DNA of 52,124 nt, from positions 1-52,124 of the forward strand of contig NZ_JAHKPD010000016.1 in assembly GCF_018860245.1 (NCBI RefSeq), in the 5' to 3' direction. The position numbers and the translations under genes were made by a program. The number at the start of each line of letters is the position of its first letter. Within the stretch, counting starts at the first letter, position 1. Below the pieces are notes generated by a model. It was given only the letters and a program-made list of their open reading frames with translations. It was not told the origin of the DNA and made no database searches. Below are positions 1 through 52,124 of the stretch, piece after piece. The stretch is from Pseudotamlana agarivorans (GTDB lineage Bacteria; Bacteroidota; Bacteroidia; Flavobacteriales; Flavobacteriaceae).

Positions 1-3000
1 TCAGATGGTTGCATTACTAACGATTTTAATATCACAATAACACATTCAGGTAGCGATCAAACTCCTGCAATGGGTACCACTCCAACTGGAACTACCAACA
101 TTGATGCTTGTCCGATTGAAGCCGATATTGACGCTATAGTAACAACTGCATCAGATATCACTGCTATTGAAGCGGCATATTCAGATAACTGTGGAACGGT
201 TACAGCTTCTTTTGAGAGTCAAACACTTTCAGGTGATCAATGTGCTTGGAGTTTAGAGCGTATTTACACTATTTCAGATGGTTGCATGGCTAACGATTTT
301 GATATCACAATAACACATACGGGTAGCGATCAACAGGCTGCAACAGGAATTGCTCCTACTGGAACTGCAAATATTGATGCTTGTCCAGTTGAGGTTGATA
401 TTGACGCTATAGTAACAACTGCATCAGACATCGCAGCTATTGAGTCGGCATATATTGATAACTGTGGAACGGTTACAGCTTCTTTTGAGAGTCAAACACT
501 ATCAGGTGATCAATGTGCTTGGAGTTTGGAGCGTACTTACACTATTTCAGATGGTTGTTCTACAAATAATTTTGATATCACAATAACACATTCAGGTAGC
601 GATCAACAAGCAGCAACAGGAATTGTTCCTACTGGAACTGCAAATATTGATGCTTGTCCAATTGAAGCCGATATTGACGTTTTAGTGACAACGTCATCGG
701 ATATTACAGCTATTGAAGCAGCATATACTGATAATTGTGGAATTGTAACTGCATCTTTTGTTAGTCAAACACTTTCAGGTGATCAATGTGCTTGGAGTTT
801 AGAGCGTACTTACACCGTTTCAGATGGTTGCATAGCTAACGATTTTGATATCACAATAACACATACGGGTAGCGATCAACAAGCAGCAACAGGAATTGCT
901 CCTACTGGAACTACCAATATTGATGCTTGTCCGATTGAGGTTGATATTGACGCTATAGTAACAACTGCATCAGACATCGCAGCTATTGAAACGGCATATT
1001 CAGATAACTGTGGAACGGTTACAGCTTCTTTTGTGAGTCAAACACTTTCAGGTGATCAATGTGCTTGGAGTTTAGAGCGTATTTATATTGTTTCAGATGG
1101 TTGCATGGCTAACGATTTTGATATCACAATAACACATTCAGGTAGCGATCAACAAGCAGCAACAGGAATTGCTCCTACTGGAACTACCAATATTGATGCT
1201 TGTCCAATTGAGGTTGATATTGACGCTATAGTAACAACCGCATCAGACATCGCAGCTATTGAAGCGGCATATACAGATAATTGTGGAATTGTAACTGCAT
1301 CTTTTGTGAGTCAAACACTTTCAGGTGATCAATGTGCTTGGAGTTTGGAGCGTACGTATACCGTTTCAGATGGTTGTTCTGCAAATAATTTTAATATCAC
1401 AATGACGCATTCGGGTAGCGATCAACAAGCAGCAACAGGAATTGCTCCTACTGGAACTACCAATATTGATGCTTGTCCGATTGAGGTTGATATTGACGCT
1501 ATAGTAACAACTGCATCAGACATCGCAGCTATTGAAGCAGCATATACTGATAATTGTGGAACGGTTACAGCTTCTTTTGTTAGTCAAACACTTTCAGGTG
1601 ATCAATGTGCTTGGAGTTTAGAGCGTACTTATACGGTTTCAGATGGTTGCATGGCTAACGATTTTAATATCACAATAACACATACGGGTAGCGATCAAAC
1701 TCCTGCTATGGGTACCACCCCTACTGGAACTGCAAATATTGATGCTTGTCCAATTGAAGCCGATATTGACGCTATAGTAACAACCGCATCAGACATCGCA
1801 GCTATTGAAGCGGCATATTCAGATAACTGTGGAACGGTTACAGCTTCTTTTGAGAGTCAAACACTTTCAGGTGATCAATGTGCTTGGAGTTTAGAGCGTA
1901 CTTATACTGTTTCAGATGGTTGCATGGCTAACGATTTTGATATCACAATAACACATACGGGTAGCGATCAACAGGCTGCAACAGGAATTGCTCCTACTGG
2001 AACTAACAATATAGATGCTTGTCCAATTGAAGCCGATATTGACACTATAGTAACAACCGCATCAGACATCGCATCTATTGAAGCAGTATATACTGACAAT
2101 TGTGGAATTGTAACTGCATCTTTTTTAAGTCAAACACTTTCAGGTGATCAATGTGCTTGGAGTTTAGAGCGTATTTACACTATTTCAGACGGTTGTTCTA
2201 CAAATAATTTTGATATCACAATAACACATTCAGGTAGCGATCAACAGGCTGCAACAGGAATTGCTCCTACTGGAACTACCAATATTGATGCTTGTCCAGT
2301 TGAGGTTGATATTGACGCTAGAGTAACAACTGCATCAGACATTGCATCTATTGAAGCAGCATATACTGATAATTGTGGAATTGTAACTGCATCTTTTGTG
2401 AGTCAAACACTTTCAGGTGATCAATGTGCTTGGAGCTTGGAGCGTACTTATACAGTTTCGGATGGTTGTTCTGTAAATAATTTTGATATCACAATAACAC
2501 ATTCAGGTAGCGATCAAACTCCTGCAACAGGAATTTCTCCTACTGGAACTGCAAATATTGATGCTTGTCCAATTGAAGCCGATATTGACGTTTTAGTGAC
2601 AACGGCATCGGATATTACAGCTATTGAAGCAGCATATACTGATAATTGTGGAACAGTTACAGCTTCTTTTGTGAGTCAAACACCTTCAGGTGATCAATGT
2701 GCTTGGAGTTTAGAGCGTACGTATACCGTTTCAGATGGTTGCATAGCTAACGATTTTGATATCACAATAACACATACGGGTAGCGATCAACAAGCAGCAA
2801 CAGGAATTGCTCCTACTGGAACTACCAATATTGATGCTTGTCCGATTGAGCTTGATATTGACGCTATAGTAACAACCGCATCAGACATCGCAGCTATTGA
2901 AGCGGCATATACAGATAATTGTGGAATTGTAACTGCATCTTTTGTGAGTCAAACACTTTCAGGTGATCAATGTGCTTGGAGTTTGGAGCGTACTTATACA

Positions 3001-3345
3001 GTTTCGGATGGTTGCATGGCTAGCGATTTTGATATCACAATAACACATTCAGGTAGTGATCAAACTCCTGCTATGGGTAGCACTCCTATTGGAACTGCAA
3101 ATATTGATGCTTGTCCGATTGAGGTTGATATTGACGCTATAGTGACAACCGCATCAGATATCACTGCTATTGAAGCAACATATACTGATAATTGTGGAAT
3201 TGTAACAGCTTCTTTTGTGAGTCAAACACTTTCAGGTGATCAATGTGCTTGGAGTTTGGAGCGTACTTACACTGTTTCAGATGGTTGTTCTGCAAATAAT
3301 TTTGATATCACAATAACGCATTCGGGTAGCGATCAAACCGCTCCT
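1..3345 (+). repeat. Tandem 273-bp coding repeat array (12 full copies plus a partial)
   Basis: Units of 273 bp start at 70, 343, 616 and so on, each encoding 91 residues. Whole stretches are identical between units at DNA level, including synonymous positions (for example the words around TCAGGTGATCAATGTGCTTG). Two linker types alternate: one encodes QQAATGIAPTGT, the other QTPAMGTTPTGT. Variants are shared in a mosaic way between non-adjacent units, which suggests unequal crossing-over or gene conversion. Copy number in an assembly may be unreliable. Confidence 0.95.
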
Positions 3346-5940
3346 GTAATTGATATTCAAAATAAAAACGACATTGAAATCATTTGCGGAAAAGGAGATA
3401 CACAACAACAAATCCTAGATTGGTTAAATTCTAATGCTGGCGCAACAGCAAACGATAATTGTGGCAATATAACATGGTCCAACGATTATGGTGGAGATAA
3501 TACTGTGAAATGTAAATTAGGAAAGGGCATTGTAGTCAACTTTACAGCTGAAGATGCCTGTGGAAATACTAGTTCAACTTCTGCCATATATCATATTAAA
3601 GACCTTATTGCTCCAAGTATTATTACCCCTGCAGCAGATTTAACAGTAGAATGCGATGGTTCTGGAAATTTAGCAGAATTAAATAACTGGTTAACAATAA
3701 ATGGTGGTGCTGTTGCTACAGAAGATTGTTCAACCATGACTTGGTCTAACGATTTCACAATGCTTTCTGATGAATGTGGTGAAACAGGTATGGCAATAGT
3801 GATATTTACCGTTCAAGATGCTTGTGGAAACGAAACATCTTCTACGGCAACATTTAAAATCGAAGACACTAAGGCTCCATTAACACCAAGTACACCTTTA
3901 GATATAACTTACGAATGTATTGCCGATGTACCGCCAGTAGGCAGTTTAACAGCTATAGATGATTGTAGTGGTAATATTACAGCACTAGGTGTAGATAATA
4001 TAAACAATACAGATCCTTTAAATATTATCATTACACGAACATGGACGTTTGTTGATGATTGCTCAAACACATCAAGTACAACACAAATTATTACAGTAAA
4101 GGATACCACACCACCTGTGCTTAATTTACCAGTAAATGTAACAGCGCAATGTAGTGATAACCTAACCCCTATTGCATTTGGTATAGCGACAGCAATAGAT
4201 AATTGCGATCCTAATCCAATTGTTACATACAATGATGTTAGAAAAGATGGAGCTTGTTCTGGTACATTTACTATTACGCGTACATGGACAACTACGGACA
4301 TTAGCGGAAACTCAGTGTCTGTTGATCAGCAAATATCAACATCCGATACTACGGCTCCAGATTTCGATCAAACGATTCTACCTGCTGATGCAGTTGTTGA
4401 ATGTGATAACATTCCTTCTAATGAAACATTAACAGCAACAGATAATTGTGGAAACGCAACCGTTTCTGTAACTGATGTAATTATTGATGGGCATTGCCCT
4501 TTTAATTACATAATAGAACGTAGGTATTTAGCAACCGACGATTGTGGTAATTCGAGAATTCATCTTCAAACAATTACCGTTCAAGATACGACGGCGCCAC
4601 AGTTTGTTGAAACGCTACCACCATTAACTTTAACCGTAGAATGTGATGCAATTCCAACACCTGAAATTTTAACAGCCACTGATAACTGCGGAACAGCTTC
4701 TGTTACTGTTAGAGAAATTAAAACCATTGATAATTGTGAAAACAACTATAGTTTGGCTAGAATTTGGACCGCGACAGATGAATGTGGATTAACAACTACA
4801 CATACGCAAATAATTACGGTTCAAGATACTCAAGCTCCACAGTTTGTTGAGGCTTTACCAAGCAATATTACCGTAGAATGTGATGCTGTACCAGATGTAA
4901 CTATTTTAACCGCTACTGATAATTGTGGAACTGCAACAGTGACTTACAATGATGTTAAAACAATTGGAAACTGTATTAATAATTACATTATAGAGCGAAC
5001 ATTTACAGCTAAAGATGAATGCGGTTTAATTTCAACTCACACGCAAACAATTACGGTTCAAGATACCACAGCACCAGTGCCTTCAACATCTTTTTCAACG
5101 ACTTTAGATGTGAGTTGTACAAATATTCCTGAAGTTCCAAATGTTACGTTTACAGATAATTGTACTGCTAATATTACGATTGATTACAATGAAACCAATT
5201 CCTTTGATGAAAATGTATTTCAAGATTATCAAATTGTAAGAACATGGAAAGTAGCAGATGAATGTCTTAATGAAGCAATCTATACACAAACTATTAATGT
5301 TAGGCTAGACGAGATATTCACAGAGTTTGTTGCTCCAGATATTTGTTTTAATGATGGTATAGTCGACCTTTTTAGTCTTATCCCAGAAGACTTAAACACT
5401 AGAGGTACATGGGAAATTATAGAGGGTGAATCTGGAGCAACACTTGAAGCTAATATTTTTAATCCGACGGTAATTAAAATGAGTGAAGATTTTCGACCAG
5501 GAACTGAAGGTATTATTTATAGATTTAGATACACCACCACAAATAATGGTTGTATAAGTGTGAATGAGGTGGTCATGAATTTGCATGCCGATTGTGTTGT
5601 GCTTCCATGTGGTGAAGATGAAATCAACATCTCAACGGCAATCACTCCAAATGGTGATGGTTACAATGATACTTTTGATATTAAGGGCATTGATTTATGT
5701 GGTTTTGTTGCCGAAGTTAAAATATTCAACCGATGGGGCGCTTTAGTTTATCAGTCCAACGACTACACCTTGGGTAGTATAGAAACATCGGGGGTTGAAG
5801 GAGATTGGGACGGTTCATCTCCTAATGCATCTCTTGGTTCAAATGGTAGACTACCTTCAGGAACATATTATTACATTATTAATTTAAAAAATAGCGGAAT
5901 AAGCCCTTTAACAGGTCCTATATATATTGGAACCAAATAA
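1..5940 (+). CDS. Giant repeat-containing, T9SS-sorted surface protein (gliding motility-associated C-terminal domain), 5' truncated
   Basis: The reading frame is open at the left edge (first codons read SDGCITNDF), so this is the C-terminal 1979 residues of a longer protein. It holds at least twelve 91-residue tandem repeats (to about 3345), each with four cysteines in the contexts DACP, DNCG, DQCAW and SDGC. These are followed by about eight Ig/HYR-like modules of 75-90 residues with the signatures DNCG and TVQDTTAPQF, and then a C-terminal domain with TPNGDGYNDTF and IFNRWG that ends in PIYIGTK. That last domain is the type B T9SS sorting domain (gliding motility-associated C-terminal family), which directs export across the outer membrane. 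The gene is followed after 10 nt by a PorP/SprF gene and then an OmpA-like gene, the usual layout for SprB-like adhesins and their partners. I infer a cell-surface adhesin; the ligand is unknown. Cysteine pairing within each repeat is plausible but not shown. Confidence 0.9.
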   Translation, partial: SDGCITNDFNITITHSGSDQTPAMGTTPTGTTNIDACPIEADIDAIVTTASDITAIEAAYSDNCGTVTASFESQTLSGDQCAWSLERIYTISDGCMANDFDITITHTGSDQQAATGIAPTGTANIDACPVEVDIDAIVTTASDIAAIESAYIDNCGTVTASFESQTLSGDQCAWSLERTYTISDGCSTNNFDITITHSGSDQQAATGIVPTGTANIDACPIEADIDVLVTTSSDITAIEAAYTDNCGIVTASFVSQTLSGDQCAWSLERTYTVSDGCIANDFDITITHTGSDQQAATGIAPTGTTNIDACPIEVDIDAIVTTASDIAAIETAYSDNCGTVTASFVSQTLSGDQCAWSLERIYIVSDGCMANDFDITITHSGSDQQAATGIAPTGTTNIDACPIEVDIDAIVTTASDIAAIEAAYTDNCGIVTASFVSQTLSGDQCAWSLERTYTVSDGCSANNFNITMTHSGSDQQAATGIAPTGTTNIDACPIEVDIDAIVTTASDIAAIEAAYTDNCGTVTASFVSQTLSGDQCAWSLERTYTVSDGCMANDFNITITHTGSDQTPAMGTTPTGTANIDACPIEADIDAIVTTASDIAAIEAAYSDNCGTVTASFESQTLSGDQCAWSLERTYTVSDGCMANDFDITITHTGSDQQAATGIAPTGTNNIDACPIEADIDTIVTTASDIASIEAVYTDNCGIVTASFLSQTLSGDQCAWSLERIYTISDGCSTNNFDITITHSGSDQQAATGIAPTGTTNIDACPVEVDIDARVTTASDIASIEAAYTDNCGIVTASFVSQTLSGDQCAWSLERTYTVSDGCSVNNFDITITHSGSDQTPATGISPTGTANIDACPIEADIDVLVTTASDITAIEAAYTDNCGTVTASFVSQTPSGDQCAWSLERTYTVSDGCIANDFDITITHTGSDQQAATGIAPTGTTNIDACPIELDIDAIVTTASDIAAIEAAYTDNCGIVTASFVSQTLSGDQCAWSLERTYTVSDGCMASDFDITITHSGSDQTPAMGSTPIGTANIDACPIEVDIDAIVTTASDITAIEATYTDNCGIVTASFVSQTLSGDQCAWSLERTYTVSDGCSANNFDITITHSGSDQTAPVIDIQNKNDIEIICGKGDTQQQILDWLNSNAGATANDNCGNITWSNDYGGDNTVKCKLGKGIVVNFTAEDACGNTSSTSAIYHIKDLIAPSIITPAADLTVECDGSGNLAELNNWLTINGGAVATEDCSTMTWSNDFTMLSDECGETGMAIVIFTVQDACGNETSSTATFKIEDTKAPLTPSTPLDITYECIADVPPVGSLTAIDDCSGNITALGVDNINNTDPLNIIITRTWTFVDDCSNTSSTTQIITVKDTTPPVLNLPVNVTAQCSDNLTPIAFGIATAIDNCDPNPIVTYNDVRKDGACSGTFTITRTWTTTDISGNSVSVDQQISTSDTTAPDFDQTILPADAVVECDNIPSNETLTATDNCGNATVSVTDVIIDGHCPFNYIIERRYLATDDCGNSRIHLQTITVQDTTAPQFVETLPPLTLTVECDAIPTPEILTATDNCGTASVTVREIKTIDNCENNYSLARIWTATDECGLTTTHTQIITVQDTQAPQFVEALPSNITVECDAVPDVTILTATDNCGTATVTYNDVKTIGNCINNYIIERTFTAKDECGLISTHTQTITVQDTTAPVPSTSFSTTLDVSCTNIPEVPNVTFTDNCTANITIDYNETNSFDENVFQDYQIVRTWKVADECLNEAIYTQTINVRLDEIFTEFVAPDICFNDGIVDLFSLIPEDLNTRGTWEIIEGESGATLEANIFNPTVIKMSEDFRPGTEGIIYRFRYTTTNNGCISVNEVVMNLHADCVVLPCGEDEINISTAITPNGDGYNDTFDIKGIDLCGFVAEVKIFNRWGALVYQSNDYTLGSIETSGVEGDWDGSSPNASLGSNGRLPSGTYYYIINLKNSGISPLTGPIYIGTK

Positions 5941-5950
5941 AACCTAACCT

Positions 5951-6877
5951 ATGAAACTATTAAAATATAACATTTTAGCGATTGCCTTGTTAAGTGGTAC
6001 GTTTGGAATTGCACAACAGTTACCGCAATTTACACAGTATATGTACAATACCATCTCAATAAATCCAGCTTATGCAGGAAGTAGAGATGTACTTAGTATT
6101 GTTGGTTTACACAGAAGCCAGTGGGTTGGATTTAAAGGCGGACCAATTACACAAACTCTTTCCATAAATACACCACTAAGAAATGACCGAATAGGCTTGG
6201 GTTTGTCTTTTATGGAAGATGATTTAGGCCCGCAAAACTTCACTTATTTATATGCCGATTTTTCATATGCCATTCCTACTGGTAAAAATGGGAAATTATC
6301 TTTTGGTGTAAAAGGAGGAGCAACAATATTTAGTTTTGATTCTAATTTTCGATTAGATTCCGATAACAAAAACGACCCACTTATTTATGGTACTGAAGAC
6401 AGATGGTCGCCAAATATTGGCGCGGGAATTTATTGGAGTACAGATCGACTATATTTTGGATTATCAGCTCCAAGAATTTTAAACACCGATATGCATAAGA
6501 AAAATGGATTTGAGGCCTTAGAACATATTAGCTATTACTTTACAGGAGGCGTGGTTGTAGATATAAGCAAGCAATTTAAATTTAAACCTGCATTTCTAAT
6601 CAAAGCCATTACTGGCGCTCCGCTTTCTTACGATTTAACTGCTAATTTTTTGTATAACGAAAAGTTTTGGTTGGGTGCATCCTATAGGATCAATGAGGAA
6701 ACATCTGCTATCGGTGGGATTGTAGATTTTCAAATATCGAAACAACTTCGTATTGGGTATGCTTATGAAAAGCCAATTTCAGATATTGCTAGATACACCT
6801 CAGGAACTCATGAGCTATTACTCATGTATGAATTCAAATTCATGAACACTAAACTAAAATCTCCTCGCTATTTCTAA
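5951..6877 (+). CDS. PorP/SprF family type IX secretion system membrane protein
   Basis: The product has 308 residues and a Sec signal peptide ending near GIAQ. The family-typical start of the mature protein follows: QLPQFTQYMYN, then NPAYAGSRD and LHRSQWVGFKGGP. The rest is rich in alternating aromatic/small strands, as expected for an outer-membrane beta-barrel. PorP/SprF proteins work with T9SS substrates carrying type B sorting domains and are usually encoded immediately downstream of them, as here (10 nt after the repeat protein, 11 nt before the OmpA-like gene). I infer a dedicated outer-membrane partner for the upstream giant protein. The family call is firm; the exact mechanism (attachment or secretion) is not visible in the sequence. 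Confidence 0.93.
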   Translation: MKLLKYNILAIALLSGTFGIAQQLPQFTQYMYNTISINPAYAGSRDVLSIVGLHRSQWVGFKGGPITQTLSINTPLRNDRIGLGLSFMEDDLGPQNFTYLYADFSYAIPTGKNGKLSFGVKGGATIFSFDSNFRLDSDNKNDPLIYGTEDRWSPNIGAGIYWSTDRLYFGLSAPRILNTDMHKKNGFEALEHISYYFTGGVVVDISKQFKFKPAFLIKAITGAPLSYDLTANFLYNEKFWLGASYRINEETSAIGGIVDFQISKQLRIGYAYEKPISDIARYTSGTHELLLMYEFKFMNTKLKSPRYF

Positions 6878-6888
6878 CACTTATTTCT

Positions 6889-8805
6889 ATGAAAAATATA
6901 AATAACATATTTCTATATAGCGCTTTATTTTTAAGTTTTTCAGTGTTTGCACAACAAGGAAAACAGAAAAAAGCAGATACATTATTTAATAAGTTCTCAT
7001 TTGTAAAGGCTTCTAAAGTATACCAAGAACTTATTCAGAATAATTATAATAAAGACTATGCAACTAGAAAAATTGCCGATTGCTATGCTTTATTAAGAGA
7101 TCCTAGAAATGCCAATAGGTATTATAAAAGTGTTGTAAAACAAGAAAATGTTCCTGTAGAATACTATTACAAGTATGCCCAATCGCTTCGTGGTATGAAA
7201 AAATACAAAGAATCCGAAATTTGGCTGCAGCGCTATATTGATTCTGGAGGCGCTCCAGGTAATAATGATTTTACAAAGAATGTAAATTTTATAAGTAGTG
7301 TATTTGGTGCTAAACAACAGTATTTCTTAGATAAGGTCAGGTTCAATTCAAAATTCAGTGATTTTGGCGCTTTTGAGCATGATGGCAAAGTTTACTTTGC
7401 TTCATCAAGAGATGAAGGTGTCTCCACAAAAAGGCTATATGGGTGGAACGCGCAACCATTCCTTGATATATATGTAGCAAAGGCAGGTACTAGAAAAAAT
7501 GTTGATCACACTGCTAAAGTACCAGGGGAAATAAATTCTATTTATCATGATGGGCCCGTGACCATAACCAAAGATGGAAAAACCATGTATTTTTCTAGAA
7601 ATAATTTTACAAAAGGTTTTGAAATTAAGGATAACAAGGGTTTAACTAATATGAAAATTTATCGAGCTCACCTCGTTGATGGCAGCTGGACTAATATTGA
7701 AGATTTGCCTATTAATGGTGATGATTTTTCTACACAACACGCCGCCCTTAACAGTGATGATTCTAAATTATACTTTACATCAGATAGACCCGGTACATAT
7801 GGAGGATCGGATATTTGGGTTGCTAATATTAATGAAGATGGTAGTATTACAGATGTAGAAAATATGGGAAATCTTGTAAATACTCAAAGTGCTGAAGGCT
7901 TTCCTTTTATAAATGCTGAAGGCGTTTTATTCTTTTCATCCGACGGACATATTGGCCTAGGGTTAATGGACATATTTGCGACCATTAAAGGTGATGACAA
8001 TGCGATTGTCGATATTATAAACTTAGGTATACCTATCAATTCTAGTACCGATGATTTTGCTTTTACTATGAATCCGAATGGTGTTACAGGTTATTTTGCT
8101 TCCAATCGTCGTGGTGGTCGTGGTAGTGATGACATTTACGCTTTTCATAGAGAACCTGTACTTCATGTTGAAGGTGTGGTTACAAATGCTATTAATATGA
8201 CACCAATTGAGCATACCAAAATTACCCTATACGATGAAAATGATAAAGAAATTGCATTTATGCATACAGATGAAAACGGATATTATCAAATTAACATAGA
8301 TAGGAATAAAGATTATAAAATAGTTGCAAGCCAAAACAAATACATTGAAGATTATAGAAAATTCACATCAAAAAACCTTCAAACTGAATTAATAACGATA
8401 CCTACTAACTTGTTGTTAAACCCTGTTCATGACGTAGCGAAGTTAGCCGAACTTAAAGATATTTACTTTGATTACGACAGTCATGAAATAAGAGAAGATG
8501 CAGCAAAAGAGCTTCTTAAAATTATATATTTAATGCTTTATGATTACCCTGATATGGTAATAAAAATTGAATCTCACACCGATTCAAGAGGGTCTTTAAG
8601 TTATAATGATAAATTATCAATTGACCGTGCAAATGCTACTTACAATTATTTAATTCGCGGAGGGATAGATCCATCTAGAATTACAGCACATGAGGGTTTT
8701 GGGTCACGACAATTAACAAATGGTTGTGAAAGTGATACCGATTGTGAAGAAGCAGATCATCAACTTAATAGGCGAACACATTTTACCGTAGTACAAATGG
8801 AATAG
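6889..8805 (+). CDS. OmpA-family outer membrane/periplasmic protein with TPR, PD40 and C-terminal peptidoglycan-binding domains
   Basis: The product has 638 residues with a signal peptide ending at VFAQ. A TPR-like helical region covers about residues 25-115. WD40-like PD40 motifs follow (YFASSRDEG, YFSRNN, YFTSDRPGTYGGSDIWVA, FFSSDGHIG, YFASNRRGGRGSDDIYAF) to about residue 420. Next comes a carboxypeptidase-regulatory/CNA-B-like domain (about 425-500) and then an OmpA C-terminal domain (about 520-638) with DYDSHEI and SHTDSRGSLSYNDKLSIDRA. This architecture matches PorE-like and SprF-associated proteins that anchor outer-membrane complexes to peptidoglycan. It is the last gene of a three-gene operon, followed by a hairpin terminator at 8831-8863. 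Confidence 0.92.
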   Translation: MKNINNIFLYSALFLSFSVFAQQGKQKKADTLFNKFSFVKASKVYQELIQNNYNKDYATRKIADCYALLRDPRNANRYYKSVVKQENVPVEYYYKYAQSLRGMKKYKESEIWLQRYIDSGGAPGNNDFTKNVNFISSVFGAKQQYFLDKVRFNSKFSDFGAFEHDGKVYFASSRDEGVSTKRLYGWNAQPFLDIYVAKAGTRKNVDHTAKVPGEINSIYHDGPVTITKDGKTMYFSRNNFTKGFEIKDNKGLTNMKIYRAHLVDGSWTNIEDLPINGDDFSTQHAALNSDDSKLYFTSDRPGTYGGSDIWVANINEDGSITDVENMGNLVNTQSAEGFPFINAEGVLFFSSDGHIGLGLMDIFATIKGDDNAIVDIINLGIPINSSTDDFAFTMNPNGVTGYFASNRRGGRGSDDIYAFHREPVLHVEGVVTNAINMTPIEHTKITLYDENDKEIAFMHTDENGYYQINIDRNKDYKIVASQNKYIEDYRKFTSKNLQTELITIPTNLLLNPVHDVAKLAELKDIYFDYDSHEIREDAAKELLKIIYLMLYDYPDMVIKIESHTDSRGSLSYNDKLSIDRANATYNYLIRGGIDPSRITAHEGFGSRQLTNGCESDTDCEEADHQLNRRTHFTVVQME

Positions 8806-8830
8806 TCACAATACTTATTTCCTAAAACAA

Positions 8831-8863
8831 AGCCATCAAAAGTACGTTCTTTTGATGGCTTTT
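8831..8863 (+). terminator. Intrinsic terminator, probably bidirectional
   Basis: A perfect 12-bp stem (AGCCATCAAAAG / CTTTTGATGGCT) with a 6-nt loop is followed by Ts. It lies between the convergent OmpA-like and pdxH genes, and the opposite strand also carries a T-rich tail. Confidence 0.8.
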
Positions 8864-8885
8864 ATAATGTCTTTATTAGAGAAAA

Positions 8886-9533
8886 TCAAGGTGATAAACG
8901 CTCAATCTTCCAATCAAAATCCTCCTGTAGTTTATAACGAATGCGATCATGTAGTCGATTTGGACGTCCCTGCCAAAATTCTATTTCAACTGGCTTAACA
9001 ATATAACCACCCCAATGTTTAGGTCGTAATACCTCTTTACCTTCATAAGCCGCTTCCAACTCTTTTAGTTTACCTTCCAGAAACAACCGGTCTTCAACAA
9101 CTTCACTTTGATTAGATACTAAAGCACCTATTTGGCTTCCTCGAGGTCTAGATTCAAAATAACCATCACTCAAATTCTCAGCAATTTTTTCAGCCTTTCC
9201 TTTTATGATGACTTGTCGCTCTGCCCCATGCCAAAAAAAAGAAAGACAGACATTAGGATTAGATTCAATAGCCTTACCTTTTTCACTGTTGTAGTTTGTA
9301 TAAAATATAAAACCTTCATAAGTGTATCTTTTTAGAAGCACCACTCTACTTTTTGGATAACCATCCAAGCCAAGTGTTGAAACTGTCATGGCATTGGTTT
9401 CATCTTCAATGAAATATTGATCTACTTCATGAAACCATTTTTGAAATAATTCTAATGGGTTTTCAGGAACATCCCTTAAAAGCAGGGCTCCCCTTTCATA
9501 TGACTTTCTATATTTACCTAAATCCTTTTCCAT
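8886..9533 (-). CDS. pdxH: Pyridoxamine 5'-phosphate oxidase
   Basis: The product has 215 residues, the usual PdxH length. It makes pyridoxal 5'-phosphate from pyridoxine or pyridoxamine phosphate with FMN in the cytoplasm. Recognisable motifs are MTVSTLGLDGYPKSRVVLLK (the start of the FMN-binding split barrel), IFYTNYNSEKGKAIESNP, FFWHGAERQVIIKG and the C-terminal EFWQGRPNRLHDRIRY with a terminal WKIERLSP. It stands alone, convergent with the T9SS operon and divergent from the 144-residue ORF that follows. The start matches the family (KDLGKYRKSYERG). Confidence 0.96.
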   Translation of the reverse strand: MEKDLGKYRKSYERGALLLRDVPENPLELFQKWFHEVDQYFIEDETNAMTVSTLGLDGYPKSRVVLLKRYTYEGFIFYTNYNSEKGKAIESNPNVCLSFFWHGAERQVIIKGKAEKIAENLSDGYFESRPRGSQIGALVSNQSEVVEDRLFLEGKLKELEAAYEGKEVLRPKHWGGYIVKPVEIEFWQGRPNRLHDRIRYKLQEDFDWKIERLSP

Positions 9534-9590
9534 AAGTTACAAATTAACGAAAAATATATTTTTTTAACATTAAAATTTAAGTAAACACCT

Positions 9591-9598
9591 TAAATTTG
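9591..9598 (+). promoter_or_regulatory. Bacteroidota -7 promoter box (TAnnTTTG)
   Basis: TAAATTTG lies 18 bp before the ATG at 9617. It overlaps the alternative TTG start at 9596, so the ATG is the better start for the next gene. No clear -33 TTG is visible. Confidence 0.55.
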
Positions 9599-9616
9599 CA
9601 AGTTAAAAAAACTATA

Positions 9617-10030
9617 ATGAAATTTGAAAATTCCCCTCTAAGTAAAACATTTAGTTTTAATAAACTTGAATTGCCTTTTGGCAATTTTTTTCTGTGCAAA
9701 AAATTCATTGTTTCAGAAATTCATGAAGGTGAACATTTTGATATGGATAAAATTATGTTCGCCGCTAAAGAAATTATTGCTTATTATGGTGAAGAAGCTA
9801 AAATAGCATACATTTCAAACCGTGTGAACTCCTACTCTACAGACCCTCAAGATTGGGCCAATATTACTGCAAATTCAAATCAATTAATAGCAACAGCTAT
9901 TATTTCTTATAATCAAATGGGGCAACTAAATGCTAATTTAGAAAAGCATTTTGCCAAATTAGAAATGAAAATTTGCGATTCTTTGGAAGAAGCAATTACT
10001 TGGGTGAATAGCTTGAATGTTGTAGTTTAA
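9617..10030 (+). CDS. Conserved flavobacterial protein of unknown function, upstream of rnz
   Basis: The product has 137 residues from the ATG at 9617 (an in-frame TTG at 9596 sits inside the promoter box). There is no signal peptide or membrane segment. It looks like a small alpha/beta cytoplasmic protein (ELPFGNFFLCKKFIVSEIHEG, EEAKIAYISNRVNSYSTDP, then a helical end). The strand/helix order is reminiscent of SpoIIAA/STAS-like folds, but that is a weak impression. It converges on rnz, and the two stop codons overlap by 3-4 bp. Function not recognised. Confidence 0.75.
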   Translation: MKFENSPLSKTFSFNKLELPFGNFFLCKKFIVSEIHEGEHFDMDKIMFAAKEIIAYYGEEAKIAYISNRVNSYSTDPQDWANITANSNQLIATAIISYNQMGQLNANLEKHFAKLEMKICDSLEEAITWVNSLNVVV

Positions 10031-10932
10031 AACTCAAAAGTTTTACCATCTTCAGCTAGTTTTACATTTGAAAACACTTGTTTAGCTTCTTTCTTAAAAA
10101 CTGTAATATTATCGTATCTAGTAGAATAATGCCCCAAAATTAAGGTGCCAATATTGGCCTGTTTAGCTATTTGAGCGGCTTGTTTGGCAGTAGAATGCTT
10201 AGTTTTTACAGCTAAGTCTTCATGTTGATCTAAAAAAGTAGATTCATGATATAAAACATCGGTGTTTTTGATAATAGGAACAATGTCTTCCTTGTACATG
10301 GTATCACTACAAAAAGCGTAACTTAATGGTTTAGTTCCAGGCTTAGTTACTTTTTTATAATCAATTAAAACACCATCTTCATTTTCAACATCAAAACCCT
10401 GAACAAGCTTTCTATAATAAGCGACGTTTATATTGGCTTCTTCAGCAGCATAAACATCTAATTTACGATCACCTTCTTTTTCTTTGAATAAATAGCCATT
10501 TGTATAAATTCTGTGATTTAATGGAATCGTATGCACCTCTACTTTGTCATCCTCAAATATTAACTCTGATTTATCGGATGTCAATTCATGAAAATATAAA
10601 TTGTAATTTGTCCATGAATCGGCTAATTTCATTTGTAAAACAACAATATCTTTAATTCCTTTTGGGCCATAAACATGTAAATCGGTTTCGCGAGTAAGTA
10701 ATCTAAATGTAGAAATGAGTCCGACTAAACCAAAAAAGTGATCGCCATGTAAATGTGAAATGAAAATATGTTTAATGCGATTAAACTTTATCTTATGCTT
10801 ACGTAATTGCACCTGAGTACCTTCTCCACAATCAATTAGAAACATATGATTGTTTATTTCTAATACTTGCGAGGTCGTGTTATTTAAAGTTCTTGGTGTT
10901 GCGCTATAACAGCCTAATATTGATAATTTCAT
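10027..10932 (-). CDS. rnz: Ribonuclease Z
   Basis: The product has 301 residues, the short bacterial RNase Z form. It is a metallo-beta-lactamase-fold endonuclease that cuts the 3' trailer from tRNA precursors. The metal-binding motif SHLHGDHFFGL is at about residues 59-69, the start MKLSILGCYSATPRTLNNTTS is typical, and further ligands lie in FCSDT, HESTFLDQHEDLA (with KHSTAKQAA) and LGHYSTRY. It is probably the last gene of a minus-strand run pyrR-pyrB-orf110-rnz, 74 nt after orf110. Confidence 0.96.
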   Translation of the reverse strand: MKLSILGCYSATPRTLNNTTSQVLEINNHMFLIDCGEGTQVQLRKHKIKFNRIKHIFISHLHGDHFFGLVGLISTFRLLTRETDLHVYGPKGIKDIVVLQMKLADSWTNYNLYFHELTSDKSELIFEDDKVEVHTIPLNHRIYTNGYLFKEKEGDRKLDVYAAEEANINVAYYRKLVQGFDVENEDGVLIDYKKVTKPGTKPLSYAFCSDTMYKEDIVPIIKNTDVLYHESTFLDQHEDLAVKTKHSTAKQAAQIAKQANIGTLILGHYSTRYDNITVFKKEAKQVFSNVKLAEDGKTFEF

Positions 10933-11006
10933 CTAATCACTTTTAAGTTGTATTCTGTCATATAAAAGTGAATTAATTTCTAAACGACAAATACGTTATA
11001 GATTCC

Positions 11007-11339
11007 TTAAAAACCTAAATCACGTTCCATGTCTTCCATCTCAATAACATCATAGGCTTCTTGAAGGGTTGGTACTACCATAATTTCTTCAGGAACCACA
11101 TCAAGGTCAATTTTATCTGTAACCACAACAAAAGACTGTTTGGTTGCTTTATGTTTTTTAGAAAGTTCTAAAAATTCAACAATATCGGCCTTTTCAAAAG
11201 CTCCTAAAGTATTTAGAGCCACAATGATATTGCTGCTTTTAAACTTAGGATATAAGGCTTGGATCTTTTTTACTAATTCTATAACAGTAACTTTTTCCTG
11301 AGTAATTATTGAAGTATTTCCGTTTTGGTCTAAAATCAT
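11007..11339 (-). CDS. Conserved small protein of unknown function between pyrB and rnz
   Basis: The product has 110 residues and is soluble, with no signal peptide. Its sequence alternates strands and helices (IIVALNTLGAFEKADIVEFLEL, then QSFVVVTDKIDLDVVPEEI, then VVPTLQEAYDVIEMEDMERDLGF), again faintly STAS-like. The ATG lies 3 nt after the pyrB stop, so it is co-transcribed and probably translationally coupled. Such proteins are sometimes labelled ribonuclease Z in databases because of their neighbour, but it has no metal-binding HxHxDH motif, so that label would be wrong. Function unknown. Confidence 0.78.
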   Translation of the reverse strand: MILDQNGNTSIITQEKVTVIELVKKIQALYPKFKSSNIIVALNTLGAFEKADIVEFLELSKKHKATKQSFVVVTDKIDLDVVPEEIMVVPTLQEAYDVIEMEDMERDLGF

Positions 11340-11342
11340 AAT

Positions 11343-12272
11343 TTACTGTTTTATTTTTGATGCTAATAAATATATAACGGCCATTCGTACGGCAACGCCA
11401 TTTTGAACTTGATCCAATATAATGGACTGTTTAGAATCTGCCACATCACTGGAAATTTCCACACCTCTATTAATAGGACCTGGATGCATGATGGTAATCT
11501 CCTTATCTAAGGAATCCAGTAAATCTTTAGTGACACCAAACTGCTGTGTGTATTCTCTAGTTGAAGGGAAATAACTAATATCCATGCGTTCATTTTGAAC
11601 GCGTAACATATTTGCTACATCACACCAATTCAAAGCCTTATGTAAATTTGTCTCAACCTTTACTCCAAGTTCTTGAATGTACTTTGGAATTAGTGTTTTA
11701 GGTCCGCAAACCATCACTTCAGCACCCTGTAATTGAAGGGCGAAAATATTTGAAAGCGCTACCCTACTGTGTAAAATATCACCAACTATGACCACCTTTT
11801 TACCCCTTACATCACCCAATTTTTCTCTAATAGAATACGAATCTAAAAGCGCTTGTGTAGGATGTTCATGTGCACCATCACCAGCATTTACAATACTCGC
11901 TTTAACATGTTTTGAAAGAAAAACTCCTGCCCCTGGATTTGGGTGACGCATCACCACCATATCCACTTTCATAGATAGAATATTGTTTACCGTATCAATT
12001 AAGGTTTCCCCTTTTTTTACTGATGACTGCGCAGATGAAAAATTAATCACATCGGCAGATAAACGTTTTTCTGCCAGTTCAAAAGATAATTTTGTTCTGG
12101 TAGAATTTTCAAAAAACAGATTGGCAATAGTAATGTCTCTAAGCGATGGGACCTTTTTAATCGGTCTATTAATCACTTCTTTAAAATGATCGGCTGTTTC
12201 AAAAATAAGTTGAATATCTTCTTCCTTAAGATATTTAATTCCTAATAAGTGATTGACACTTAATTCGCTCAT
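11343..12272 (-). CDS. pyrB: Aspartate carbamoyltransferase catalytic subunit
   Basis: The product has 309 residues. It condenses carbamoyl phosphate with L-aspartate, the first committed step of pyrimidine synthesis. It shows the carbamoyl-phosphate loop FFENSTRTKLSFE (STRT at about residues 57-60), MRHPNPGAG, the DGAHEHPTQALLD motif, and HPGPINRGVE near the C-terminus. It lies 72 nt downstream of pyrR, consistent with a pyr operon; no regulatory chain (pyrI) is present nearby. Confidence 0.97.
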   Translation of the reverse strand: MSELSVNHLLGIKYLKEEDIQLIFETADHFKEVINRPIKKVPSLRDITIANLFFENSTRTKLSFELAEKRLSADVINFSSAQSSVKKGETLIDTVNNILSMKVDMVVMRHPNPGAGVFLSKHVKASIVNAGDGAHEHPTQALLDSYSIREKLGDVRGKKVVIVGDILHSRVALSNIFALQLQGAEVMVCGPKTLIPKYIQELGVKVETNLHKALNWCDVANMLRVQNERMDISYFPSTREYTQQFGVTKDLLDSLDKEITIMHPGPINRGVEISSDVADSKQSIILDQVQNGVAVRMAVIYLLASKIKQ

Positions 12273-12344
12273 CGTTAAAGTTAAAAATTGAAAGTTAGAC
12301 CGTTACTCCTGTGTAGCTTAAGCCTTAACTTTAGTTATTTATAT

Positions 12345-12890
12345 TTATTGTTCAATTAAGTAAACCACATCTTCATCAGAATGATCATGCTCTTTCCAGT
12401 TTACTTTTACTTTTTCATTATTTATCACATCCACTTGGCGGCCACGATAATCTGGCTGAATGGGTAAATGTCTGCTAAAACGGCGATCAATAAGCGTTAA
12501 CAGTTCAATTTCATTTGGTCTTCCAAAGGATTGAATAGCTGTTAAAGCCGCTCTAATACTTCTTCCTGTGTATAAAACATCATCTATAAAAACAATGTTT
12601 TTGTCTTCAACTAGAAAATTGATTTTAGTACTATTGGCTTCCAATGGTTTTTCACCTCTTCTAAAGTCATCTCTAAAAAACGTGATATCTAAATGCCCTA
12701 ATTCAATGTTTTTAACCTTGTAATCGTCGGTCAAAATTTTAGCCAATCTATCTGCTAAAAACACGCCACGAGGCTGTAATCCAATAAGAACTGTGTTAGA
12801 AAAATCGTTATGTTTTTCAATAAGTTGACAAGCCAATCGGTGAAGAATGATGTTTACCTCTTTTTCGTTAAGTAAAACTTTCTGACTCAT
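12345..12890 (-). CDS. pyrR: Bifunctional pyr operon regulator / uracil phosphoribosyltransferase
   Basis: The product has 181 residues from the ATG at 12890 (MSQKVLLNEKEV). The PRPP-binding loop FIDDVLYTGRSIRAAL and the RNA-side features of PyrR (LQPRGVFLADRLA, TFFRDDFRRGEKP, LIDRRFSRHLPIQPDYRG) are clear. A longer reading frame reaches 12953, but a TAnnTTTG promoter box at 12919-12926 lies inside it, and the family length is about 180, so the internal ATG is chosen. It heads the run pyrR-pyrB-orf110-rnz. In Firmicutes PyrR attenuates the pyr operon by binding mRNA; whether it does so here is not shown. Confidence 0.95.
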   Translation of the reverse strand: MSQKVLLNEKEVNIILHRLACQLIEKHNDFSNTVLIGLQPRGVFLADRLAKILTDDYKVKNIELGHLDITFFRDDFRRGEKPLEANSTKINFLVEDKNIVFIDDVLYTGRSIRAALTAIQSFGRPNEIELLTLIDRRFSRHLPIQPDYRGRQVDVINNEKVKVNWKEHDHSDEDVVYLIEQ

Positions 12891-12918
12891 ATTATTATCC
12901 AAAACGTAAGTTGGAGAA

Positions 12919-12926
12919 CAAAGGTA
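12919..12926 (-). promoter_or_regulatory. Probable pyrR promoter -7 box
   Basis: The minus strand reads TACCTTTG, a perfect TAnnTTTG box about 29 bp upstream of the pyrR ATG. It rules out the upstream in-frame start at 12953. A TTG lies 24 bp further upstream, slightly beyond the usual spacing. Confidence 0.6.
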
Positions 12927-12968
12927 ATGCAAAATATTAGAAGTTGAAACCAATCAGGTTAAAGATTA

Positions 12969-13061
12969 TTTAGGCGCATCCATCCCGATAGCTATCGGGA
13001 GGTCGGGCTGGAGTTTATCTTGAGTGGAGTCGATAGCGCGGACTTGCAGTCCGTGCCTAAA
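12969..13061. repeat. REP/MITE-like element with inverted ends
   Basis: The stretch is bounded by TTTAGGC and GCCTAAA. It contains the perfect palindrome CCCGATAGCTATCGGG (12984-12999) and a second hairpin, GCGCGGACTTGCAGTCCGTG (13036-13055). A reverse-complement copy of the second hairpin lies at about 13260-13281. No coding capacity is visible. Confidence 0.65.
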
Positions 13062-13138
13062 TAAATACGCTACAATACGCACTTACAACAAATACCCTTC
13101 AAAAGCTTAAAAGTAAATATAGAAACTATTAAATTTAA

Positions 13139-13400
13139 ATGAAAAACTCTTTTCTTACTTTCAACTTCCTGATGGCTATAGAATTTAATAAAAAAGCCTT
13201 TACAGTCCCGATAGCTATCGGGACTGTAAAGGCTTTTTCATTTATTGCTTACTCTAGTGGGCACGGACTACAAGTCCGCGCTATCAACGTTTCTTTTAAT
13301 TGTTATTCGCGCTATCGGGTTCAGCTGAAAAACACATTCCTTTCTTTAAACTTCCTGATGACTATAAGGCCTTTAACATTTATTGCTTACTATTGTGGGC
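13139..13400. repeat. Degenerate direct duplication (period about 186 bp)
   Basis: The word AACTTCCTGATG-CTATA occurs at 13163-13180 and again at 13349-13366. In each copy it is preceded by GAAAAA(C) and followed by CATTTATTGCTTAC and GTGGGCACGG. The first copy carries the 48-bp palindrome that the second lacks. Fragments of the same family (GCGCTATCAACGTTTCTTTT) also occur at about 13279 and 13810. The open frame across here on the plus strand is repeat DNA, not a credible gene. Confidence 0.65.
13191..13238. repeat. Perfect 48-bp palindrome without a loop
   Basis: Each arm is 24 nt (13191-13214 and 13215-13238), running from AAAAAGCC to the centre GATAGCTATC and back. With A-runs and T-runs at its ends it could act as a bidirectional terminator hairpin. 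Its core is the same 16-bp palindrome found at 12984-12999. Confidence 0.85.
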
Positions 13401-13521
13401 ACGGTTTGTCGAAGATTTCTTCACGTACTTTTATAGCAGATTGTAAAGATTCTTTTTTAATATAGTTATACGCTTTATTCAATTGTTTTAAAGCTAACTT
13501 TCCCCAAATAACTTCTACCAT
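13390..13521 (-). pseudogene. Truncated ParE/RelE-family toxin
   Basis: Read from the ATG at 13521 (minus), the frame gives MVEVIWGKLALKQLNKAYNY then IKKESLQSAIKVREEIF, the typical N-terminal two helices of ParE/RelE-superfamily toxins. It then runs into repeat-derived DKPCPQ and a TAG at 13390-13392. The product is 43 residues, whereas family members have about 95-100, so the beta-sheet core and catalytic end are missing. The ATG overlaps the antitoxin stop by 7 nt, the usual translational coupling. The break coincides with the GTGGGCACGG repeat, so insertion or rearrangement of repeat DNA probably destroyed the toxin. Confidence 0.75.
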
Positions 13522-13736
13522 TGACTAGCTATATTTCTAGCTTCTTCTTGTGTATAAAAATTACCGTTGTCAATTTCTTCATTAGCTTCGTCAATTTCTT
13601 TATTATATTGCTCGATACTAATTCTTTCAAATTCTTCCGTTTCCTTATTTATAATTGTTTCTAACTTTGTGAAAAGCGTTTCGTTTACAGAAAACAACTT
13701 TTGTATAAACTCATATTTTCTTGCTTCTAAATCCAT
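13515..13736 (-). CDS. Antitoxin of a ParE/RelE-type toxin-antitoxin pair
   Basis: The product has 73 residues from the ATG at 13736 (MDLEARKYEFIQKLFSVNE). The frame extends further upstream, but that segment (rich in K, Y and Q) looks non-coding. The helical, acidic C-terminus NEEIDNGNFYTQEEARNIA is typical of the small Bacteroidota antitoxins that precede ParE/RelE toxins, where the tail binds the toxin. The downstream toxin is truncated (13390-13521), so this antitoxin is an orphan here; it may be retained by chance or against a toxin elsewhere. Confidence 0.75.
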   Translation of the reverse strand: MDLEARKYEFIQKLFSVNETLFTKLETIINKETEEFERISIEQYNKEIDEANEEIDNGNFYTQEEARNIASQW

Positions 13737-13893
13737 GTTTTCTATATCTTTATTATAACAAAGATACAATTTCTGCTGTTTATTTTTAAGTCTATTATTT
13801 GAGACAGTCAGCGCTATCAACGTTTCTTTTTATTGTTGTTTGTACTAGTGGGTAATCAAACAGCTAGAAAACGCTATAATTCACTTTAGTGCA

Positions 13894-13925
13894 CAAAAAA
13901 AGCCTCTCGAAAATCGAGAGGCTTT
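13894..13925 (-). terminator. rpsA terminator
   Basis: The stem AAGCCTCTCGA / TCGAGAGGCTT with a 3-nt AAA loop is followed on the minus strand by a run of seven Ts, about 50 nt past the rpsA stop. Confidence 0.85.
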
Positions 13926-13976
13926 AAGTTATAAATGGATGAGATTCCTGTTTTCACAGGAATTGGGAATTTGCAA

Positions 13977-15803
13977 TTAAGCTTTCCCGTCCATTTTATC
14001 TTTAAGCGCTTGTAAAGCGTCATTAGCATCACCTAAAGTTGGTTTTGCTTCAGCAGCAGCACTAGCAGCTTTCTTAACAGCAGCTTTTACGTTTGCAACT
14101 TCTTCAGCTTTAAAGATAGCTGTGTGAGACGCTACAACACGTTTAAACTCTTTGTTAAATTCAATGATTTTGAATTCAGCAGACTCCCCTTTCTTAAGTT
14201 TGCTACCGTCTTCTTTCTCTAAGTGACGAGAAGGTACAAATGCAACGATATCTTCGTTAAATTCGATTGTAGCCCCTTTATCAACGATTTCAGAAATTGC
14301 AGCAGTATGCGTAGTTCCTAAAGCGAATTCAGTTTCATACTTATCCCAAGGATTAGCAGTAGTTTGTTTGTGACCTAAAGATAATTTACGTCCTTCAACA
14401 TCTAATTCTAATACCACAACATCTAATTTGTCACCAACAGCGCAAAATTCAGATGGGTGCTTGATTTTCTTAGTCCAAGATAAATCAGAGATATAAATTA
14501 ATCCGTCAATACCTTCTTCTAATTCAACAAAAACACCAAAGTTTGTAAAGTTACGAACCACACCAGTGTGCTTAGAACCTACAGGGTATTTTCCAGTAAT
14601 ATCTGTCCATGGATCAGCAGATAATTGCTTGATACCAAGTGACATTTTACGATCTTCTCTATCTAAAGTTAAGATTACTGCTTCAACTTCATCTCCTACA
14701 GATACGAAATCTTGAGCAGAACGTAAGTGTGTAGACCATGACATTTCAGAAACGTGAATTAATCCTTCAACACCATCAGCAACTTCAATAAATGCACCGT
14801 AATCAGCGATTACAACAACTTTACCTTTTACTTTGTCACCAACTTTTACCTCTTCAGCTAAAGCTTCCCAAGGGTGTTTAGATAATTGTTTAAGACCTAA
14901 TTGGATTCTTGATTTGTTTTCATCAAAATCAAGAATTACAACGTTTAATTTTTGATCTAACTCAACAATTTCGTTAGGGTGGTTAATTCTAGACCAAGAT
15001 AAATCAGTAATGTGGATTAAACCATCTACACCACCAAGATCGATGAATACACCGTAAGAAGTAATGTTTTTAACAACACCTTCTAATACTTGACCTTTTT
15101 CTAATTGACCAATAATTTCTTTCTTTTGCTCTTCAATATCAGCCTCAATAAGTGCTTTATGAGAAACAACAACGTTTTTAAATTCGTGGTTGATTTTCAC
15201 AACTTTGAATTCCATTGTTTTATTTACGTATTGATCGTAATCTCTAATTGGTTTAACGTCAATTTGAGATCCTGGTAAGAATGCTTCGATTCCGAAAACA
15301 TCTACAATCATACCACCTTTAGTTCTGCATTTTACAAAACCATTAACGATTTCACCAGTTTCATGAGCTGCGTTTACACGATCCCATGCTTTGATTACAC
15401 GAGCTTTTCTGTGAGATAATACTAATTGACCAGTTGCGTCTTCACGAACGTCAATTAAAACCTCTACTTTGTCACCAACAGCTAATCCTGGGTTGTAACG
15501 AAATTCGTTTAACGAAATTACACCTTCAGATTTTGCGTTAATGTCGATAATAGCATCACGGTCTGTAATATGTACTACAGTTCCTTCTACAACTTCGTCA
15601 TCTAAAGTGTCAACGAAATTTTCAGCTACTAATTTTTCAAATTCTTTTAATTGCAAATCATCAACTTCATCAATACCTTCTTGGTAATTGTGCCAGTTAA
15701 AGTCTGCTAAGAATTTTTCAGGATTTGCTTTTGCTTCAGATACCACTGGAGCACTTTTTGCTTCAGTTGCCTCAACTTCAGCTTGTTTTGCGTTTTCCGC
15801 CAT
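13977..15803 (-). CDS. rpsA: 30S ribosomal protein S1
   Basis: The product has 608 residues with six consecutive S1 (OB-fold) RNA-binding domains. Typical repeats are VVKNITSYGVFIDLGGVDG followed by LIHITDLSW, VVIADYGAFIEVADGVEG followed by LIHVSEMSW, and VVRNFTNFGVFVELEEGIDG. S1 binds mRNA and helps load it on the 30S subunit, which matters in Bacteroidota where Shine-Dalgarno sequences are weak. The N-terminal extension of about 40 residues (rich in E, A and K) and the low-complexity Ala/Lys C-terminus are common in this phylum. It is monocistronic, with its own terminator and a long leader of about 150 nt. Confidence 0.97.
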   Translation of the reverse strand: MAENAKQAEVEATEAKSAPVVSEAKANPEKFLADFNWHNYQEGIDEVDDLQLKEFEKLVAENFVDTLDDEVVEGTVVHITDRDAIIDINAKSEGVISLNEFRYNPGLAVGDKVEVLIDVREDATGQLVLSHRKARVIKAWDRVNAAHETGEIVNGFVKCRTKGGMIVDVFGIEAFLPGSQIDVKPIRDYDQYVNKTMEFKVVKINHEFKNVVVSHKALIEADIEEQKKEIIGQLEKGQVLEGVVKNITSYGVFIDLGGVDGLIHITDLSWSRINHPNEIVELDQKLNVVILDFDENKSRIQLGLKQLSKHPWEALAEEVKVGDKVKGKVVVIADYGAFIEVADGVEGLIHVSEMSWSTHLRSAQDFVSVGDEVEAVILTLDREDRKMSLGIKQLSADPWTDITGKYPVGSKHTGVVRNFTNFGVFVELEEGIDGLIYISDLSWTKKIKHPSEFCAVGDKLDVVVLELDVEGRKLSLGHKQTTANPWDKYETEFALGTTHTAAISEIVDKGATIEFNEDIVAFVPSRHLEKEDGSKLKKGESAEFKIIEFNKEFKRVVASHTAIFKAEEVANVKAAVKKAASAAAEAKPTLGDANDALQALKDKMDGKA

Positions 15804-16270
15804 TTTAATAAGTGATAATGTAATATTTTGTTTTACAATGTATTACATTAAATTTTGTATTCTGTATGCTTTGAAAGATTTAAGCGATTAACACACAGAA
15901 GTGTTATATAAATTTTAGTTTCATTCCTTTTATCTTTCCAAGACGCGCTAAAAGGAGTGCAAAAATACATAATATTGAGACAATTACCTAGAAATGACAA
16001 AATTAATTTAAACCACTGTAATTGAGTTGGTTCTAGTTTTTTTTGAAGAAAATAATTACTACCAAATTAAAGCACTTTTAGCTTCAAGCGTCATTTGTTT
16101 CTAAACTTTAATTTTTTAGTTTTTAAATAAAATAGATTTCGACAATTCTCTGCACTAAAATACTTAAGAATCTGCTCACTAAAAGTTCGGTGAAATTCTT
16201 ATATTTTTTATGTGAAAATTTTCATACCTTGTTAAGGTTGAAAAAAGTAATAACCTTATATTAATTAATT
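15804..16270. other. 467-bp intergenic region upstream of rpsA and the LysM gene
   Basis: This is a divergent intergenic region. It holds the rpsA -7 box and a leader of about 150 nt with a possible CCTTTT...AAAAGG pairing (about 15926-15956). The rest is AT-rich, with no ORF and no RNA gene I can recognise. Confidence 0.5.
15960..15967 (-). promoter_or_regulatory. Probable rpsA promoter -7 box
   Basis: The minus strand reads TATTTTTG (TAnnTTTG), giving a transcript leader of about 150 nt before rpsA. A long leader would allow translational autoregulation by S1, but that is only inferred. Confidence 0.5.
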
Positions 16271-16651
16271 ATGACATCAAAAGACAAATATCAACCAGTA
16301 TTAGATTTAGGCGAATCCTTAGGTATTAAAAACGGGGAAGTTACAGAAGCCGATGGGGTTTTAAAAGTAAAAGGCGAGGCCAAAACACCTTATGAAAAAA
16401 ATATTTTATGGGACAAGATTAAAGAAATTGGTGGTGATAGTCCATCAGATATTAAAGCTAACATTACAGTTGCTGACACCTCAGTTTTTCACAGACATAC
16501 GGTTAAAAGTGGTGAAACTTTAGGGAAAATTGCAAAACAATATTATGGTAATGCTTCAAAGTATCAGGATATTTTCAAAGCAAACTCTGATATCCTTAAA
16601 AACCCTGATTTAATTCACCCGGGTCAAGAACTAATCATCCCAAATATATAG
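16271..16651 (+). CDS. BON-LysM protein, Kbp (YgaU)-like
   Basis: The product has 126 residues with no signal peptide. The N-terminal part (KVKGEAKTPYEKNILWDKI, about residues 32-65) resembles a BON domain. The C-terminal LysM domain (about 75-126) reads HTVKSGETLGKIAKQYYGNA then LIHPGQELIIPNI. The same two-domain order is found in E. coli Kbp (YgaU), a cytoplasmic potassium-binding protein of similar size. By analogy it may sense K+ rather than bind cell wall, since it lacks an export signal. It is monocistronic, with a terminator at 16677-16709. Confidence 0.85.
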   Translation: MTSKDKYQPVLDLGESLGIKNGEVTEADGVLKVKGEAKTPYEKNILWDKIKEIGGDSPSDIKANITVADTSVFHRHTVKSGETLGKIAKQYYGNASKYQDIFKANSDILKNPDLIHPGQELIIPNI

Positions 16652-16676
16652 GTAATCCCTCCTGTTTAAAATACAA

Positions 16677-16709
16677 AAGACGAATCTTAATTGGTTCGTC
16701 TTTTTTTTG
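16677..16709 (+). terminator. Terminator of the LysM gene
   Basis: The stem AAGACGAA / TTCGTCTT with a 10-nt loop is followed by eight Ts. Confidence 0.8.
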
Positions 16710-17011
16710 TTTATGGAGAAGATCAAATTTTTTCTCGCAAAGGCGCAAAGAGTGGAATTTATAATGAATAGTGAAAAATTAAAAATTCACTTCTCGACTC
16801 CGCTCGAAGACCGTTAACGTTCATGATTGGTCCCGGTGTTCGAGCGGAGTCGAGAACGGTTTTCTAGTTACACGATTCAACAAATAAACGCTAAAACAAT
16901 TATTCAATTAAAAGTGAATAGTGAATAGTTAAAAATTGTCCACTTTATATATGGAAATTCAATTTTTTCTCTGTGCGACTCTGTGTTTCTCCGCGAATCT
17001 CAGTGTAACAA
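16710..17011. repeat. Intergenic repeat patch with an 18-bp inverted repeat
   Basis: Arms at 16791-16808 and 16839-16856 (TTCTCGACTCCGCTCGAA and its exact complement) flank a 30-nt loop. On either side are fragments such as GCAAAGGCGCAAAGAGTGG and GCGACTCTGTGTTTCTCCGC, similar in style to the 21.6-22.9 kb repeats. No ORF is visible. Confidence 0.7.
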
Positions 17012-17695
17012 CTACAGCTTCAATGAAACCAATTCCAAGATTTTATCAAATTGCTCCTCTCGCGATAAATCTGAATTATCAAACTCAATAGCATCTTCAG
17101 CCATAACTAAAGGCGAATCTTTACGTGTTGTATCTAAATGATCGCGTTCTTGAACATTTTTCAATACGGCTTCGTAATCAACGTCATCCCCTTTTTCAAT
17201 AAGTTCTTGGTAGCGACGTTGGGCTCTTTTTTCCGCGGAAGCGATCATAAATAATTTCAGTTCGGCGTTAGGAAAAACAACAGTTCCAATATCACGACCA
17301 TCCATAACAACACCTTTGTTTTCTCCAAATTTCTGCTGTTGCTCCACCAGTTTTTTACGAACCTGTGAAACTGAAGCCACGGTACTCACAAAGTTTGAAA
17401 CTTCAAGTGTTCTAATTTCCTTTTCAACATTAACACCGTTTAAATACACTTCGGCAAAACCCAATGTCTCGTTAAATTTAAATGTGATATTGATATTTGA
17501 TAATTGAGAAACTAATGCTTCAACTTTAAAATATTCTTGATTTATTAAACCATTTTGCATGGCATAATAAGCTACAGCACGATACATCGCACCAGTATCT
17601 ACGTACACATAACCCAAATGTTTTGCTAATTGTTTAGCGACCGTGCTTTTACCTGTAGATGAAAATCCATCGATGGCAATGGTGATTTTGTTCAT
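17012..17695 (-). CDS. cmk: (d)CMP kinase
   Basis: The product has 227 residues. It phosphorylates CMP and dCMP with ATP. It shows the P-loop IDGFSSTGKSTVAKQLA (about residues 8-24), YVDTGAMYRAVAYYAM, the CMP-binding GVVMDGRDIGTVVFPNA and the LID-like ASAEKRAQRRYQEL, then RDHLDTTRKDSPL. It is encoded downstream of lon and porQ, a neighbourhood common in Flavobacteriaceae. Confidence 0.97.
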   Translation of the reverse strand: MNKITIAIDGFSSTGKSTVAKQLAKHLGYVYVDTGAMYRAVAYYAMQNGLINQEYFKVEALVSQLSNINITFKFNETLGFAEVYLNGVNVEKEIRTLEVSNFVSTVASVSQVRKKLVEQQQKFGENKGVVMDGRDIGTVVFPNAELKLFMIASAEKRAQRRYQELIEKGDDVDYEAVLKNVQERDHLDTTRKDSPLVMAEDAIEFDNSDLSREEQFDKILELVSLKL

Positions 17696-17866
17696 TGTAA
17701 TTAATTAGTCTGCAATATTAGGTAAAGTGTCTAAGCTAGGAAAGTTTTAATGTGTCTAAAGTGAAAATCTAAAATCGAATTTATAGGTAACATATGTTTG
17801 ACTTTTTTTAAAATCTTATATCACGAACTTACAACTACAGTGTGATCTAAGGACTTAAGTACGCAT

Positions 17867-18886
17867 CTATTGTAAATCAATTTGCAATCCAAAGAAGTTG
17901 GCATTGGCAGCACTTGTATACTTGGCATAGGTATAGCTAAAGCGCATTTTATTCATTTTAATAGAAAGTCCAGCAGAAATTCCAGAAAAATTACGCTGAT
18001 CTACAATTCTCAAATCCTCTCCTCTTCTAAAATTATAACCTAAACGCACATTAAAACCTTTATCTGGAAAGAATTCGGCTCCAACAATAGTATGTCTTAT
18101 TACTTGCCCTAAGAACCCTATACTCTCTTCGGTTTGATTGCCTTCCAAATCACTAGTAGTACGCGCTGGATTTGGTCTTGCGATTGGCCATTCTTGTAAG
18201 TTTTCTAACGTAACATGCCAACGTATTGGCACATTATCTAATTTTTGAGAAACCCCTAAAGCGACTTCAAACGGTAATTTTTCGTTAATATCGGCATAAG
18301 TTGTTATTTGTGTACCAATATTTCTAACTACTAATGCTGCATTCAAATCTAAATGGTCATTAATATAGATTAAACCTAAATCTACCGCTACTCCTAATGA
18401 GCTATACTGTTCTAATTTAGACGAAATAAACTTAGCATTTGTTCCGAAGTAAAAATCTGAATACCCCAATTGCAATGCATAGCCTAAAGAAAAGGAGGCC
18501 TCGCTACCTGAAAATTCTCCGGTAGAATTACCATCCTCATCGTAACCATCAAAAGAGCCATAATTAATATAGTTCACTCCGGCATGAAATGTTTGCACAT
18601 GTCTATCGTAAGTATATGCGTAAGCTGCTGTTCCGTAGCTAATACCTCCTAAATAACTGGTGTAATTTACAGCCAGCTGATTATCCATTTCCACGTTAAT
18701 GGTTGCTGGATTAAACAACGCCTGAGTGACATCATAATCAACATTAGTAAGTACCTTACCTCCTAATGCTGCTTGTCGTGGGGAAGAAATTAAGTTTAAA
18801 AACTGGTATGTACGCTCTCCTCCAACTTGAGCAGTTGCGAGAGCACCAATTAATAAACAAAAAAAGAGGTTAATTTTTTTCAGCAT
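17867..18886 (-). CDS. porQ: Type IX secretion system protein PorQ
   Basis: The product has 339 residues with a signal peptide (to about ATAQ). The mature start GGERTYQFLNLISSPRQAALG is characteristic of PorQ. The rest is a PorV/FadL-like outer-membrane barrel with many GY/NY strands (GVNYINYGSFDGYDEDGN, FNVRLGYNFRRGEDLRI). In T9SS, PorQ and PorZ belong to the attachment complex that links A-LPS to cargo in Porphyromonas; the flavobacterial role is inferred from that. It is separated from lon by a terminator, so it likely has its own promoter. Confidence 0.92.
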   Translation of the reverse strand: MLKKINLFFCLLIGALATAQVGGERTYQFLNLISSPRQAALGGKVLTNVDYDVTQALFNPATINVEMDNQLAVNYTSYLGGISYGTAAYAYTYDRHVQTFHAGVNYINYGSFDGYDEDGNSTGEFSGSEASFSLGYALQLGYSDFYFGTNAKFISSKLEQYSSLGVAVDLGLIYINDHLDLNAALVVRNIGTQITTYADINEKLPFEVALGVSQKLDNVPIRWHVTLENLQEWPIARPNPARTTSDLEGNQTEESIGFLGQVIRHTIVGAEFFPDKGFNVRLGYNFRRGEDLRIVDQRNFSGISAGLSIKMNKMRFSYTYAKYTSAANANFFGLQIDLQ

Positions 18887-18951
18887 ATTGAGGTCACAAA
18901 GTAAGTAAATCTATCTTAAAACGACAGCATGTATCTTTTATTTTAAATCAT

Positions 18952-18979
18952 AAAAAAACCTCGACGTACATCGAGGTTT
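18952..18979 (-). terminator. lon terminator
   Basis: The stem AAACCTCGA / TCGAGGTTT with a 6-nt loop is followed on the minus strand by a T-run. It lies between lon and porQ. Confidence 0.8.
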
Positions 18980-19002
18980 AAATTCGTTAAGAAATTAAAT
19001 AC

Positions 19003-21453
19003 TTATAATTTCTTTGCGTTTTTTACTTTTTGACCGGTAACTGCTATTTTAATAACGTCACTCATATCTGAAACATAGTGAAAAGTTAAACCTTTTAAAT
19101 ACTCTTGTTTAATTTCTTCAATATCACGTCTGTTTTCTTCACAAAGTAGAATTTCCTTAATTCTAGCGCGTTTTGCAGCTAAAATCTTTTCTTTTATGCC
19201 ACCAACAGGAAGCACTTTTCCACGAAGTGTAATTTCACCAGTCATGGCTAGATTATTTTTCACTTTCTTTTGTGTGAATAAAGATACTAAGGATGTTAAC
19301 ATCGTCACCCCTGCACTTGGCCCATCTTTTGGTGTTGCACCTTCCGGAACATGAATGTGTACATTATATTTTTCAAAAATAGAAGGATCAATCCCAAACT
19401 CTTCTGCATTAGATTTGATGTATTCCATTGCTATGGTAGCCGATTCCTTCATTACTTTACCTAAGTTACCGGTAATAGTCATCGAGCCTTTTCCTTTAGA
19501 TAGAATAGATTCAATAAATAAAATATCACCACCAACACGTGTCCAAGCTAAACCTGTAACCACACCAGCCACGTTATTATTTTCATACTTATCGCGTTCC
19601 ATTTTTGGTCCGCCAAGTACTTCAATAATATCTTCGTTAGTCACTTTAATATTGTACTCCTCCTCCATGGCAATATTTTTGGCTGCAAAACGCACCATTT
19701 TAGCCACTTGTTTTTCTAAACCACGAACTCCAGATTCTCTAGTATAACCTTCAACAATTTTTTCCAATTGCGGTTTACCAATTTTTAAATGTTTATCGGT
19801 TAAACCGTGTTCTTTTAATTGCTTTGGAAGTAAATGGCGTTTAGCGATTTCAACCTTTTCTTCAATAGTGTATCCCGTAACATTAATGATCTCCATACGA
19901 TCTAACAACGCCGGTTGAATGGTAGACAAACTATTTGATGTGGCAATAAACATGACTTTAGATAAGTCGTAACCCATTTCTAAGAAATTGTCGTAAAATT
20001 CACTGTTTTGCTCTGGATCTAAAACTTCTAACATTGCTGAAGAAGGATCACCTTGATGGGAGTTGGATAACTTATCAATCTCATCTAAAACAAATACAGG
20101 ATTTGATGTACCAGCTTTCTTTAAGCTTTGAATAATACGACCTGGCATGGCGCCAATGTACGTTTTTCTATGGCCGCGAATCTCTGCTTCATCACGTAAA
20201 CCACCTAATGAAATTCTAACATATTCACGACCTAAGGCCTCGGCAATAGATTTTCCTAAGGATGTTTTACCAACACCAGGAGGGCCGTACAGACATAAAA
20301 TCGGTGATTTCATATCGTTACGTAACTTTAAAACCGCTAAATATTCAATAATTCTACGTTTTACATCTTCTAAGCCAAAATGATCACGGTTTAAAACTTT
20401 CATTGCGCGTTTTAAATCGAATTTATCTTTAGAAAATTCATTCCATGGTAAATCTAAAAACAGCTCTAAATAGTTGCGTTGTATAGAATACTCGGCAACT
20501 TGCGGATTCATACGTTGCATTTTAGCGATTTCCTTTTCGAAATGCTTTGCCACTTTTTCATCCCATTGCTTGTCTTTGGCTTTCGCTTTCATCTCTTCAA
20601 TTTCCTCATCATGACTTACGCCACCCAATTCTTCTTGAATGGTTTTCATCTGTTGATGCAAGAAATATTCACGCTGCTGCTGACTCATATCCATCTGAAC
20701 TTTAGACTGAATATCATTCTTAAGTTCTAATTTCTGAAACTCAACATTCATGTATTTCAAGGTTGCCAATGCACGTGCTTTAAGGTCATTAATCTCTAAA
20801 AGCTCTTGCTTTTCTGCAACTGAAAGGTTCATGTTTGAAGAAACAAAATTCACTAAAAACGAGTTGCTTTCAATGTTTTTTATGGCAAATGAAGCTTCAC
20901 TAGGGATATTCGGGTTTTCCTTAATGATCTCTAAAGCTAAATCTTTAATAGAGTCAATAATGGCTGAAAATTCCTTGTTTTTTAAAGCGGGTTTCGCTTC
21001 AGCAAGATCTCTAATGGTAGCCGTCATGTATGGGACTTCCGTAAGTACTTCGGCAACTTTAAAACGTTTTTTACCTTGAATGATAACAGTAACATTACCA
21101 TCAGGCATTTTTAATACACGTAAAATTTTTGCAACGGTGCCTGTTTCATGAATTTCTTTTGCTGAAGGATCTTCAACAGCTTCATCCTTTTGTGCCACAA
21201 CACCAATTACTTTTCCGCCCTTGTTGGCATCATTAATTAGTTTAATAGATTTATCTCTTCCAGCAGTAATAGGAATTACCACCCCCGGAAATAAAACCGT
21301 ATTTCTTAAAGATAAAATCGGTAATGTCTCTGGCAACTCTTCGTTGTTTATTGCTTCTTCATCTTCAGGTGTCATTAATGGAATCAACTCTGAGTTTTCA
21401 TCAAATTCCTGTAATGACAAACTGTCAAGGGTCATAAAATTAGATTTCTTCAT
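19003..21453 (-). CDS. lon: ATP-dependent protease La (Lon)
   Basis: The product has 816 residues with the full Lon order: N-terminal substrate domain ([19 protein letters not shown]), a coiled region, an AAA+ module with Walker [21 protein letters not shown] (about residue 390) and the [10 protein letters not shown] Walker B, and a Ser-Lys protease domain with [20 protein letters not shown] (catalytic Ser) and [15 protein letters not shown] (catalytic Lys). It degrades misfolded and regulatory proteins in the cytoplasm. The upstream 1.5 kb is repeat-rich intergenic DNA, and no clear promoter box was found close to the start. Confidence 0.98.
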
Positions 21454-21639
21454 ATATATAATTAGGTCAATCTGTCATTAAAACAGGATTGATCATTTTT
21501 TAAATTTTAAACTTAAAAGCTTATTCGTCTGGAAACCAATAGTGTTATTAGAGATATTGATGTCCATCTGTACTATAAATTCAATACTTATGCCAGACTT
21601 TTAAAATAGATGTATAGTTGGTAGTTTTTAGTTGTTGGT

Positions 21640-22870
21640 TATTGATTACTTACTCTTGCGTGGTTATTATGCAGAGGTATCTCAGCTAGAAATGCTGAAG
21701 TAGCTATTACACAGAGTTTCGCTGAGATTCCCCAGAGACTCACAGCGTTTTTTAGACACAGATTTCACTGATTTGCACAGATTTTTCACATCGCACCTTT
21801 ATGGCTTTAGGTCTTTGCGAAAGGGTATTATTAGTTTTTGATTTTTTAGTTATTGACTACTTACTCTTGCGTGGCTATTACACAGAACTACGCTGAGATT
21901 TCACTGAGGCTCACAGGGGTTTCTTTAGACACGAATTGATACTTATACTATTTATGAAAATTAGCGTAAGAGTAAGCCTAACAACTAATAACCAGCAACT
22001 AGGAACCAATAATTCTAGACACGAATTACACTAATTTTCACGAATATTTTGCGACTTTGCCTCTTTGTGAGAGATTATTATTAATTAGTGGTTATTGGTT
22101 GTTGATTATTTACTCTTGCGTGGCTATTACACAGAGTTTCGCTGAGATTTCACTGAGATTCACAGAGGTTTTTAGACACGAATTACACCAATTTTCACGA
22201 ATATTTTGATTTTTACACCTTTGCGCCCTTGTGGCTACGGGAGAAATCAATTTAGTTGTTAGATTCTAGTTGTTGGTTATTGGTCGCTTACTCTTGTGAT
22301 GATTTCCCAGACACAGATTTCACAGCTAGAAATGCTGAAAAAGCTATTACACAGAGTTTCATTGAGATTTCACTGAGATTCACAGAGGTTTTTGGACACG
22401 AATTGATACTTATAGTATTTATGAAAATTAACGTAAGAGTAAGCCTAATAACTAATAACCAGCAACTAGCAACCAATAATTCTGGACACAGATTTCACTG
22501 ATTTACACAGATAGAAATGCTGAAGTAGCTATTACACAGAGTTTCACTGAGATTTCACTGAGATACACAGCGTTTTTTAGACACAGATTTCACTGATTTG
22601 CACAGGTTTTTAACAAAGCACCTTTACGGCTCTAGGTCTTTGTGAAAGGATATTATTAATTTTTGATTTTTTAGTTGTTGACTACTTACTCTTGCGGGGG
22701 GGTATTACGCAGAGATTTCACTGAGGCTCACAGCGGTTTTTGGACACGAATTGATACTTATACTATTTATGAAAATTAGCGTAAGAGTAAGTCTAACAAC
22801 TAATAACCAGCAACTAGCAACCAATAATTCTGGACACAGATTTCACTGATTTGCACAGATTAAAAAATTA
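21640..22870. repeat. Cluster of degenerate direct and inverted repeats in a 1.5-kb gene-free region
   Basis: The stretch 21454-23000 has no credible gene. The word TTACTCTTGCG (or close variants) recurs near 21650, 21861, 22110, 22289 and 22686. Its inverse, CGTAAGAGTAAG, sits in three nearly identical blocks of about 95 bp (about 21930-22020, 22395-22490 and 22744-22840) that continue AACTAATAACCAGCAACTA. Between them are many copies of ACACAGATTTCACTGATTT, CACAGAGTTTC.CTGAG and TTGCACAGATT. Inverse copies could pair into long hairpins. These words look like a dispersed family, since weaker pieces also lie at 16.7-17.0 kb. Confidence 0.8.
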
Positions 22871-23000
22871 GGTTTCGACTGCGCTCAACCCGACAGATTA
22901 AATTTCCTAAATAGGATTTGAACTTCCCTAAATAGAGTTGACCATTTTTAATTTTTCACTATTCATTATTAATTATTCACCATTAATTATTAATTATTAG

Positions 23001-23651
23001 CTAAATCTTCCCCATTTTCTTCAATACAAACAATAAAACAATAGGAAGCGCCAGTAAACCAATCATTAAAATATTAGTTTGAAACAGCCATGGTGCTAAA
23101 AATAGGGTAATTAAATACCCACCAACAGCACCGCCAAAATGGGCATCATGACCAATATTTCCTATTTTATTTTTCATCCCGTAAATAGAATATAGCAAGT
23201 AACCTATTCCAAATAGATAAGCTGGAATGGCTATAGGAATAAAGAAAAACATTAATTTCATTCCTGGTTGAAGTAATATGGCAGAATAAATAATTCCTGA
23301 AACTGCGCCACTAGCACCAACAGCACTATATGAATATTCGTTTTTATGAAAATAATACGATAATAAATTACCTAAAATTAAACTCCCTACATAGATAATA
23401 ATGAACTGCAATGGGTTTAATATATTAATCACAACATCTGCAAAAAAGTAAAGCGATAGCATGTTAAAAAGTAAATGCTGCGTATCGGCATGTAAAAACC
23501 CCGAACTAAACATTCTAATTTTTTCGCCACGTTGAATGCCACCAATATTAAACTTATATTTTTCAAAAAAACTAAAATCCCCAAAACCTCTATAAGATAT
23601 AATGACATTGGCTGCTATAATGATAATGGTAACTGGATTTAAATTGTCCAT
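23001..23651 (-). CDS. Rhomboid-family intramembrane serine protease
   Basis: The product has 216 residues with about six membrane segments. Motifs in order are RMFSSGFLHADTQHLLFNM (the HxxxN region in TM2), AVGASGAVSGIIYS (the catalytic Ser in GASG) and GHDAHFGGAVGGYL (the catalytic His). The active-site Ser-His pair is intact, so it should cleave transmembrane segments of client proteins. Substrates are unknown. It diverges from the acyltransferase gene, with which it shares an intergenic region of only 63 bp. Confidence 0.94.
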   Translation of the reverse strand: MDNLNPVTIIIIAANVIISYRGFGDFSFFEKYKFNIGGIQRGEKIRMFSSGFLHADTQHLLFNMLSLYFFADVVINILNPLQFIIIYVGSLILGNLLSYYFHKNEYSYSAVGASGAVSGIIYSAILLQPGMKLMFFFIPIAIPAYLFGIGYLLYSIYGMKNKIGNIGHDAHFGGAVGGYLITLFLAPWLFQTNILMIGLLALPIVLLFVLKKMGKI

Positions 23652-23682
23652 AAAGGAATTAAAGATTAAAGTGTATTTAACA

Positions 23683-23690
23683 TATATTTG
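23683..23690 (+). promoter_or_regulatory. -7 box for the acyltransferase gene
   Basis: TATATTTG (TAnnTTTG) lies 24 bp before the ATG at 23715. A box on the opposite strand begins 6 bp away, so the two transcripts start almost back to back. Confidence 0.5.
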
Positions 23691-23696
23691 CGATTA

Positions 23697-23704
23697 CAAA
23701 TCTA
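23697..23704 (-). promoter_or_regulatory. -7 box for the rhomboid gene
   Basis: The minus strand reads TAGATTTG (TAnnTTTG), 45 bp upstream of the rhomboid ATG. It is closely packed with the divergent box at 23683-23690, so RNA polymerases would compete for the site. Confidence 0.5.
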
Positions 23705-23714
23705 AAATTAATTA

Positions 23715-24596
23715 ATGCATTTTCTAGCTTATATTATTGTTTATCCGATTTTGTGGTTAATTTCTATACTGCCTTTTAGATTATTATACCTAATTTCCGA
23801 CGGGGTTTACATTTTACTCTATCACATTATTGGTTATCGAAAAAAAGTAGTGACCAACAACTTAAAATTAGTTTTTCCTAATAAGCCTGAAGAAGAAATA
23901 TTTGCCATTAGGAAAAAATTCTACAAGCATTTATGTGATATGTTTCTTGAAATGGCAAAAACCATGTCCATTTCAAAAGCTGAATTAGAAAAACGTTTTA
24001 TTCTTAAAAACCCAGAAGAAGTTAGGCGGTTAGAATCTGCAAATAAAAGTGCACTATTTATGTATGGACATTATGCCAGTTGGGAATGGTCCTTACAACT
24101 GCAAACCCAAACTTCTTTTCCAGGTTTTGCCGTGTATAAAAGATTAGCAAATAAATATTTTGATAAAATGGTTCGAGATATACGCTCGAAATACAATACC
24201 ACTTTGATTAGCACCAAGGAAACCGTTACTAAAATTGCTCATAATGAAAGAAAAGGCATAAAAAGTTTTATGGCTTTCTTAAGCGATCAATCACCAAAAC
24301 TATCAAAAGATGTGTATTGGAGTGAATTTATGGGCGTTGATGTGCCATGCTTTACTGGAGCCGAACGTCTGGCTAAAAAATTAGATTTAACAATGGCTTA
24401 CATAAAAATAACCAAAGTAAAACGTGGGTATTATGAAGCTGAAATCATAACCTTTACCGAATCCCCAAAAGATTATAAAGATTATGAACTAACAGATATG
24501 TTTCTACGAGAAGTTGAAAAGCAAATCCATGAAGCACCAGAATTTTATTTCTGGACTCATAAACGCTGGAAACATCGTAACAAAAAGCCAAACTAA
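23715..24596 (+). CDS. LpxL/HtrB-family lipid A biosynthesis acyltransferase
   Basis: The product has 293 residues. An N-terminal hydrophobic segment (MHFLAYIIVYPILWLISILP) anchors it in the inner membrane. The HX4E active-site motif appears as GHYASWEWSL (about residues 116-125), followed by GFAVYKRLANKYFDKM and MAFLSDQSP, and then VPCFTGAERLAKK. These are hallmarks of the LpxL/LpxM family, which adds secondary acyl chains to lipid A. The exact acyl chain and position cannot be read from the sequence. It is monocistronic with a terminator. Confidence 0.92.
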   Translation: MHFLAYIIVYPILWLISILPFRLLYLISDGVYILLYHIIGYRKKVVTNNLKLVFPNKPEEEIFAIRKKFYKHLCDMFLEMAKTMSISKAELEKRFILKNPEEVRRLESANKSALFMYGHYASWEWSLQLQTQTSFPGFAVYKRLANKYFDKMVRDIRSKYNTTLISTKETVTKIAHNERKGIKSFMAFLSDQSPKLSKDVYWSEFMGVDVPCFTGAERLAKKLDLTMAYIKITKVKRGYYEAEIITFTESPKDYKDYELTDMFLREVEKQIHEAPEFYFWTHKRWKHRNKKPN

Positions 24597-24604
24597 GAGC
24601 ATCA

Positions 24605-24640
24605 AAAAAGGGATGAAATTATTTAATTTCATCCCTTTTT
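24605..24640 (+). terminator. Terminator between the acyltransferase and glmM genes
   Basis: The long stem AAAAGGGATGAAATT / AATTTCATCCCTTTT is followed by Ts. Its symmetrical flanks would also serve the convergent glmM transcript. Confidence 0.8.
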
Positions 24641-24709
24641 AATGTTATTTAAAATAGATTATATGCTCGTCTACGATCTAAAATCTTTCATAATATATTA
24701 GCCTAGAGT

Positions 24710-26101
24710 CTATAAACTTTTAGCAATTTCACCAAGTTCAGCAATAAATTTATCACCTAAAGTATCAGCCTCTTTTTGTGATTTGGCTTCCGTATAAATT
24801 CTAATGATTGGTTCGGTATTACTTTTTCTTAAATGCGCCCAGCTTTCAGCAAAATCAATTTTCACTCCATCTATAGTTGTTAATTGTTCGTTTTTATAAC
24901 GCGATTCTATTTCCTTCAAAATGCCGTCAACGTCTAATCCTGGGGTTAATTGAATTTTTTTCTTACCCATAAAATAACTTGGGTATGTTTTTCTTAGTGC
25001 ACTAACGCTCATTTTTTTATCGGCTAACAAACTTAAAAACAAAGCCACACCAACAAGGGCATCACGACCATAGTGAGAATCTGGATAAATAATACCACCG
25101 TTACCTTCACCACCAATAACAACCTTATTCTTTTTCATTAAATTCACTACGTTCACCTCACCTACTGCACTAGCCTCATACATACCACCATGCTTTTCGG
25201 TAACATCTCTAAGTGCTCTTGTAGAACTCATGTTACTAACCGTATTTCCTGGTGTTCTACTTAACACATAATCAGCGCAAGCTACCAAAGTATATTCTTC
25301 ACCAAACATCTCACCGTTTTCATCCATAAAAGCTAAACGATCCACATCAGGATCTACTACAATTCCAAAATCGGCATTGTGTTTCTTTACAGCATCCGAT
25401 AAATCGGTTAAATGCTCTTTTAAAGGCTCTGGGTTATGTGGAAACTCCCCATTAGGCTCGCAGTATAATTTCACCACTTCAACACCTAAACGCTCTAATA
25501 ATAAAGGAATGGCGATACCTCCAGTAGAATTCACACCATCAACAACCACTTTAAAATTTTGAGATTCAATCGCTGCAACTGTTACTAAATCTAAATCTAG
25601 AACTTCAATAATATGTAAATCAATATAAGCTTTGTTCTTTGTTATTTTCCCTAAACTATCAACATCGCTAAAACTCATTTGATCACTTTCGGCGATATTT
25701 AGAATTTTAGCACCTTCCACAGCATCTAAAAACTCACCTTTAGCGTTAAGAAGTTTTAATGCATTCCATTGTTTTGGGTTATGACTAGCGGTTAAAATGA
25801 TGCCACCATCAGCCTGTTCCATCGGTACAGCAACTTCAACAGTAGGTGTAGTTGAAAGTCCGACGTCAACCACATCAATCCCTAGCCCTATAAGAGTATT
25901 CATAACTAAATTCTGTATCATTTTTCCAGAAATACGAGCATCACGGCCAACAACAACCTTATGCTTTTCCTTGTTTCTTTGTTGTTTTAGCCATAAACCG
26001 TAAGCCGAGGCAAATTTTACAGCGTCAATTGGAGTTAAATTTTCTCCAACTAAACCACCAATAGTTCCTCTAATTCCTGAAATTGATTTTATAAGTGTCA
26101 T
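24710..26101 (-). CDS. glmM: Phosphoglucosamine mutase
   Basis: The product has 463 residues from the ATG at 26101 (MTLIKSISGIRGTIGG). The phosphoserine loop GIILTASHNPKQWN, the metal-binding VDPDVDRLAF, the sugar-binding GGEGNGGIIYP and the C-terminal phosphate loop RKSNTEPIIRIYTEA are all present. It interconverts glucosamine-6-P and glucosamine-1-P for peptidoglycan and LPS precursors. An upstream in-frame ATG at 26128 falls inside the promoter box and is rejected. Some flavobacterial members may act on other hexose phosphates, so the substrate is inferred. Confidence 0.93.
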   Translation of the reverse strand: MTLIKSISGIRGTIGGLVGENLTPIDAVKFASAYGLWLKQQRNKEKHKVVVGRDARISGKMIQNLVMNTLIGLGIDVVDVGLSTTPTVEVAVPMEQADGGIILTASHNPKQWNALKLLNAKGEFLDAVEGAKILNIAESDQMSFSDVDSLGKITKNKAYIDLHIIEVLDLDLVTVAAIESQNFKVVVDGVNSTGGIAIPLLLERLGVEVVKLYCEPNGEFPHNPEPLKEHLTDLSDAVKKHNADFGIVVDPDVDRLAFMDENGEMFGEEYTLVACADYVLSRTPGNTVSNMSSTRALRDVTEKHGGMYEASAVGEVNVVNLMKKNKVVIGGEGNGGIIYPDSHYGRDALVGVALFLSLLADKKMSVSALRKTYPSYFMGKKKIQLTPGLDVDGILKEIESRYKNEQLTTIDGVKIDFAESWAHLRKSNTEPIIRIYTEAKSQKEADTLGDKFIAELGEIAKSL

Positions 26102-26125
26102 AATTATTTTTAATAAATTGATGAA

Positions 26126-26133
26126 CAAATATA
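26126..26133 (-). promoter_or_regulatory. glmM promoter -7 box
   Basis: The minus strand reads TATATTTG (TAnnTTTG), about 25 bp upstream of the glmM ATG at 26101. It shows that the longer frame from 26128 is not the protein start. Confidence 0.55.
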
Positions 26134-26180
26134 GTATTTCAAATTCGGAATACTAAAAAGGGAATTCGTAAATTTCACAA

Positions 26181-26780
26181 ATGAATTATTTAGCCCACAT
26201 CTATCTTTCTGGTGAAAACGAATTGGTCACAATAGGAAACTTTATTGCCGATGGCATTAAGGGGAAAAAGTACTTATCATTCCCAGAGAATATTCAAATT
26301 GGGATTTTGTTGCATCGTCATATCGATACTTTTACAGACGCGCATAAAACCGTAAGATTAAGCACTAAAAGGCTTCATGCTAAATATGGTCATTATTCTG
26401 GTATTATTGTAGATATACTATATGATCATTTTTTAGCCAAAAACTGGAGTAAGTATTCAGATACTCCGTTAGAAGTTTACACCGAAACGTTTTATAATTC
26501 CTTGGAAGCACATTATGATTTATTGCCATTAAACATTCAAAAACTATTACCGTATATGCTTGCCGATAATTGGTTATTGAGTTATGCTTCTATTGAAGGG
26601 ATTTCACGTGTTTTAGATGGTATGAACCGGCGCACTAAAAACCGTTCTAGTATGAATGAAGCCGTGCATGAGCTTCAAAAGTTTTATGAAGAGTTTGAAA
26701 CTGAGTTTTCAGACTTTTTTGATGAACTCATTGACACTTCCGCTGAAAAACTAACTGAACTCAATGCGCTTTATTACTAA
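26181..26780 (+). CDS. Acyl carrier protein phosphodiesterase-like protein
   Basis: The product has 199 residues. The N-terminus MNYLAHIYLSGENELVTIGN followed by FIADGIKG and the HxxxD-rich segment LLHRHIDTFTDAHKTVR match the AcpH family (ACP hydrolase, HD-like fold). IIVDILYDHFLAKNWSKYS adds a further family block. AcpH removes the 4'-phosphopantetheine arm from ACP in E. coli. Homologues are widespread in Bacteroidota, and their activity there is inferred. It diverges from glmM. Confidence 0.88.
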   Translation: MNYLAHIYLSGENELVTIGNFIADGIKGKKYLSFPENIQIGILLHRHIDTFTDAHKTVRLSTKRLHAKYGHYSGIIVDILYDHFLAKNWSKYSDTPLEVYTETFYNSLEAHYDLLPLNIQKLLPYMLADNWLLSYASIEGISRVLDGMNRRTKNRSSMNEAVHELQKFYEEFETEFSDFFDELIDTSAEKLTELNALYY

Positions 26781-26961
26781 AAGTTTTCTATTTACAGGAC
26801 TAAATGAGGTTGAAAATTTACAGATTTCGACAGACTACCAGTTTCAACGGATTATTTGTAAACACTATTGCAGCTTATCGGTTTTCTTTTGTTTTCTTTT
26901 TTTAAAAGCCTGATATTTTATAATTTAGAAGTATCTCTAACACGTGCTTACCCCTAAATCT

Positions 26962-27681
26962 ATGCCAAAAAAATCTAAGAAAATAGTCAAAATTATCGCT
27001 GGAGTCATTATCTTTTTCACACTGCCTAGTTTGCTTTTTTTTGGTTTTATGTATTTTAAATACAATGAAGATTTACCCACAGGAGTGCAAGGTGAAGCCG
27101 CAGATCAACTGGCATATAAAATGTTAGATGCCTTAGATTATGAAGCCTATAAAAATACCGCTTATATTGAATGGACTTTTAAAAAACGTCACCATTATAA
27201 ATGGGATAAAAGCAAGAATATTTGCGAAGTATTTTGGAAATCTTATCGCGTGGTTTTAGATTTAAATAATAACGACAACACAAAGGTTTATATACAAGGT
27301 TTTATAAATACTGGAGAATTAGCGCCAGACCTTATTGAAACAGCCATAAAATACTTTAATAACGATTCTTTTTGGTTGGTTGCACCCTACAAAGTATTTG
27401 ATAAAGGTGTTGAACGTCGATTAGTTAAAACCAATAATAATGAAGCCCTTTTAGTCACTTATACTTCTGGAGGCTCTACGCCTGGCGACTCTTATTTATG
27501 GTTGTTAGACAATAATTACAAACCGAAAGCCTTCAAAATGTGGACGGCCATATTACCCATTGATGGTTTGGAAGCTTCTTGGGAACATTGGACCACCACT
27601 GAAACTGGCGCTCAACTTCCAGAGTTTCACAAATTGATGTTTCTAGGTTTGGAAATCACCGATATTAAAGGGTACAATTAG
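26962..27681 (+). CDS. Membrane-anchored protein of unknown function
   Basis: The product has 239 residues from the ATG at 26962 (MPKKSKKIVKIIAGVIIFF); an in-frame GTG at 26944 is less likely. A lysine-rich start is followed by one membrane helix (about residues 10-32, IIFFTLPSLLFFGFMYF), then a soluble, probably extracytoplasmic domain. That domain carries WTFKKRHHYKWDKSKN, VYIQGFINTGELAPDLIE and SGGSTPGDSYLWLLDNNYKP, a strand-rich pattern like a lipoprotein-localisation or outer-membrane beta fold. The family is not recognised. Confidence 0.7.
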   Translation: MPKKSKKIVKIIAGVIIFFTLPSLLFFGFMYFKYNEDLPTGVQGEAADQLAYKMLDALDYEAYKNTAYIEWTFKKRHHYKWDKSKNICEVFWKSYRVVLDLNNNDNTKVYIQGFINTGELAPDLIETAIKYFNNDSFWLVAPYKVFDKGVERRLVKTNNNEALLVTYTSGGSTPGDSYLWLLDNNYKPKAFKMWTAILPIDGLEASWEHWTTTETGAQLPEFHKLMFLGLEITDIKGYN

Positions 27682-28021
27682 TACCTCACCTACCAAAACT
27701 AAATCGTGTGTATTTCAACTGATGCGAGAAGTGTTAAAGTTAGTTAAAACTACCACATTTCGCTCTTATATATCAACCCTATATTTTAATACCCTAGTAA
27801 ATAGGTATGGTTGAAATTTAGCCCTGACCCCATCCTAATTTCATAGCTCATAACTTTAAACACATCATAGAGATTCACTGTACCCCAAAATTAATATGGG
27901 TTAACAATTTTATACTGTTTTTTAACTTATGTTAAGGCCTTCTAAATAGGCTTTTCTACTATGTTTTTCTTCATTAATTTTACTCTAGAATTAATAAATA
28001 ACCCTTTAAAAATTTAGTATC
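27682..28021. other. 340-bp gene-free stretch
   Basis: This is AT-rich sequence upstream of the small secreted protein. I see no ORF, repeat or clear TAnnTTTG box; the promoter of the next gene is presumably here. Confidence 0.4.
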
Positions 28022-28387
28022 ATGAAGAATCTTGCTTTTTTATTTTTTTTAGCTTTTGGAGTTACATTTGCAAATAACACAAACCCTACAACTCAGAACG
28101 AAGTAAAAGTTGGTGACGAGTTAGTAATTAACAAACAAAATCCAGATAAATTTAATCATGTAGATTTTCCAAGGCTAAATTTTATTGTAAAACGTGGTGG
28201 ATTAGCAAACTACAATAGTGTTGACGGACATGTAGTTCTTGTAAAAAATGTTGAAACTAACGCGAATGGTGAAACTAAAGTTACTTTAGAAAGTAAAAAC
28301 GGTAAAAAGTTTTTCGGATTTTTAAATTCAGTAGATGCAGATTACAACAAAGCTCTAAACGCTGGTGAGTTATCTGTGATAAAATAA
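28022..28387 (+). CDS. Small secreted/periplasmic protein of unknown function
   Basis: The product has 121 residues with a clear Sec signal peptide (MKNLAFLFFLAFGVTFANN). The mature part of about 100 residues reads VKVGDELVINKQNPDKFNHV, then FPRLNFIVKRGGLANYNSVD, and ends in SK..GKKFFGFLNSVDADYN. It has no cysteines and the strand-rich pattern of a small beta-barrel or SH3-like domain. It is monocistronic, with a strong terminator at 28447-28486. Function not recognised. Confidence 0.75.
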   Translation: MKNLAFLFFLAFGVTFANNTNPTTQNEVKVGDELVINKQNPDKFNHVDFPRLNFIVKRGGLANYNSVDGHVVLVKNVETNANGETKVTLESKNGKKFFGFLNSVDADYNKALNAGELSVIK

Positions 28388-28446
28388 TAATTAAAAAGTT
28401 TTCAGATTATAGGAATTAGTCCTTATTATATACCATAAAAACTTTC

Positions 28447-28486
28447 AAAGGATTACCTTACTAAAAATAAGGTAATCCTTTTTTTA
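28447..28486 (+). terminator. Bidirectional terminator
   Basis: The stem GGATTACCTTA / TAAGGTAATCC with a 7-nt loop is followed by seven Ts. It lies between convergent genes. Confidence 0.85.
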
Positions 28487-28492
28487 TGACAT

Positions 28493-29017
28493 CTATTTGC
28501 CACGCTGCCCGACAAACTTATGGTTATCAGATTTAAACAACACGTTAAAACTGGTTAAACTCCCATAAATTCTAGTAATATATTGTTGTAAATCAACCTT
28601 ATTTTGCTCATCTAAATCACTCGCATTAATACGCTGCTCCATAACACGCAAGCGATCTCTCACCATAATAATTTTATTAAAAAATTTATCAATTGGCAGC
28701 TCATAAGCTTTTAAATTACCATCGGCAGGTTCAAGAATTAACTTTCCACCCTTGTATTTATCGGCAATTGGTACAATTTCACTAACATCACTCCATTTTT
28801 TCAAGATACGTACCAAACTACTTTCCACTTCCGAAAAGCTTATAGTATCCACATCGCCATCTGCAGCTTCAATAACTTCAAAAGTGCTATCAATAGCAAT
28901 GGTTTCTAATCCGTTTTCAATAAAAGTGACCCAGTAATATTCCGATGTTACGTTTGTAACGACACCTTTTCCAAATTCTGGATGATTTATTCGCGATCCT
29001 ATTCCTAGTATTTTCAT
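28493..29017 (-). CDS. Conserved flavobacterial protein with a CarD/Tudor-like N-terminal motif
   Basis: The product has 174 residues and is cytoplasmic. The N-terminus GIGSRINHPEFGKGVVTNV, followed by YYWVTFIENGLETIAID, has the SH3/Tudor-like G-x-H-P-x-F-G-x-G-x-V pattern seen in CarD-type and helicase C-terminal domains. The remainder is helical (ESSLVRILKKWSDVSEIVPI, then DKFFNKIIMVRDRLRVMEQR). It diverges from uvrA, and a DNA- or RNAP-related role is possible, but this rests on the small N-terminal motif only. Confidence 0.7.
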   Translation of the reverse strand: MKILGIGSRINHPEFGKGVVTNVTSEYYWVTFIENGLETIAIDSTFEVIEAADGDVDTISFSEVESSLVRILKKWSDVSEIVPIADKYKGGKLILEPADGNLKAYELPIDKFFNKIIMVRDRLRVMEQRINASDLDEQNKVDLQQYITRIYGSLTSFNVLFKSDNHKFVGQRGK

Positions 29018-29173
29018 ATGTTATAATTGTGTTTTAGTGTTCTAAATTTAACTTCATAAATATACTTCCTTCAGAAATAATTATAAAAAAAATCAGGAGA
29101 AATTCTATGCTTAAATTCAATAACGCTTCCGCGGAAGCAGTAAAACTTCACATGATTTTAACAACTAAAATTG

Positions 29174-29181
29174 TACCTTTG
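29174..29181 (+). promoter_or_regulatory. uvrA promoter -7 box
   Basis: TACCTTTG (TAnnTTTG) lies 15 bp before the ATG at 29197 and inside the longer open frame starting at 29107. It supports the shorter UvrA start. Confidence 0.55.
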
Positions 29182-29196
29182 CGCTTTTGCAAATTT

Positions 29197-32028
29197 ATGA
29201 GTCAATTCAACGAATTTATTGAAGTTAAGGGCGCTAGGGTACACAATCTTAAAGATATAGATGTTTCCATTCCGCGAGAGAAACTTGTTGTAATCACAGG
29301 TTTATCTGGTAGCGGAAAATCTTCTTTAGCCTTTGATACCATTTATGCTGAAGGTCAGCGCCGATATATTGAAACTTTTTCGGCTTATGCACGTCAGTTT
29401 TTAGGCGGATTAGAACGTCCTGATGTTGATAAAATTGACGGCCTCTCCCCTGTTATTGCTATAGAACAAAAAACCACTAGTAAATCGCCACGCTCAACGG
29501 TAGGTACCATTACAGAGATTTACGACTTTATGCGTTTGCTTTTTGCGCGAGCCAGTGATGCTTATAGCTTCAATACAGGTGATAAAATGGTGAGCTATAG
29601 CGATGAACAAATTAAAGACCTTATTTCTAGCGATTTTAAAGGAAAACGCATTAATGTTTTGGCGCCTGTGGTACGCTCCAGAAAAGGACATTACCGCGAA
29701 TTATTTGAGCAAATTGGAAAACAAGGTTTTGTAAAAGTTCGAACCGATGGTGAAATTCGCGATATCACCAAAGGCATGAAATTGGATCGTTACAAAAACC
29801 ACGATATAGAAATTGTAATTGACCGTTTGGTTATTGACGATTCGGTAGATAATGATAAACGCCTTTCAGAAACCATAAACACCGCCATGTATCATGGGGA
29901 AGATGTGCTTATGGTTATTGATCAAGACACTCAAGAAGCCCGTTATTTTAGTCGGAATTTAATGTGTCCGAGTTCGGGTATTTCATATCCAAATCCGGAA
30001 CCCAATAACTTTTCATTCAATTCCCCAAAAGGGGCTTGCGACAATTGCAATGGTATAGGGAACTTGTATCAAGTGAATATAGATAAGATTGTTCCAGACG
30101 ATACTATTTCTATAAAAGCTGGTGCATTAGCACCACATGGTCCAGAAAAAAATAGCTGGATTTTTAAGCAATTTGAAACGATTGCACAGCGTTTTAATTT
30201 CAGTTTAACCGATGCCTATAAAGACCTTCCAGAAGCAGCGAAAAACATGATTCTTTATGGTGGCAATGAAAAGTTCTCCGTTGAAAGTAAAACTTTAGGC
30301 GTTACTCGGGATTATAAAATCGATTTTGAAGGCGTTGCCAATTTTATAGAAAACCAATACAAAACTGCAGAATCGACCTCGTTAAAACGTTGGGCTAAAG
30401 ATTTTATGGACAAAGTTACTTGTCCTGTTTGTGAAGGTTCTCGATTGAAAAAAGAATCACTTTATTTCAAAATAAACGATAAAAATATTGCTGAACTTGC
30501 TAATACCGATATCGTTGAATTAGCAAAATGGTTTGGTGATTTAGATAAGCATCTTTCAGAAAAACAATTAAAAATTGCTGAAGAAGTTATAAAAGAAATT
30601 AAATCCAGACTGCAGTTTTTGTTAGATGTTGGTTTAGATTATTTATCACTTAATAGAAGCTCAAAATCCTTATCTGGTGGAGAAGCGCAACGTATTCGAT
30701 TAGCCACTCAAATTGGTTCGCAATTGGTTGGTGTGCTGTATATTCTTGACGAACCTAGTATTGGATTGCATCAGCGCGACAACGAAAAATTAATAAATTC
30801 CTTGGTAGCTTTACGAGATATCGGAAACTCTGTTATTGTTGTTGAACACGATAAAGACATGATTGAACGTGCCGATTATGTGATAGACATTGGTCCTAAA
30901 GCAGGAAAATATGGTGGTGAAATTATAAGTATTGGAACTCCAGAGGAATTATTAACACACCACACGCTTACAGCAGATTATTTAAACGGTAATAAAGAAA
31001 TTGAAATTCCTAAAACACACCGTAAAGGCAATGGAAATTTTATTGATTTAAAAGGCTGTACAGGAAATAACTTAAAAAACGTTTCAGTAAAATTTCCCTT
31101 AGGAAAAATGATAGGTGTTACCGGTGTTTCAGGAAGTGGAAAATCTACTTTAATCAACGAAACCCTCTACCCTATTTTGAACGCGTATTACTTTAATGGC
31201 GTTAAAAAACCTATGCCATATAAAAGCATAAAAGGTTTAGATCATATCGATAAGGTTATTGATATTAATCAATCGCCCATTGGAAGAACACCTCGAAGTA
31301 ATCCTGCCACATATACTGGCACTTTTAGCGAAATAAGAGCCTTGTTTGCAAAAATACCAGAGGCTATGATTCGTGGTTATAAAGCCGGGCGTTTTAGCTT
31401 CAATGTAAAAGGCGGGCGCTGTGAAACCTGCCAAGGAGGAGGTTTACGTGTTATTGAAATGAATTTTCTACCAGATGTATATGTGGAATGTGAAACTTGT
31501 CAAGGCAAACGTTTTAATCGTGAAACATTAGAAATTCGCTATAAAGGTAAAAGCATAAGTGATGTTTTAAATATGACCATGAATGAAGCAGTCGACTTCT
31601 TTGAGCACATTCCTAAAATTCATAAAAAATTAAAAACAATAAAAGATGTTGGCCTCGGGTATATTACATTAGGCCAACAAAGTACCACACTTTCTGGTGG
31701 TGAGGCACAGCGTATTAAGTTAGCTACCGAACTGTCCAAAAGAGACACCGGAAACACCTTTTATATTTTAGATGAACCTACAACTGGCTTGCATTTTGAA
31801 GATATTCGTGTGCTTATGATTGTTTTAAACAAATTGGCCGACAAAGGTAATACGGTATTAATTATAGAACATAATTTAGACGTGATTAAAACTGTAGATC
31901 ATATTATTGATATTGGTTATGAAGGTGGAAAAGGTGGCGGAAAAGTGATTGTAGAGGGCACCCCCGAAGAAGTTGCCAAACATAAAAAAAGCCACACGGC
32001 TAAATTTTTAAAAAAAGAATTACATTAG
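29197..32028 (+). CDS. uvrA: UvrABC excinuclease subunit A
   Basis: The product has 943 residues from the ATG at 29197 (MSQFNEFIEVKGARVHNLKD), the usual UvrA length. The longer frame to 29107 includes a promoter box. It has two ABC ATPase modules: Walker A ITGLSGSGKSSLAFDT and VTGVSGSGKSTLINET, and signature LSGGEAQRI in both. Three zinc-binding pairs are visible (CDNCNGIG, CPVCEGSRLKKE, CETCQGGG with CETCQGKRF). As a dimer with UvrB it finds bulky DNA damage and loads UvrB for nucleotide excision repair. Confidence 0.98.
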   Translation: MSQFNEFIEVKGARVHNLKDIDVSIPREKLVVITGLSGSGKSSLAFDTIYAEGQRRYIETFSAYARQFLGGLERPDVDKIDGLSPVIAIEQKTTSKSPRSTVGTITEIYDFMRLLFARASDAYSFNTGDKMVSYSDEQIKDLISSDFKGKRINVLAPVVRSRKGHYRELFEQIGKQGFVKVRTDGEIRDITKGMKLDRYKNHDIEIVIDRLVIDDSVDNDKRLSETINTAMYHGEDVLMVIDQDTQEARYFSRNLMCPSSGISYPNPEPNNFSFNSPKGACDNCNGIGNLYQVNIDKIVPDDTISIKAGALAPHGPEKNSWIFKQFETIAQRFNFSLTDAYKDLPEAAKNMILYGGNEKFSVESKTLGVTRDYKIDFEGVANFIENQYKTAESTSLKRWAKDFMDKVTCPVCEGSRLKKESLYFKINDKNIAELANTDIVELAKWFGDLDKHLSEKQLKIAEEVIKEIKSRLQFLLDVGLDYLSLNRSSKSLSGGEAQRIRLATQIGSQLVGVLYILDEPSIGLHQRDNEKLINSLVALRDIGNSVIVVEHDKDMIERADYVIDIGPKAGKYGGEIISIGTPEELLTHHTLTADYLNGNKEIEIPKTHRKGNGNFIDLKGCTGNNLKNVSVKFPLGKMIGVTGVSGSGKSTLINETLYPILNAYYFNGVKKPMPYKSIKGLDHIDKVIDINQSPIGRTPRSNPATYTGTFSEIRALFAKIPEAMIRGYKAGRFSFNVKGGRCETCQGGGLRVIEMNFLPDVYVECETCQGKRFNRETLEIRYKGKSISDVLNMTMNEAVDFFEHIPKIHKKLKTIKDVGLGYITLGQQSTTLSGGEAQRIKLATELSKRDTGNTFYILDEPTTGLHFEDIRVLMIVLNKLADKGNTVLIIEHNLDVIKTVDHIIDIGYEGGKGGGKVIVEGTPEEVAKHKKSHTAKFLKKELH

Positions 32029-32051
32029 TCTAGTAAAGTTTTAAGAAAGTG

Positions 32052-32079
32052 AACAAGCAGTACCTTGAGCTTGTTTTAG
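32052..32079 (+). terminator. Possible weak uvrA terminator
   Basis: The stem AACAAGC / GCTTGTT is followed by TTTAGG. The T-run is short, so read-through into the LOG-family gene is likely. Confidence 0.3.
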
Positions 32080-32121
32080 GTGAGATTTAAAAAGTTTAAA
32101 AAAATATAAATTATAAACATT

Positions 32122-32811
32122 ATGAGAACAGAAAAACACCCAAAAGGCTGGAACGAAATTAAAACAAACGATTCTTGGGCCATTTTTAAAATTATGGGTG
32201 AATTTGTTAGTGGTTTTGAAAAGATGAGTAAAATAGGCCCTTGTGTGTCCATTTTTGGTTCTGCCAGAACTAAACCAGATCATAAATATTACAAATTAGC
32301 CGAAAATGTAGCTAAAGAAATTGTTGAAGCCGGTTATGGTGTTATTACTGGTGGTGGGCCAGGAATTATGGAAGCTGGTAATAAAGGTGCACATTTAGCT
32401 GGCGGAACATCGGTTGGACTAAATATTGAATTGCCTTTTGAACAGCATGACAACCCATATATTGATGTTGATAAAAATTTAGATTTCGATTACTTTTTTG
32501 TTCGTAAAGTCATGTTTGTAAAATATTCTCAAGGATTTGTGGTGATGCCTGGTGGTTTTGGGACTTTAGACGAGCTTTTTGAAGCCATCACACTAATTCA
32601 AACGCATAAAATTGGAAAATTCCCAATTATCCTTGTCGGAAGAACCTTCTGGGCTGGTTTATTTGAATGGATTAAAAACACACTTTTAGAAACCGATGCT
32701 ACAATTAGTGCTAAAGATTTAGATTTAATTCATTTGGTAGACACGGAAGATGAAGTCATTGCGATTCTTGATGATTTCTATAAAAACTCAGATTTAAGTC
32801 CGAATTTCTAA
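32122..32811 (+). CDS. LOG-family (TIGR00730-type) Rossmann-fold nucleotide phosphoribohydrolase
   Basis: The product has 229 residues. The two family motifs are VITGGGPGIMEAGNKGAH and VVMPGGFGTLDELFEAITL (PGGxGTxxE). Such proteins, often mislabelled lysine decarboxylases, cleave nucleoside 5'-monophosphates (cytokinin riboside monophosphate in LOG) to base plus ribose 5-phosphate. The bacterial substrate is not clear. It follows uvrA by 93 nt on the same strand, possibly read through. Confidence 0.9.
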   Translation: MRTEKHPKGWNEIKTNDSWAIFKIMGEFVSGFEKMSKIGPCVSIFGSARTKPDHKYYKLAENVAKEIVEAGYGVITGGGPGIMEAGNKGAHLAGGTSVGLNIELPFEQHDNPYIDVDKNLDFDYFFVRKVMFVKYSQGFVVMPGGFGTLDELFEAITLIQTHKIGKFPIILVGRTFWAGLFEWIKNTLLETDATISAKDLDLIHLVDTEDEVIAILDDFYKNSDLSPNF

Positions 32812-32860
32812 AGTCGATAAATAAATTCCATCCGTATTTAATAACCTAAATCATTAATCG

Positions 32861-35692
32861 TTGAGACTACGTTTATTTAATAGTTTTCTTTTCTTCACTA
32901 TTAGCCTACTCAGTTTAAGTCAGAATAAAATTGATTTAAAGGCTGCTTTTGATGTGGAAAATAAGCAAATAAAAATATCTCAGACAATTATATACCACAA
33001 TGATACGAACGATGAATTGGAATTTATTTATTTAAACGATTGGAATAATAGTTATTCCTCGAAACACACCCCTTTAGCGCATCGTTTAGCTGAGGAATAC
33101 AAAGACGAATTTCAACTTGTAAAAGACGAAGATCGTGGTTTTTCAAACATAAATTTCATAAAACAACATGGTGAGAAGTTAGAATTTAAGATACTCAAAG
33201 ATCAGCAAGATGTTATTAAGGTTTATTTAAATGAACCTTTGAAACCTAACGCATCTTATGAGCTAGAATTAGACTATCTCGTTAAAATTCCTAATGCTAG
33301 TTTTACACGATATGGCATTGATGATGATGGTAATGTTAGTCTTAGATATTGGTACATTACACCAACAGTCTACAATGGTGAATGGCAATATTATAGTAAC
33401 AAGAATTTGGACGATTTATTCATTCCGAAATCTGATATTTCCTTAGAAATCGAATATCCAAACATCTATGATTTAACTTCAGATTTAGATTTAGATAATC
33501 TAACAAAAACCACTAATAAAGAGGTGGTTACGTTAAAAGGAAAACACAGAAATTCCAACAAGTTATTCCTTCAAAAAAAATCAAATTTTAACACGATTCA
33601 AGCAGATAATTTATCCGTTATTTCTAACATTGATGGTAAAGGTATTGAGATTCTAGATCAGGTAATTATTACCGAACGTATTACCAAATTTATAATTGAA
33701 AACTTTGGAGCCTACCCACACGAGCGTCTATTATTAACTCAAATTGATTATGATAAAGACCCCATTTATGGTTTAAACTTCTTACCAAAATTCATAAAAA
33801 CACACCCTTTAAGTTTCGAGTATGAACTTAAAATTCTAAAAATTGCCCTTTACAATTATTTAGAGAACACTTTATTGCTTAACCCGAGAAGAGAACAATG
33901 GTTAATTGACGGTATACAGATTTATTACATGATGCAATATGTAGATCAATACCATCCAGACATGAAGTTTCTAGGCTCGATATCCGATTTTTGGGCCGCC
34001 AGACCTTTTCATGCATCTGATATGATGTATAACGATAAATACATTTTAGCATATATGGTTATGGCTAGAACCAACCGCGACCAAGCTCTAACAAAAGCAA
34101 AAGACTCCTTATTAAAATATAATAAAAATATAGCCAACAAATATAAGGCAGGAATCGGATTTAAGTATTTAGATGACTTTACAGACCATAGCATTGTTGA
34201 AAATAGCATTGAGTCGTTTGTAAAAGAATCTAAACTACAGAATACCTCAATTACCGAATTTGAAAAACACTTAAAATCTCAAACAGATAAAAATATTGAT
34301 TGGTTTTTTAGTGATTATTTGGCCACTAGAAAAGTTATCGATTACAAGATTAAAAAGGTAAGTAAAACCGAAGATTCTGTAACATTAACGATTAAAAACA
34401 AGGGTAAAAACAACATGCCTGTATCGTTATATACACTTAAAAATGATAGTGTAGTCTCAAAACAATGGGTTGAAAACATACAGAAGTACAAAACCATTAC
34501 CATACCAAGCAATGGTGGCGATAAATTGGTTTTAAATTACGAAAATACGATACCAGAATTTAATTCTAGAGACAACTGGAAATCATTAAAAGGAGCATTA
34601 GCAAACAATAAACCTTTACAAATACGTTTATTTAAAGATATAGAAGACCCGAATTACAGCCAGGTATTTATTATGCCTATTTTGGAATTCAACAATATCT
34701 ATGACGGCATAAACTTAGGACTTAAAGCCTATAACAAAACAGTATTACGCCGTATGTTTTACTACAAAATATCACCACAATATTCCTTTGGTTCTAATGC
34801 TGTTACAGGATCACTTACGGTATCAAAAACGCATAATATACAAGATCGTAATTTATATTATCTTAATTATGGATTTTCTGGATCTTACAAATCTTACGCG
34901 GAAGACCTATTTGTAAGACGACTAACACCTTCTGTTTCTTTGCTTTATAGAGATAAAGAGGATTTTCGCTCTAATAAAAGGGGCGCGCTCTATACCAGGT
35001 TTATAGATATTCATAGAGATGAAGATGAACAAAATCGAGTAACGAGCGATGAGCCCAACTACTCCTTATTTAATACCCGTTTTATATATTCTAATGATAA
35101 TCTAATTAACTTTTATAAGTGGTATGTCGACCTTCAGTTTAGTAAAGAATTTAGCAAAGTGTCTCTAAATTATGAGTACAGGCATTTGTTCGAAAACAAC
35201 CGTCAGATAAACCTAAGAGCCTTCGCTGGAACCTTTTTGCGCAACGACAACGACCCTACTTCAGATTACTTCAGCTTTGCTTTAAACCGTCCTACCGATT
35301 ATTTATTTGATTACAATTATCTAGGACGATCTGAAACTACAGGACTATTTAGTCAGCAATATATCCCTGCTGAAGGTGGTTTCAAATCAAAATTAGAACC
35401 TGCATTTGCTAATCAATGGATTACAACTTTAAATGCAAGCACGACATTATGGCGTTATATTTTACTTTATGGAGATGTTGGTTTGGTTAAAAATAGATAT
35501 GAAGATCCTAAATTTGTATATGGAACAGGAGTGCGCGTTAATTTGGTAACAGATTATTTTGAATTATATTTTCCTATATATTCAAATTTAGGATGGGAAA
35601 TCGCTCAACCGCGTTATGCTGAGCACATTAGATTCATATTTACGATAGATCCACAATCGCTACTCGGATTGTTTAGAAGACGCTGGTTTTAG
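32861..35692 (+). CDS. Large exported M1-aminopeptidase-like protein lacking the zinc motif, with a beta-barrel-like C-terminal region
   Basis: The product has 943 residues. The TTG start at 32861 is accepted because a signal peptide follows directly (MRLRLFNSFLFFTISLLSLS). Residues 20-300 resemble the N-terminal beta domain of M1 (gluzincin) peptidases (YHNDTNDELEFIYLNDW, YELELDYLVKIPNASF). Around residues 314-365 the pattern EYELKILKIALYNYLEN, then EQWLIDGIQIYYMMQYVD, aligns with the helix pair that normally carries HEXXH and the distal Glu, but the zinc-binding histidines are absent. From about 580 on the strands look like an outer-membrane barrel (NLGLKAYNKTVLRRMFYYKI, LYYLNYGFSGSYKSY). 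I infer an inactive, repurposed peptidase in the outer membrane. It follows the LOG gene by 49 nt. Confidence 0.75.
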   Translation: MRLRLFNSFLFFTISLLSLSQNKIDLKAAFDVENKQIKISQTIIYHNDTNDELEFIYLNDWNNSYSSKHTPLAHRLAEEYKDEFQLVKDEDRGFSNINFIKQHGEKLEFKILKDQQDVIKVYLNEPLKPNASYELELDYLVKIPNASFTRYGIDDDGNVSLRYWYITPTVYNGEWQYYSNKNLDDLFIPKSDISLEIEYPNIYDLTSDLDLDNLTKTTNKEVVTLKGKHRNSNKLFLQKKSNFNTIQADNLSVISNIDGKGIEILDQVIITERITKFIIENFGAYPHERLLLTQIDYDKDPIYGLNFLPKFIKTHPLSFEYELKILKIALYNYLENTLLLNPRREQWLIDGIQIYYMMQYVDQYHPDMKFLGSISDFWAARPFHASDMMYNDKYILAYMVMARTNRDQALTKAKDSLLKYNKNIANKYKAGIGFKYLDDFTDHSIVENSIESFVKESKLQNTSITEFEKHLKSQTDKNIDWFFSDYLATRKVIDYKIKKVSKTEDSVTLTIKNKGKNNMPVSLYTLKNDSVVSKQWVENIQKYKTITIPSNGGDKLVLNYENTIPEFNSRDNWKSLKGALANNKPLQIRLFKDIEDPNYSQVFIMPILEFNNIYDGINLGLKAYNKTVLRRMFYYKISPQYSFGSNAVTGSLTVSKTHNIQDRNLYYLNYGFSGSYKSYAEDLFVRRLTPSVSLLYRDKEDFRSNKRGALYTRFIDIHRDEDEQNRVTSDEPNYSLFNTRFIYSNDNLINFYKWYVDLQFSKEFSKVSLNYEYRHLFENNRQINLRAFAGTFLRNDNDPTSDYFSFALNRPTDYLFDYNYLGRSETTGLFSQQYIPAEGGFKSKLEPAFANQWITTLNASTTLWRYILLYGDVGLVKNRYEDPKFVYGTGVRVNLVTDYFELYFPIYSNLGWEIAQPRYAEHIRFIFTIDPQSLLGLFRRRWF

Positions 35693-35808
35693 TTTAAAAT
35701 ATTAAAATATTATCAATAAAACCGTGTTTTTTATCAATTAATTCTAATATAAAGATAACAAATCAAAGCTTTATTAAATTATTCACAACAACTTAAGCTG
35801 TCATAAAA

Positions 35809-35839
35809 TTGCAAAAAAGCTAAAAATTAACTATTTTTG
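35809..35839 (+). promoter_or_regulatory. Bacteroidota promoter for the E1 dehydrogenase gene
   Basis: TTG at 35809-35811, a 20-bp spacer and TATTTTTG at 35832-35839 match the phylum consensus TTG-N(about 19-21)-TAnnTTTG. Transcription should start near 35845, so the TTG at 35837 cannot be the protein start. Confidence 0.75.
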
Positions 35840-35866
35840 CCGCAACTGAAAAAAATCACGGCTTCT

Positions 35867-38278
35867 ATGCAAACATTATCCGATTTGAATAATAATCTAT
35901 CATTCGAAGATTTTAAAACTGAAGTACTTAATGATTATAGAACGGCCGTAATAAGCCGGGAGTGTAGTTTACTTGGTAGACGAGAAGTTTTAACGGGTAA
36001 GGCTAAATTTGGAATTTTCGGTGACGGTAAAGAAGTACCACAGTTAGCTATGGCTAAAGCTTTTCAAAAAGGCGATTGGCGTTCTGGATATTACAGAGAC
36101 CAAACATTTATGATGGCCATAGGCGAACTTACTCCAGAACAATTTTTCTCAGGATTATACGCCAATACCAATTTAGAATTAGAACCGATGTCTGCAGGCC
36201 GCCAAATGGGTGGTCATTTTGTAACGCATAGTTTAAACGAGAATGGTAGTTGGAAAAACTTAAAAGAACAATATAACTCTAGTGCCGACATTTCACCAAC
36301 CGCAGGGCAAATGCCTCGTTTATTGGGCTTAGCACAAGCATCAAAAATATTTAGAAACGTAAAAGGCATTAATGCCACTAATTTTTCTAATGAAGGTAAT
36401 GAAGTGGCTTGGGGAACTATTGGAAATGCGAGTACCAGTGAAGGTTTGTTTTTTGAAACTATAAATGCTGCAGGTGTACTTCAAGTTCCTATGGTTATAA
36501 GTGTTTGGGATGATGAATATGGTATTTCGGTACATGCTAGACACCAAACAACAAAAGAAAACATTTCTGAAATTCTAAAAGGATTTCAACGAGATAGCGC
36601 TACTAAAGGTTTTGAAATTTTACGTGTTAAAGGATGGGATTATGCCAATTTGGTAGAAACTTATCAAGAAGCAAGTAAAATAGCAAGAGAAGAGCATGTG
36701 CCTGTATTAATTCATGTTTCTGAATTAACACAACCTCAAGGGCACTCCACTTCTGGTTCTCATGAACGTTACAAAAATGCAGAAAGATTAGAGTGGGAAT
36801 CTGACAATGATTGTAATGTAAAATTCCGAGCTTGGGTTATTGAAAGTGGTATTGCAACAAACGAAAATTTAATTGAAATTGAACGAGCCGCAAAACGCGA
36901 TGTGCGCGAAGCTAAAAAGAATGCTTGGAATACGTTTTTACGACCAATTTCAAAAGAGCAACAAGAATTAATTACGCTACTAAAACCGATTGCAAAATTG
37001 AGCGTTAATGGTGTTTTTATTTCTAAAATTGCTGAAACATTAACACATATTGACGAACCTACAAGGAAAGATTTACTCTCTAGTGCAAGACGTGTATTAA
37101 GATATTTGGTTTCTGAAACTTTTGAAGAAAAACGTAAACTTCAAATTTGGATTGATACCCTTTTTGAAAATACACAACCACGATTTAGTTCGCATTTATA
37201 TTCACAAACACAAGGGTCAAATACACGTATAAACGAAGTAAAACCTGCCTTTGATGATGCTGCTGAAATGGTAGATGCACGTATTATTTTACGTGATAAT
37301 TTTGATGCCATTTTTAAAAATTATCCAGAATCTTTAATTTTTGGTGAAGATACTGGTAATATTGGTGATGTAAATCAAGGTTTAGAAGGCTTGCAAGCTA
37401 AGTATGGAGAACTTCGTGTAGCCGATACAGGAATTCGAGAAGCCACTATTTTAGGACAAGGTATTGGTATGGCTTTACGCGGATTAAGGCCTATTGCAGA
37501 GATTCAATATTTAGATTATATCCTGTATGCTTTACAAATTATTAGTGATGATTTAGCCACTACTCACTATAGAACAAAAGGAAAACAAAAAGCACCGTTA
37601 ATTATAAGAACTCGTGGACATCGTTTAGAAGGTATTTGGCATTCTGGTTCGCAAATGGGCGGTATTTTAAACCTTGCAAAAGGTGTTAATTTATTGGTTC
37701 CTAGAAACATGACCAAGGCCGCTGGTTTTTACAATACTTTACTCTTAGGTGATGATCCTGCAATTGTTGTAGAATGTTTAAATGGTTACCGTCTTAAAGA
37801 GAAGATGCCTAATAATTTAAGTGCCATTAAAACACCTGTTGGTGTTGTTGAGACTCTAAAAGAAGGTGATGATATCACTTTAGTATCTTACGGTTCTACA
37901 TTACGAATTGTTCAAGAGGTTTCAAAAGAATTGTTAGCTGTAGGTATCGATGCTGAAATAATAGATATACAATCATTAATGCCGTTTGATTTAAATCATG
38001 ATATTGTAAAGAGTATTGCTAAAACCAATCGTGTTATGATTATTGATGAAGACGTTCCAGGAGGAGCTTCAGCATATATATTAGATGAAATTTTAAACCG
38101 ACAAAATGCTTTTCAGTATTTAGACAGTGCTCCTAAAACTCTTACAGCAAAAGAGCACAGACCAGCATACGGTAACGATGGTGATTATTTTTCTAAACCA
38201 TCGGCAGAAGATATTTACGAGGCAATTTATTCGGTTATGCACGAAACAAACCCAACTAAATTTCCAAAACTACGCTAG
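35867..38278 (+). CDS. 2-oxoacid (branched-chain type) dehydrogenase E1, alpha and beta subunits fused
   Basis: The product has 803 residues from the ATG at 35867 (MQTLSDLNNNLSFEDFKTEV). The first half is E1 alpha (SAGRQMGGHF, then ThDP-binding NEVAWGTIGNASTSEGLFFE and WDDEYGISVHARHQTT). The second half, from about residue 468, is E1 beta (FGEDTGNIGDVNQGLEGL, GIREATILGQGIGMALRGLR, RTRGHRLEGIWHSGSQMGGI). E1 decarboxylates a 2-oxo acid and passes the acyl group to lipoyl E2; the branched-chain form fits the iso-branched lipids of Bacteroidota. No E2/E3 gene is adjacent. The gene has its own promoter. The precise 2-oxo acid is not determined by the sequence. Confidence 0.9.
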   Translation: MQTLSDLNNNLSFEDFKTEVLNDYRTAVISRECSLLGRREVLTGKAKFGIFGDGKEVPQLAMAKAFQKGDWRSGYYRDQTFMMAIGELTPEQFFSGLYANTNLELEPMSAGRQMGGHFVTHSLNENGSWKNLKEQYNSSADISPTAGQMPRLLGLAQASKIFRNVKGINATNFSNEGNEVAWGTIGNASTSEGLFFETINAAGVLQVPMVISVWDDEYGISVHARHQTTKENISEILKGFQRDSATKGFEILRVKGWDYANLVETYQEASKIAREEHVPVLIHVSELTQPQGHSTSGSHERYKNAERLEWESDNDCNVKFRAWVIESGIATNENLIEIERAAKRDVREAKKNAWNTFLRPISKEQQELITLLKPIAKLSVNGVFISKIAETLTHIDEPTRKDLLSSARRVLRYLVSETFEEKRKLQIWIDTLFENTQPRFSSHLYSQTQGSNTRINEVKPAFDDAAEMVDARIILRDNFDAIFKNYPESLIFGEDTGNIGDVNQGLEGLQAKYGELRVADTGIREATILGQGIGMALRGLRPIAEIQYLDYILYALQIISDDLATTHYRTKGKQKAPLIIRTRGHRLEGIWHSGSQMGGILNLAKGVNLLVPRNMTKAAGFYNTLLLGDDPAIVVECLNGYRLKEKMPNNLSAIKTPVGVVETLKEGDDITLVSYGSTLRIVQEVSKELLAVGIDAEIIDIQSLMPFDLNHDIVKSIAKTNRVMIIDEDVPGGASAYILDEILNRQNAFQYLDSAPKTLTAKEHRPAYGNDGDYFSKPSAEDIYEAIYSVMHETNPTKFPKLR

Positions 38279-38538
38279 TTTCTAACTGTAAAGTTGTTTC
38301 AGGTGTATTCCTGTAGGCAACACTAAGTTTGATTAAAGATGCTACTTCTTGTCAAAATTTATTTACGAAGAACTTAAAAAGCATCTATCACTTTTCATTG
38401 TAAAATATTGAATTGAAAACTTTTGCTGCAGAAGTATATAATTGCGAAGCACAACAATTAAAAAGGTATTTCGAGAAGAGCTTCTTAAAATATCTCATTA
38501 GCAGGCGCTATTCATTACTATCTGTGTATTTTTACTTT

Positions 38539-38546
38539 TAGATTTG
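38539..38546 (+). promoter_or_regulatory. -7 promoter box
   Basis: TAGATTTG (TAnnTTTG) lies 14 bp before the ATG at 38561. The preceding 260 bp after the E1 gene hold nothing else that I recognise. Confidence 0.5.
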
Positions 38547-38560
38547 TAAAAAGAACACCT

Positions 38561-39031
38561 ATGAAAGCCGTTTCAGTTAGAGAAATAAGAAAAGAGTTAA
38601 ATACCCTTTCTTCGCAAGAATTACAGGAACTCTGCTTACGATTATCACGCTTTAAAAAGGAGAATAAAGAGCTCCTTACCTATTTACTTTTCGAATCGCA
38701 TCATGAAAGTGATTATATAGCAAGTGTAAAGTTATATGTTGATGAAGAATTCGAATCCATAAACCGCAATAGTATTTTTTATATTAGAAAAAGCGTTAGA
38801 AAGATACTTCGCAACGTTAAGAAATTTGTGAGATACTCGGGTAATAAAGAAACCGAAGTTGAGCTCCTACTCTATTTTTGCAAGCAATTAAAAGCGTTTA
38901 GACCATCTATTTCAAGAAGTGCACAGCTACAAAACTTGTACAATCGTCAGTTAGAACTTGCTAAAAAAATTATTAGCACTTTACATGAAGATTTACAATA
39001 CGATTATAATTTAATGCTTGAGGACCTATAA
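38561..39031 (+). CDS. Conserved helical protein of unknown function
   Basis: The product has 156 residues, is basic and almost entirely helical (VREIRKELNTLSSQELQELC, LRLSRFKKENKELLTYLLFE, FYIRKSVRKILRNVKKFVRY). No signal peptide or cysteine pair is present. Its preceding TAnnTTTG box and good codon usage indicate a real gene. The amphipathic helices could bind nucleic acid or a partner protein; the family is not recognised. Confidence 0.72.
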   Translation: MKAVSVREIRKELNTLSSQELQELCLRLSRFKKENKELLTYLLFESHHESDYIASVKLYVDEEFESINRNSIFYIRKSVRKILRNVKKFVRYSGNKETEVELLLYFCKQLKAFRPSISRSAQLQNLYNRQLELAKKIISTLHEDLQYDYNLMLEDL

Positions 39032-39120
39032 GCTAACTTATGCCTTAAGGATTGTTTTAAACTTTTGTAAACTTTAAAGAATTTATTAATAAGGGTAATT
39101 ATAGAATGATTTGCAAAGTT

Positions 39121-39128
39121 TATATTTG
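39121..39128 (+). promoter_or_regulatory. -7 promoter box of the lipoprotein gene
   Basis: TATATTTG (TAnnTTTG) gives a leader of about 70 nt before the ATG at 39204. Confidence 0.45.
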
Positions 39129-39203
39129 CTTTGTTTTAAGCAATAGACTTAAAACCCTTAAATAATAACAATTAACTCATTAATATAATATCATAAATAA
39201 AAA

Positions 39204-39878
39204 ATGAAGCTATCCATACTTAAATTACTAACCCTAAGCTTAGTTATCCTTATTTCAAGTTGTTCAAGCGTTAAGGAATTATCTCATTGGACCTCTAATG
39301 ATGTGGCCACTATAAAATCTAAAAACATTTTAGTCATTGTAAAAGCTAAAAAACAGAAGGTACGAGAAGCTTTCGAAAAACAAATAACAAAGCAACTTAA
39401 AGCGGAAAATTTAAATGCAACTTCCAGCTATGCTAAATTTCCAGAATTAGACCCTAATGATACTTTATCAAAAGCCGAACTTGCACAACTAAAGGAGAAA
39501 TTTCAAAAGGCGGGCTTCAATGGCATTGTTTTTAGTCGCGTTATTGGAGTTGAAAAATTAAATAATACTACAACTTCTGGTGGTTATGAAGCTGGGGCTA
39601 CTATAGGTGATTTTCCTTATTTATACAATATGGGCTTTTATGGTTTTTACTCCAACACACTACCGCAACCAAGTTTTAAAGGTGTTTACGAACCCATGGA
39701 AATACAAACTCAAACTGCTAATATATATGTATTGGAAACTGTTGTATATAACTTAGATTTAGAGACTAAAAAACAAATGGTAGCATCTGTAACTTCTAAA
39801 ATAGAAAACGTCGAAACTGGTCATAATTTAGCTAAAAACTACGCTAAAACGGTTATCAAGGGCGTGAAAAAGAAATAA
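39204..39878 (+). CDS. Lipoprotein of unknown function
   Basis: The product has 224 residues. A type II signal peptide with lipobox ISSC (MKLSILKLLTLSLVILISSC) puts it on a membrane surface. The mature part (NILVIVKAKKQKVREAFEKQ, then LKAEN LNATSSYAKFPELDP, NGIVFSRVIGVEKLNN, YVLETVVYNLDLETKKQMVA) has the strand-helix order of GNA1162/DUF4136-like lipoproteins that contribute to envelope assemblies. That similarity is only an impression. It is monocistronic with a terminator. Confidence 0.75.
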   Translation: MKLSILKLLTLSLVILISSCSSVKELSHWTSNDVATIKSKNILVIVKAKKQKVREAFEKQITKQLKAENLNATSSYAKFPELDPNDTLSKAELAQLKEKFQKAGFNGIVFSRVIGVEKLNNTTTSGGYEAGATIGDFPYLYNMGFYGFYSNTLPQPSFKGVYEPMEIQTQTANIYVLETVVYNLDLETKKQMVASVTSKIENVETGHNLAKNYAKTVIKGVKKK

Positions 39879-39892
39879 TAATCACAATTTAT

Positions 39893-39938
39893 TAAAGCTG
39901 AATAAAGCATTAAAATTGATTTTGTTCAGCTTTATTCA
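39893..39938 (+). terminator. Terminator of the lipoprotein gene
   Basis: The stem TAAAGCTGAA / TTCAGCTTTA encloses a 22-nt AT-rich loop. The T-run is modest. Confidence 0.55.
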
Positions 39939-39995
39939 TTTAAACAAGTAAAAATTATTTTGTTTGTCCGTTTTTTAACCTAAACATTGTATTTA

Positions 39996-40079
39996 CGTCA
40001 TTCCGAATTTATTTCGGAATCTCATAAAGCTGATAATTAATATATTGTGATGAGAACCTGAAACAAGTTCAGGTTGACG
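39996..40079. repeat. Dispersed 84-bp palindromic element
   Basis: The element is bounded by CGTCA (39996-40000) and TGACG (40075-40079). It has two internal hairpins: ATTCCGAA/TTCGGAAT (40000-40020) and AACCTGAA/TTCAGGTT (40055-40075). Elements of this shape (CGTCATTCCG...TTCAGG.TGACG) are, to my knowledge, common between genes in Bacteroidota genomes. Confidence 0.7.
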
Positions 40080-40153
40080 ATAACAATTATGTCACATTAC
40101 GGATAATCAGAAAATTATTAATTAATTTGAACATTCCTATTAAATCGCACATT

Positions 40154-40786
40154 ATGAAAAAAAGTATATTACTTATTCTGTTTTTGGCCTTGGTGCCTAT
40201 GCAAGCTGCTTTCGCTCAAAGTTTTGAAATTACACCATCTTATGGAACACAATTTGGAGCAAAATTAAAATATGGTTACGGTTATTTACAAGCTGAGAAC
40301 AGTGGCCAGATTGGAGTTACTGTAGGGTTAGAAGTTAGACCTAATGTTGTTGGTGAATTAAGTTATTACAACCACAGTACGCAATTGAATATTAAAGATG
40401 TTGACTATAGTCCTAATAAATCTAGACTATCAGATCTTAATATGGATTGGATTTTTATAGGTGCAAATCACTATTTGAGTGATAATGAGTTTGTTAAACC
40501 TTTTTTTGGTGGTGGTTTAGGTGTTGTTTTTTTAAACCCTAAAAATGAAAATAGAGATATTATCGATTTTGATTTACATAATTCGACCCGTTTTTCATTC
40601 CTTTTGAAAGGTGGTGCAAACTTCATGTTAACTGAAGTGATCGGGTTAAATATTCAAGGTAACTTGTTTATCCCTGTTCAATATGGTGGGTTTTATATTA
40701 GCAACGGTGGCGGTGGTATTGCAACACAAAGTACTGTTGTTTTCGCAGGTTTAAGCGCAGGATTAGTTTTTAAACTAGGAGCCTAA
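40154..40786 (+). CDS. Small outer-membrane beta-barrel (porin-like) protein
   Basis: The product has 210 residues from the ATG at 40154. The signal peptide (MKKSILLILFLALVPMQAAF, then AQ) starts exactly there, so the in-frame TTG at 40127 is rejected. The mature part alternates polar and aromatic residues in 8-10 strands (KLKYGYGYLQAENSGQIGVT, ELSYYNHSTQLNI, FVKPFFGGGLGVVFLNP) and ends in AGLSAGLVFKLGA, as in OmpW/OmpX-like barrels. No ligand can be inferred. It is monocistronic, with a hairpin terminator downstream. Confidence 0.82.
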   Translation: MKKSILLILFLALVPMQAAFAQSFEITPSYGTQFGAKLKYGYGYLQAENSGQIGVTVGLEVRPNVVGELSYYNHSTQLNIKDVDYSPNKSRLSDLNMDWIFIGANHYLSDNEFVKPFFGGGLGVVFLNPKNENRDIIDFDLHNSTRFSFLLKGGANFMLTEVIGLNIQGNLFIPVQYGGFYISNGGGGIATQSTVVFAGLSAGLVFKLGA

Positions 40787-40813
40787 ATAAAAAAATACTT
40801 TAAATTATACTTA

Positions 40814-40858
40814 CCTTTAAACTAAGAAACACTTTTGTTTCTAGTTTAAAGGTTTTTT
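40814..40858 (+). terminator. Terminator after the barrel gene
   Basis: A long stem (CCTTTAAACTA-GAAACA and its complement, one bulge) with a 4-nt CTTT loop is followed by six Ts. Confidence 0.8.
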
Positions 40859-40876
40859 ATTTTAATACGGTTATAT

Positions 40877-41839
40877 ATGAAAATTGTAGTTTTAGATGGT
40901 TATACGTTAAATCCAGGTGATTTAAGTTGGGAAGGTATTGAAGCTTTAGGGCGTTTAAAAGTTTATGATCGTACACCTTTTGAAGAGGAAGTTATTCTAA
41001 AAAAGATTGGTGATGCCGACATTGTTTTTACTAATAAAACACCATTAACTGAAGCCGTTATAGAAAAAGCCCCAAATTTAAAATACATTGGTGTACTTGC
41101 CACAGGTTATAATGTCGTTGCTACTAAGGCTGCTAAAAAATACGGTATTATAGTAACAAATGTGCCTGAATACAGTACTAAATCTGTTGCACAATTTACT
41201 ATGGCATTACTACTTGAAATGTGCCATCATGTTGGCAATCATAATGAGGCAGTTCAAGCTGGAGATTGGAGTAAAAGCCCCGATTTTTCCTTTTGGAACC
41301 ACCCGTTAATTGAATTAAGTGGCAAAACCATGGGAATCATTGGTTTTGGTAATATTGGTCAGACCACTGCAAAAATAGCGCAGGCTTTTGGTTTAAACAT
41401 TGTGACTTATAGCAGAACAAAATACCCTGAATTAGAAACTGAAACCTGTAAATTTGTTTCGCTGGATGAATTACTAGAACAATCGGATATTATCAGTTTA
41501 CATTGTCCGTTGTTTGAAGCAACCAAATACATTATCAACAAAAACAGTATGGCCAAAATGAAAGATGGCGTGATGCTTATAAACACCTCTCGTGGCGCTT
41601 TAATTAATGAAGAAGATTTAAAGAATGCGTTAAATAATGATAAAGTTTCTAGCGCTGCCATCGATGTCACTTCCGTAGAACCAATAGATCCAAAAAACCC
41701 GTTGTTATCAGCAAAAAATTGCATCATTACGCCTCATATTGCTTGGGCTCCAAAAGAAGCCAGGTTCAGATTAATGCAAACCACGATTGATAATCTAAAA
41801 GCTTATCTTTCAAATAAACCAGTGAATGTTGTGAATTAG
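40877..41839 (+). CDS. D-2-hydroxyacid dehydrogenase (hydroxypyruvate/glyoxylate reductase type)
   Basis: The product has 320 residues. The NAD-binding motif is GIIGFGNIGQTTAKIAQAFG. The catalytic Arg-Glu-His triad sits in INTSRGALINEEDL, DVTSVEPIDP and ITPHIAWAPKEAR. It reduces short 2-oxo acids or oxidises D-2-hydroxy acids; the domain order and VLATGYNVVATKAAKK favour the glycerate dehydrogenase subgroup. The exact substrate is not certain. It stands alone, convergent with the copper ATPase. Confidence 0.92.
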   Translation: MKIVVLDGYTLNPGDLSWEGIEALGRLKVYDRTPFEEEVILKKIGDADIVFTNKTPLTEAVIEKAPNLKYIGVLATGYNVVATKAAKKYGIIVTNVPEYSTKSVAQFTMALLLEMCHHVGNHNEAVQAGDWSKSPDFSFWNHPLIELSGKTMGIIGFGNIGQTTAKIAQAFGLNIVTYSRTKYPELETETCKFVSLDELLEQSDIISLHCPLFEATKYIINKNSMAKMKDGVMLINTSRGALINEEDLKNALNNDKVSSAAIDVTSVEPIDPKNPLLSAKNCIITPHIAWAPKEARFRLMQTTIDNLKAYLSNKPVNVVN

Positions 41840-42017
41840 TTTTATGACTAAAGTATTTAGTATACTGATTTGTTGAAGCTATATCCACTTCCGCGAAAGC
41901 GAAACCTGAATAAAACGAATTAGAATTGAGTCGATATTTTTTTGTGCCGCACATAGCAAAAAACGTTGCCAGTCTTTATAATAGCACAATGACACACTGC
42001 GTACTCCAAACCAACAA

Positions 42018-44525
42018 CTAATCTATTTTTGCATTTTTTAAACGCAATGCATTAGAAATCACAGACACCGAGCTGAAGCTCATGGCCAAAGCAGCAATCA
42101 TGGGAGAAAGCAGAATTCCAAAAACCGGAAATAGGATACCTGCCGCAATAGGAACGCCAATCGCGTTATAGATGAGTGCAAAAAATAAATTCTGTTTGAT
42201 GTTACGCATGACTTTATCACTTAAATGTTTCGCTTTTAAAATACCATGCAAATCACCTTTTACAAGAGTAATCATGGCACTTTCAATGGCTACATTAGTT
42301 CCTGTGCCCATAGCAATACCCACATCACTTTGAGCTAAAGCAGGGGCATCGTTTATACCATCGCCAGCCACGGCCACGCTATTACCGTTATTCTGGAATT
42401 TTTTCACCTCGTTAAGTTTATCTTCCGGAAGCATGCTAGCTTTAAAATGAGTGATATTTAGCGCATTGGCTACAGCTTGTGCCGTTTTAAAATTATCTCC
42501 TGTGAGCATTACGACTTCAACACCGTTGTTTTGCAATGCTTTAATGGCTTTAGCGCTAGTATCTTTAATTTTATCTGAAATAACCACAAAACCCACAATT
42601 TCTTTATTGATCGCTAAAAACGACACGGTTTTGCCTTGTTTCTGAAATAAACCAGCCTTTTCTTCCATTTTGGAATCTAATGAAGCCCGTGCAAATGCCA
42701 TCATTTTAGGGTTACCTAAACTTATCTTTTCACCATGTATTATGGCTTCAACACCTTTACCGGTAACGGCTCTAAAAGCTTCAGTTTTTAAGGTTTCTAT
42801 CTGATGTGATTTGCCATATTTTACGGTAGCTTCAGCAAGTGGGTGTTCGCTATTTGTGTTCAGTGAAACGATGTACTGAAGCAGGTCTTTTTCAGAAAAA
42901 TCATTATTAAATGAACCAACAGTTTCTACTGTAGGCTTCCCTTGGGTAATGGTTCCTGTTTTATCTACAATAAGGGTATCGACCTGATGCATTTTTTCAA
43001 GAGCTTCGGCATTTTTTATTAGCACACCATTTTGAGCACCCTTACCCACACCTACCATCACAGACATTGGCGTTGCTAAACCAAGTGCACATGGGCAAGC
43101 AATAATTAAAACGGCAATGGCATTTACTAAAGCATAGACAAAAACGGGTTCTGGTCCCCAAATGGCCCAAGCCATGAAAGTTATTATGGAAATAAAAACA
43201 ACGACAGGCACAAAGTATCCCGAAACTTTATCGGCTAATTTTTGAATAGGTGCACGGCTTCGGCTCGCCTCATTAACCATGTGTATAATTTGAGACAGTA
43301 AAGTATCACTACCAACTTTTTGAGCTTTCATTAAAAAGGTTTGGTTGCCGTTTATGGTTCCGCTATTAACTTTATCCTTCGTGCTTTTGTTTACAGGAAT
43401 GGGTTCTCCGGTAATCATCGATTCGTCGATTGTAGTGGTTCCTTCAATAATAATACCATCAACAGGAATTTTGTCGCCTGGTTTTACTTTTAGAATATCG
43501 TTTAATTCAATTTTATCGATTGGCACTTCAACTTCTTCTTTGTTTACAATTTTAAGCGCCTTATTTGGTGCTAATTTTAGAAGTTCTTTAACCGCTTGAT
43601 TGGTTTTACTGTGTGCTCTGGCTTCTAATAATTGTCCGAACAAAACCAGCGTTAAAATAACGGTTGCCGCTTCAAAATAAACATGAACGACTCCGCTTTC
43701 GGTTTTAAACTGTGCAGGAAAAACATCAGGAAAAAACAAACCAAAAACACTAAACAACCAAGAAACACCTGCCCCAATTCCGATTAAGGTGAACATATTG
43801 AGGTTCCATGTTTTTATGCTCTTGTAGGCCCGTTCAAAAAATATCCAAGTGGCATAGAATACTACGGGAATGGAGAGTAGAAATTGTATCCAATTCCAAT
43901 ATTTTTGATTTAAAATAGTATATAGTGGATTCTTTGCAAGCATATCGCTCATGGCTATTAAAAAAATGGGTAGTGTAAATGCCACGGCTATTTTAAACTT
44001 TTTTAGCAGTTTAAGATATGTTTTTTCTTTAGAAGACAAATCAGCTACAACAGGCACTAAATCCATACCACAAATGGAACAATCTCCAGATTCATCTTTT
44101 AGAATTTCGGGGTGCATCGGGCAGGTCCACTGATTTATTGCACCTCCCGTTACGTTGTGTTGTTCGACCAAATCCATTCCACAAACCGGACAATCACCAG
44201 GTTTTTCGTAGGTTTTATAATCTTCACAATGCATTGGACAATAGTAAATGCCATTTCCAATACCTTTAGGTTTTTCCGTTTTTTTAGAATGGCTCGAACA
44301 ACAGCTTTTTTCATTTATATTGTGAATGGTATAATTACTACCATCATCAAATAAAGCTTTTTGAAAAATTTCAAGAGGAACATGTGTTTTCATTTCGATA
44401 GAAGCTTCAGCTGCTTTTAAGTTAACTACCACTTTAATTACTCCTGATACTTCAGAAAGTATTTTTTCAACATGACTTCGGCAACCGTTACAGGACATAC
44501 CTTGAATTTTATAAATGTGTTTCAT
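42018..44525 (-). CDS. Copper-type P1B ATPase with HMA and two heavy-metal-binding (HMBD) domains
   Basis: The product has 835 residues. The order is an HMA domain (IQGMSCNGCRSHVEKIL, residues about 7-24), a Cys pair with His (KSCCSSHSKK), and two HMBD zinc-finger-like modules (YYCPMHCEDYKTYEKPGDCP then VCGMDL, and WTCPMHPEILKDESGDCSIC then GMDL). Then follow eight membrane helices with the transport motif ACPCALGLATP, the phosphorylation loop VDKTGTITQGKPT, SEHPLAEA and GDGINDAPALAQSD. It exports Cu+ (or Ag+) from the cytoplasm. A small gene ends 7 nt upstream, so the two are likely co-transcribed. Confidence 0.95.
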   Translation of the reverse strand: MKHIYKIQGMSCNGCRSHVEKILSEVSGVIKVVVNLKAAEASIEMKTHVPLEIFQKALFDDGSNYTIHNINEKSCCSSHSKKTEKPKGIGNGIYYCPMHCEDYKTYEKPGDCPVCGMDLVEQHNVTGGAINQWTCPMHPEILKDESGDCSICGMDLVPVVADLSSKEKTYLKLLKKFKIAVAFTLPIFLIAMSDMLAKNPLYTILNQKYWNWIQFLLSIPVVFYATWIFFERAYKSIKTWNLNMFTLIGIGAGVSWLFSVFGLFFPDVFPAQFKTESGVVHVYFEAATVILTLVLFGQLLEARAHSKTNQAVKELLKLAPNKALKIVNKEEVEVPIDKIELNDILKVKPGDKIPVDGIIIEGTTTIDESMITGEPIPVNKSTKDKVNSGTINGNQTFLMKAQKVGSDTLLSQIIHMVNEASRSRAPIQKLADKVSGYFVPVVVFISIITFMAWAIWGPEPVFVYALVNAIAVLIIACPCALGLATPMSVMVGVGKGAQNGVLIKNAEALEKMHQVDTLIVDKTGTITQGKPTVETVGSFNNDFSEKDLLQYIVSLNTNSEHPLAEATVKYGKSHQIETLKTEAFRAVTGKGVEAIIHGEKISLGNPKMMAFARASLDSKMEEKAGLFQKQGKTVSFLAINKEIVGFVVISDKIKDTSAKAIKALQNNGVEVVMLTGDNFKTAQAVANALNITHFKASMLPEDKLNEVKKFQNNGNSVAVAGDGINDAPALAQSDVGIAMGTGTNVAIESAMITLVKGDLHGILKAKHLSDKVMRNIKQNLFFALIYNAIGVPIAAGILFPVFGILLSPMIAALAMSFSSVSVISNALRLKNAKID

Positions 44526-44532
44526 ACGGTTA

Positions 44533-44931
44533 CTAAATTTTAGAATGTTCCATATAATCCTGCCATAGGATTAATACGTATTTGTTTTTATGGTTTTCGA
44601 CAATTTTTAAGAAACCAAATTCATATACAAAAAGATAAACTTCACCTTTCTGATTTTTCCAATAGTGGGTAAAATAGTTAGGATTAAAGCCTTTTTCTAG
44701 TAAAAGTTCGGATCTTAAAGTTACTTTGCCCCCTTTATTATACTCTTTTAATATTTTTCTATTGAGTTTTAACTGATTGTCTACCTTATTATAAAAACGT
44801 TCGGGTTGTACTTTCGCTTGCTGATATTGAAAGGCACTTTTACATTGTACATCACAGAATTTTTTATCCGTTCTTCCGGTTAATTCACTTTTACAGTATA
44901 AACAATTTGTATAAAACCTCATGATTTTCAT
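44533..44931 (-). CDS. Small zinc-ribbon protein of unknown function, upstream of the copper ATPase
   Basis: The product has 132 residues. An N-terminal four-cysteine ribbon (NCLYCKSELTGRTDKKFCDV then QCKSAF, about residues 9-33) is followed by a helical stretch (NRKILKEYNKGGKVTLRSEL) and a strand-rich end (GEVYLFVYEFGFLKIVENHK). An alternative start at 44922 would drop three residues. It ends 7 nt before the P-ATPase start, so a role in copper or thiol chemistry is conceivable; such ribbon proteins also occur alone in flavobacteria. Function not recognised. Confidence 0.75.
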   Translation of the reverse strand: MKIMRFYTNCLYCKSELTGRTDKKFCDVQCKSAFQYQQAKVQPERFYNKVDNQLKLNRKILKEYNKGGKVTLRSELLLEKGFNPNYFTHYWKNQKGEVYLFVYEFGFLKIVENHKNKYVLILWQDYMEHSKI

Positions 44932-45016
44932 TTTAACAGTATAATATACGAATCTTATTCACATAAACCACTGTTAAGTTATATATGACATTTATTATTG
45001 TATAAATATTAAAATT

Positions 45017-46147
45017 ATGGAAAAAGGCAGGAGTATTACCTTAAAACACCTCTTAATTAAAAATATAAAGCAAATTGGTTTACAGTTTACTACCGACAAA
45101 GTTATTCAGGCCCTTGTAAAAGAGCTACCGGATGTAAAATGGAGTAAAGAATTTAATATGGCATACCTTATAAATACACCTGAAAACCTGGATTTAATTT
45201 TTAAAAAATTTAAAAGCGTCGCTTGGGTGAATAGTCATTACTTTTTTGACCATAAACCTATAAATGAATACAGTGAACCTATGGATATTACTTGGTTTAG
45301 AAATCGGGCGCTCCCTCAAGTTTACCGGCTGTGCCCTACTTCCTATTTAGATAAGCTTGAAATTAAGAAATATGCTAACAACACCATTAAATCTTATATC
45401 ATCGCTTTTGAATATTTTATAAACTATTACCCAGATAAGGAACTTATAGCCATTAATGAAAATGATGTTAGGCAATATATTTTAAAATTAGTTCAGCTTG
45501 GAAAATCTGATTCTTATATAAATATGTCCATAAATAGCATTAAATTTTACTATGAATCGGTTCTTGGTATGCCCAATCGGTTTTATAAAATTGAACGCCC
45601 TAGGAAGCAAAAGAAATTACCCAAAGTACTTTCTAAGGAAGCGGTTTTAAGGATTATCGCTAATACAAACAACTTGAAACACAAGTGTATTGTAAGTTTA
45701 TTGTATTCCTCTGGCATACGTCGAAATGAGTTAGTTAATTTAAAAATTTCAGACATTGATAGTTCACGGATGTTAATCCGTATTGAATCTGCGAAAGGAA
45801 AAAAAGATCGTTTTACTCTATTATCTCATAATTTACTAAACGATTTACGTGATTATTACAAGCAATGGAAACCAAGAACCTACATTATTGAAGGTATGTA
45901 TGGTAATAAGTATTCGGCACAAAGTGTAGGAAGGGTTGTTACGAATGCCGGAAAAAAGGCTAAAATCCCAATAACTGTAACTCCTCACATGCTGAGGCAT
46001 AGTTTTGCTACTCACCTTTTAGAGGATGGCGTTGATTTACGACAAATTCAGGTCCTACTGGGTCATAGCTCTACTAAAACCACAGAAATCTACACACATG
46101 TGGCTACAACTGCTTTCAAACAAATTAAGAATCCGCTAGACAATTGA
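45017..46147 (+). CDS. Tyrosine recombinase (XerC/D-like) heading a cassette array
   Basis: The product has 376 residues. The catalytic set is complete: R235 in SSGIRRNELVNL, K262/K263 in SAKGKKDRFTLL, H324-R327 in TPHMLRHSFATHLLEDGVDL, H350 in LLGHSSTKTT and Y359 in EIYTHV. A SAM-like core-binding domain covers about 110-195. The first 90 residues (QALVKELPDVKWSKEFNMAY, FKSVAWVNSHYFF) are an extension of unknown role. The C-terminus FKQIKNPLDN resembles that of integron integrases, but the segment between K262 and H324 is short and appears to lack the extra helix of IntI. It is on the same strand as, and directly before, the cassettes at 46282-52124, so I infer that it recombines their attC-like sites. 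Confidence 0.9.
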   Translation: MEKGRSITLKHLLIKNIKQIGLQFTTDKVIQALVKELPDVKWSKEFNMAYLINTPENLDLIFKKFKSVAWVNSHYFFDHKPINEYSEPMDITWFRNRALPQVYRLCPTSYLDKLEIKKYANNTIKSYIIAFEYFINYYPDKELIAINENDVRQYILKLVQLGKSDSYINMSINSIKFYYESVLGMPNRFYKIERPRKQKKLPKVLSKEAVLRIIANTNNLKHKCIVSLLYSSGIRRNELVNLKISDIDSSRMLIRIESAKGKKDRFTLLSHNLLNDLRDYYKQWKPRTYIIEGMYGNKYSAQSVGRVVTNAGKKAKIPITVTPHMLRHSFATHLLEDGVDLRQIQVLLGHSSTKTTEIYTHVATTAFKQIKNPLDN

Positions 46148-46251
46148 AAAAATTCAAAACCATGTTATAAATTTTAACTTTATTTAATTTTTCTAAAAAA
46201 ACATATAAAACATATATACCACATACAAGACATATCCCTTATATTTGGAAA

Positions 46252-46276
46252 TATATAGAACATAATGTTCTATATA
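46252..46276. other. Candidate attI/core site: 25-bp palindrome between recombinase and first cassette
   Basis: The arms TATATAGAACAT and ATGTTCTATATA surround one central A, which gives an AAC-n5-GTT inverted pair like a simple tyrosine-recombinase core. The first cassette junction (GTT at 46282) is 15 bp downstream of its GTT. It could instead be an operator or the recombinase gene's terminator. Confidence 0.45.
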
Positions 46277-46308
46277 CTATTGTTGTGTTTCATACTGACC
46301 AGCCGCAT

Positions 46309-46372
46309 ATTTTAGCACTTTCGGTTTTTGCCAACGCACAGTTCCAACGCTAAAAACCAAAAGAGCTAAAAT
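46309..46372. repeat. Hairpin at the left side of the R-M operon
   Basis: The two 21-nt arms (46309-46329 and 46352-46372) pair with two mismatches. The loop carries GCCAACGCACAGTTCCAACG. The word CCAACGCTAAAA (46344-46355) recurs at 48633-48644, to the right of the operon. Confidence 0.65.
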
Positions 46373-46387
46373 TTCCCAACGCTCGAA

Positions 46388-46418
46388 TTGAATATATCGA
46401 TAAAAAGATTTAGATTTG
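46388..46418 (+). promoter_or_regulatory. Promoter of the R-M operon inside cassette 1
   Basis: TTG at 46388-46390, a 20-bp spacer and TAGATTTG at 46411-46418 fit the Bacteroidota consensus. It lies just before the regulator gene, so the cassette's genes do not depend on a promoter outside it. Confidence 0.75.
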
Positions 46419-46437
46419 TCAAAAAATGACAAGTCTT

Positions 46438-46758
46438 ATGAAAACCACATTTGGAGAATACATCCGACTTTTAAGAAACGAAAACGAATTGACTTTAACT
46501 CAACTTGCAGCTAAACTAAATTTAGATTCTGCAAATTTGAGTAAAATCGAAAATGGAAAACGAGATTTTGACGAAAAACGCTTGCCAAAACTTGCGAAAA
46601 TCTTCAAACTGAATCTCACAGAATTGCGCAATGAATATGTGACTGACCAAATTGGCAAGCATATTTACGAAACAAATTGCACAAAACAACTTTTACAAGT
46701 TGCAGAGGAAAAAGCAGAATATCGAAGAACACTTAATAAATCACTTCAAACACAATAA
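46438..46758 (+). CDS. XRE-family HTH regulator, likely controller of the R-M system
   Basis: The product has 106 residues from the ATG at 46438 (MKTTFGEYIRLLRNENELTL); an in-frame ATG at 46426 would add four residues but leaves almost no leader after the promoter. The HTH covers about residues 5-62: LTQLAAKLNLDSANLSKIEN then GKRDFDEKRLPKLAKIFKLN. A helical tail (TKQLLQVAEEKAEYRRTLNK) follows. It ends 3 nt before the methyltransferase gene. Small XRE proteins ahead of type II R-M genes often act as C proteins that delay endonuclease expression; that role is inferred. Confidence 0.85.
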   Translation: MKTTFGEYIRLLRNENELTLTQLAAKLNLDSANLSKIENGKRDFDEKRLPKLAKIFKLNLTELRNEYVTDQIGKHIYETNCTKQLLQVAEEKAEYRRTLNKSLQTQ

Positions 46759-46761
46759 AAT

Positions 46762-47799
46762 ATGAAAATAGTATCTTTCTTCGCAGGAGCTGGCGGACTT
46801 GATTTAGGCTTTCAGCAAGCTGGTTTTAATGTTATTTGGGCAAACGAATATGACAAAGAAATTTGGGAAACTTATGAAAAAAATCACCCAAACACAATAC
46901 TTGACAAAAGAAGTATTGTAAATATACCAGCTGATGAAGTTCCAGAATGTGATGGAATAATTGGAGGTCCACCTTGCCAAAGTTGGAGTGAAGCTGGAGC
47001 AGCAAGAGGAATTAAAGATAAGAGAGGTCAGTTATTTTATGACTTCATAAGAATATTAGAAGCTAAACAACCTAAATTCTTTTTAGCGGAAAATGTTAGT
47101 GGAATGTTGATTTCTAAACACACAGAAGCTTTAGAAGGAATTAAAGAACTTTTTAGAAACGCAGGAATAGGATACGAACTTTCTTTTCAAATGCTTAACG
47201 CATCTGATTATAATGTTCCACAAGACCGAAAAAGAGTTTTCTTTATTGGAATTAGAAAAGATTTGAATTTTAAATACCAATTCCCAACTGAAACTTTTCC
47301 AAAAATACCGCTTGAAAATGTTATATCTGATTTGCAAGAAGGTGTTTTACCAGCTTTAGAATACAACAATACCAATGGAGATAATTGTGTAGTTCCAAAT
47401 CACGAATATATGATTGGAAGTTTTTCTACAATTTTTATGTCAAGAAACAGAGTAAGAAGTTGGGATGAACAATCTTATACAATTCAAGCAGGCGGAAGAC
47501 ACGCACCTATTCATCCGCAAGCACCAAAAATGAAATTCATAGAAAAAAATAAGAGAATTTTTGTTCCAGGAAAAGAACATTTATATAGAAGGTTAAGCGT
47601 TAGGGAATGTGCAAGAATTCAAACTTTTCCGAATGACTTTATTTTCCATTATAAGAAAGTCGCAGCAGGTTACAAAATGATTGGAAACGCTGTTCCTGTA
47701 AATCTTGCAAAATTTTTAGCAAAAAGTATAAAAACACAGATTGAACAAAATACCATTAAACAGAACAAGGAACAAAGAGAATTAGTCGAAACAATATGA
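46762..47799 (+). CDS. DNA cytosine-5 methyltransferase, HaeIII-like (GGCC predicted)
   Basis: The product has 345 residues with the ten m5C motifs: SAM-binding [19 protein letters not shown] (I), catalytic [19 protein letters not shown] (IV, Cys in PCQ), [11 protein letters not shown] (VI), [11 protein letters not shown] (VIII) and [17 protein letters not shown] (X). The target region [20 protein letters not shown] and [12 protein letters not shown] closely resemble what I remember of M.HaeIII, so GGCC is the predicted target. It protects host DNA from the adjacent endonuclease. The stop codon overlaps the endonuclease ATG by 4 nt. Confidence 0.93.
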
Positions 47800-48623
47800 G
47801 TAACATTTTAGAAGCTTTAGTAAATATAGTTGAGAATAAAGACTACGAGATTAAGGAATACACAATAGGTGGTAACAGAGCCCAAAATATGGGAGAAGCC
47901 TTGGAAGAATACATCTTTGATGCTTTTAGTAACTCTTTTGATATTGATGATGACGAAACGCGAAGAAATAAGCACAGCGAAGTATTTTCTTTTTTAGGAG
48001 CAAAGAATAAAATTCCTGATGCAATATTAAAAAATGGAGATGCTTTGGAAGTAAAAAAGGCTACTTCCGAATCTTCTATTCAGTTGAATAGTTCCTATCC
48101 AAAACATTCATTGAAAGCAACAGATACAAGAATACAATCTTCTGCGTTGACTTGTGAAGAAATAAAATGGGAAGAGAAAGAAATGCTTTATTGTTTTGGA
48201 TATATCCCAAGTGGAGCCAAACATTTAAAATCCGTGTGGTTTGTATATGGTCGAATTTATTGTGATTTACAGGAAGTCTATGAAGAAATCATTGATGATA
48301 TAAAAGCCAATTTAGATGATGATTACACAGGAAATGAATTGGGCGGAGCAAAAGGTGTAGATAGTTTAAAAATAACAACATTAAGAGTAAGAGGTATGTG
48401 GGTTATCAAGCATCCTCAAAAAGTTTATTCAAAGTTGACCAAAGATTGGGGAAACAATGACTTTGAAGTAAAAGCGTTAATTCCAAAAAATATATTTGAT
48501 AATTTTCCTCAAAAATCAAAAGACAAATTAAATGCAAGTGTTCTCAATATTGAGGAAATTGAAGTTACTGACCCAACAAACAGAGCTAAAACTTTAAATT
48601 GTTTTTTTATTTACTATAAATAG
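47796..48623 (+). CDS. Type II restriction endonuclease, NgoPII-like (GGCC predicted)
   Basis: The product has 275 residues. The start [13 protein letters not shown] followed by [20 protein letters not shown] is typical of the NgoPII restriction-enzyme family. A PD-(D/E)XK core is visible as [20 protein letters not shown] (about residues 72-91). NgoPII cuts GGCC, consistent with the HaeIII-like methyltransferase next to it. The ATG overlaps the methyltransferase stop (ATGA), so translation is coupled. No frameshift or truncation is visible, so the system is probably active. Confidence 0.88.
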
Positions 48624-48646
48624 AGGAATAAGCCAACGCTAAAAGC

Positions 48647-48705
48647 CATACACATTTGCAATTCGCTTCAGCCACCACACAAGCCAAAAATTGCAAAAGA
48701 GTATG
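48647..48705. repeat. Hairpin at the right side of the R-M operon
   Basis: The arms 48647-48663 and 48689-48705 (CATACACATTTGCAATT and a complement with two mismatches) are flanked by GCCAACGCTA on the left (48632) and again on the right (48711). The region from 48624 to the attC-like site at 48746 has no ORF. Confidence 0.65.
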
Positions 48706-48745
48706 TCTTTGCCAACGCTAGCAAGTTTGCGGAAAAAAAGTACGA

Positions 48746-48880
48746 AAACACAACAACGTATATAAAAAATAGCGGTTTTAGTGCTTAAACGAAAGTAAGT
48801 AAATATAAAAAAAGCCTGTGTTAAACCGAAAAGTTCGTGTGTAAAATCCGCTACTTTTCATATACAAGACCGTTATGTGC
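48746..48880. other. attC-like site 1
   Basis: AAC at 48752-48754 and GTT at 48872-48874 enclose arms 48758-48775 and 48848-48865 that pair over 18 bp with two mismatches (GTATATAAAAAATAGCGG). The context is CAACAACG on the left and GACCGTTA on the right. Confidence 0.7.
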
Positions 48881-49463
48881 AACGTATCCACTCAGCTGGA
48901 AAAGCATCTAATTCCAAAATTATAACGGAAAAAAAATGCGCAATCGGACTAACTTACTCAACCGATTTCGGACTTTAACGATACGAAACTGTTGCGGCGG
49001 ACTGATGCTCAGAACGAAAAATCTGTATAGAAGTTAGTTGTTTAAGAATGTGTTTATTAAAATGTGATCACTCTGCTGGTTTCTGACCAAAACAATACGC
49101 AACTGTGATGTGGTATTGATTAGCTAGACGGCATATCTTTGTATAATAAAAGTAAAAAAGAACGTGAAAATCACTCAATTTGCTTACTCAAGCGGCTTCT
49201 GACCATGGCAATACGCAACTGTTACGGCGGACTGACATTCTGGGCGGCAAATTTTGGCGGAATTTAAGTGGTTTAAAGCATAAAAACTGCATTATAAAAC
49301 GCAAAAAAACATCAATTTTCTCAACACAAAAACGCGGCACATAACAAAATGTAAAATCCATTGCTTACTTTAGCGTTAAGTTAATGTGTAGTACTTCTAT
49401 TCAACTTCGGATTTCCAAACGGAAATCCTACTTTCTTAGTCGCAACGCACCTTACATGAGACC
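48872..49463 (+). mobile_element. Gene cassette 2 (no ORF)
   Basis: The cassette begins with GTTATGTGC (48872-48880). The exact reverse complement GCACATAAC is at 49337-49345, opening its attC-like site. It is 592 bp long, and no ORF of useful length is present on either strand. The body instead carries a threefold non-coding repeat. Confidence 0.65.
48951..49250. repeat. Threefold degenerate repeat in the ORF-less cassette
   Basis: Copies lie near 48951-49010, 49066-49120 and 49181-49250. They share the words TTACTCAA.CGG.TTC.GAC, AATACG.AACTGTTRCGG and CGGACTGA. The second copy is the most diverged. No coding frame is conserved across the copies. Confidence 0.6.
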
Positions 49464-49472
49464 GTTAACCAT
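49337..49472. other. attC-like site 2
   Basis: AAC at 49343-49345 and GTT at 49464-49466. The outer arms 49349-49364 and 49442-49457 match at 12 of 16 positions (ATGTAAAATCCATTGC). The inner hairpin GGATTTCC-AAAC-GGAAATCC is at 49409-49428. The right end GACCGTTA is the same as in site 1. Confidence 0.65.
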
Positions 49473-50436
49473 AATTTTCCAATAAATGCGAGAATATAAT
49501 ACTTACGCAAATAAGCAACTCGAAAAATTATCTAAAACTCAAGATAAGTTCATTGCAAAGTTTAATACTAATTCGTATTCAAGTTGGTTTTATGACCAAG
49601 AGACTGAATTACTTCGTTTATACAATGAGGATATAGATGAAGTATTTTTTAAATATATCCCTGTTGGAACCTATTCGCCAATATCAAATTCGTGGATGTG
49701 GAGTTGGCATAATGAAGGTTCTATTGAAGAGCATAAATATGAGACACTTAAAATTAAGAAATTTGGTAAGAAACATGGATTTGATTTTTTAACAAATGGC
49801 TTAATAAATTGTGAAAAATCTGAATGTTGGAAATTGACGGCAATCAGTAAAAATCTAATTGGCGGAATTGGGGTTTATTCTACTAATTCTAAAGATTTAC
49901 AAAAATATTTTATTATTGTTAAGGTTTATAAGGACATTAACTCAATGGAAGTTCAGAGAATGAAACAAAAAAAAGTAGATTGCGGAATTCATGGGTTTCG
50001 ACGAACTGCCTTTGTTTGTCAGCATTTAGACCTTGAAAACCCAAAGGGATTTGAGGAAGCTTTTGAAGCGGTTAAAGGAATGGATTTAGATGAGAGTGAA
50101 GATTTTGCGGCTTGGTGTAGTGAATGTGAAGAATATAGATTGTCGGAAGATGGATGGAATGAAGAATCTGAGAAATTTGCTGATATTAAATTGGTTTGCG
50201 AAGAATGTTATTTTGAGTTGAAAGAGTTTAATAAAAAATAAACTATGGCTAACAATGCCTATACTTAATACGGGTTTGGTGTTTAATTCAAAAGTTAGTC
50301 TGTATTTGCAAAGTCCGCCAAATCTTTTGATTTGGCTTTATAACTAAAAAAAGATAAAACAAAATAAAAAGATTTGGCTAAGTGTTTAAACGGAAATTAA
50401 TTCCTTTTAATTCCCGTACTAAGCATAGCCGAGAAC
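49464..50436 (+). mobile_element. Gene cassette 3
   Basis: The cassette begins with GTTAACCATAA (49464). CTATGGCTAAC at 50243-50253 is its reverse complement at 9 of 11 positions. It is 973 bp long, with one ORF starting 22 nt after the boundary. Confidence 0.65.
49486..50241 (+). CDS. Cassette-borne protein with a DUF6882-like N-terminal and Cys-rich C-terminal part
   Basis: The product has 251 residues and is soluble. The N-terminal half (YIPVGTYSPISNSWMWSWHN, then EHKYETLKIKKFGKKHGFDF) is like the uncharacterised DUF6882 family, which I recall only loosely. The C-terminal half carries likely zinc ligands: CGIHGFRRTAFVCQH, AWCSECEEY and LVCEECYFELKEF. It ends 2 nt before the attC-like site, as cassette genes usually do. 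Function unknown. Confidence 0.78.
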   Translation: MREYNTYANKQLEKLSKTQDKFIAKFNTNSYSSWFYDQETELLRLYNEDIDEVFFKYIPVGTYSPISNSWMWSWHNEGSIEEHKYETLKIKKFGKKHGFDFLTNGLINCEKSECWKLTAISKNLIGGIGVYSTNSKDLQKYFIIVKVYKDINSMEVQRMKQKKVDCGIHGFRRTAFVCQHLDLENPKGFEEAFEAVKGMDLDESEDFAAWCSECEEYRLSEDGWNEESEKFADIKLVCEECYFELKEFNKK

Positions 50437-50447
50437 GTTGTGCATAA
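50243..50447. other. attC-like site 3
   Basis: AAC at 50251-50253 and GTT at 50437-50439. The arms 50259-50274 (CTATACTTAATACGGG) and 50413-50428 pair with two mismatches. An inner hairpin, GCCAAATCTTTTGATTTGGC, is at 50317-50336. It is closely similar over its full length to site 4. Confidence 0.75.
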
Positions 50448-51268
50448 TTATGAAAATAGTACTAAAATCAATCTTTCTGCTAATTATAAGCTTCTCGTGT
50501 TTTAGCCAAAACAACGGAAAAGAAAACCTGAATTTAGTTTTTTATAGTGATTGTTCTGATAAAATCATAACGCCAGAGTTTGATATAGATATTGTTCCTC
50601 AATCGGAAAATGTCAAAATACTGACTTATTACATTGAGCGAGGAGATTGGATTTCCCAAAACACTATTACTATCGATTTAAGAAAAAATGACACAATTAG
50701 AATCCCAAAAATTCTCTTTGGTGGAGGAAATGAATTACATAGCCAACGTTGGACTTATTTAAACTGCAATAAAATTTGCGAAGGAAAAGAAATAGATTCT
50801 AACTCTAACGGAAATAAAAGACTTGAAGGCGTTTTTGAGAACGGAAAACCATCTGAAATCAAGTTTTTTAGAGAGAACGGAACTTTGGAATCTCAAGAAA
50901 TTTATAAGCTTGGAACTTTAAATAAAACGAGAGTTAATTATTTCGACGAAAAAGGAATTTTAACAGAATATGAAATTCACAAAAACCGAAAGAAAAAAAC
51001 AATAATTCAGACATTTGACAAAAATCACAAACAGACAAATAAAGAAGTTCAACATTATTATATTGAATAAACTAACTATGTACAACAAAGCCTATACTTA
51101 ATACGGGTTTGGCGCTTAAGTCAAAGGTTAGTTTGTATTTACAAAGTCCGCCAAATCTTTTGATTTGGCTTTATTACTAAAAAACATAAAACAAAATAAA
51201 AAGATTTGGCTGAGTGTTTAAACGGAAATTAATTACTTTTAATTCCCGCACTAAGCATAGCCGAGAAC
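50437..51268 (+). mobile_element. Gene cassette 4
   Basis: The cassette begins with GTTGTGCATA (50437). TATGTACAAC at 51077-51086 is the reverse complement at 9 of 10 positions. It is 832 bp long, and its single ORF starts 13 nt inside the boundary. Confidence 0.7.
50450..51070 (+). CDS. Cassette-borne secreted protein with MORN/YwqK-like repeats
   Basis: The product has 206 residues from the ATG at 50450, where a signal peptide begins (MKIVLKSIFLLIISFSCFSQ). An upstream TTG at 50438 lies on the cassette boundary and is rejected. The C-terminal third has MORN-variant repeats (GVFENGKPSEIKFFRENGTL, then ESQEIYKLGTLNKTRVNYFD) as in YwqK-type proteins. It is likely exported to the periplasm or surface. 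It ends 6 nt before the attC-like site. Confidence 0.78.
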   Translation: MKIVLKSIFLLIISFSCFSQNNGKENLNLVFYSDCSDKIITPEFDIDIVPQSENVKILTYYIERGDWISQNTITIDLRKNDTIRIPKILFGGGNELHSQRWTYLNCNKICEGKEIDSNSNGNKRLEGVFENGKPSEIKFFRENGTLESQEIYKLGTLNKTRVNYFDEKGILTEYEIHKNRKKKTIIQTFDKNHKQTNKEVQHYYIE

Positions 51269-51278
51269 GTTGGCAATA
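51077..51278. other. attC-like site 4
   Basis: AAC at 51084-51086 and GTT at 51269-51271. The arms 51092-51107 and 51245-51260 pair, and the inner hairpin GCCAAATC / GATTTGGC is at 51150-51169. The sequence is nearly the same as site 3 although the adjoining genes are unrelated. Confidence 0.75.
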
Positions 51279-52107
51279 ATTTAGAGAACAACTAACCTTA
51301 TAAGAGAAAAAATCTGTATATGGATGTAATAAAAGCGCATAGAGAATTATTTGAGATTATAAAACCTGAAATCTATAAGTTTGGCTTTGATACTTCAGAT
51401 TATCAACCTCATTTTTGTTCTTTAGACTTTAAGAAAAAAAAGAATAAAGTAATCAACCACATAACTTTACAATTTTACAATGATAGTCTCGGAATAAATG
51501 CTCTGCAAGGTCGTGTGATACTCAATGAAGTTAATGATATTTTGAGAAAATTTGTGGATTTGAAAGTCAACAGGGAATATGAGACCTTAAACAATTTTGA
51601 ATTCAAGAACCTTATACAAAAGGATATCAAAAAGCTTAATTCGATAAGTAAATATAAAAACAAGACAGACTACTCGTTTGATATTTTAGAACATATTGAA
51701 AAGGTAGTTATTCCTTTTTTTAATTTTTACCCAGACATGCAGACAATTAATCATAATATTCTTAACACAGTTCCCATCAAAGATTACCCAGATTGGATAC
51801 ATGGGCAATCAACCTTAAAAATCTTAATTATAATGCGACTTTGTAATAATCCGAATTTTGATTCATATCGAAAAAACAAGGAGAAAGAATATATAGCTTT
51901 TGTCAATAGAGATTCTACTATGTGGCAACCTGCTTATGATACATTTCTATCACTGATAAAGTATCTTAATGATTAAAAACTATTGCCAACAATATGTATA
52001 GTGCATAAGGGTTTCAGCGGTTTCCGAGTGTTTACGCTCGCCTCAAATTTGGTTGACAAACTGATAAGTTTGAGCACCGCAATCCCTTACGACACCATAC
52101 ATTAAAC
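51269..52107 (+). mobile_element. Gene cassette 5
   Basis: The cassette begins with GTTGGCAATA (51269). The exact reverse complement TATTGCCAAC is at 51981-51990 (10 of 10). It is 839 bp long with one ORF. A sixth cassette starts at 52108 (GTTGTAGTGC) and is cut by the window edge. Confidence 0.7.
51320..51976 (+). CDS. Cassette-borne protein of unknown function
   Basis: The product has 218 residues and is soluble with no signal peptide. The start MDVIKAHRELFEIIKPEIYK then FGFDTSDYQPHFCSLDF resembles DUF4304-like proteins. The remainder is helical (LEHIEKVVIPFFNFYPDMQT, LKILIIMRLCNNPNFDSYRK). It ends 4 nt before the cassette's AAC-side core box. Codon use is AT-rich like its neighbours. Function not recognised. 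Confidence 0.75.
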   Translation: MDVIKAHRELFEIIKPEIYKFGFDTSDYQPHFCSLDFKKKKNKVINHITLQFYNDSLGINALQGRVILNEVNDILRKFVDLKVNREYETLNNFEFKNLIQKDIKKLNSISKYKNKTDYSFDILEHIEKVVIPFFNFYPDMQTINHNILNTVPIKDYPDWIHGQSTLKILIIMRLCNNPNFDSYRKNKEKEYIAFVNRDSTMWQPAYDTFLSLIKYLND

Positions 52108-52117
52108 GTTGTAGTGC
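51981..52117. other. attC-like site 5
   Basis: AAC at 51988-51990 and GTT at 52108-52110. The arms 51995-52011 (TGTATAGTGCATAAGGG) and 52084-52101 pair imperfectly. An inner CTCAAA/TTTGAG pairing is also visible. The right end is AAACGTTG. Confidence 0.7.
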
Positions 52118-52124
52118 ATTTGAG

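Follow-up and report, generated by a model that had tools for sequence, protein, structure and literature searches.

An integron-like cassette array beside a Xer-type recombinase other than IntI in Pseudotamlana agarivorans

Described cassette systems and the array in Pseudotamlana agarivorans

In sedentary chromosomal integrons, which are found in Vibrio, Xanthomonas and other bacteria and whose features are partly general knowledge, a recombinase (IntI) and an adjoining attI site are accompanied by long one-strand arrays of cassettes with attC sites. Variation in these arrays is cassette-bounded at G/TT, end boxes are self-paired, the sites form imperfect hairpins and the bottom strand is favoured. 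The system described here resembles them in these respects, the bottom strand being favoured by folding prediction, whereas its recombinase falls outside the IntI clade, lacks the IntI-specific insert, carries an extra N-terminal domain and is transcribed toward attI, and a paired box of about 9–10 bp plus a conserved A.C opposition replaces RYYYAAC/GTTRRRY. The reverse integrons of Treponema possess intI according to a passage in PMC3607928, in contrast to the non-IntI recombinase found here. Fold and catalytic residues are shared with XerA, XerC, XerD and XerH but, unlike these, the gene in question adjoins a cassette array. Qi et al. (2023; PMC9892861) described integrons and clusters of attC sites borne by phages, including Polaribacter phage P12002L, and these are likewise similar in having attC sites and methyltransferase cassettes. 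However, their paper, which employs canonical integron models, lists P12002L as a cluster without integrase, whereas the phages considered here possess their own non-IntI recombinase and an attI junction, with genes facing against the site. For Bacteroidetes, a passage of the IntegronFinder 2.0 paper (PMC9024848) recounts an earlier survey giving only intI without cassettes, and cites one complete integron, that of Salinibacter. The present locus very probably represents an integron-like platform for cassette capture and shuffling that is run by a Xer-type recombinase other than IntI.

The window, i.e., the whole analysed stretch of 52,124 nucleotides, is an entire contig (C25), which means that the array is cut short where the assembly breaks. 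The recombinase gene (45017..46147, + strand) is followed by an attI-like palindrome and then by units with matching start and end boxes. An earlier note on this DNA had claimed five consecutive units with paired boxes, and all of these pairs are present. The units start with GTT at 46282, 48872, 49464, 50437 and 51269, and another, the sixth, begins at 52108; the ends, taken as the last base of AAC, lie at 48754, 49345, 50253, 51086 and 51990, the AAC-GTT distances of the five sites being 117, 118, 183, 182 and 117. Start and end tails of units 1 to 5 match at 6, 6, 6, 6 and 7 of 7 positions, and the summed match (31/35) is the single top score among all 120 start-end pairings (mean 16.8). 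By comparison, tails match at 6/7 or better in 34 of 8903 GTT/AAC pairs (0.4%) with a spacing of 150–3000 bases within 44001–52124, the true pairs included. AA follows AAC in all five sites, as had been stated, but the internal GTTs are preceded by ACC or AAC and not by the CCG or ACG given in the same note.

All cassettes lie on the + strand. Cassette 1 (46282..48871) combines an attC-like site with a type II restriction-modification system consisting of an HTH gene of the Cro/C1 type, the probable controller (46426..46758, PF01381), a C5 cytosine DNA methyltransferase (46762..47799, PF00145, 1.2e-99) and an NgoPII-type restriction endonuclease (47796..48623, PF09521, 8.2e-77); its site 1 extends from AAC to the next GTT (48752..48874). 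Cassette 2 (48872..49463; site 2, 49343..49466) has longest frames of 54–57 aa and no convincing gene. A DUF6882 protein is encoded at 49486–50241 in cassette 3 (49464..50436; site 3 of the long class, 50251..50439), while genes without assigned function are located at about 50438–51070 in cassette 4 (50437..51268; site 4, also long class, 51084..51271) and at 51320–51976 in cassette 5 (51269..52107; site 5, 51988..52110). Cassette 6 is cut by the contig end (52108..52124). Hence, the previously proposed unrelated same-strand genes exist in four of the five units, unit 2 being the exception.

The recombinase, its attI-like site and a candidate promoter

The cassette recombinase is a tyrosine recombinase of 376 aa, and its residues R235, K260, H324, R327, H350 and Y359, which we take to be the catalytic ones, are invariant across 15 aligned sequences. 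The IntI-specific insert (I2 region) is absent, as seen from the spacing between K and HxxRH, which amounts to 64 residues versus 106 in IntI; it is 64 in 21/21 members of subfamily A and 62–69 in 51 group B rows, compared to 106–107 in the 12 IntI measured. In passages of PMC8138268 and PMC7790495, this insert is considered essential for integron function. The IntI model TIGR02249 yields 188 bits on the window recombinase, below its cut-off of 265, while NF040815 gives 220.8 bits against a cut-off of 220, and among PDB structures it is matched best by XerA and the integron integrase 2a3v. All IntI rows form one clade with a support of 100 that contains no window-type row, while the trees neither establish the new family and IntI as sister groups nor, by the AU test (p 0.596), reject this. 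An origin independent of IntI is kept only within the more speculative reading given below, as a single clade uniting both is compatible with the AU test. Two further short tyrosine recombinases of the same genome (L001 and L002) are presumably XerC and XerD.

Structure models of the N-terminal domain (45017..45250, + strand) show a bbabbab arrangement which is perhaps HARP/XPB-DRD-like, a fold known to read branched DNA. With Pfam, the domain of the window copy matched TMP_N alone at chance level (E 0.24), and HARP appeared below cut-off in two of six N-termini (E about 0.002) and in two of 38 full proteins (E 0.011 or worse). No Foldseek match of the domain reached 0.001, an unrelated protein (E 0.081) ranking before XPB (E 0.098) and the SMARCAL1 HARP (E 0.39), and its sequence profile gave no convincing relative among solved structures. 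The similarity of the domain to HARP is, hence, weak.

Downstream of the recombinase, an attI-like inverted repeat with 12-bp arms around one base (46252..46276) precedes CTATT and the first GTT. Comparable inverted repeats with arms of 6–12 bp are found before the first GTT in 14/14 junction-bearing loci of subfamily A, versus 3–7 in shuffled controls. Among 62 recombinase loci, 39 have a GTT near the recombinase stop that pairs with the AAC tail of the first sites, in 33 of the 39 at a distance of 30–160 bp, and 23 are without such an attI junction; part of the junctions outside subfamily A may be due to chance. In the phage loci, the junction lies 36–51 bp from the recombinase start (5/5). 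At 46240..46247 (+ strand), the sequence TATATTTG is a candidate cassette promoter, fitting the Bacteroidota −7 element with the consensus TAnnTTTG. Of the 14 subfamily A loci having a junction, seven contain such an element in the 110 bp that precede the first GTT, and judging from these motifs the cassettes are perhaps transcribed from a promoter upstream of attI.

Cassette sites, strand asymmetry and movement

The tail had been described as specific to each unit, and this extends beyond the window: across 19 loci, adjacent sites reach a match of 6/7 in 56 of 79 cases, compared to 33 of 893 for non-adjacent ones, so that the paired boxes are far better than this control. Each cassette's GTT tail of about 6–7 variable bases is complemented before its own AAC, which makes sense if both ends meet, as in a circle. 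The cassettes have self-paired end boxes and boundaries at GTT, and the classical RYYYAAC/GTTRRRY consensus is present on both sides in 8 of 212 of them, substantiating the poor fit already remarked upon. Given these values, the missing insert and the position outside the IntI clade, the system is no canonical integron, although it appears to work like one; from the initial reading as integron cassettes, the integron-like organisation is retained but not the strict assignment.

Double-sided changes are found at 12/12 consensus stem pairs in 69 sites. Arm mismatches are predominantly of the A.C type (528 versus 54 of the G.T type in 256 sites), figures that refer to the new-type sites and for which canonical attC provided no counterpart, as the search with our own patterns at 12 IntI loci and R388 gave at most two canonical attC sites per strand. 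For 207 of 212 sites, better folding is predicted for the bottom strand than for the top strand. In five phage arrays, where the genes are opposed, the asymmetry still follows the site (50 versus 11) and the folding prediction favours the bottom strand in 20/20. Rfam has no family for the sites, and weak microRNA matches were taken as chance.

Judging from the sequences compared, cassettes move as units, breaking at GTT. Near-identical cassettes at different places (at least 97% identity) end at the next GTT downstream in 67 of 71 cases, and 4 of the 187 non-self cassette matches lie between genomes. Between genera, 8 loci match the start of window cassette 1, and in 5 of these the alignment begins with the first base of the cassette. 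Breakpoints at GTT between isolates, which the earlier note had named as a check, are seen in Polaribacter phage Freya: among seven isolates with identical integrases, four nested insertions begin precisely with GTT, at a distance of 46 bp from the start of the integrase, so that insertion at attI is observed for a distant relative of the window recombinase and not at the window's own locus. The integrase of Freya shares 32% identity with the window recombinase and lacks the N-terminal domain. A scripted search gave no tail match for two of the differences between isolates, of 842 bp and 2891 bp. We infer that the window recombinase is active in cassette recombination.

Distribution, rival explanations and proposed mechanism

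Carriers of the system are flavobacteria, other Bacteroidota and some phages. Paired cassettes are present downstream of 27 of the 41 recombinase relatives with at least 4 kb downstream and missing from the other 14. The longest arrays reach 58 kb, and of 262 cassettes possessing a frame of 60 aa, 252 have their longest frame on the array strand. Sites were detected in 78 of 91 genomes with the recombinase (13 being without) versus 61 of 205 genomes lacking it (odds 14, p 8e-20). They also occur in 49 of 146 genomes having neither recombinase nor IntI, hence either loose arrays exist or the site model is incompletely specific.

It might be argued that these are canonical cassettes whose mobility depends on a genuine IntI, encoded at another place in the genome or supplied in trans, as 84 of the 296 genomes from this phylum contain an IntI above the curated cut-off. 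Moreover, IntI1 is able to use one site of a Polaribacter phage: according to a passage in PMC9892861, P12002L_attC2 recombined with attI1 via the bottom strand, without top-strand recombinants. Phage P12002L carries sites of the new type, to none of which attC2 could be matched. However, the genome of P. agarivorans gave no TIGR02249 match among the seven of nine candidates scored, the arrays begin at the new recombinase, and in contrast to their association with the latter the sites are not associated with IntI (36 of 84 genomes with and 103 of 212 without IntI; odds 0.79, p 0.44), rendering this explanation highly improbable. Cassettes were found at 0 of 34 IntI loci, which is an unfair negative since at most of them 1.5 kb was available and canonical arrays extend from the opposite side. 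Scarcely credible is the alternative that dispersed hairpin repeats, REP- or terminator-like, have allowed gene blocks to be swapped by ordinary homologous recombination. The repeats are indeed abundant and related, and identical cassette ends flank different genes, but the breaks are at GTT and not within the repeat. Likewise, the cassette-specific complementarity of start and end, the orientation of cassettes (158 on the recombinase strand and 0 on the opposite one) and the Freya insertions at one place beside the integrase would be left unexplained.

Site-specific recombination between double-stranded sites in the manner of Xer or Cre, i.e., without a folded single strand, would suit a recombinase that resembles XerA and lacks the insert docking extrahelical bases in IntI, and also the palindromic attI-like sites. 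Nevertheless, the stems are long, conserved and covarying, and the strong top/bottom asymmetry tracks the site and not the gene, making this a rather unlikely mode. In the preferred integron-like mechanism, excision by the recombinase would yield a circular cassette, whose site would form a hairpin from its bottom strand; one exchange of strands at GTT with a double-stranded attI would then insert the cassette beside the recombinase. The A.C oppositions of the top strand, corresponding to G.T wobbles on the bottom strand, would determine which strand is used. Tentatively, and possible rather than probable, this could be a second, separately evolved integron recombination, in which a Xer-type enzyme without I2 acts on folded single-stranded sites and A.C oppositions, with their bottom-strand G.T wobbles, replace the extrahelical bases in strand choice. 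The N-terminal HARP/XPB-DRD-like domain of the bacterial enzymes may then serve for reading, and the system would be shared with phages for swapping small cassettes, with DNA methyltransferases predominating in one instance.

If the integron-like reading is right, cassette arrays are common in the family of P. agarivorans and beyond: the further sites sought in relatives exist, with 68 of 99 genomes bearing them, the genome itself counted in. These arrays would probably have been missed because protein and site search models rest on IntI and classical attC; a search of open-access literature found no report of the system. In addition, the accepted rule that the I2 insert enables recombination of single-stranded sites, as expressed in a passage of PMC7790495, becomes testable. 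Phage Freya and its Polaribacter host would constitute a cultured natural system in which cassette gain is already visible. The phage integrase, interpreted in a passage of PMC8776804 as a sign of possible temperate life, would be re-read as a cassette recombinase.

The cassettes carry accessory genes, part of them for phage defence. The cargo is mixed without a single theme, as the 130 of 243 distinct cassette proteins scanned with Pfam and PADLOC show 95 Pfam families, the commonest having four members. Searches for plasmids led to replicons of Flammeovirga and Persicobacter; the Flammeovirga stretch shows one site at threshold 24, and Persicobacter pPP2 is a long array.

The array of the window and its junction with the recombinase gene

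The window represents an entire contig of the 3.73 Mb genome of Pseudotamlana agarivorans, and its array region starts with the gene of the 376-aa tyrosine recombinase (45017-46147, forward strand). Downstream of this gene, a TATATTTG motif (46240-46247) and an inverted repeat whose arms measure 12 bp (46252-46276) are found, followed by five bases and the first GTT (46282). From there, the array comprises five complete units and a sixth one cut off at the contig end, each bearing GTT plus a tail at its start and the complement of the same unit's tail ahead of AAC at its end. Self-pairing of these start and end boxes, as claimed in the earlier note, was corroborated, the true pairing being the best among all 120 pairings. 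Unit 1 carries an HTH gene together with genes for a C5 methyltransferase and an NgoPII-type endonuclease, unit 3 encodes a DUF6882 protein, and the genes of units 4 and 5 belong to no Pfam family. Unit 2 (48872-49463) shows no clear gene and may be non-coding or decayed; several imperfect internal repeats are visible in it by eye. Further cassettes reside on three small contigs (C13, C14, and C16; 4-7 kb) of the same genome, as expected where an assembly is interrupted by repeats.

When searching up to 900 bp from the recombinase stop codon, a junction GTT paired with the AAC tail of an early site was found at 39 of 62 loci, some of these junctions perhaps occurring by chance, as each locus was tested with several GTTs and as many as four sites; 33 of the 39 are located 30-160 bp from the stop, and the same search revealed no attI junction at the remaining 23 loci. 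In subfamily A of the new recombinase family, all 14 loci with a junction possess an inverted repeat within the 45 bases before it, with arms of 6-12 bp (3-7 in shuffles). One palindrome is common to four of five loci from the same genus and differs by one base in the fifth (L041). Most other attI-like repeats follow the pattern ATAAAC...GTTTAT, with middles that vary yet stay palindromic, and those of the loci L059 and L050 contain a spacer.

Arrays in relatives and the associated recombinase

The expectation that further sites of this type exist in relatives was borne out among 99 close relatives, 58 of which, own genome included, encode a recombinase relative (E 1e-40): sites were present in 57 of these 58 and in 11 of the 41 genomes without it. 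A purpose-written site finder (AAC, 2-4 bases, stem, loop, stem, 4-7 bases, GTT) gave a background of 0 to 2 sites per shuffled locus at threshold 24. At 19 loci chosen in view of earlier results, tails matched at six of seven positions in 56 of 79 pairs of adjacent sites versus 33 of 893 non-adjacent pairs, the control pairs being drawn from these same loci.

Among 80 named loci obtained with the recombinase profile, many of them outside Bacteroidota, eight (Winogradskyella, Seonamhaeicola, Aquiflexum, Flavobacterium, Algoriphagus, Algibacter, and two loci without genus name) bear 33 paired cassettes, every one of them on the recombinase strand. Paired cassettes were found at 27 of 41 distinct recombinases scoring at least 180 bits against the window's and having at least 4 kb downstream, in total 158, without exception on the strand of the recombinase (0 opposite). 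The closest subfamily contributes 12 of 12 and the remainder 15 of 29, the latter including two from an archaeon and a Clostridium relative. Below 180 bits, pairs were present at only one of 35 recombinases, a copy with an internal stop (L177). Among complete chromosomes, one genome possesses arrays of 58 kb and 43 kb, and a second genome one of at least 55 kb. Plasmid pPP2 of Persicobacter psychrovividus (L056, 352805-372946) carries about 25 consecutive sites of the window type, seven of which share one repeated 173-174-bp version.

In a survey of 296 genomes of the phylum, with the new recombinase called at E 1e-80 or better, sites according to the R1 model were found in 78 of 91 genomes with this recombinase versus 61 of 205 without; with respect to IntI, they were present in 36 of 84 genomes carrying it and in 103 of 212 lacking it. 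Divided by class, sites occur in 54 of 66 genomes with the recombinase only, 12 of 59 with IntI only, 24 of 25 with both and 49 of 146 with neither; scoring was limited to 11 or 35 candidates, so that per-genome site counts are minimum values. True IntI is frequent across the phylum, exceeding the cut-off in 84 of the 296 genomes, but 83 of these fall outside the window's class.

The window recombinase is not an IntI: it scores 188 against TIGR02249, below the cut-off of 265, and in subfamily A 64 residues separate the conserved lysine from HxxRH, versus 106 in IntI. One study notes for its integron-like recombinase subgroup that some members do not conserve the insert, which it calls essential for integron function (PMC8138268). 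Phylogenetically, IntI forms a separate clade (support 100) and the new family one side of a branch with a support of 82-85 (not starred); the two may be sister groups. Modeled as a structure (pLDDT 85, pTM 0.64), the recombinase of the window best matches XerA and the integron integrase. The N-terminal domain (45017-45250 in the window) shows weak HARP/XPB-like signals, mostly in group B of the family, and the phage recombinases lack this domain.

Strand asymmetry of the sites in bacteria and phages

The poor fit to the classical integron boxes stated in the earlier note holds, only 8 of 212 cassettes conforming. In paired cassettes, base choice at tail positions 3-6 is almost free and complementarity is kept, positions 1-6 being, however, selected for by the pair criterion, which required five of the first six positions to match. 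Position 8, outside this criterion, combines A at the start with C at the end in 84 of 109 cassettes and, in a larger set, in 176 of 212. The inner stem is supported at all 12 of its pairs by changes on both sides (69 sites). In 256 distinct sites, arm mismatches of the top strand are of the A.C type in 528 and of the G.T type in 54 cases, and A.C oppositions turn into G.T wobbles on the bottom strand. With DNA parameters, folding of the circle junction is predicted to be better for its bottom strand in 207 of 212 cases.

Within 80 viral contigs encoding distant recombinase relatives, five (L257, L261, L262, L269, and L280) together carry 20 paired cassettes. These lie opposite in strand to the recombinase gene, whose start codon is 36-51 bp away from the attI junction; two more viral loci show one pair each on the recombinase strand. 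Phage status is based on IMG/VR and neighboring genes, among them one for a head maturation protease in L269 and one for an RNA ligase in L261. The longest frame opposes the site in 20 of 20 phage cassettes and runs in the same direction in 252 of 262 bacterial ones, yet the asymmetry stays with the site (A.C 50, G.T 11; folding predicted to be better for the bottom strand in 20 of 20), which distinguishes a feature of recombination from one of transcription. The phage arrays are small and accompanied by a recombinase of their own, and their cassettes mostly span 250-990 bp; one stretch of 3148 bp may contain undetected sites. DNA methyltransferases account for six of the ten frames next to the recombinase in L257 (393-7908), hence this phage may exchange anti-restriction genes as cassettes.

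In the open-access literature, subscription journals and preprints being outside the scope, no description of this cassette system was found. In one published study, IntI1 is shown to use one site of Polaribacter phage P12002L via the bottom strand, with no top-strand recombinants (PMC9892861). This phage possesses sites of the window type, the surrounding annotated genes lying on the other strand, and the IntI1-tested site could not be matched to any of them.

Movement of cassettes between arrays and genomes

All-against-all comparison of 348 cassettes resulted in 187 non-self matches, only four of them between genomes, as 18 of 22 labeled cross-genome by the script connect two contigs of a single genome. 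At 97% identity or more (n = 71), 67 matches stop +2 to +8 from the next GTT, and both ends are sharp in 49. Two arrays of one genome share a 1428-bp match of 100% identity, which stops at most five bases from each border.

A natural experiment is provided by Polaribacter phage Freya (L333-L341), whose ten isolates have seven different lengths; one isolate per length was compared near the integrase. The integrase is identical in all seven and, outward from its start, 46 bp up to a GTT are common to all, followed by divergence, except for Freya_8 and Freya_10, which are alike across the 3244 bp compared. Freya_10 corresponds to Freya_9 plus 307 bp, Freya_6 to Freya_5 plus 472 bp and Freya_2 to Freya_1 plus 842 bp, while Freya_9 has 2891 bp extra, then the entire compared Freya_5 sequence. 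All four nested insertions start with GTT and are directly followed by GTT, with the remaining compared sequence identical. Matching tails are present in the 307-bp and 472-bp pieces; the script found none in the 842-bp and 2891-bp pieces. As the Freya enzyme is 32% identical to the window recombinase (263 aligned columns), the isolates demonstrate that such a system moves cassettes, not activity of the window's copy. In the main text of the Freya paper, integron and cassette are not mentioned, and the integrase is taken to hint that the phage may be temperate (PMC8776804).

Cassette 1 of the window aligned from its first base at five of eight start-matching loci, between genera and with differing neighbors. 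At L231, the HTH and methyltransferase genes recur with a different third gene, and L232 to L234 retain the cassette ends with other genes inside. Judged from these alignments, cassette 1 appears to be a cassette shell with exchangeable payload, the genes inside being partly or wholly different across genera. Its first approximately 106 bases (46282-46387) and a stretch before its site (48627-48719) are common to L231-L239 from other genera.
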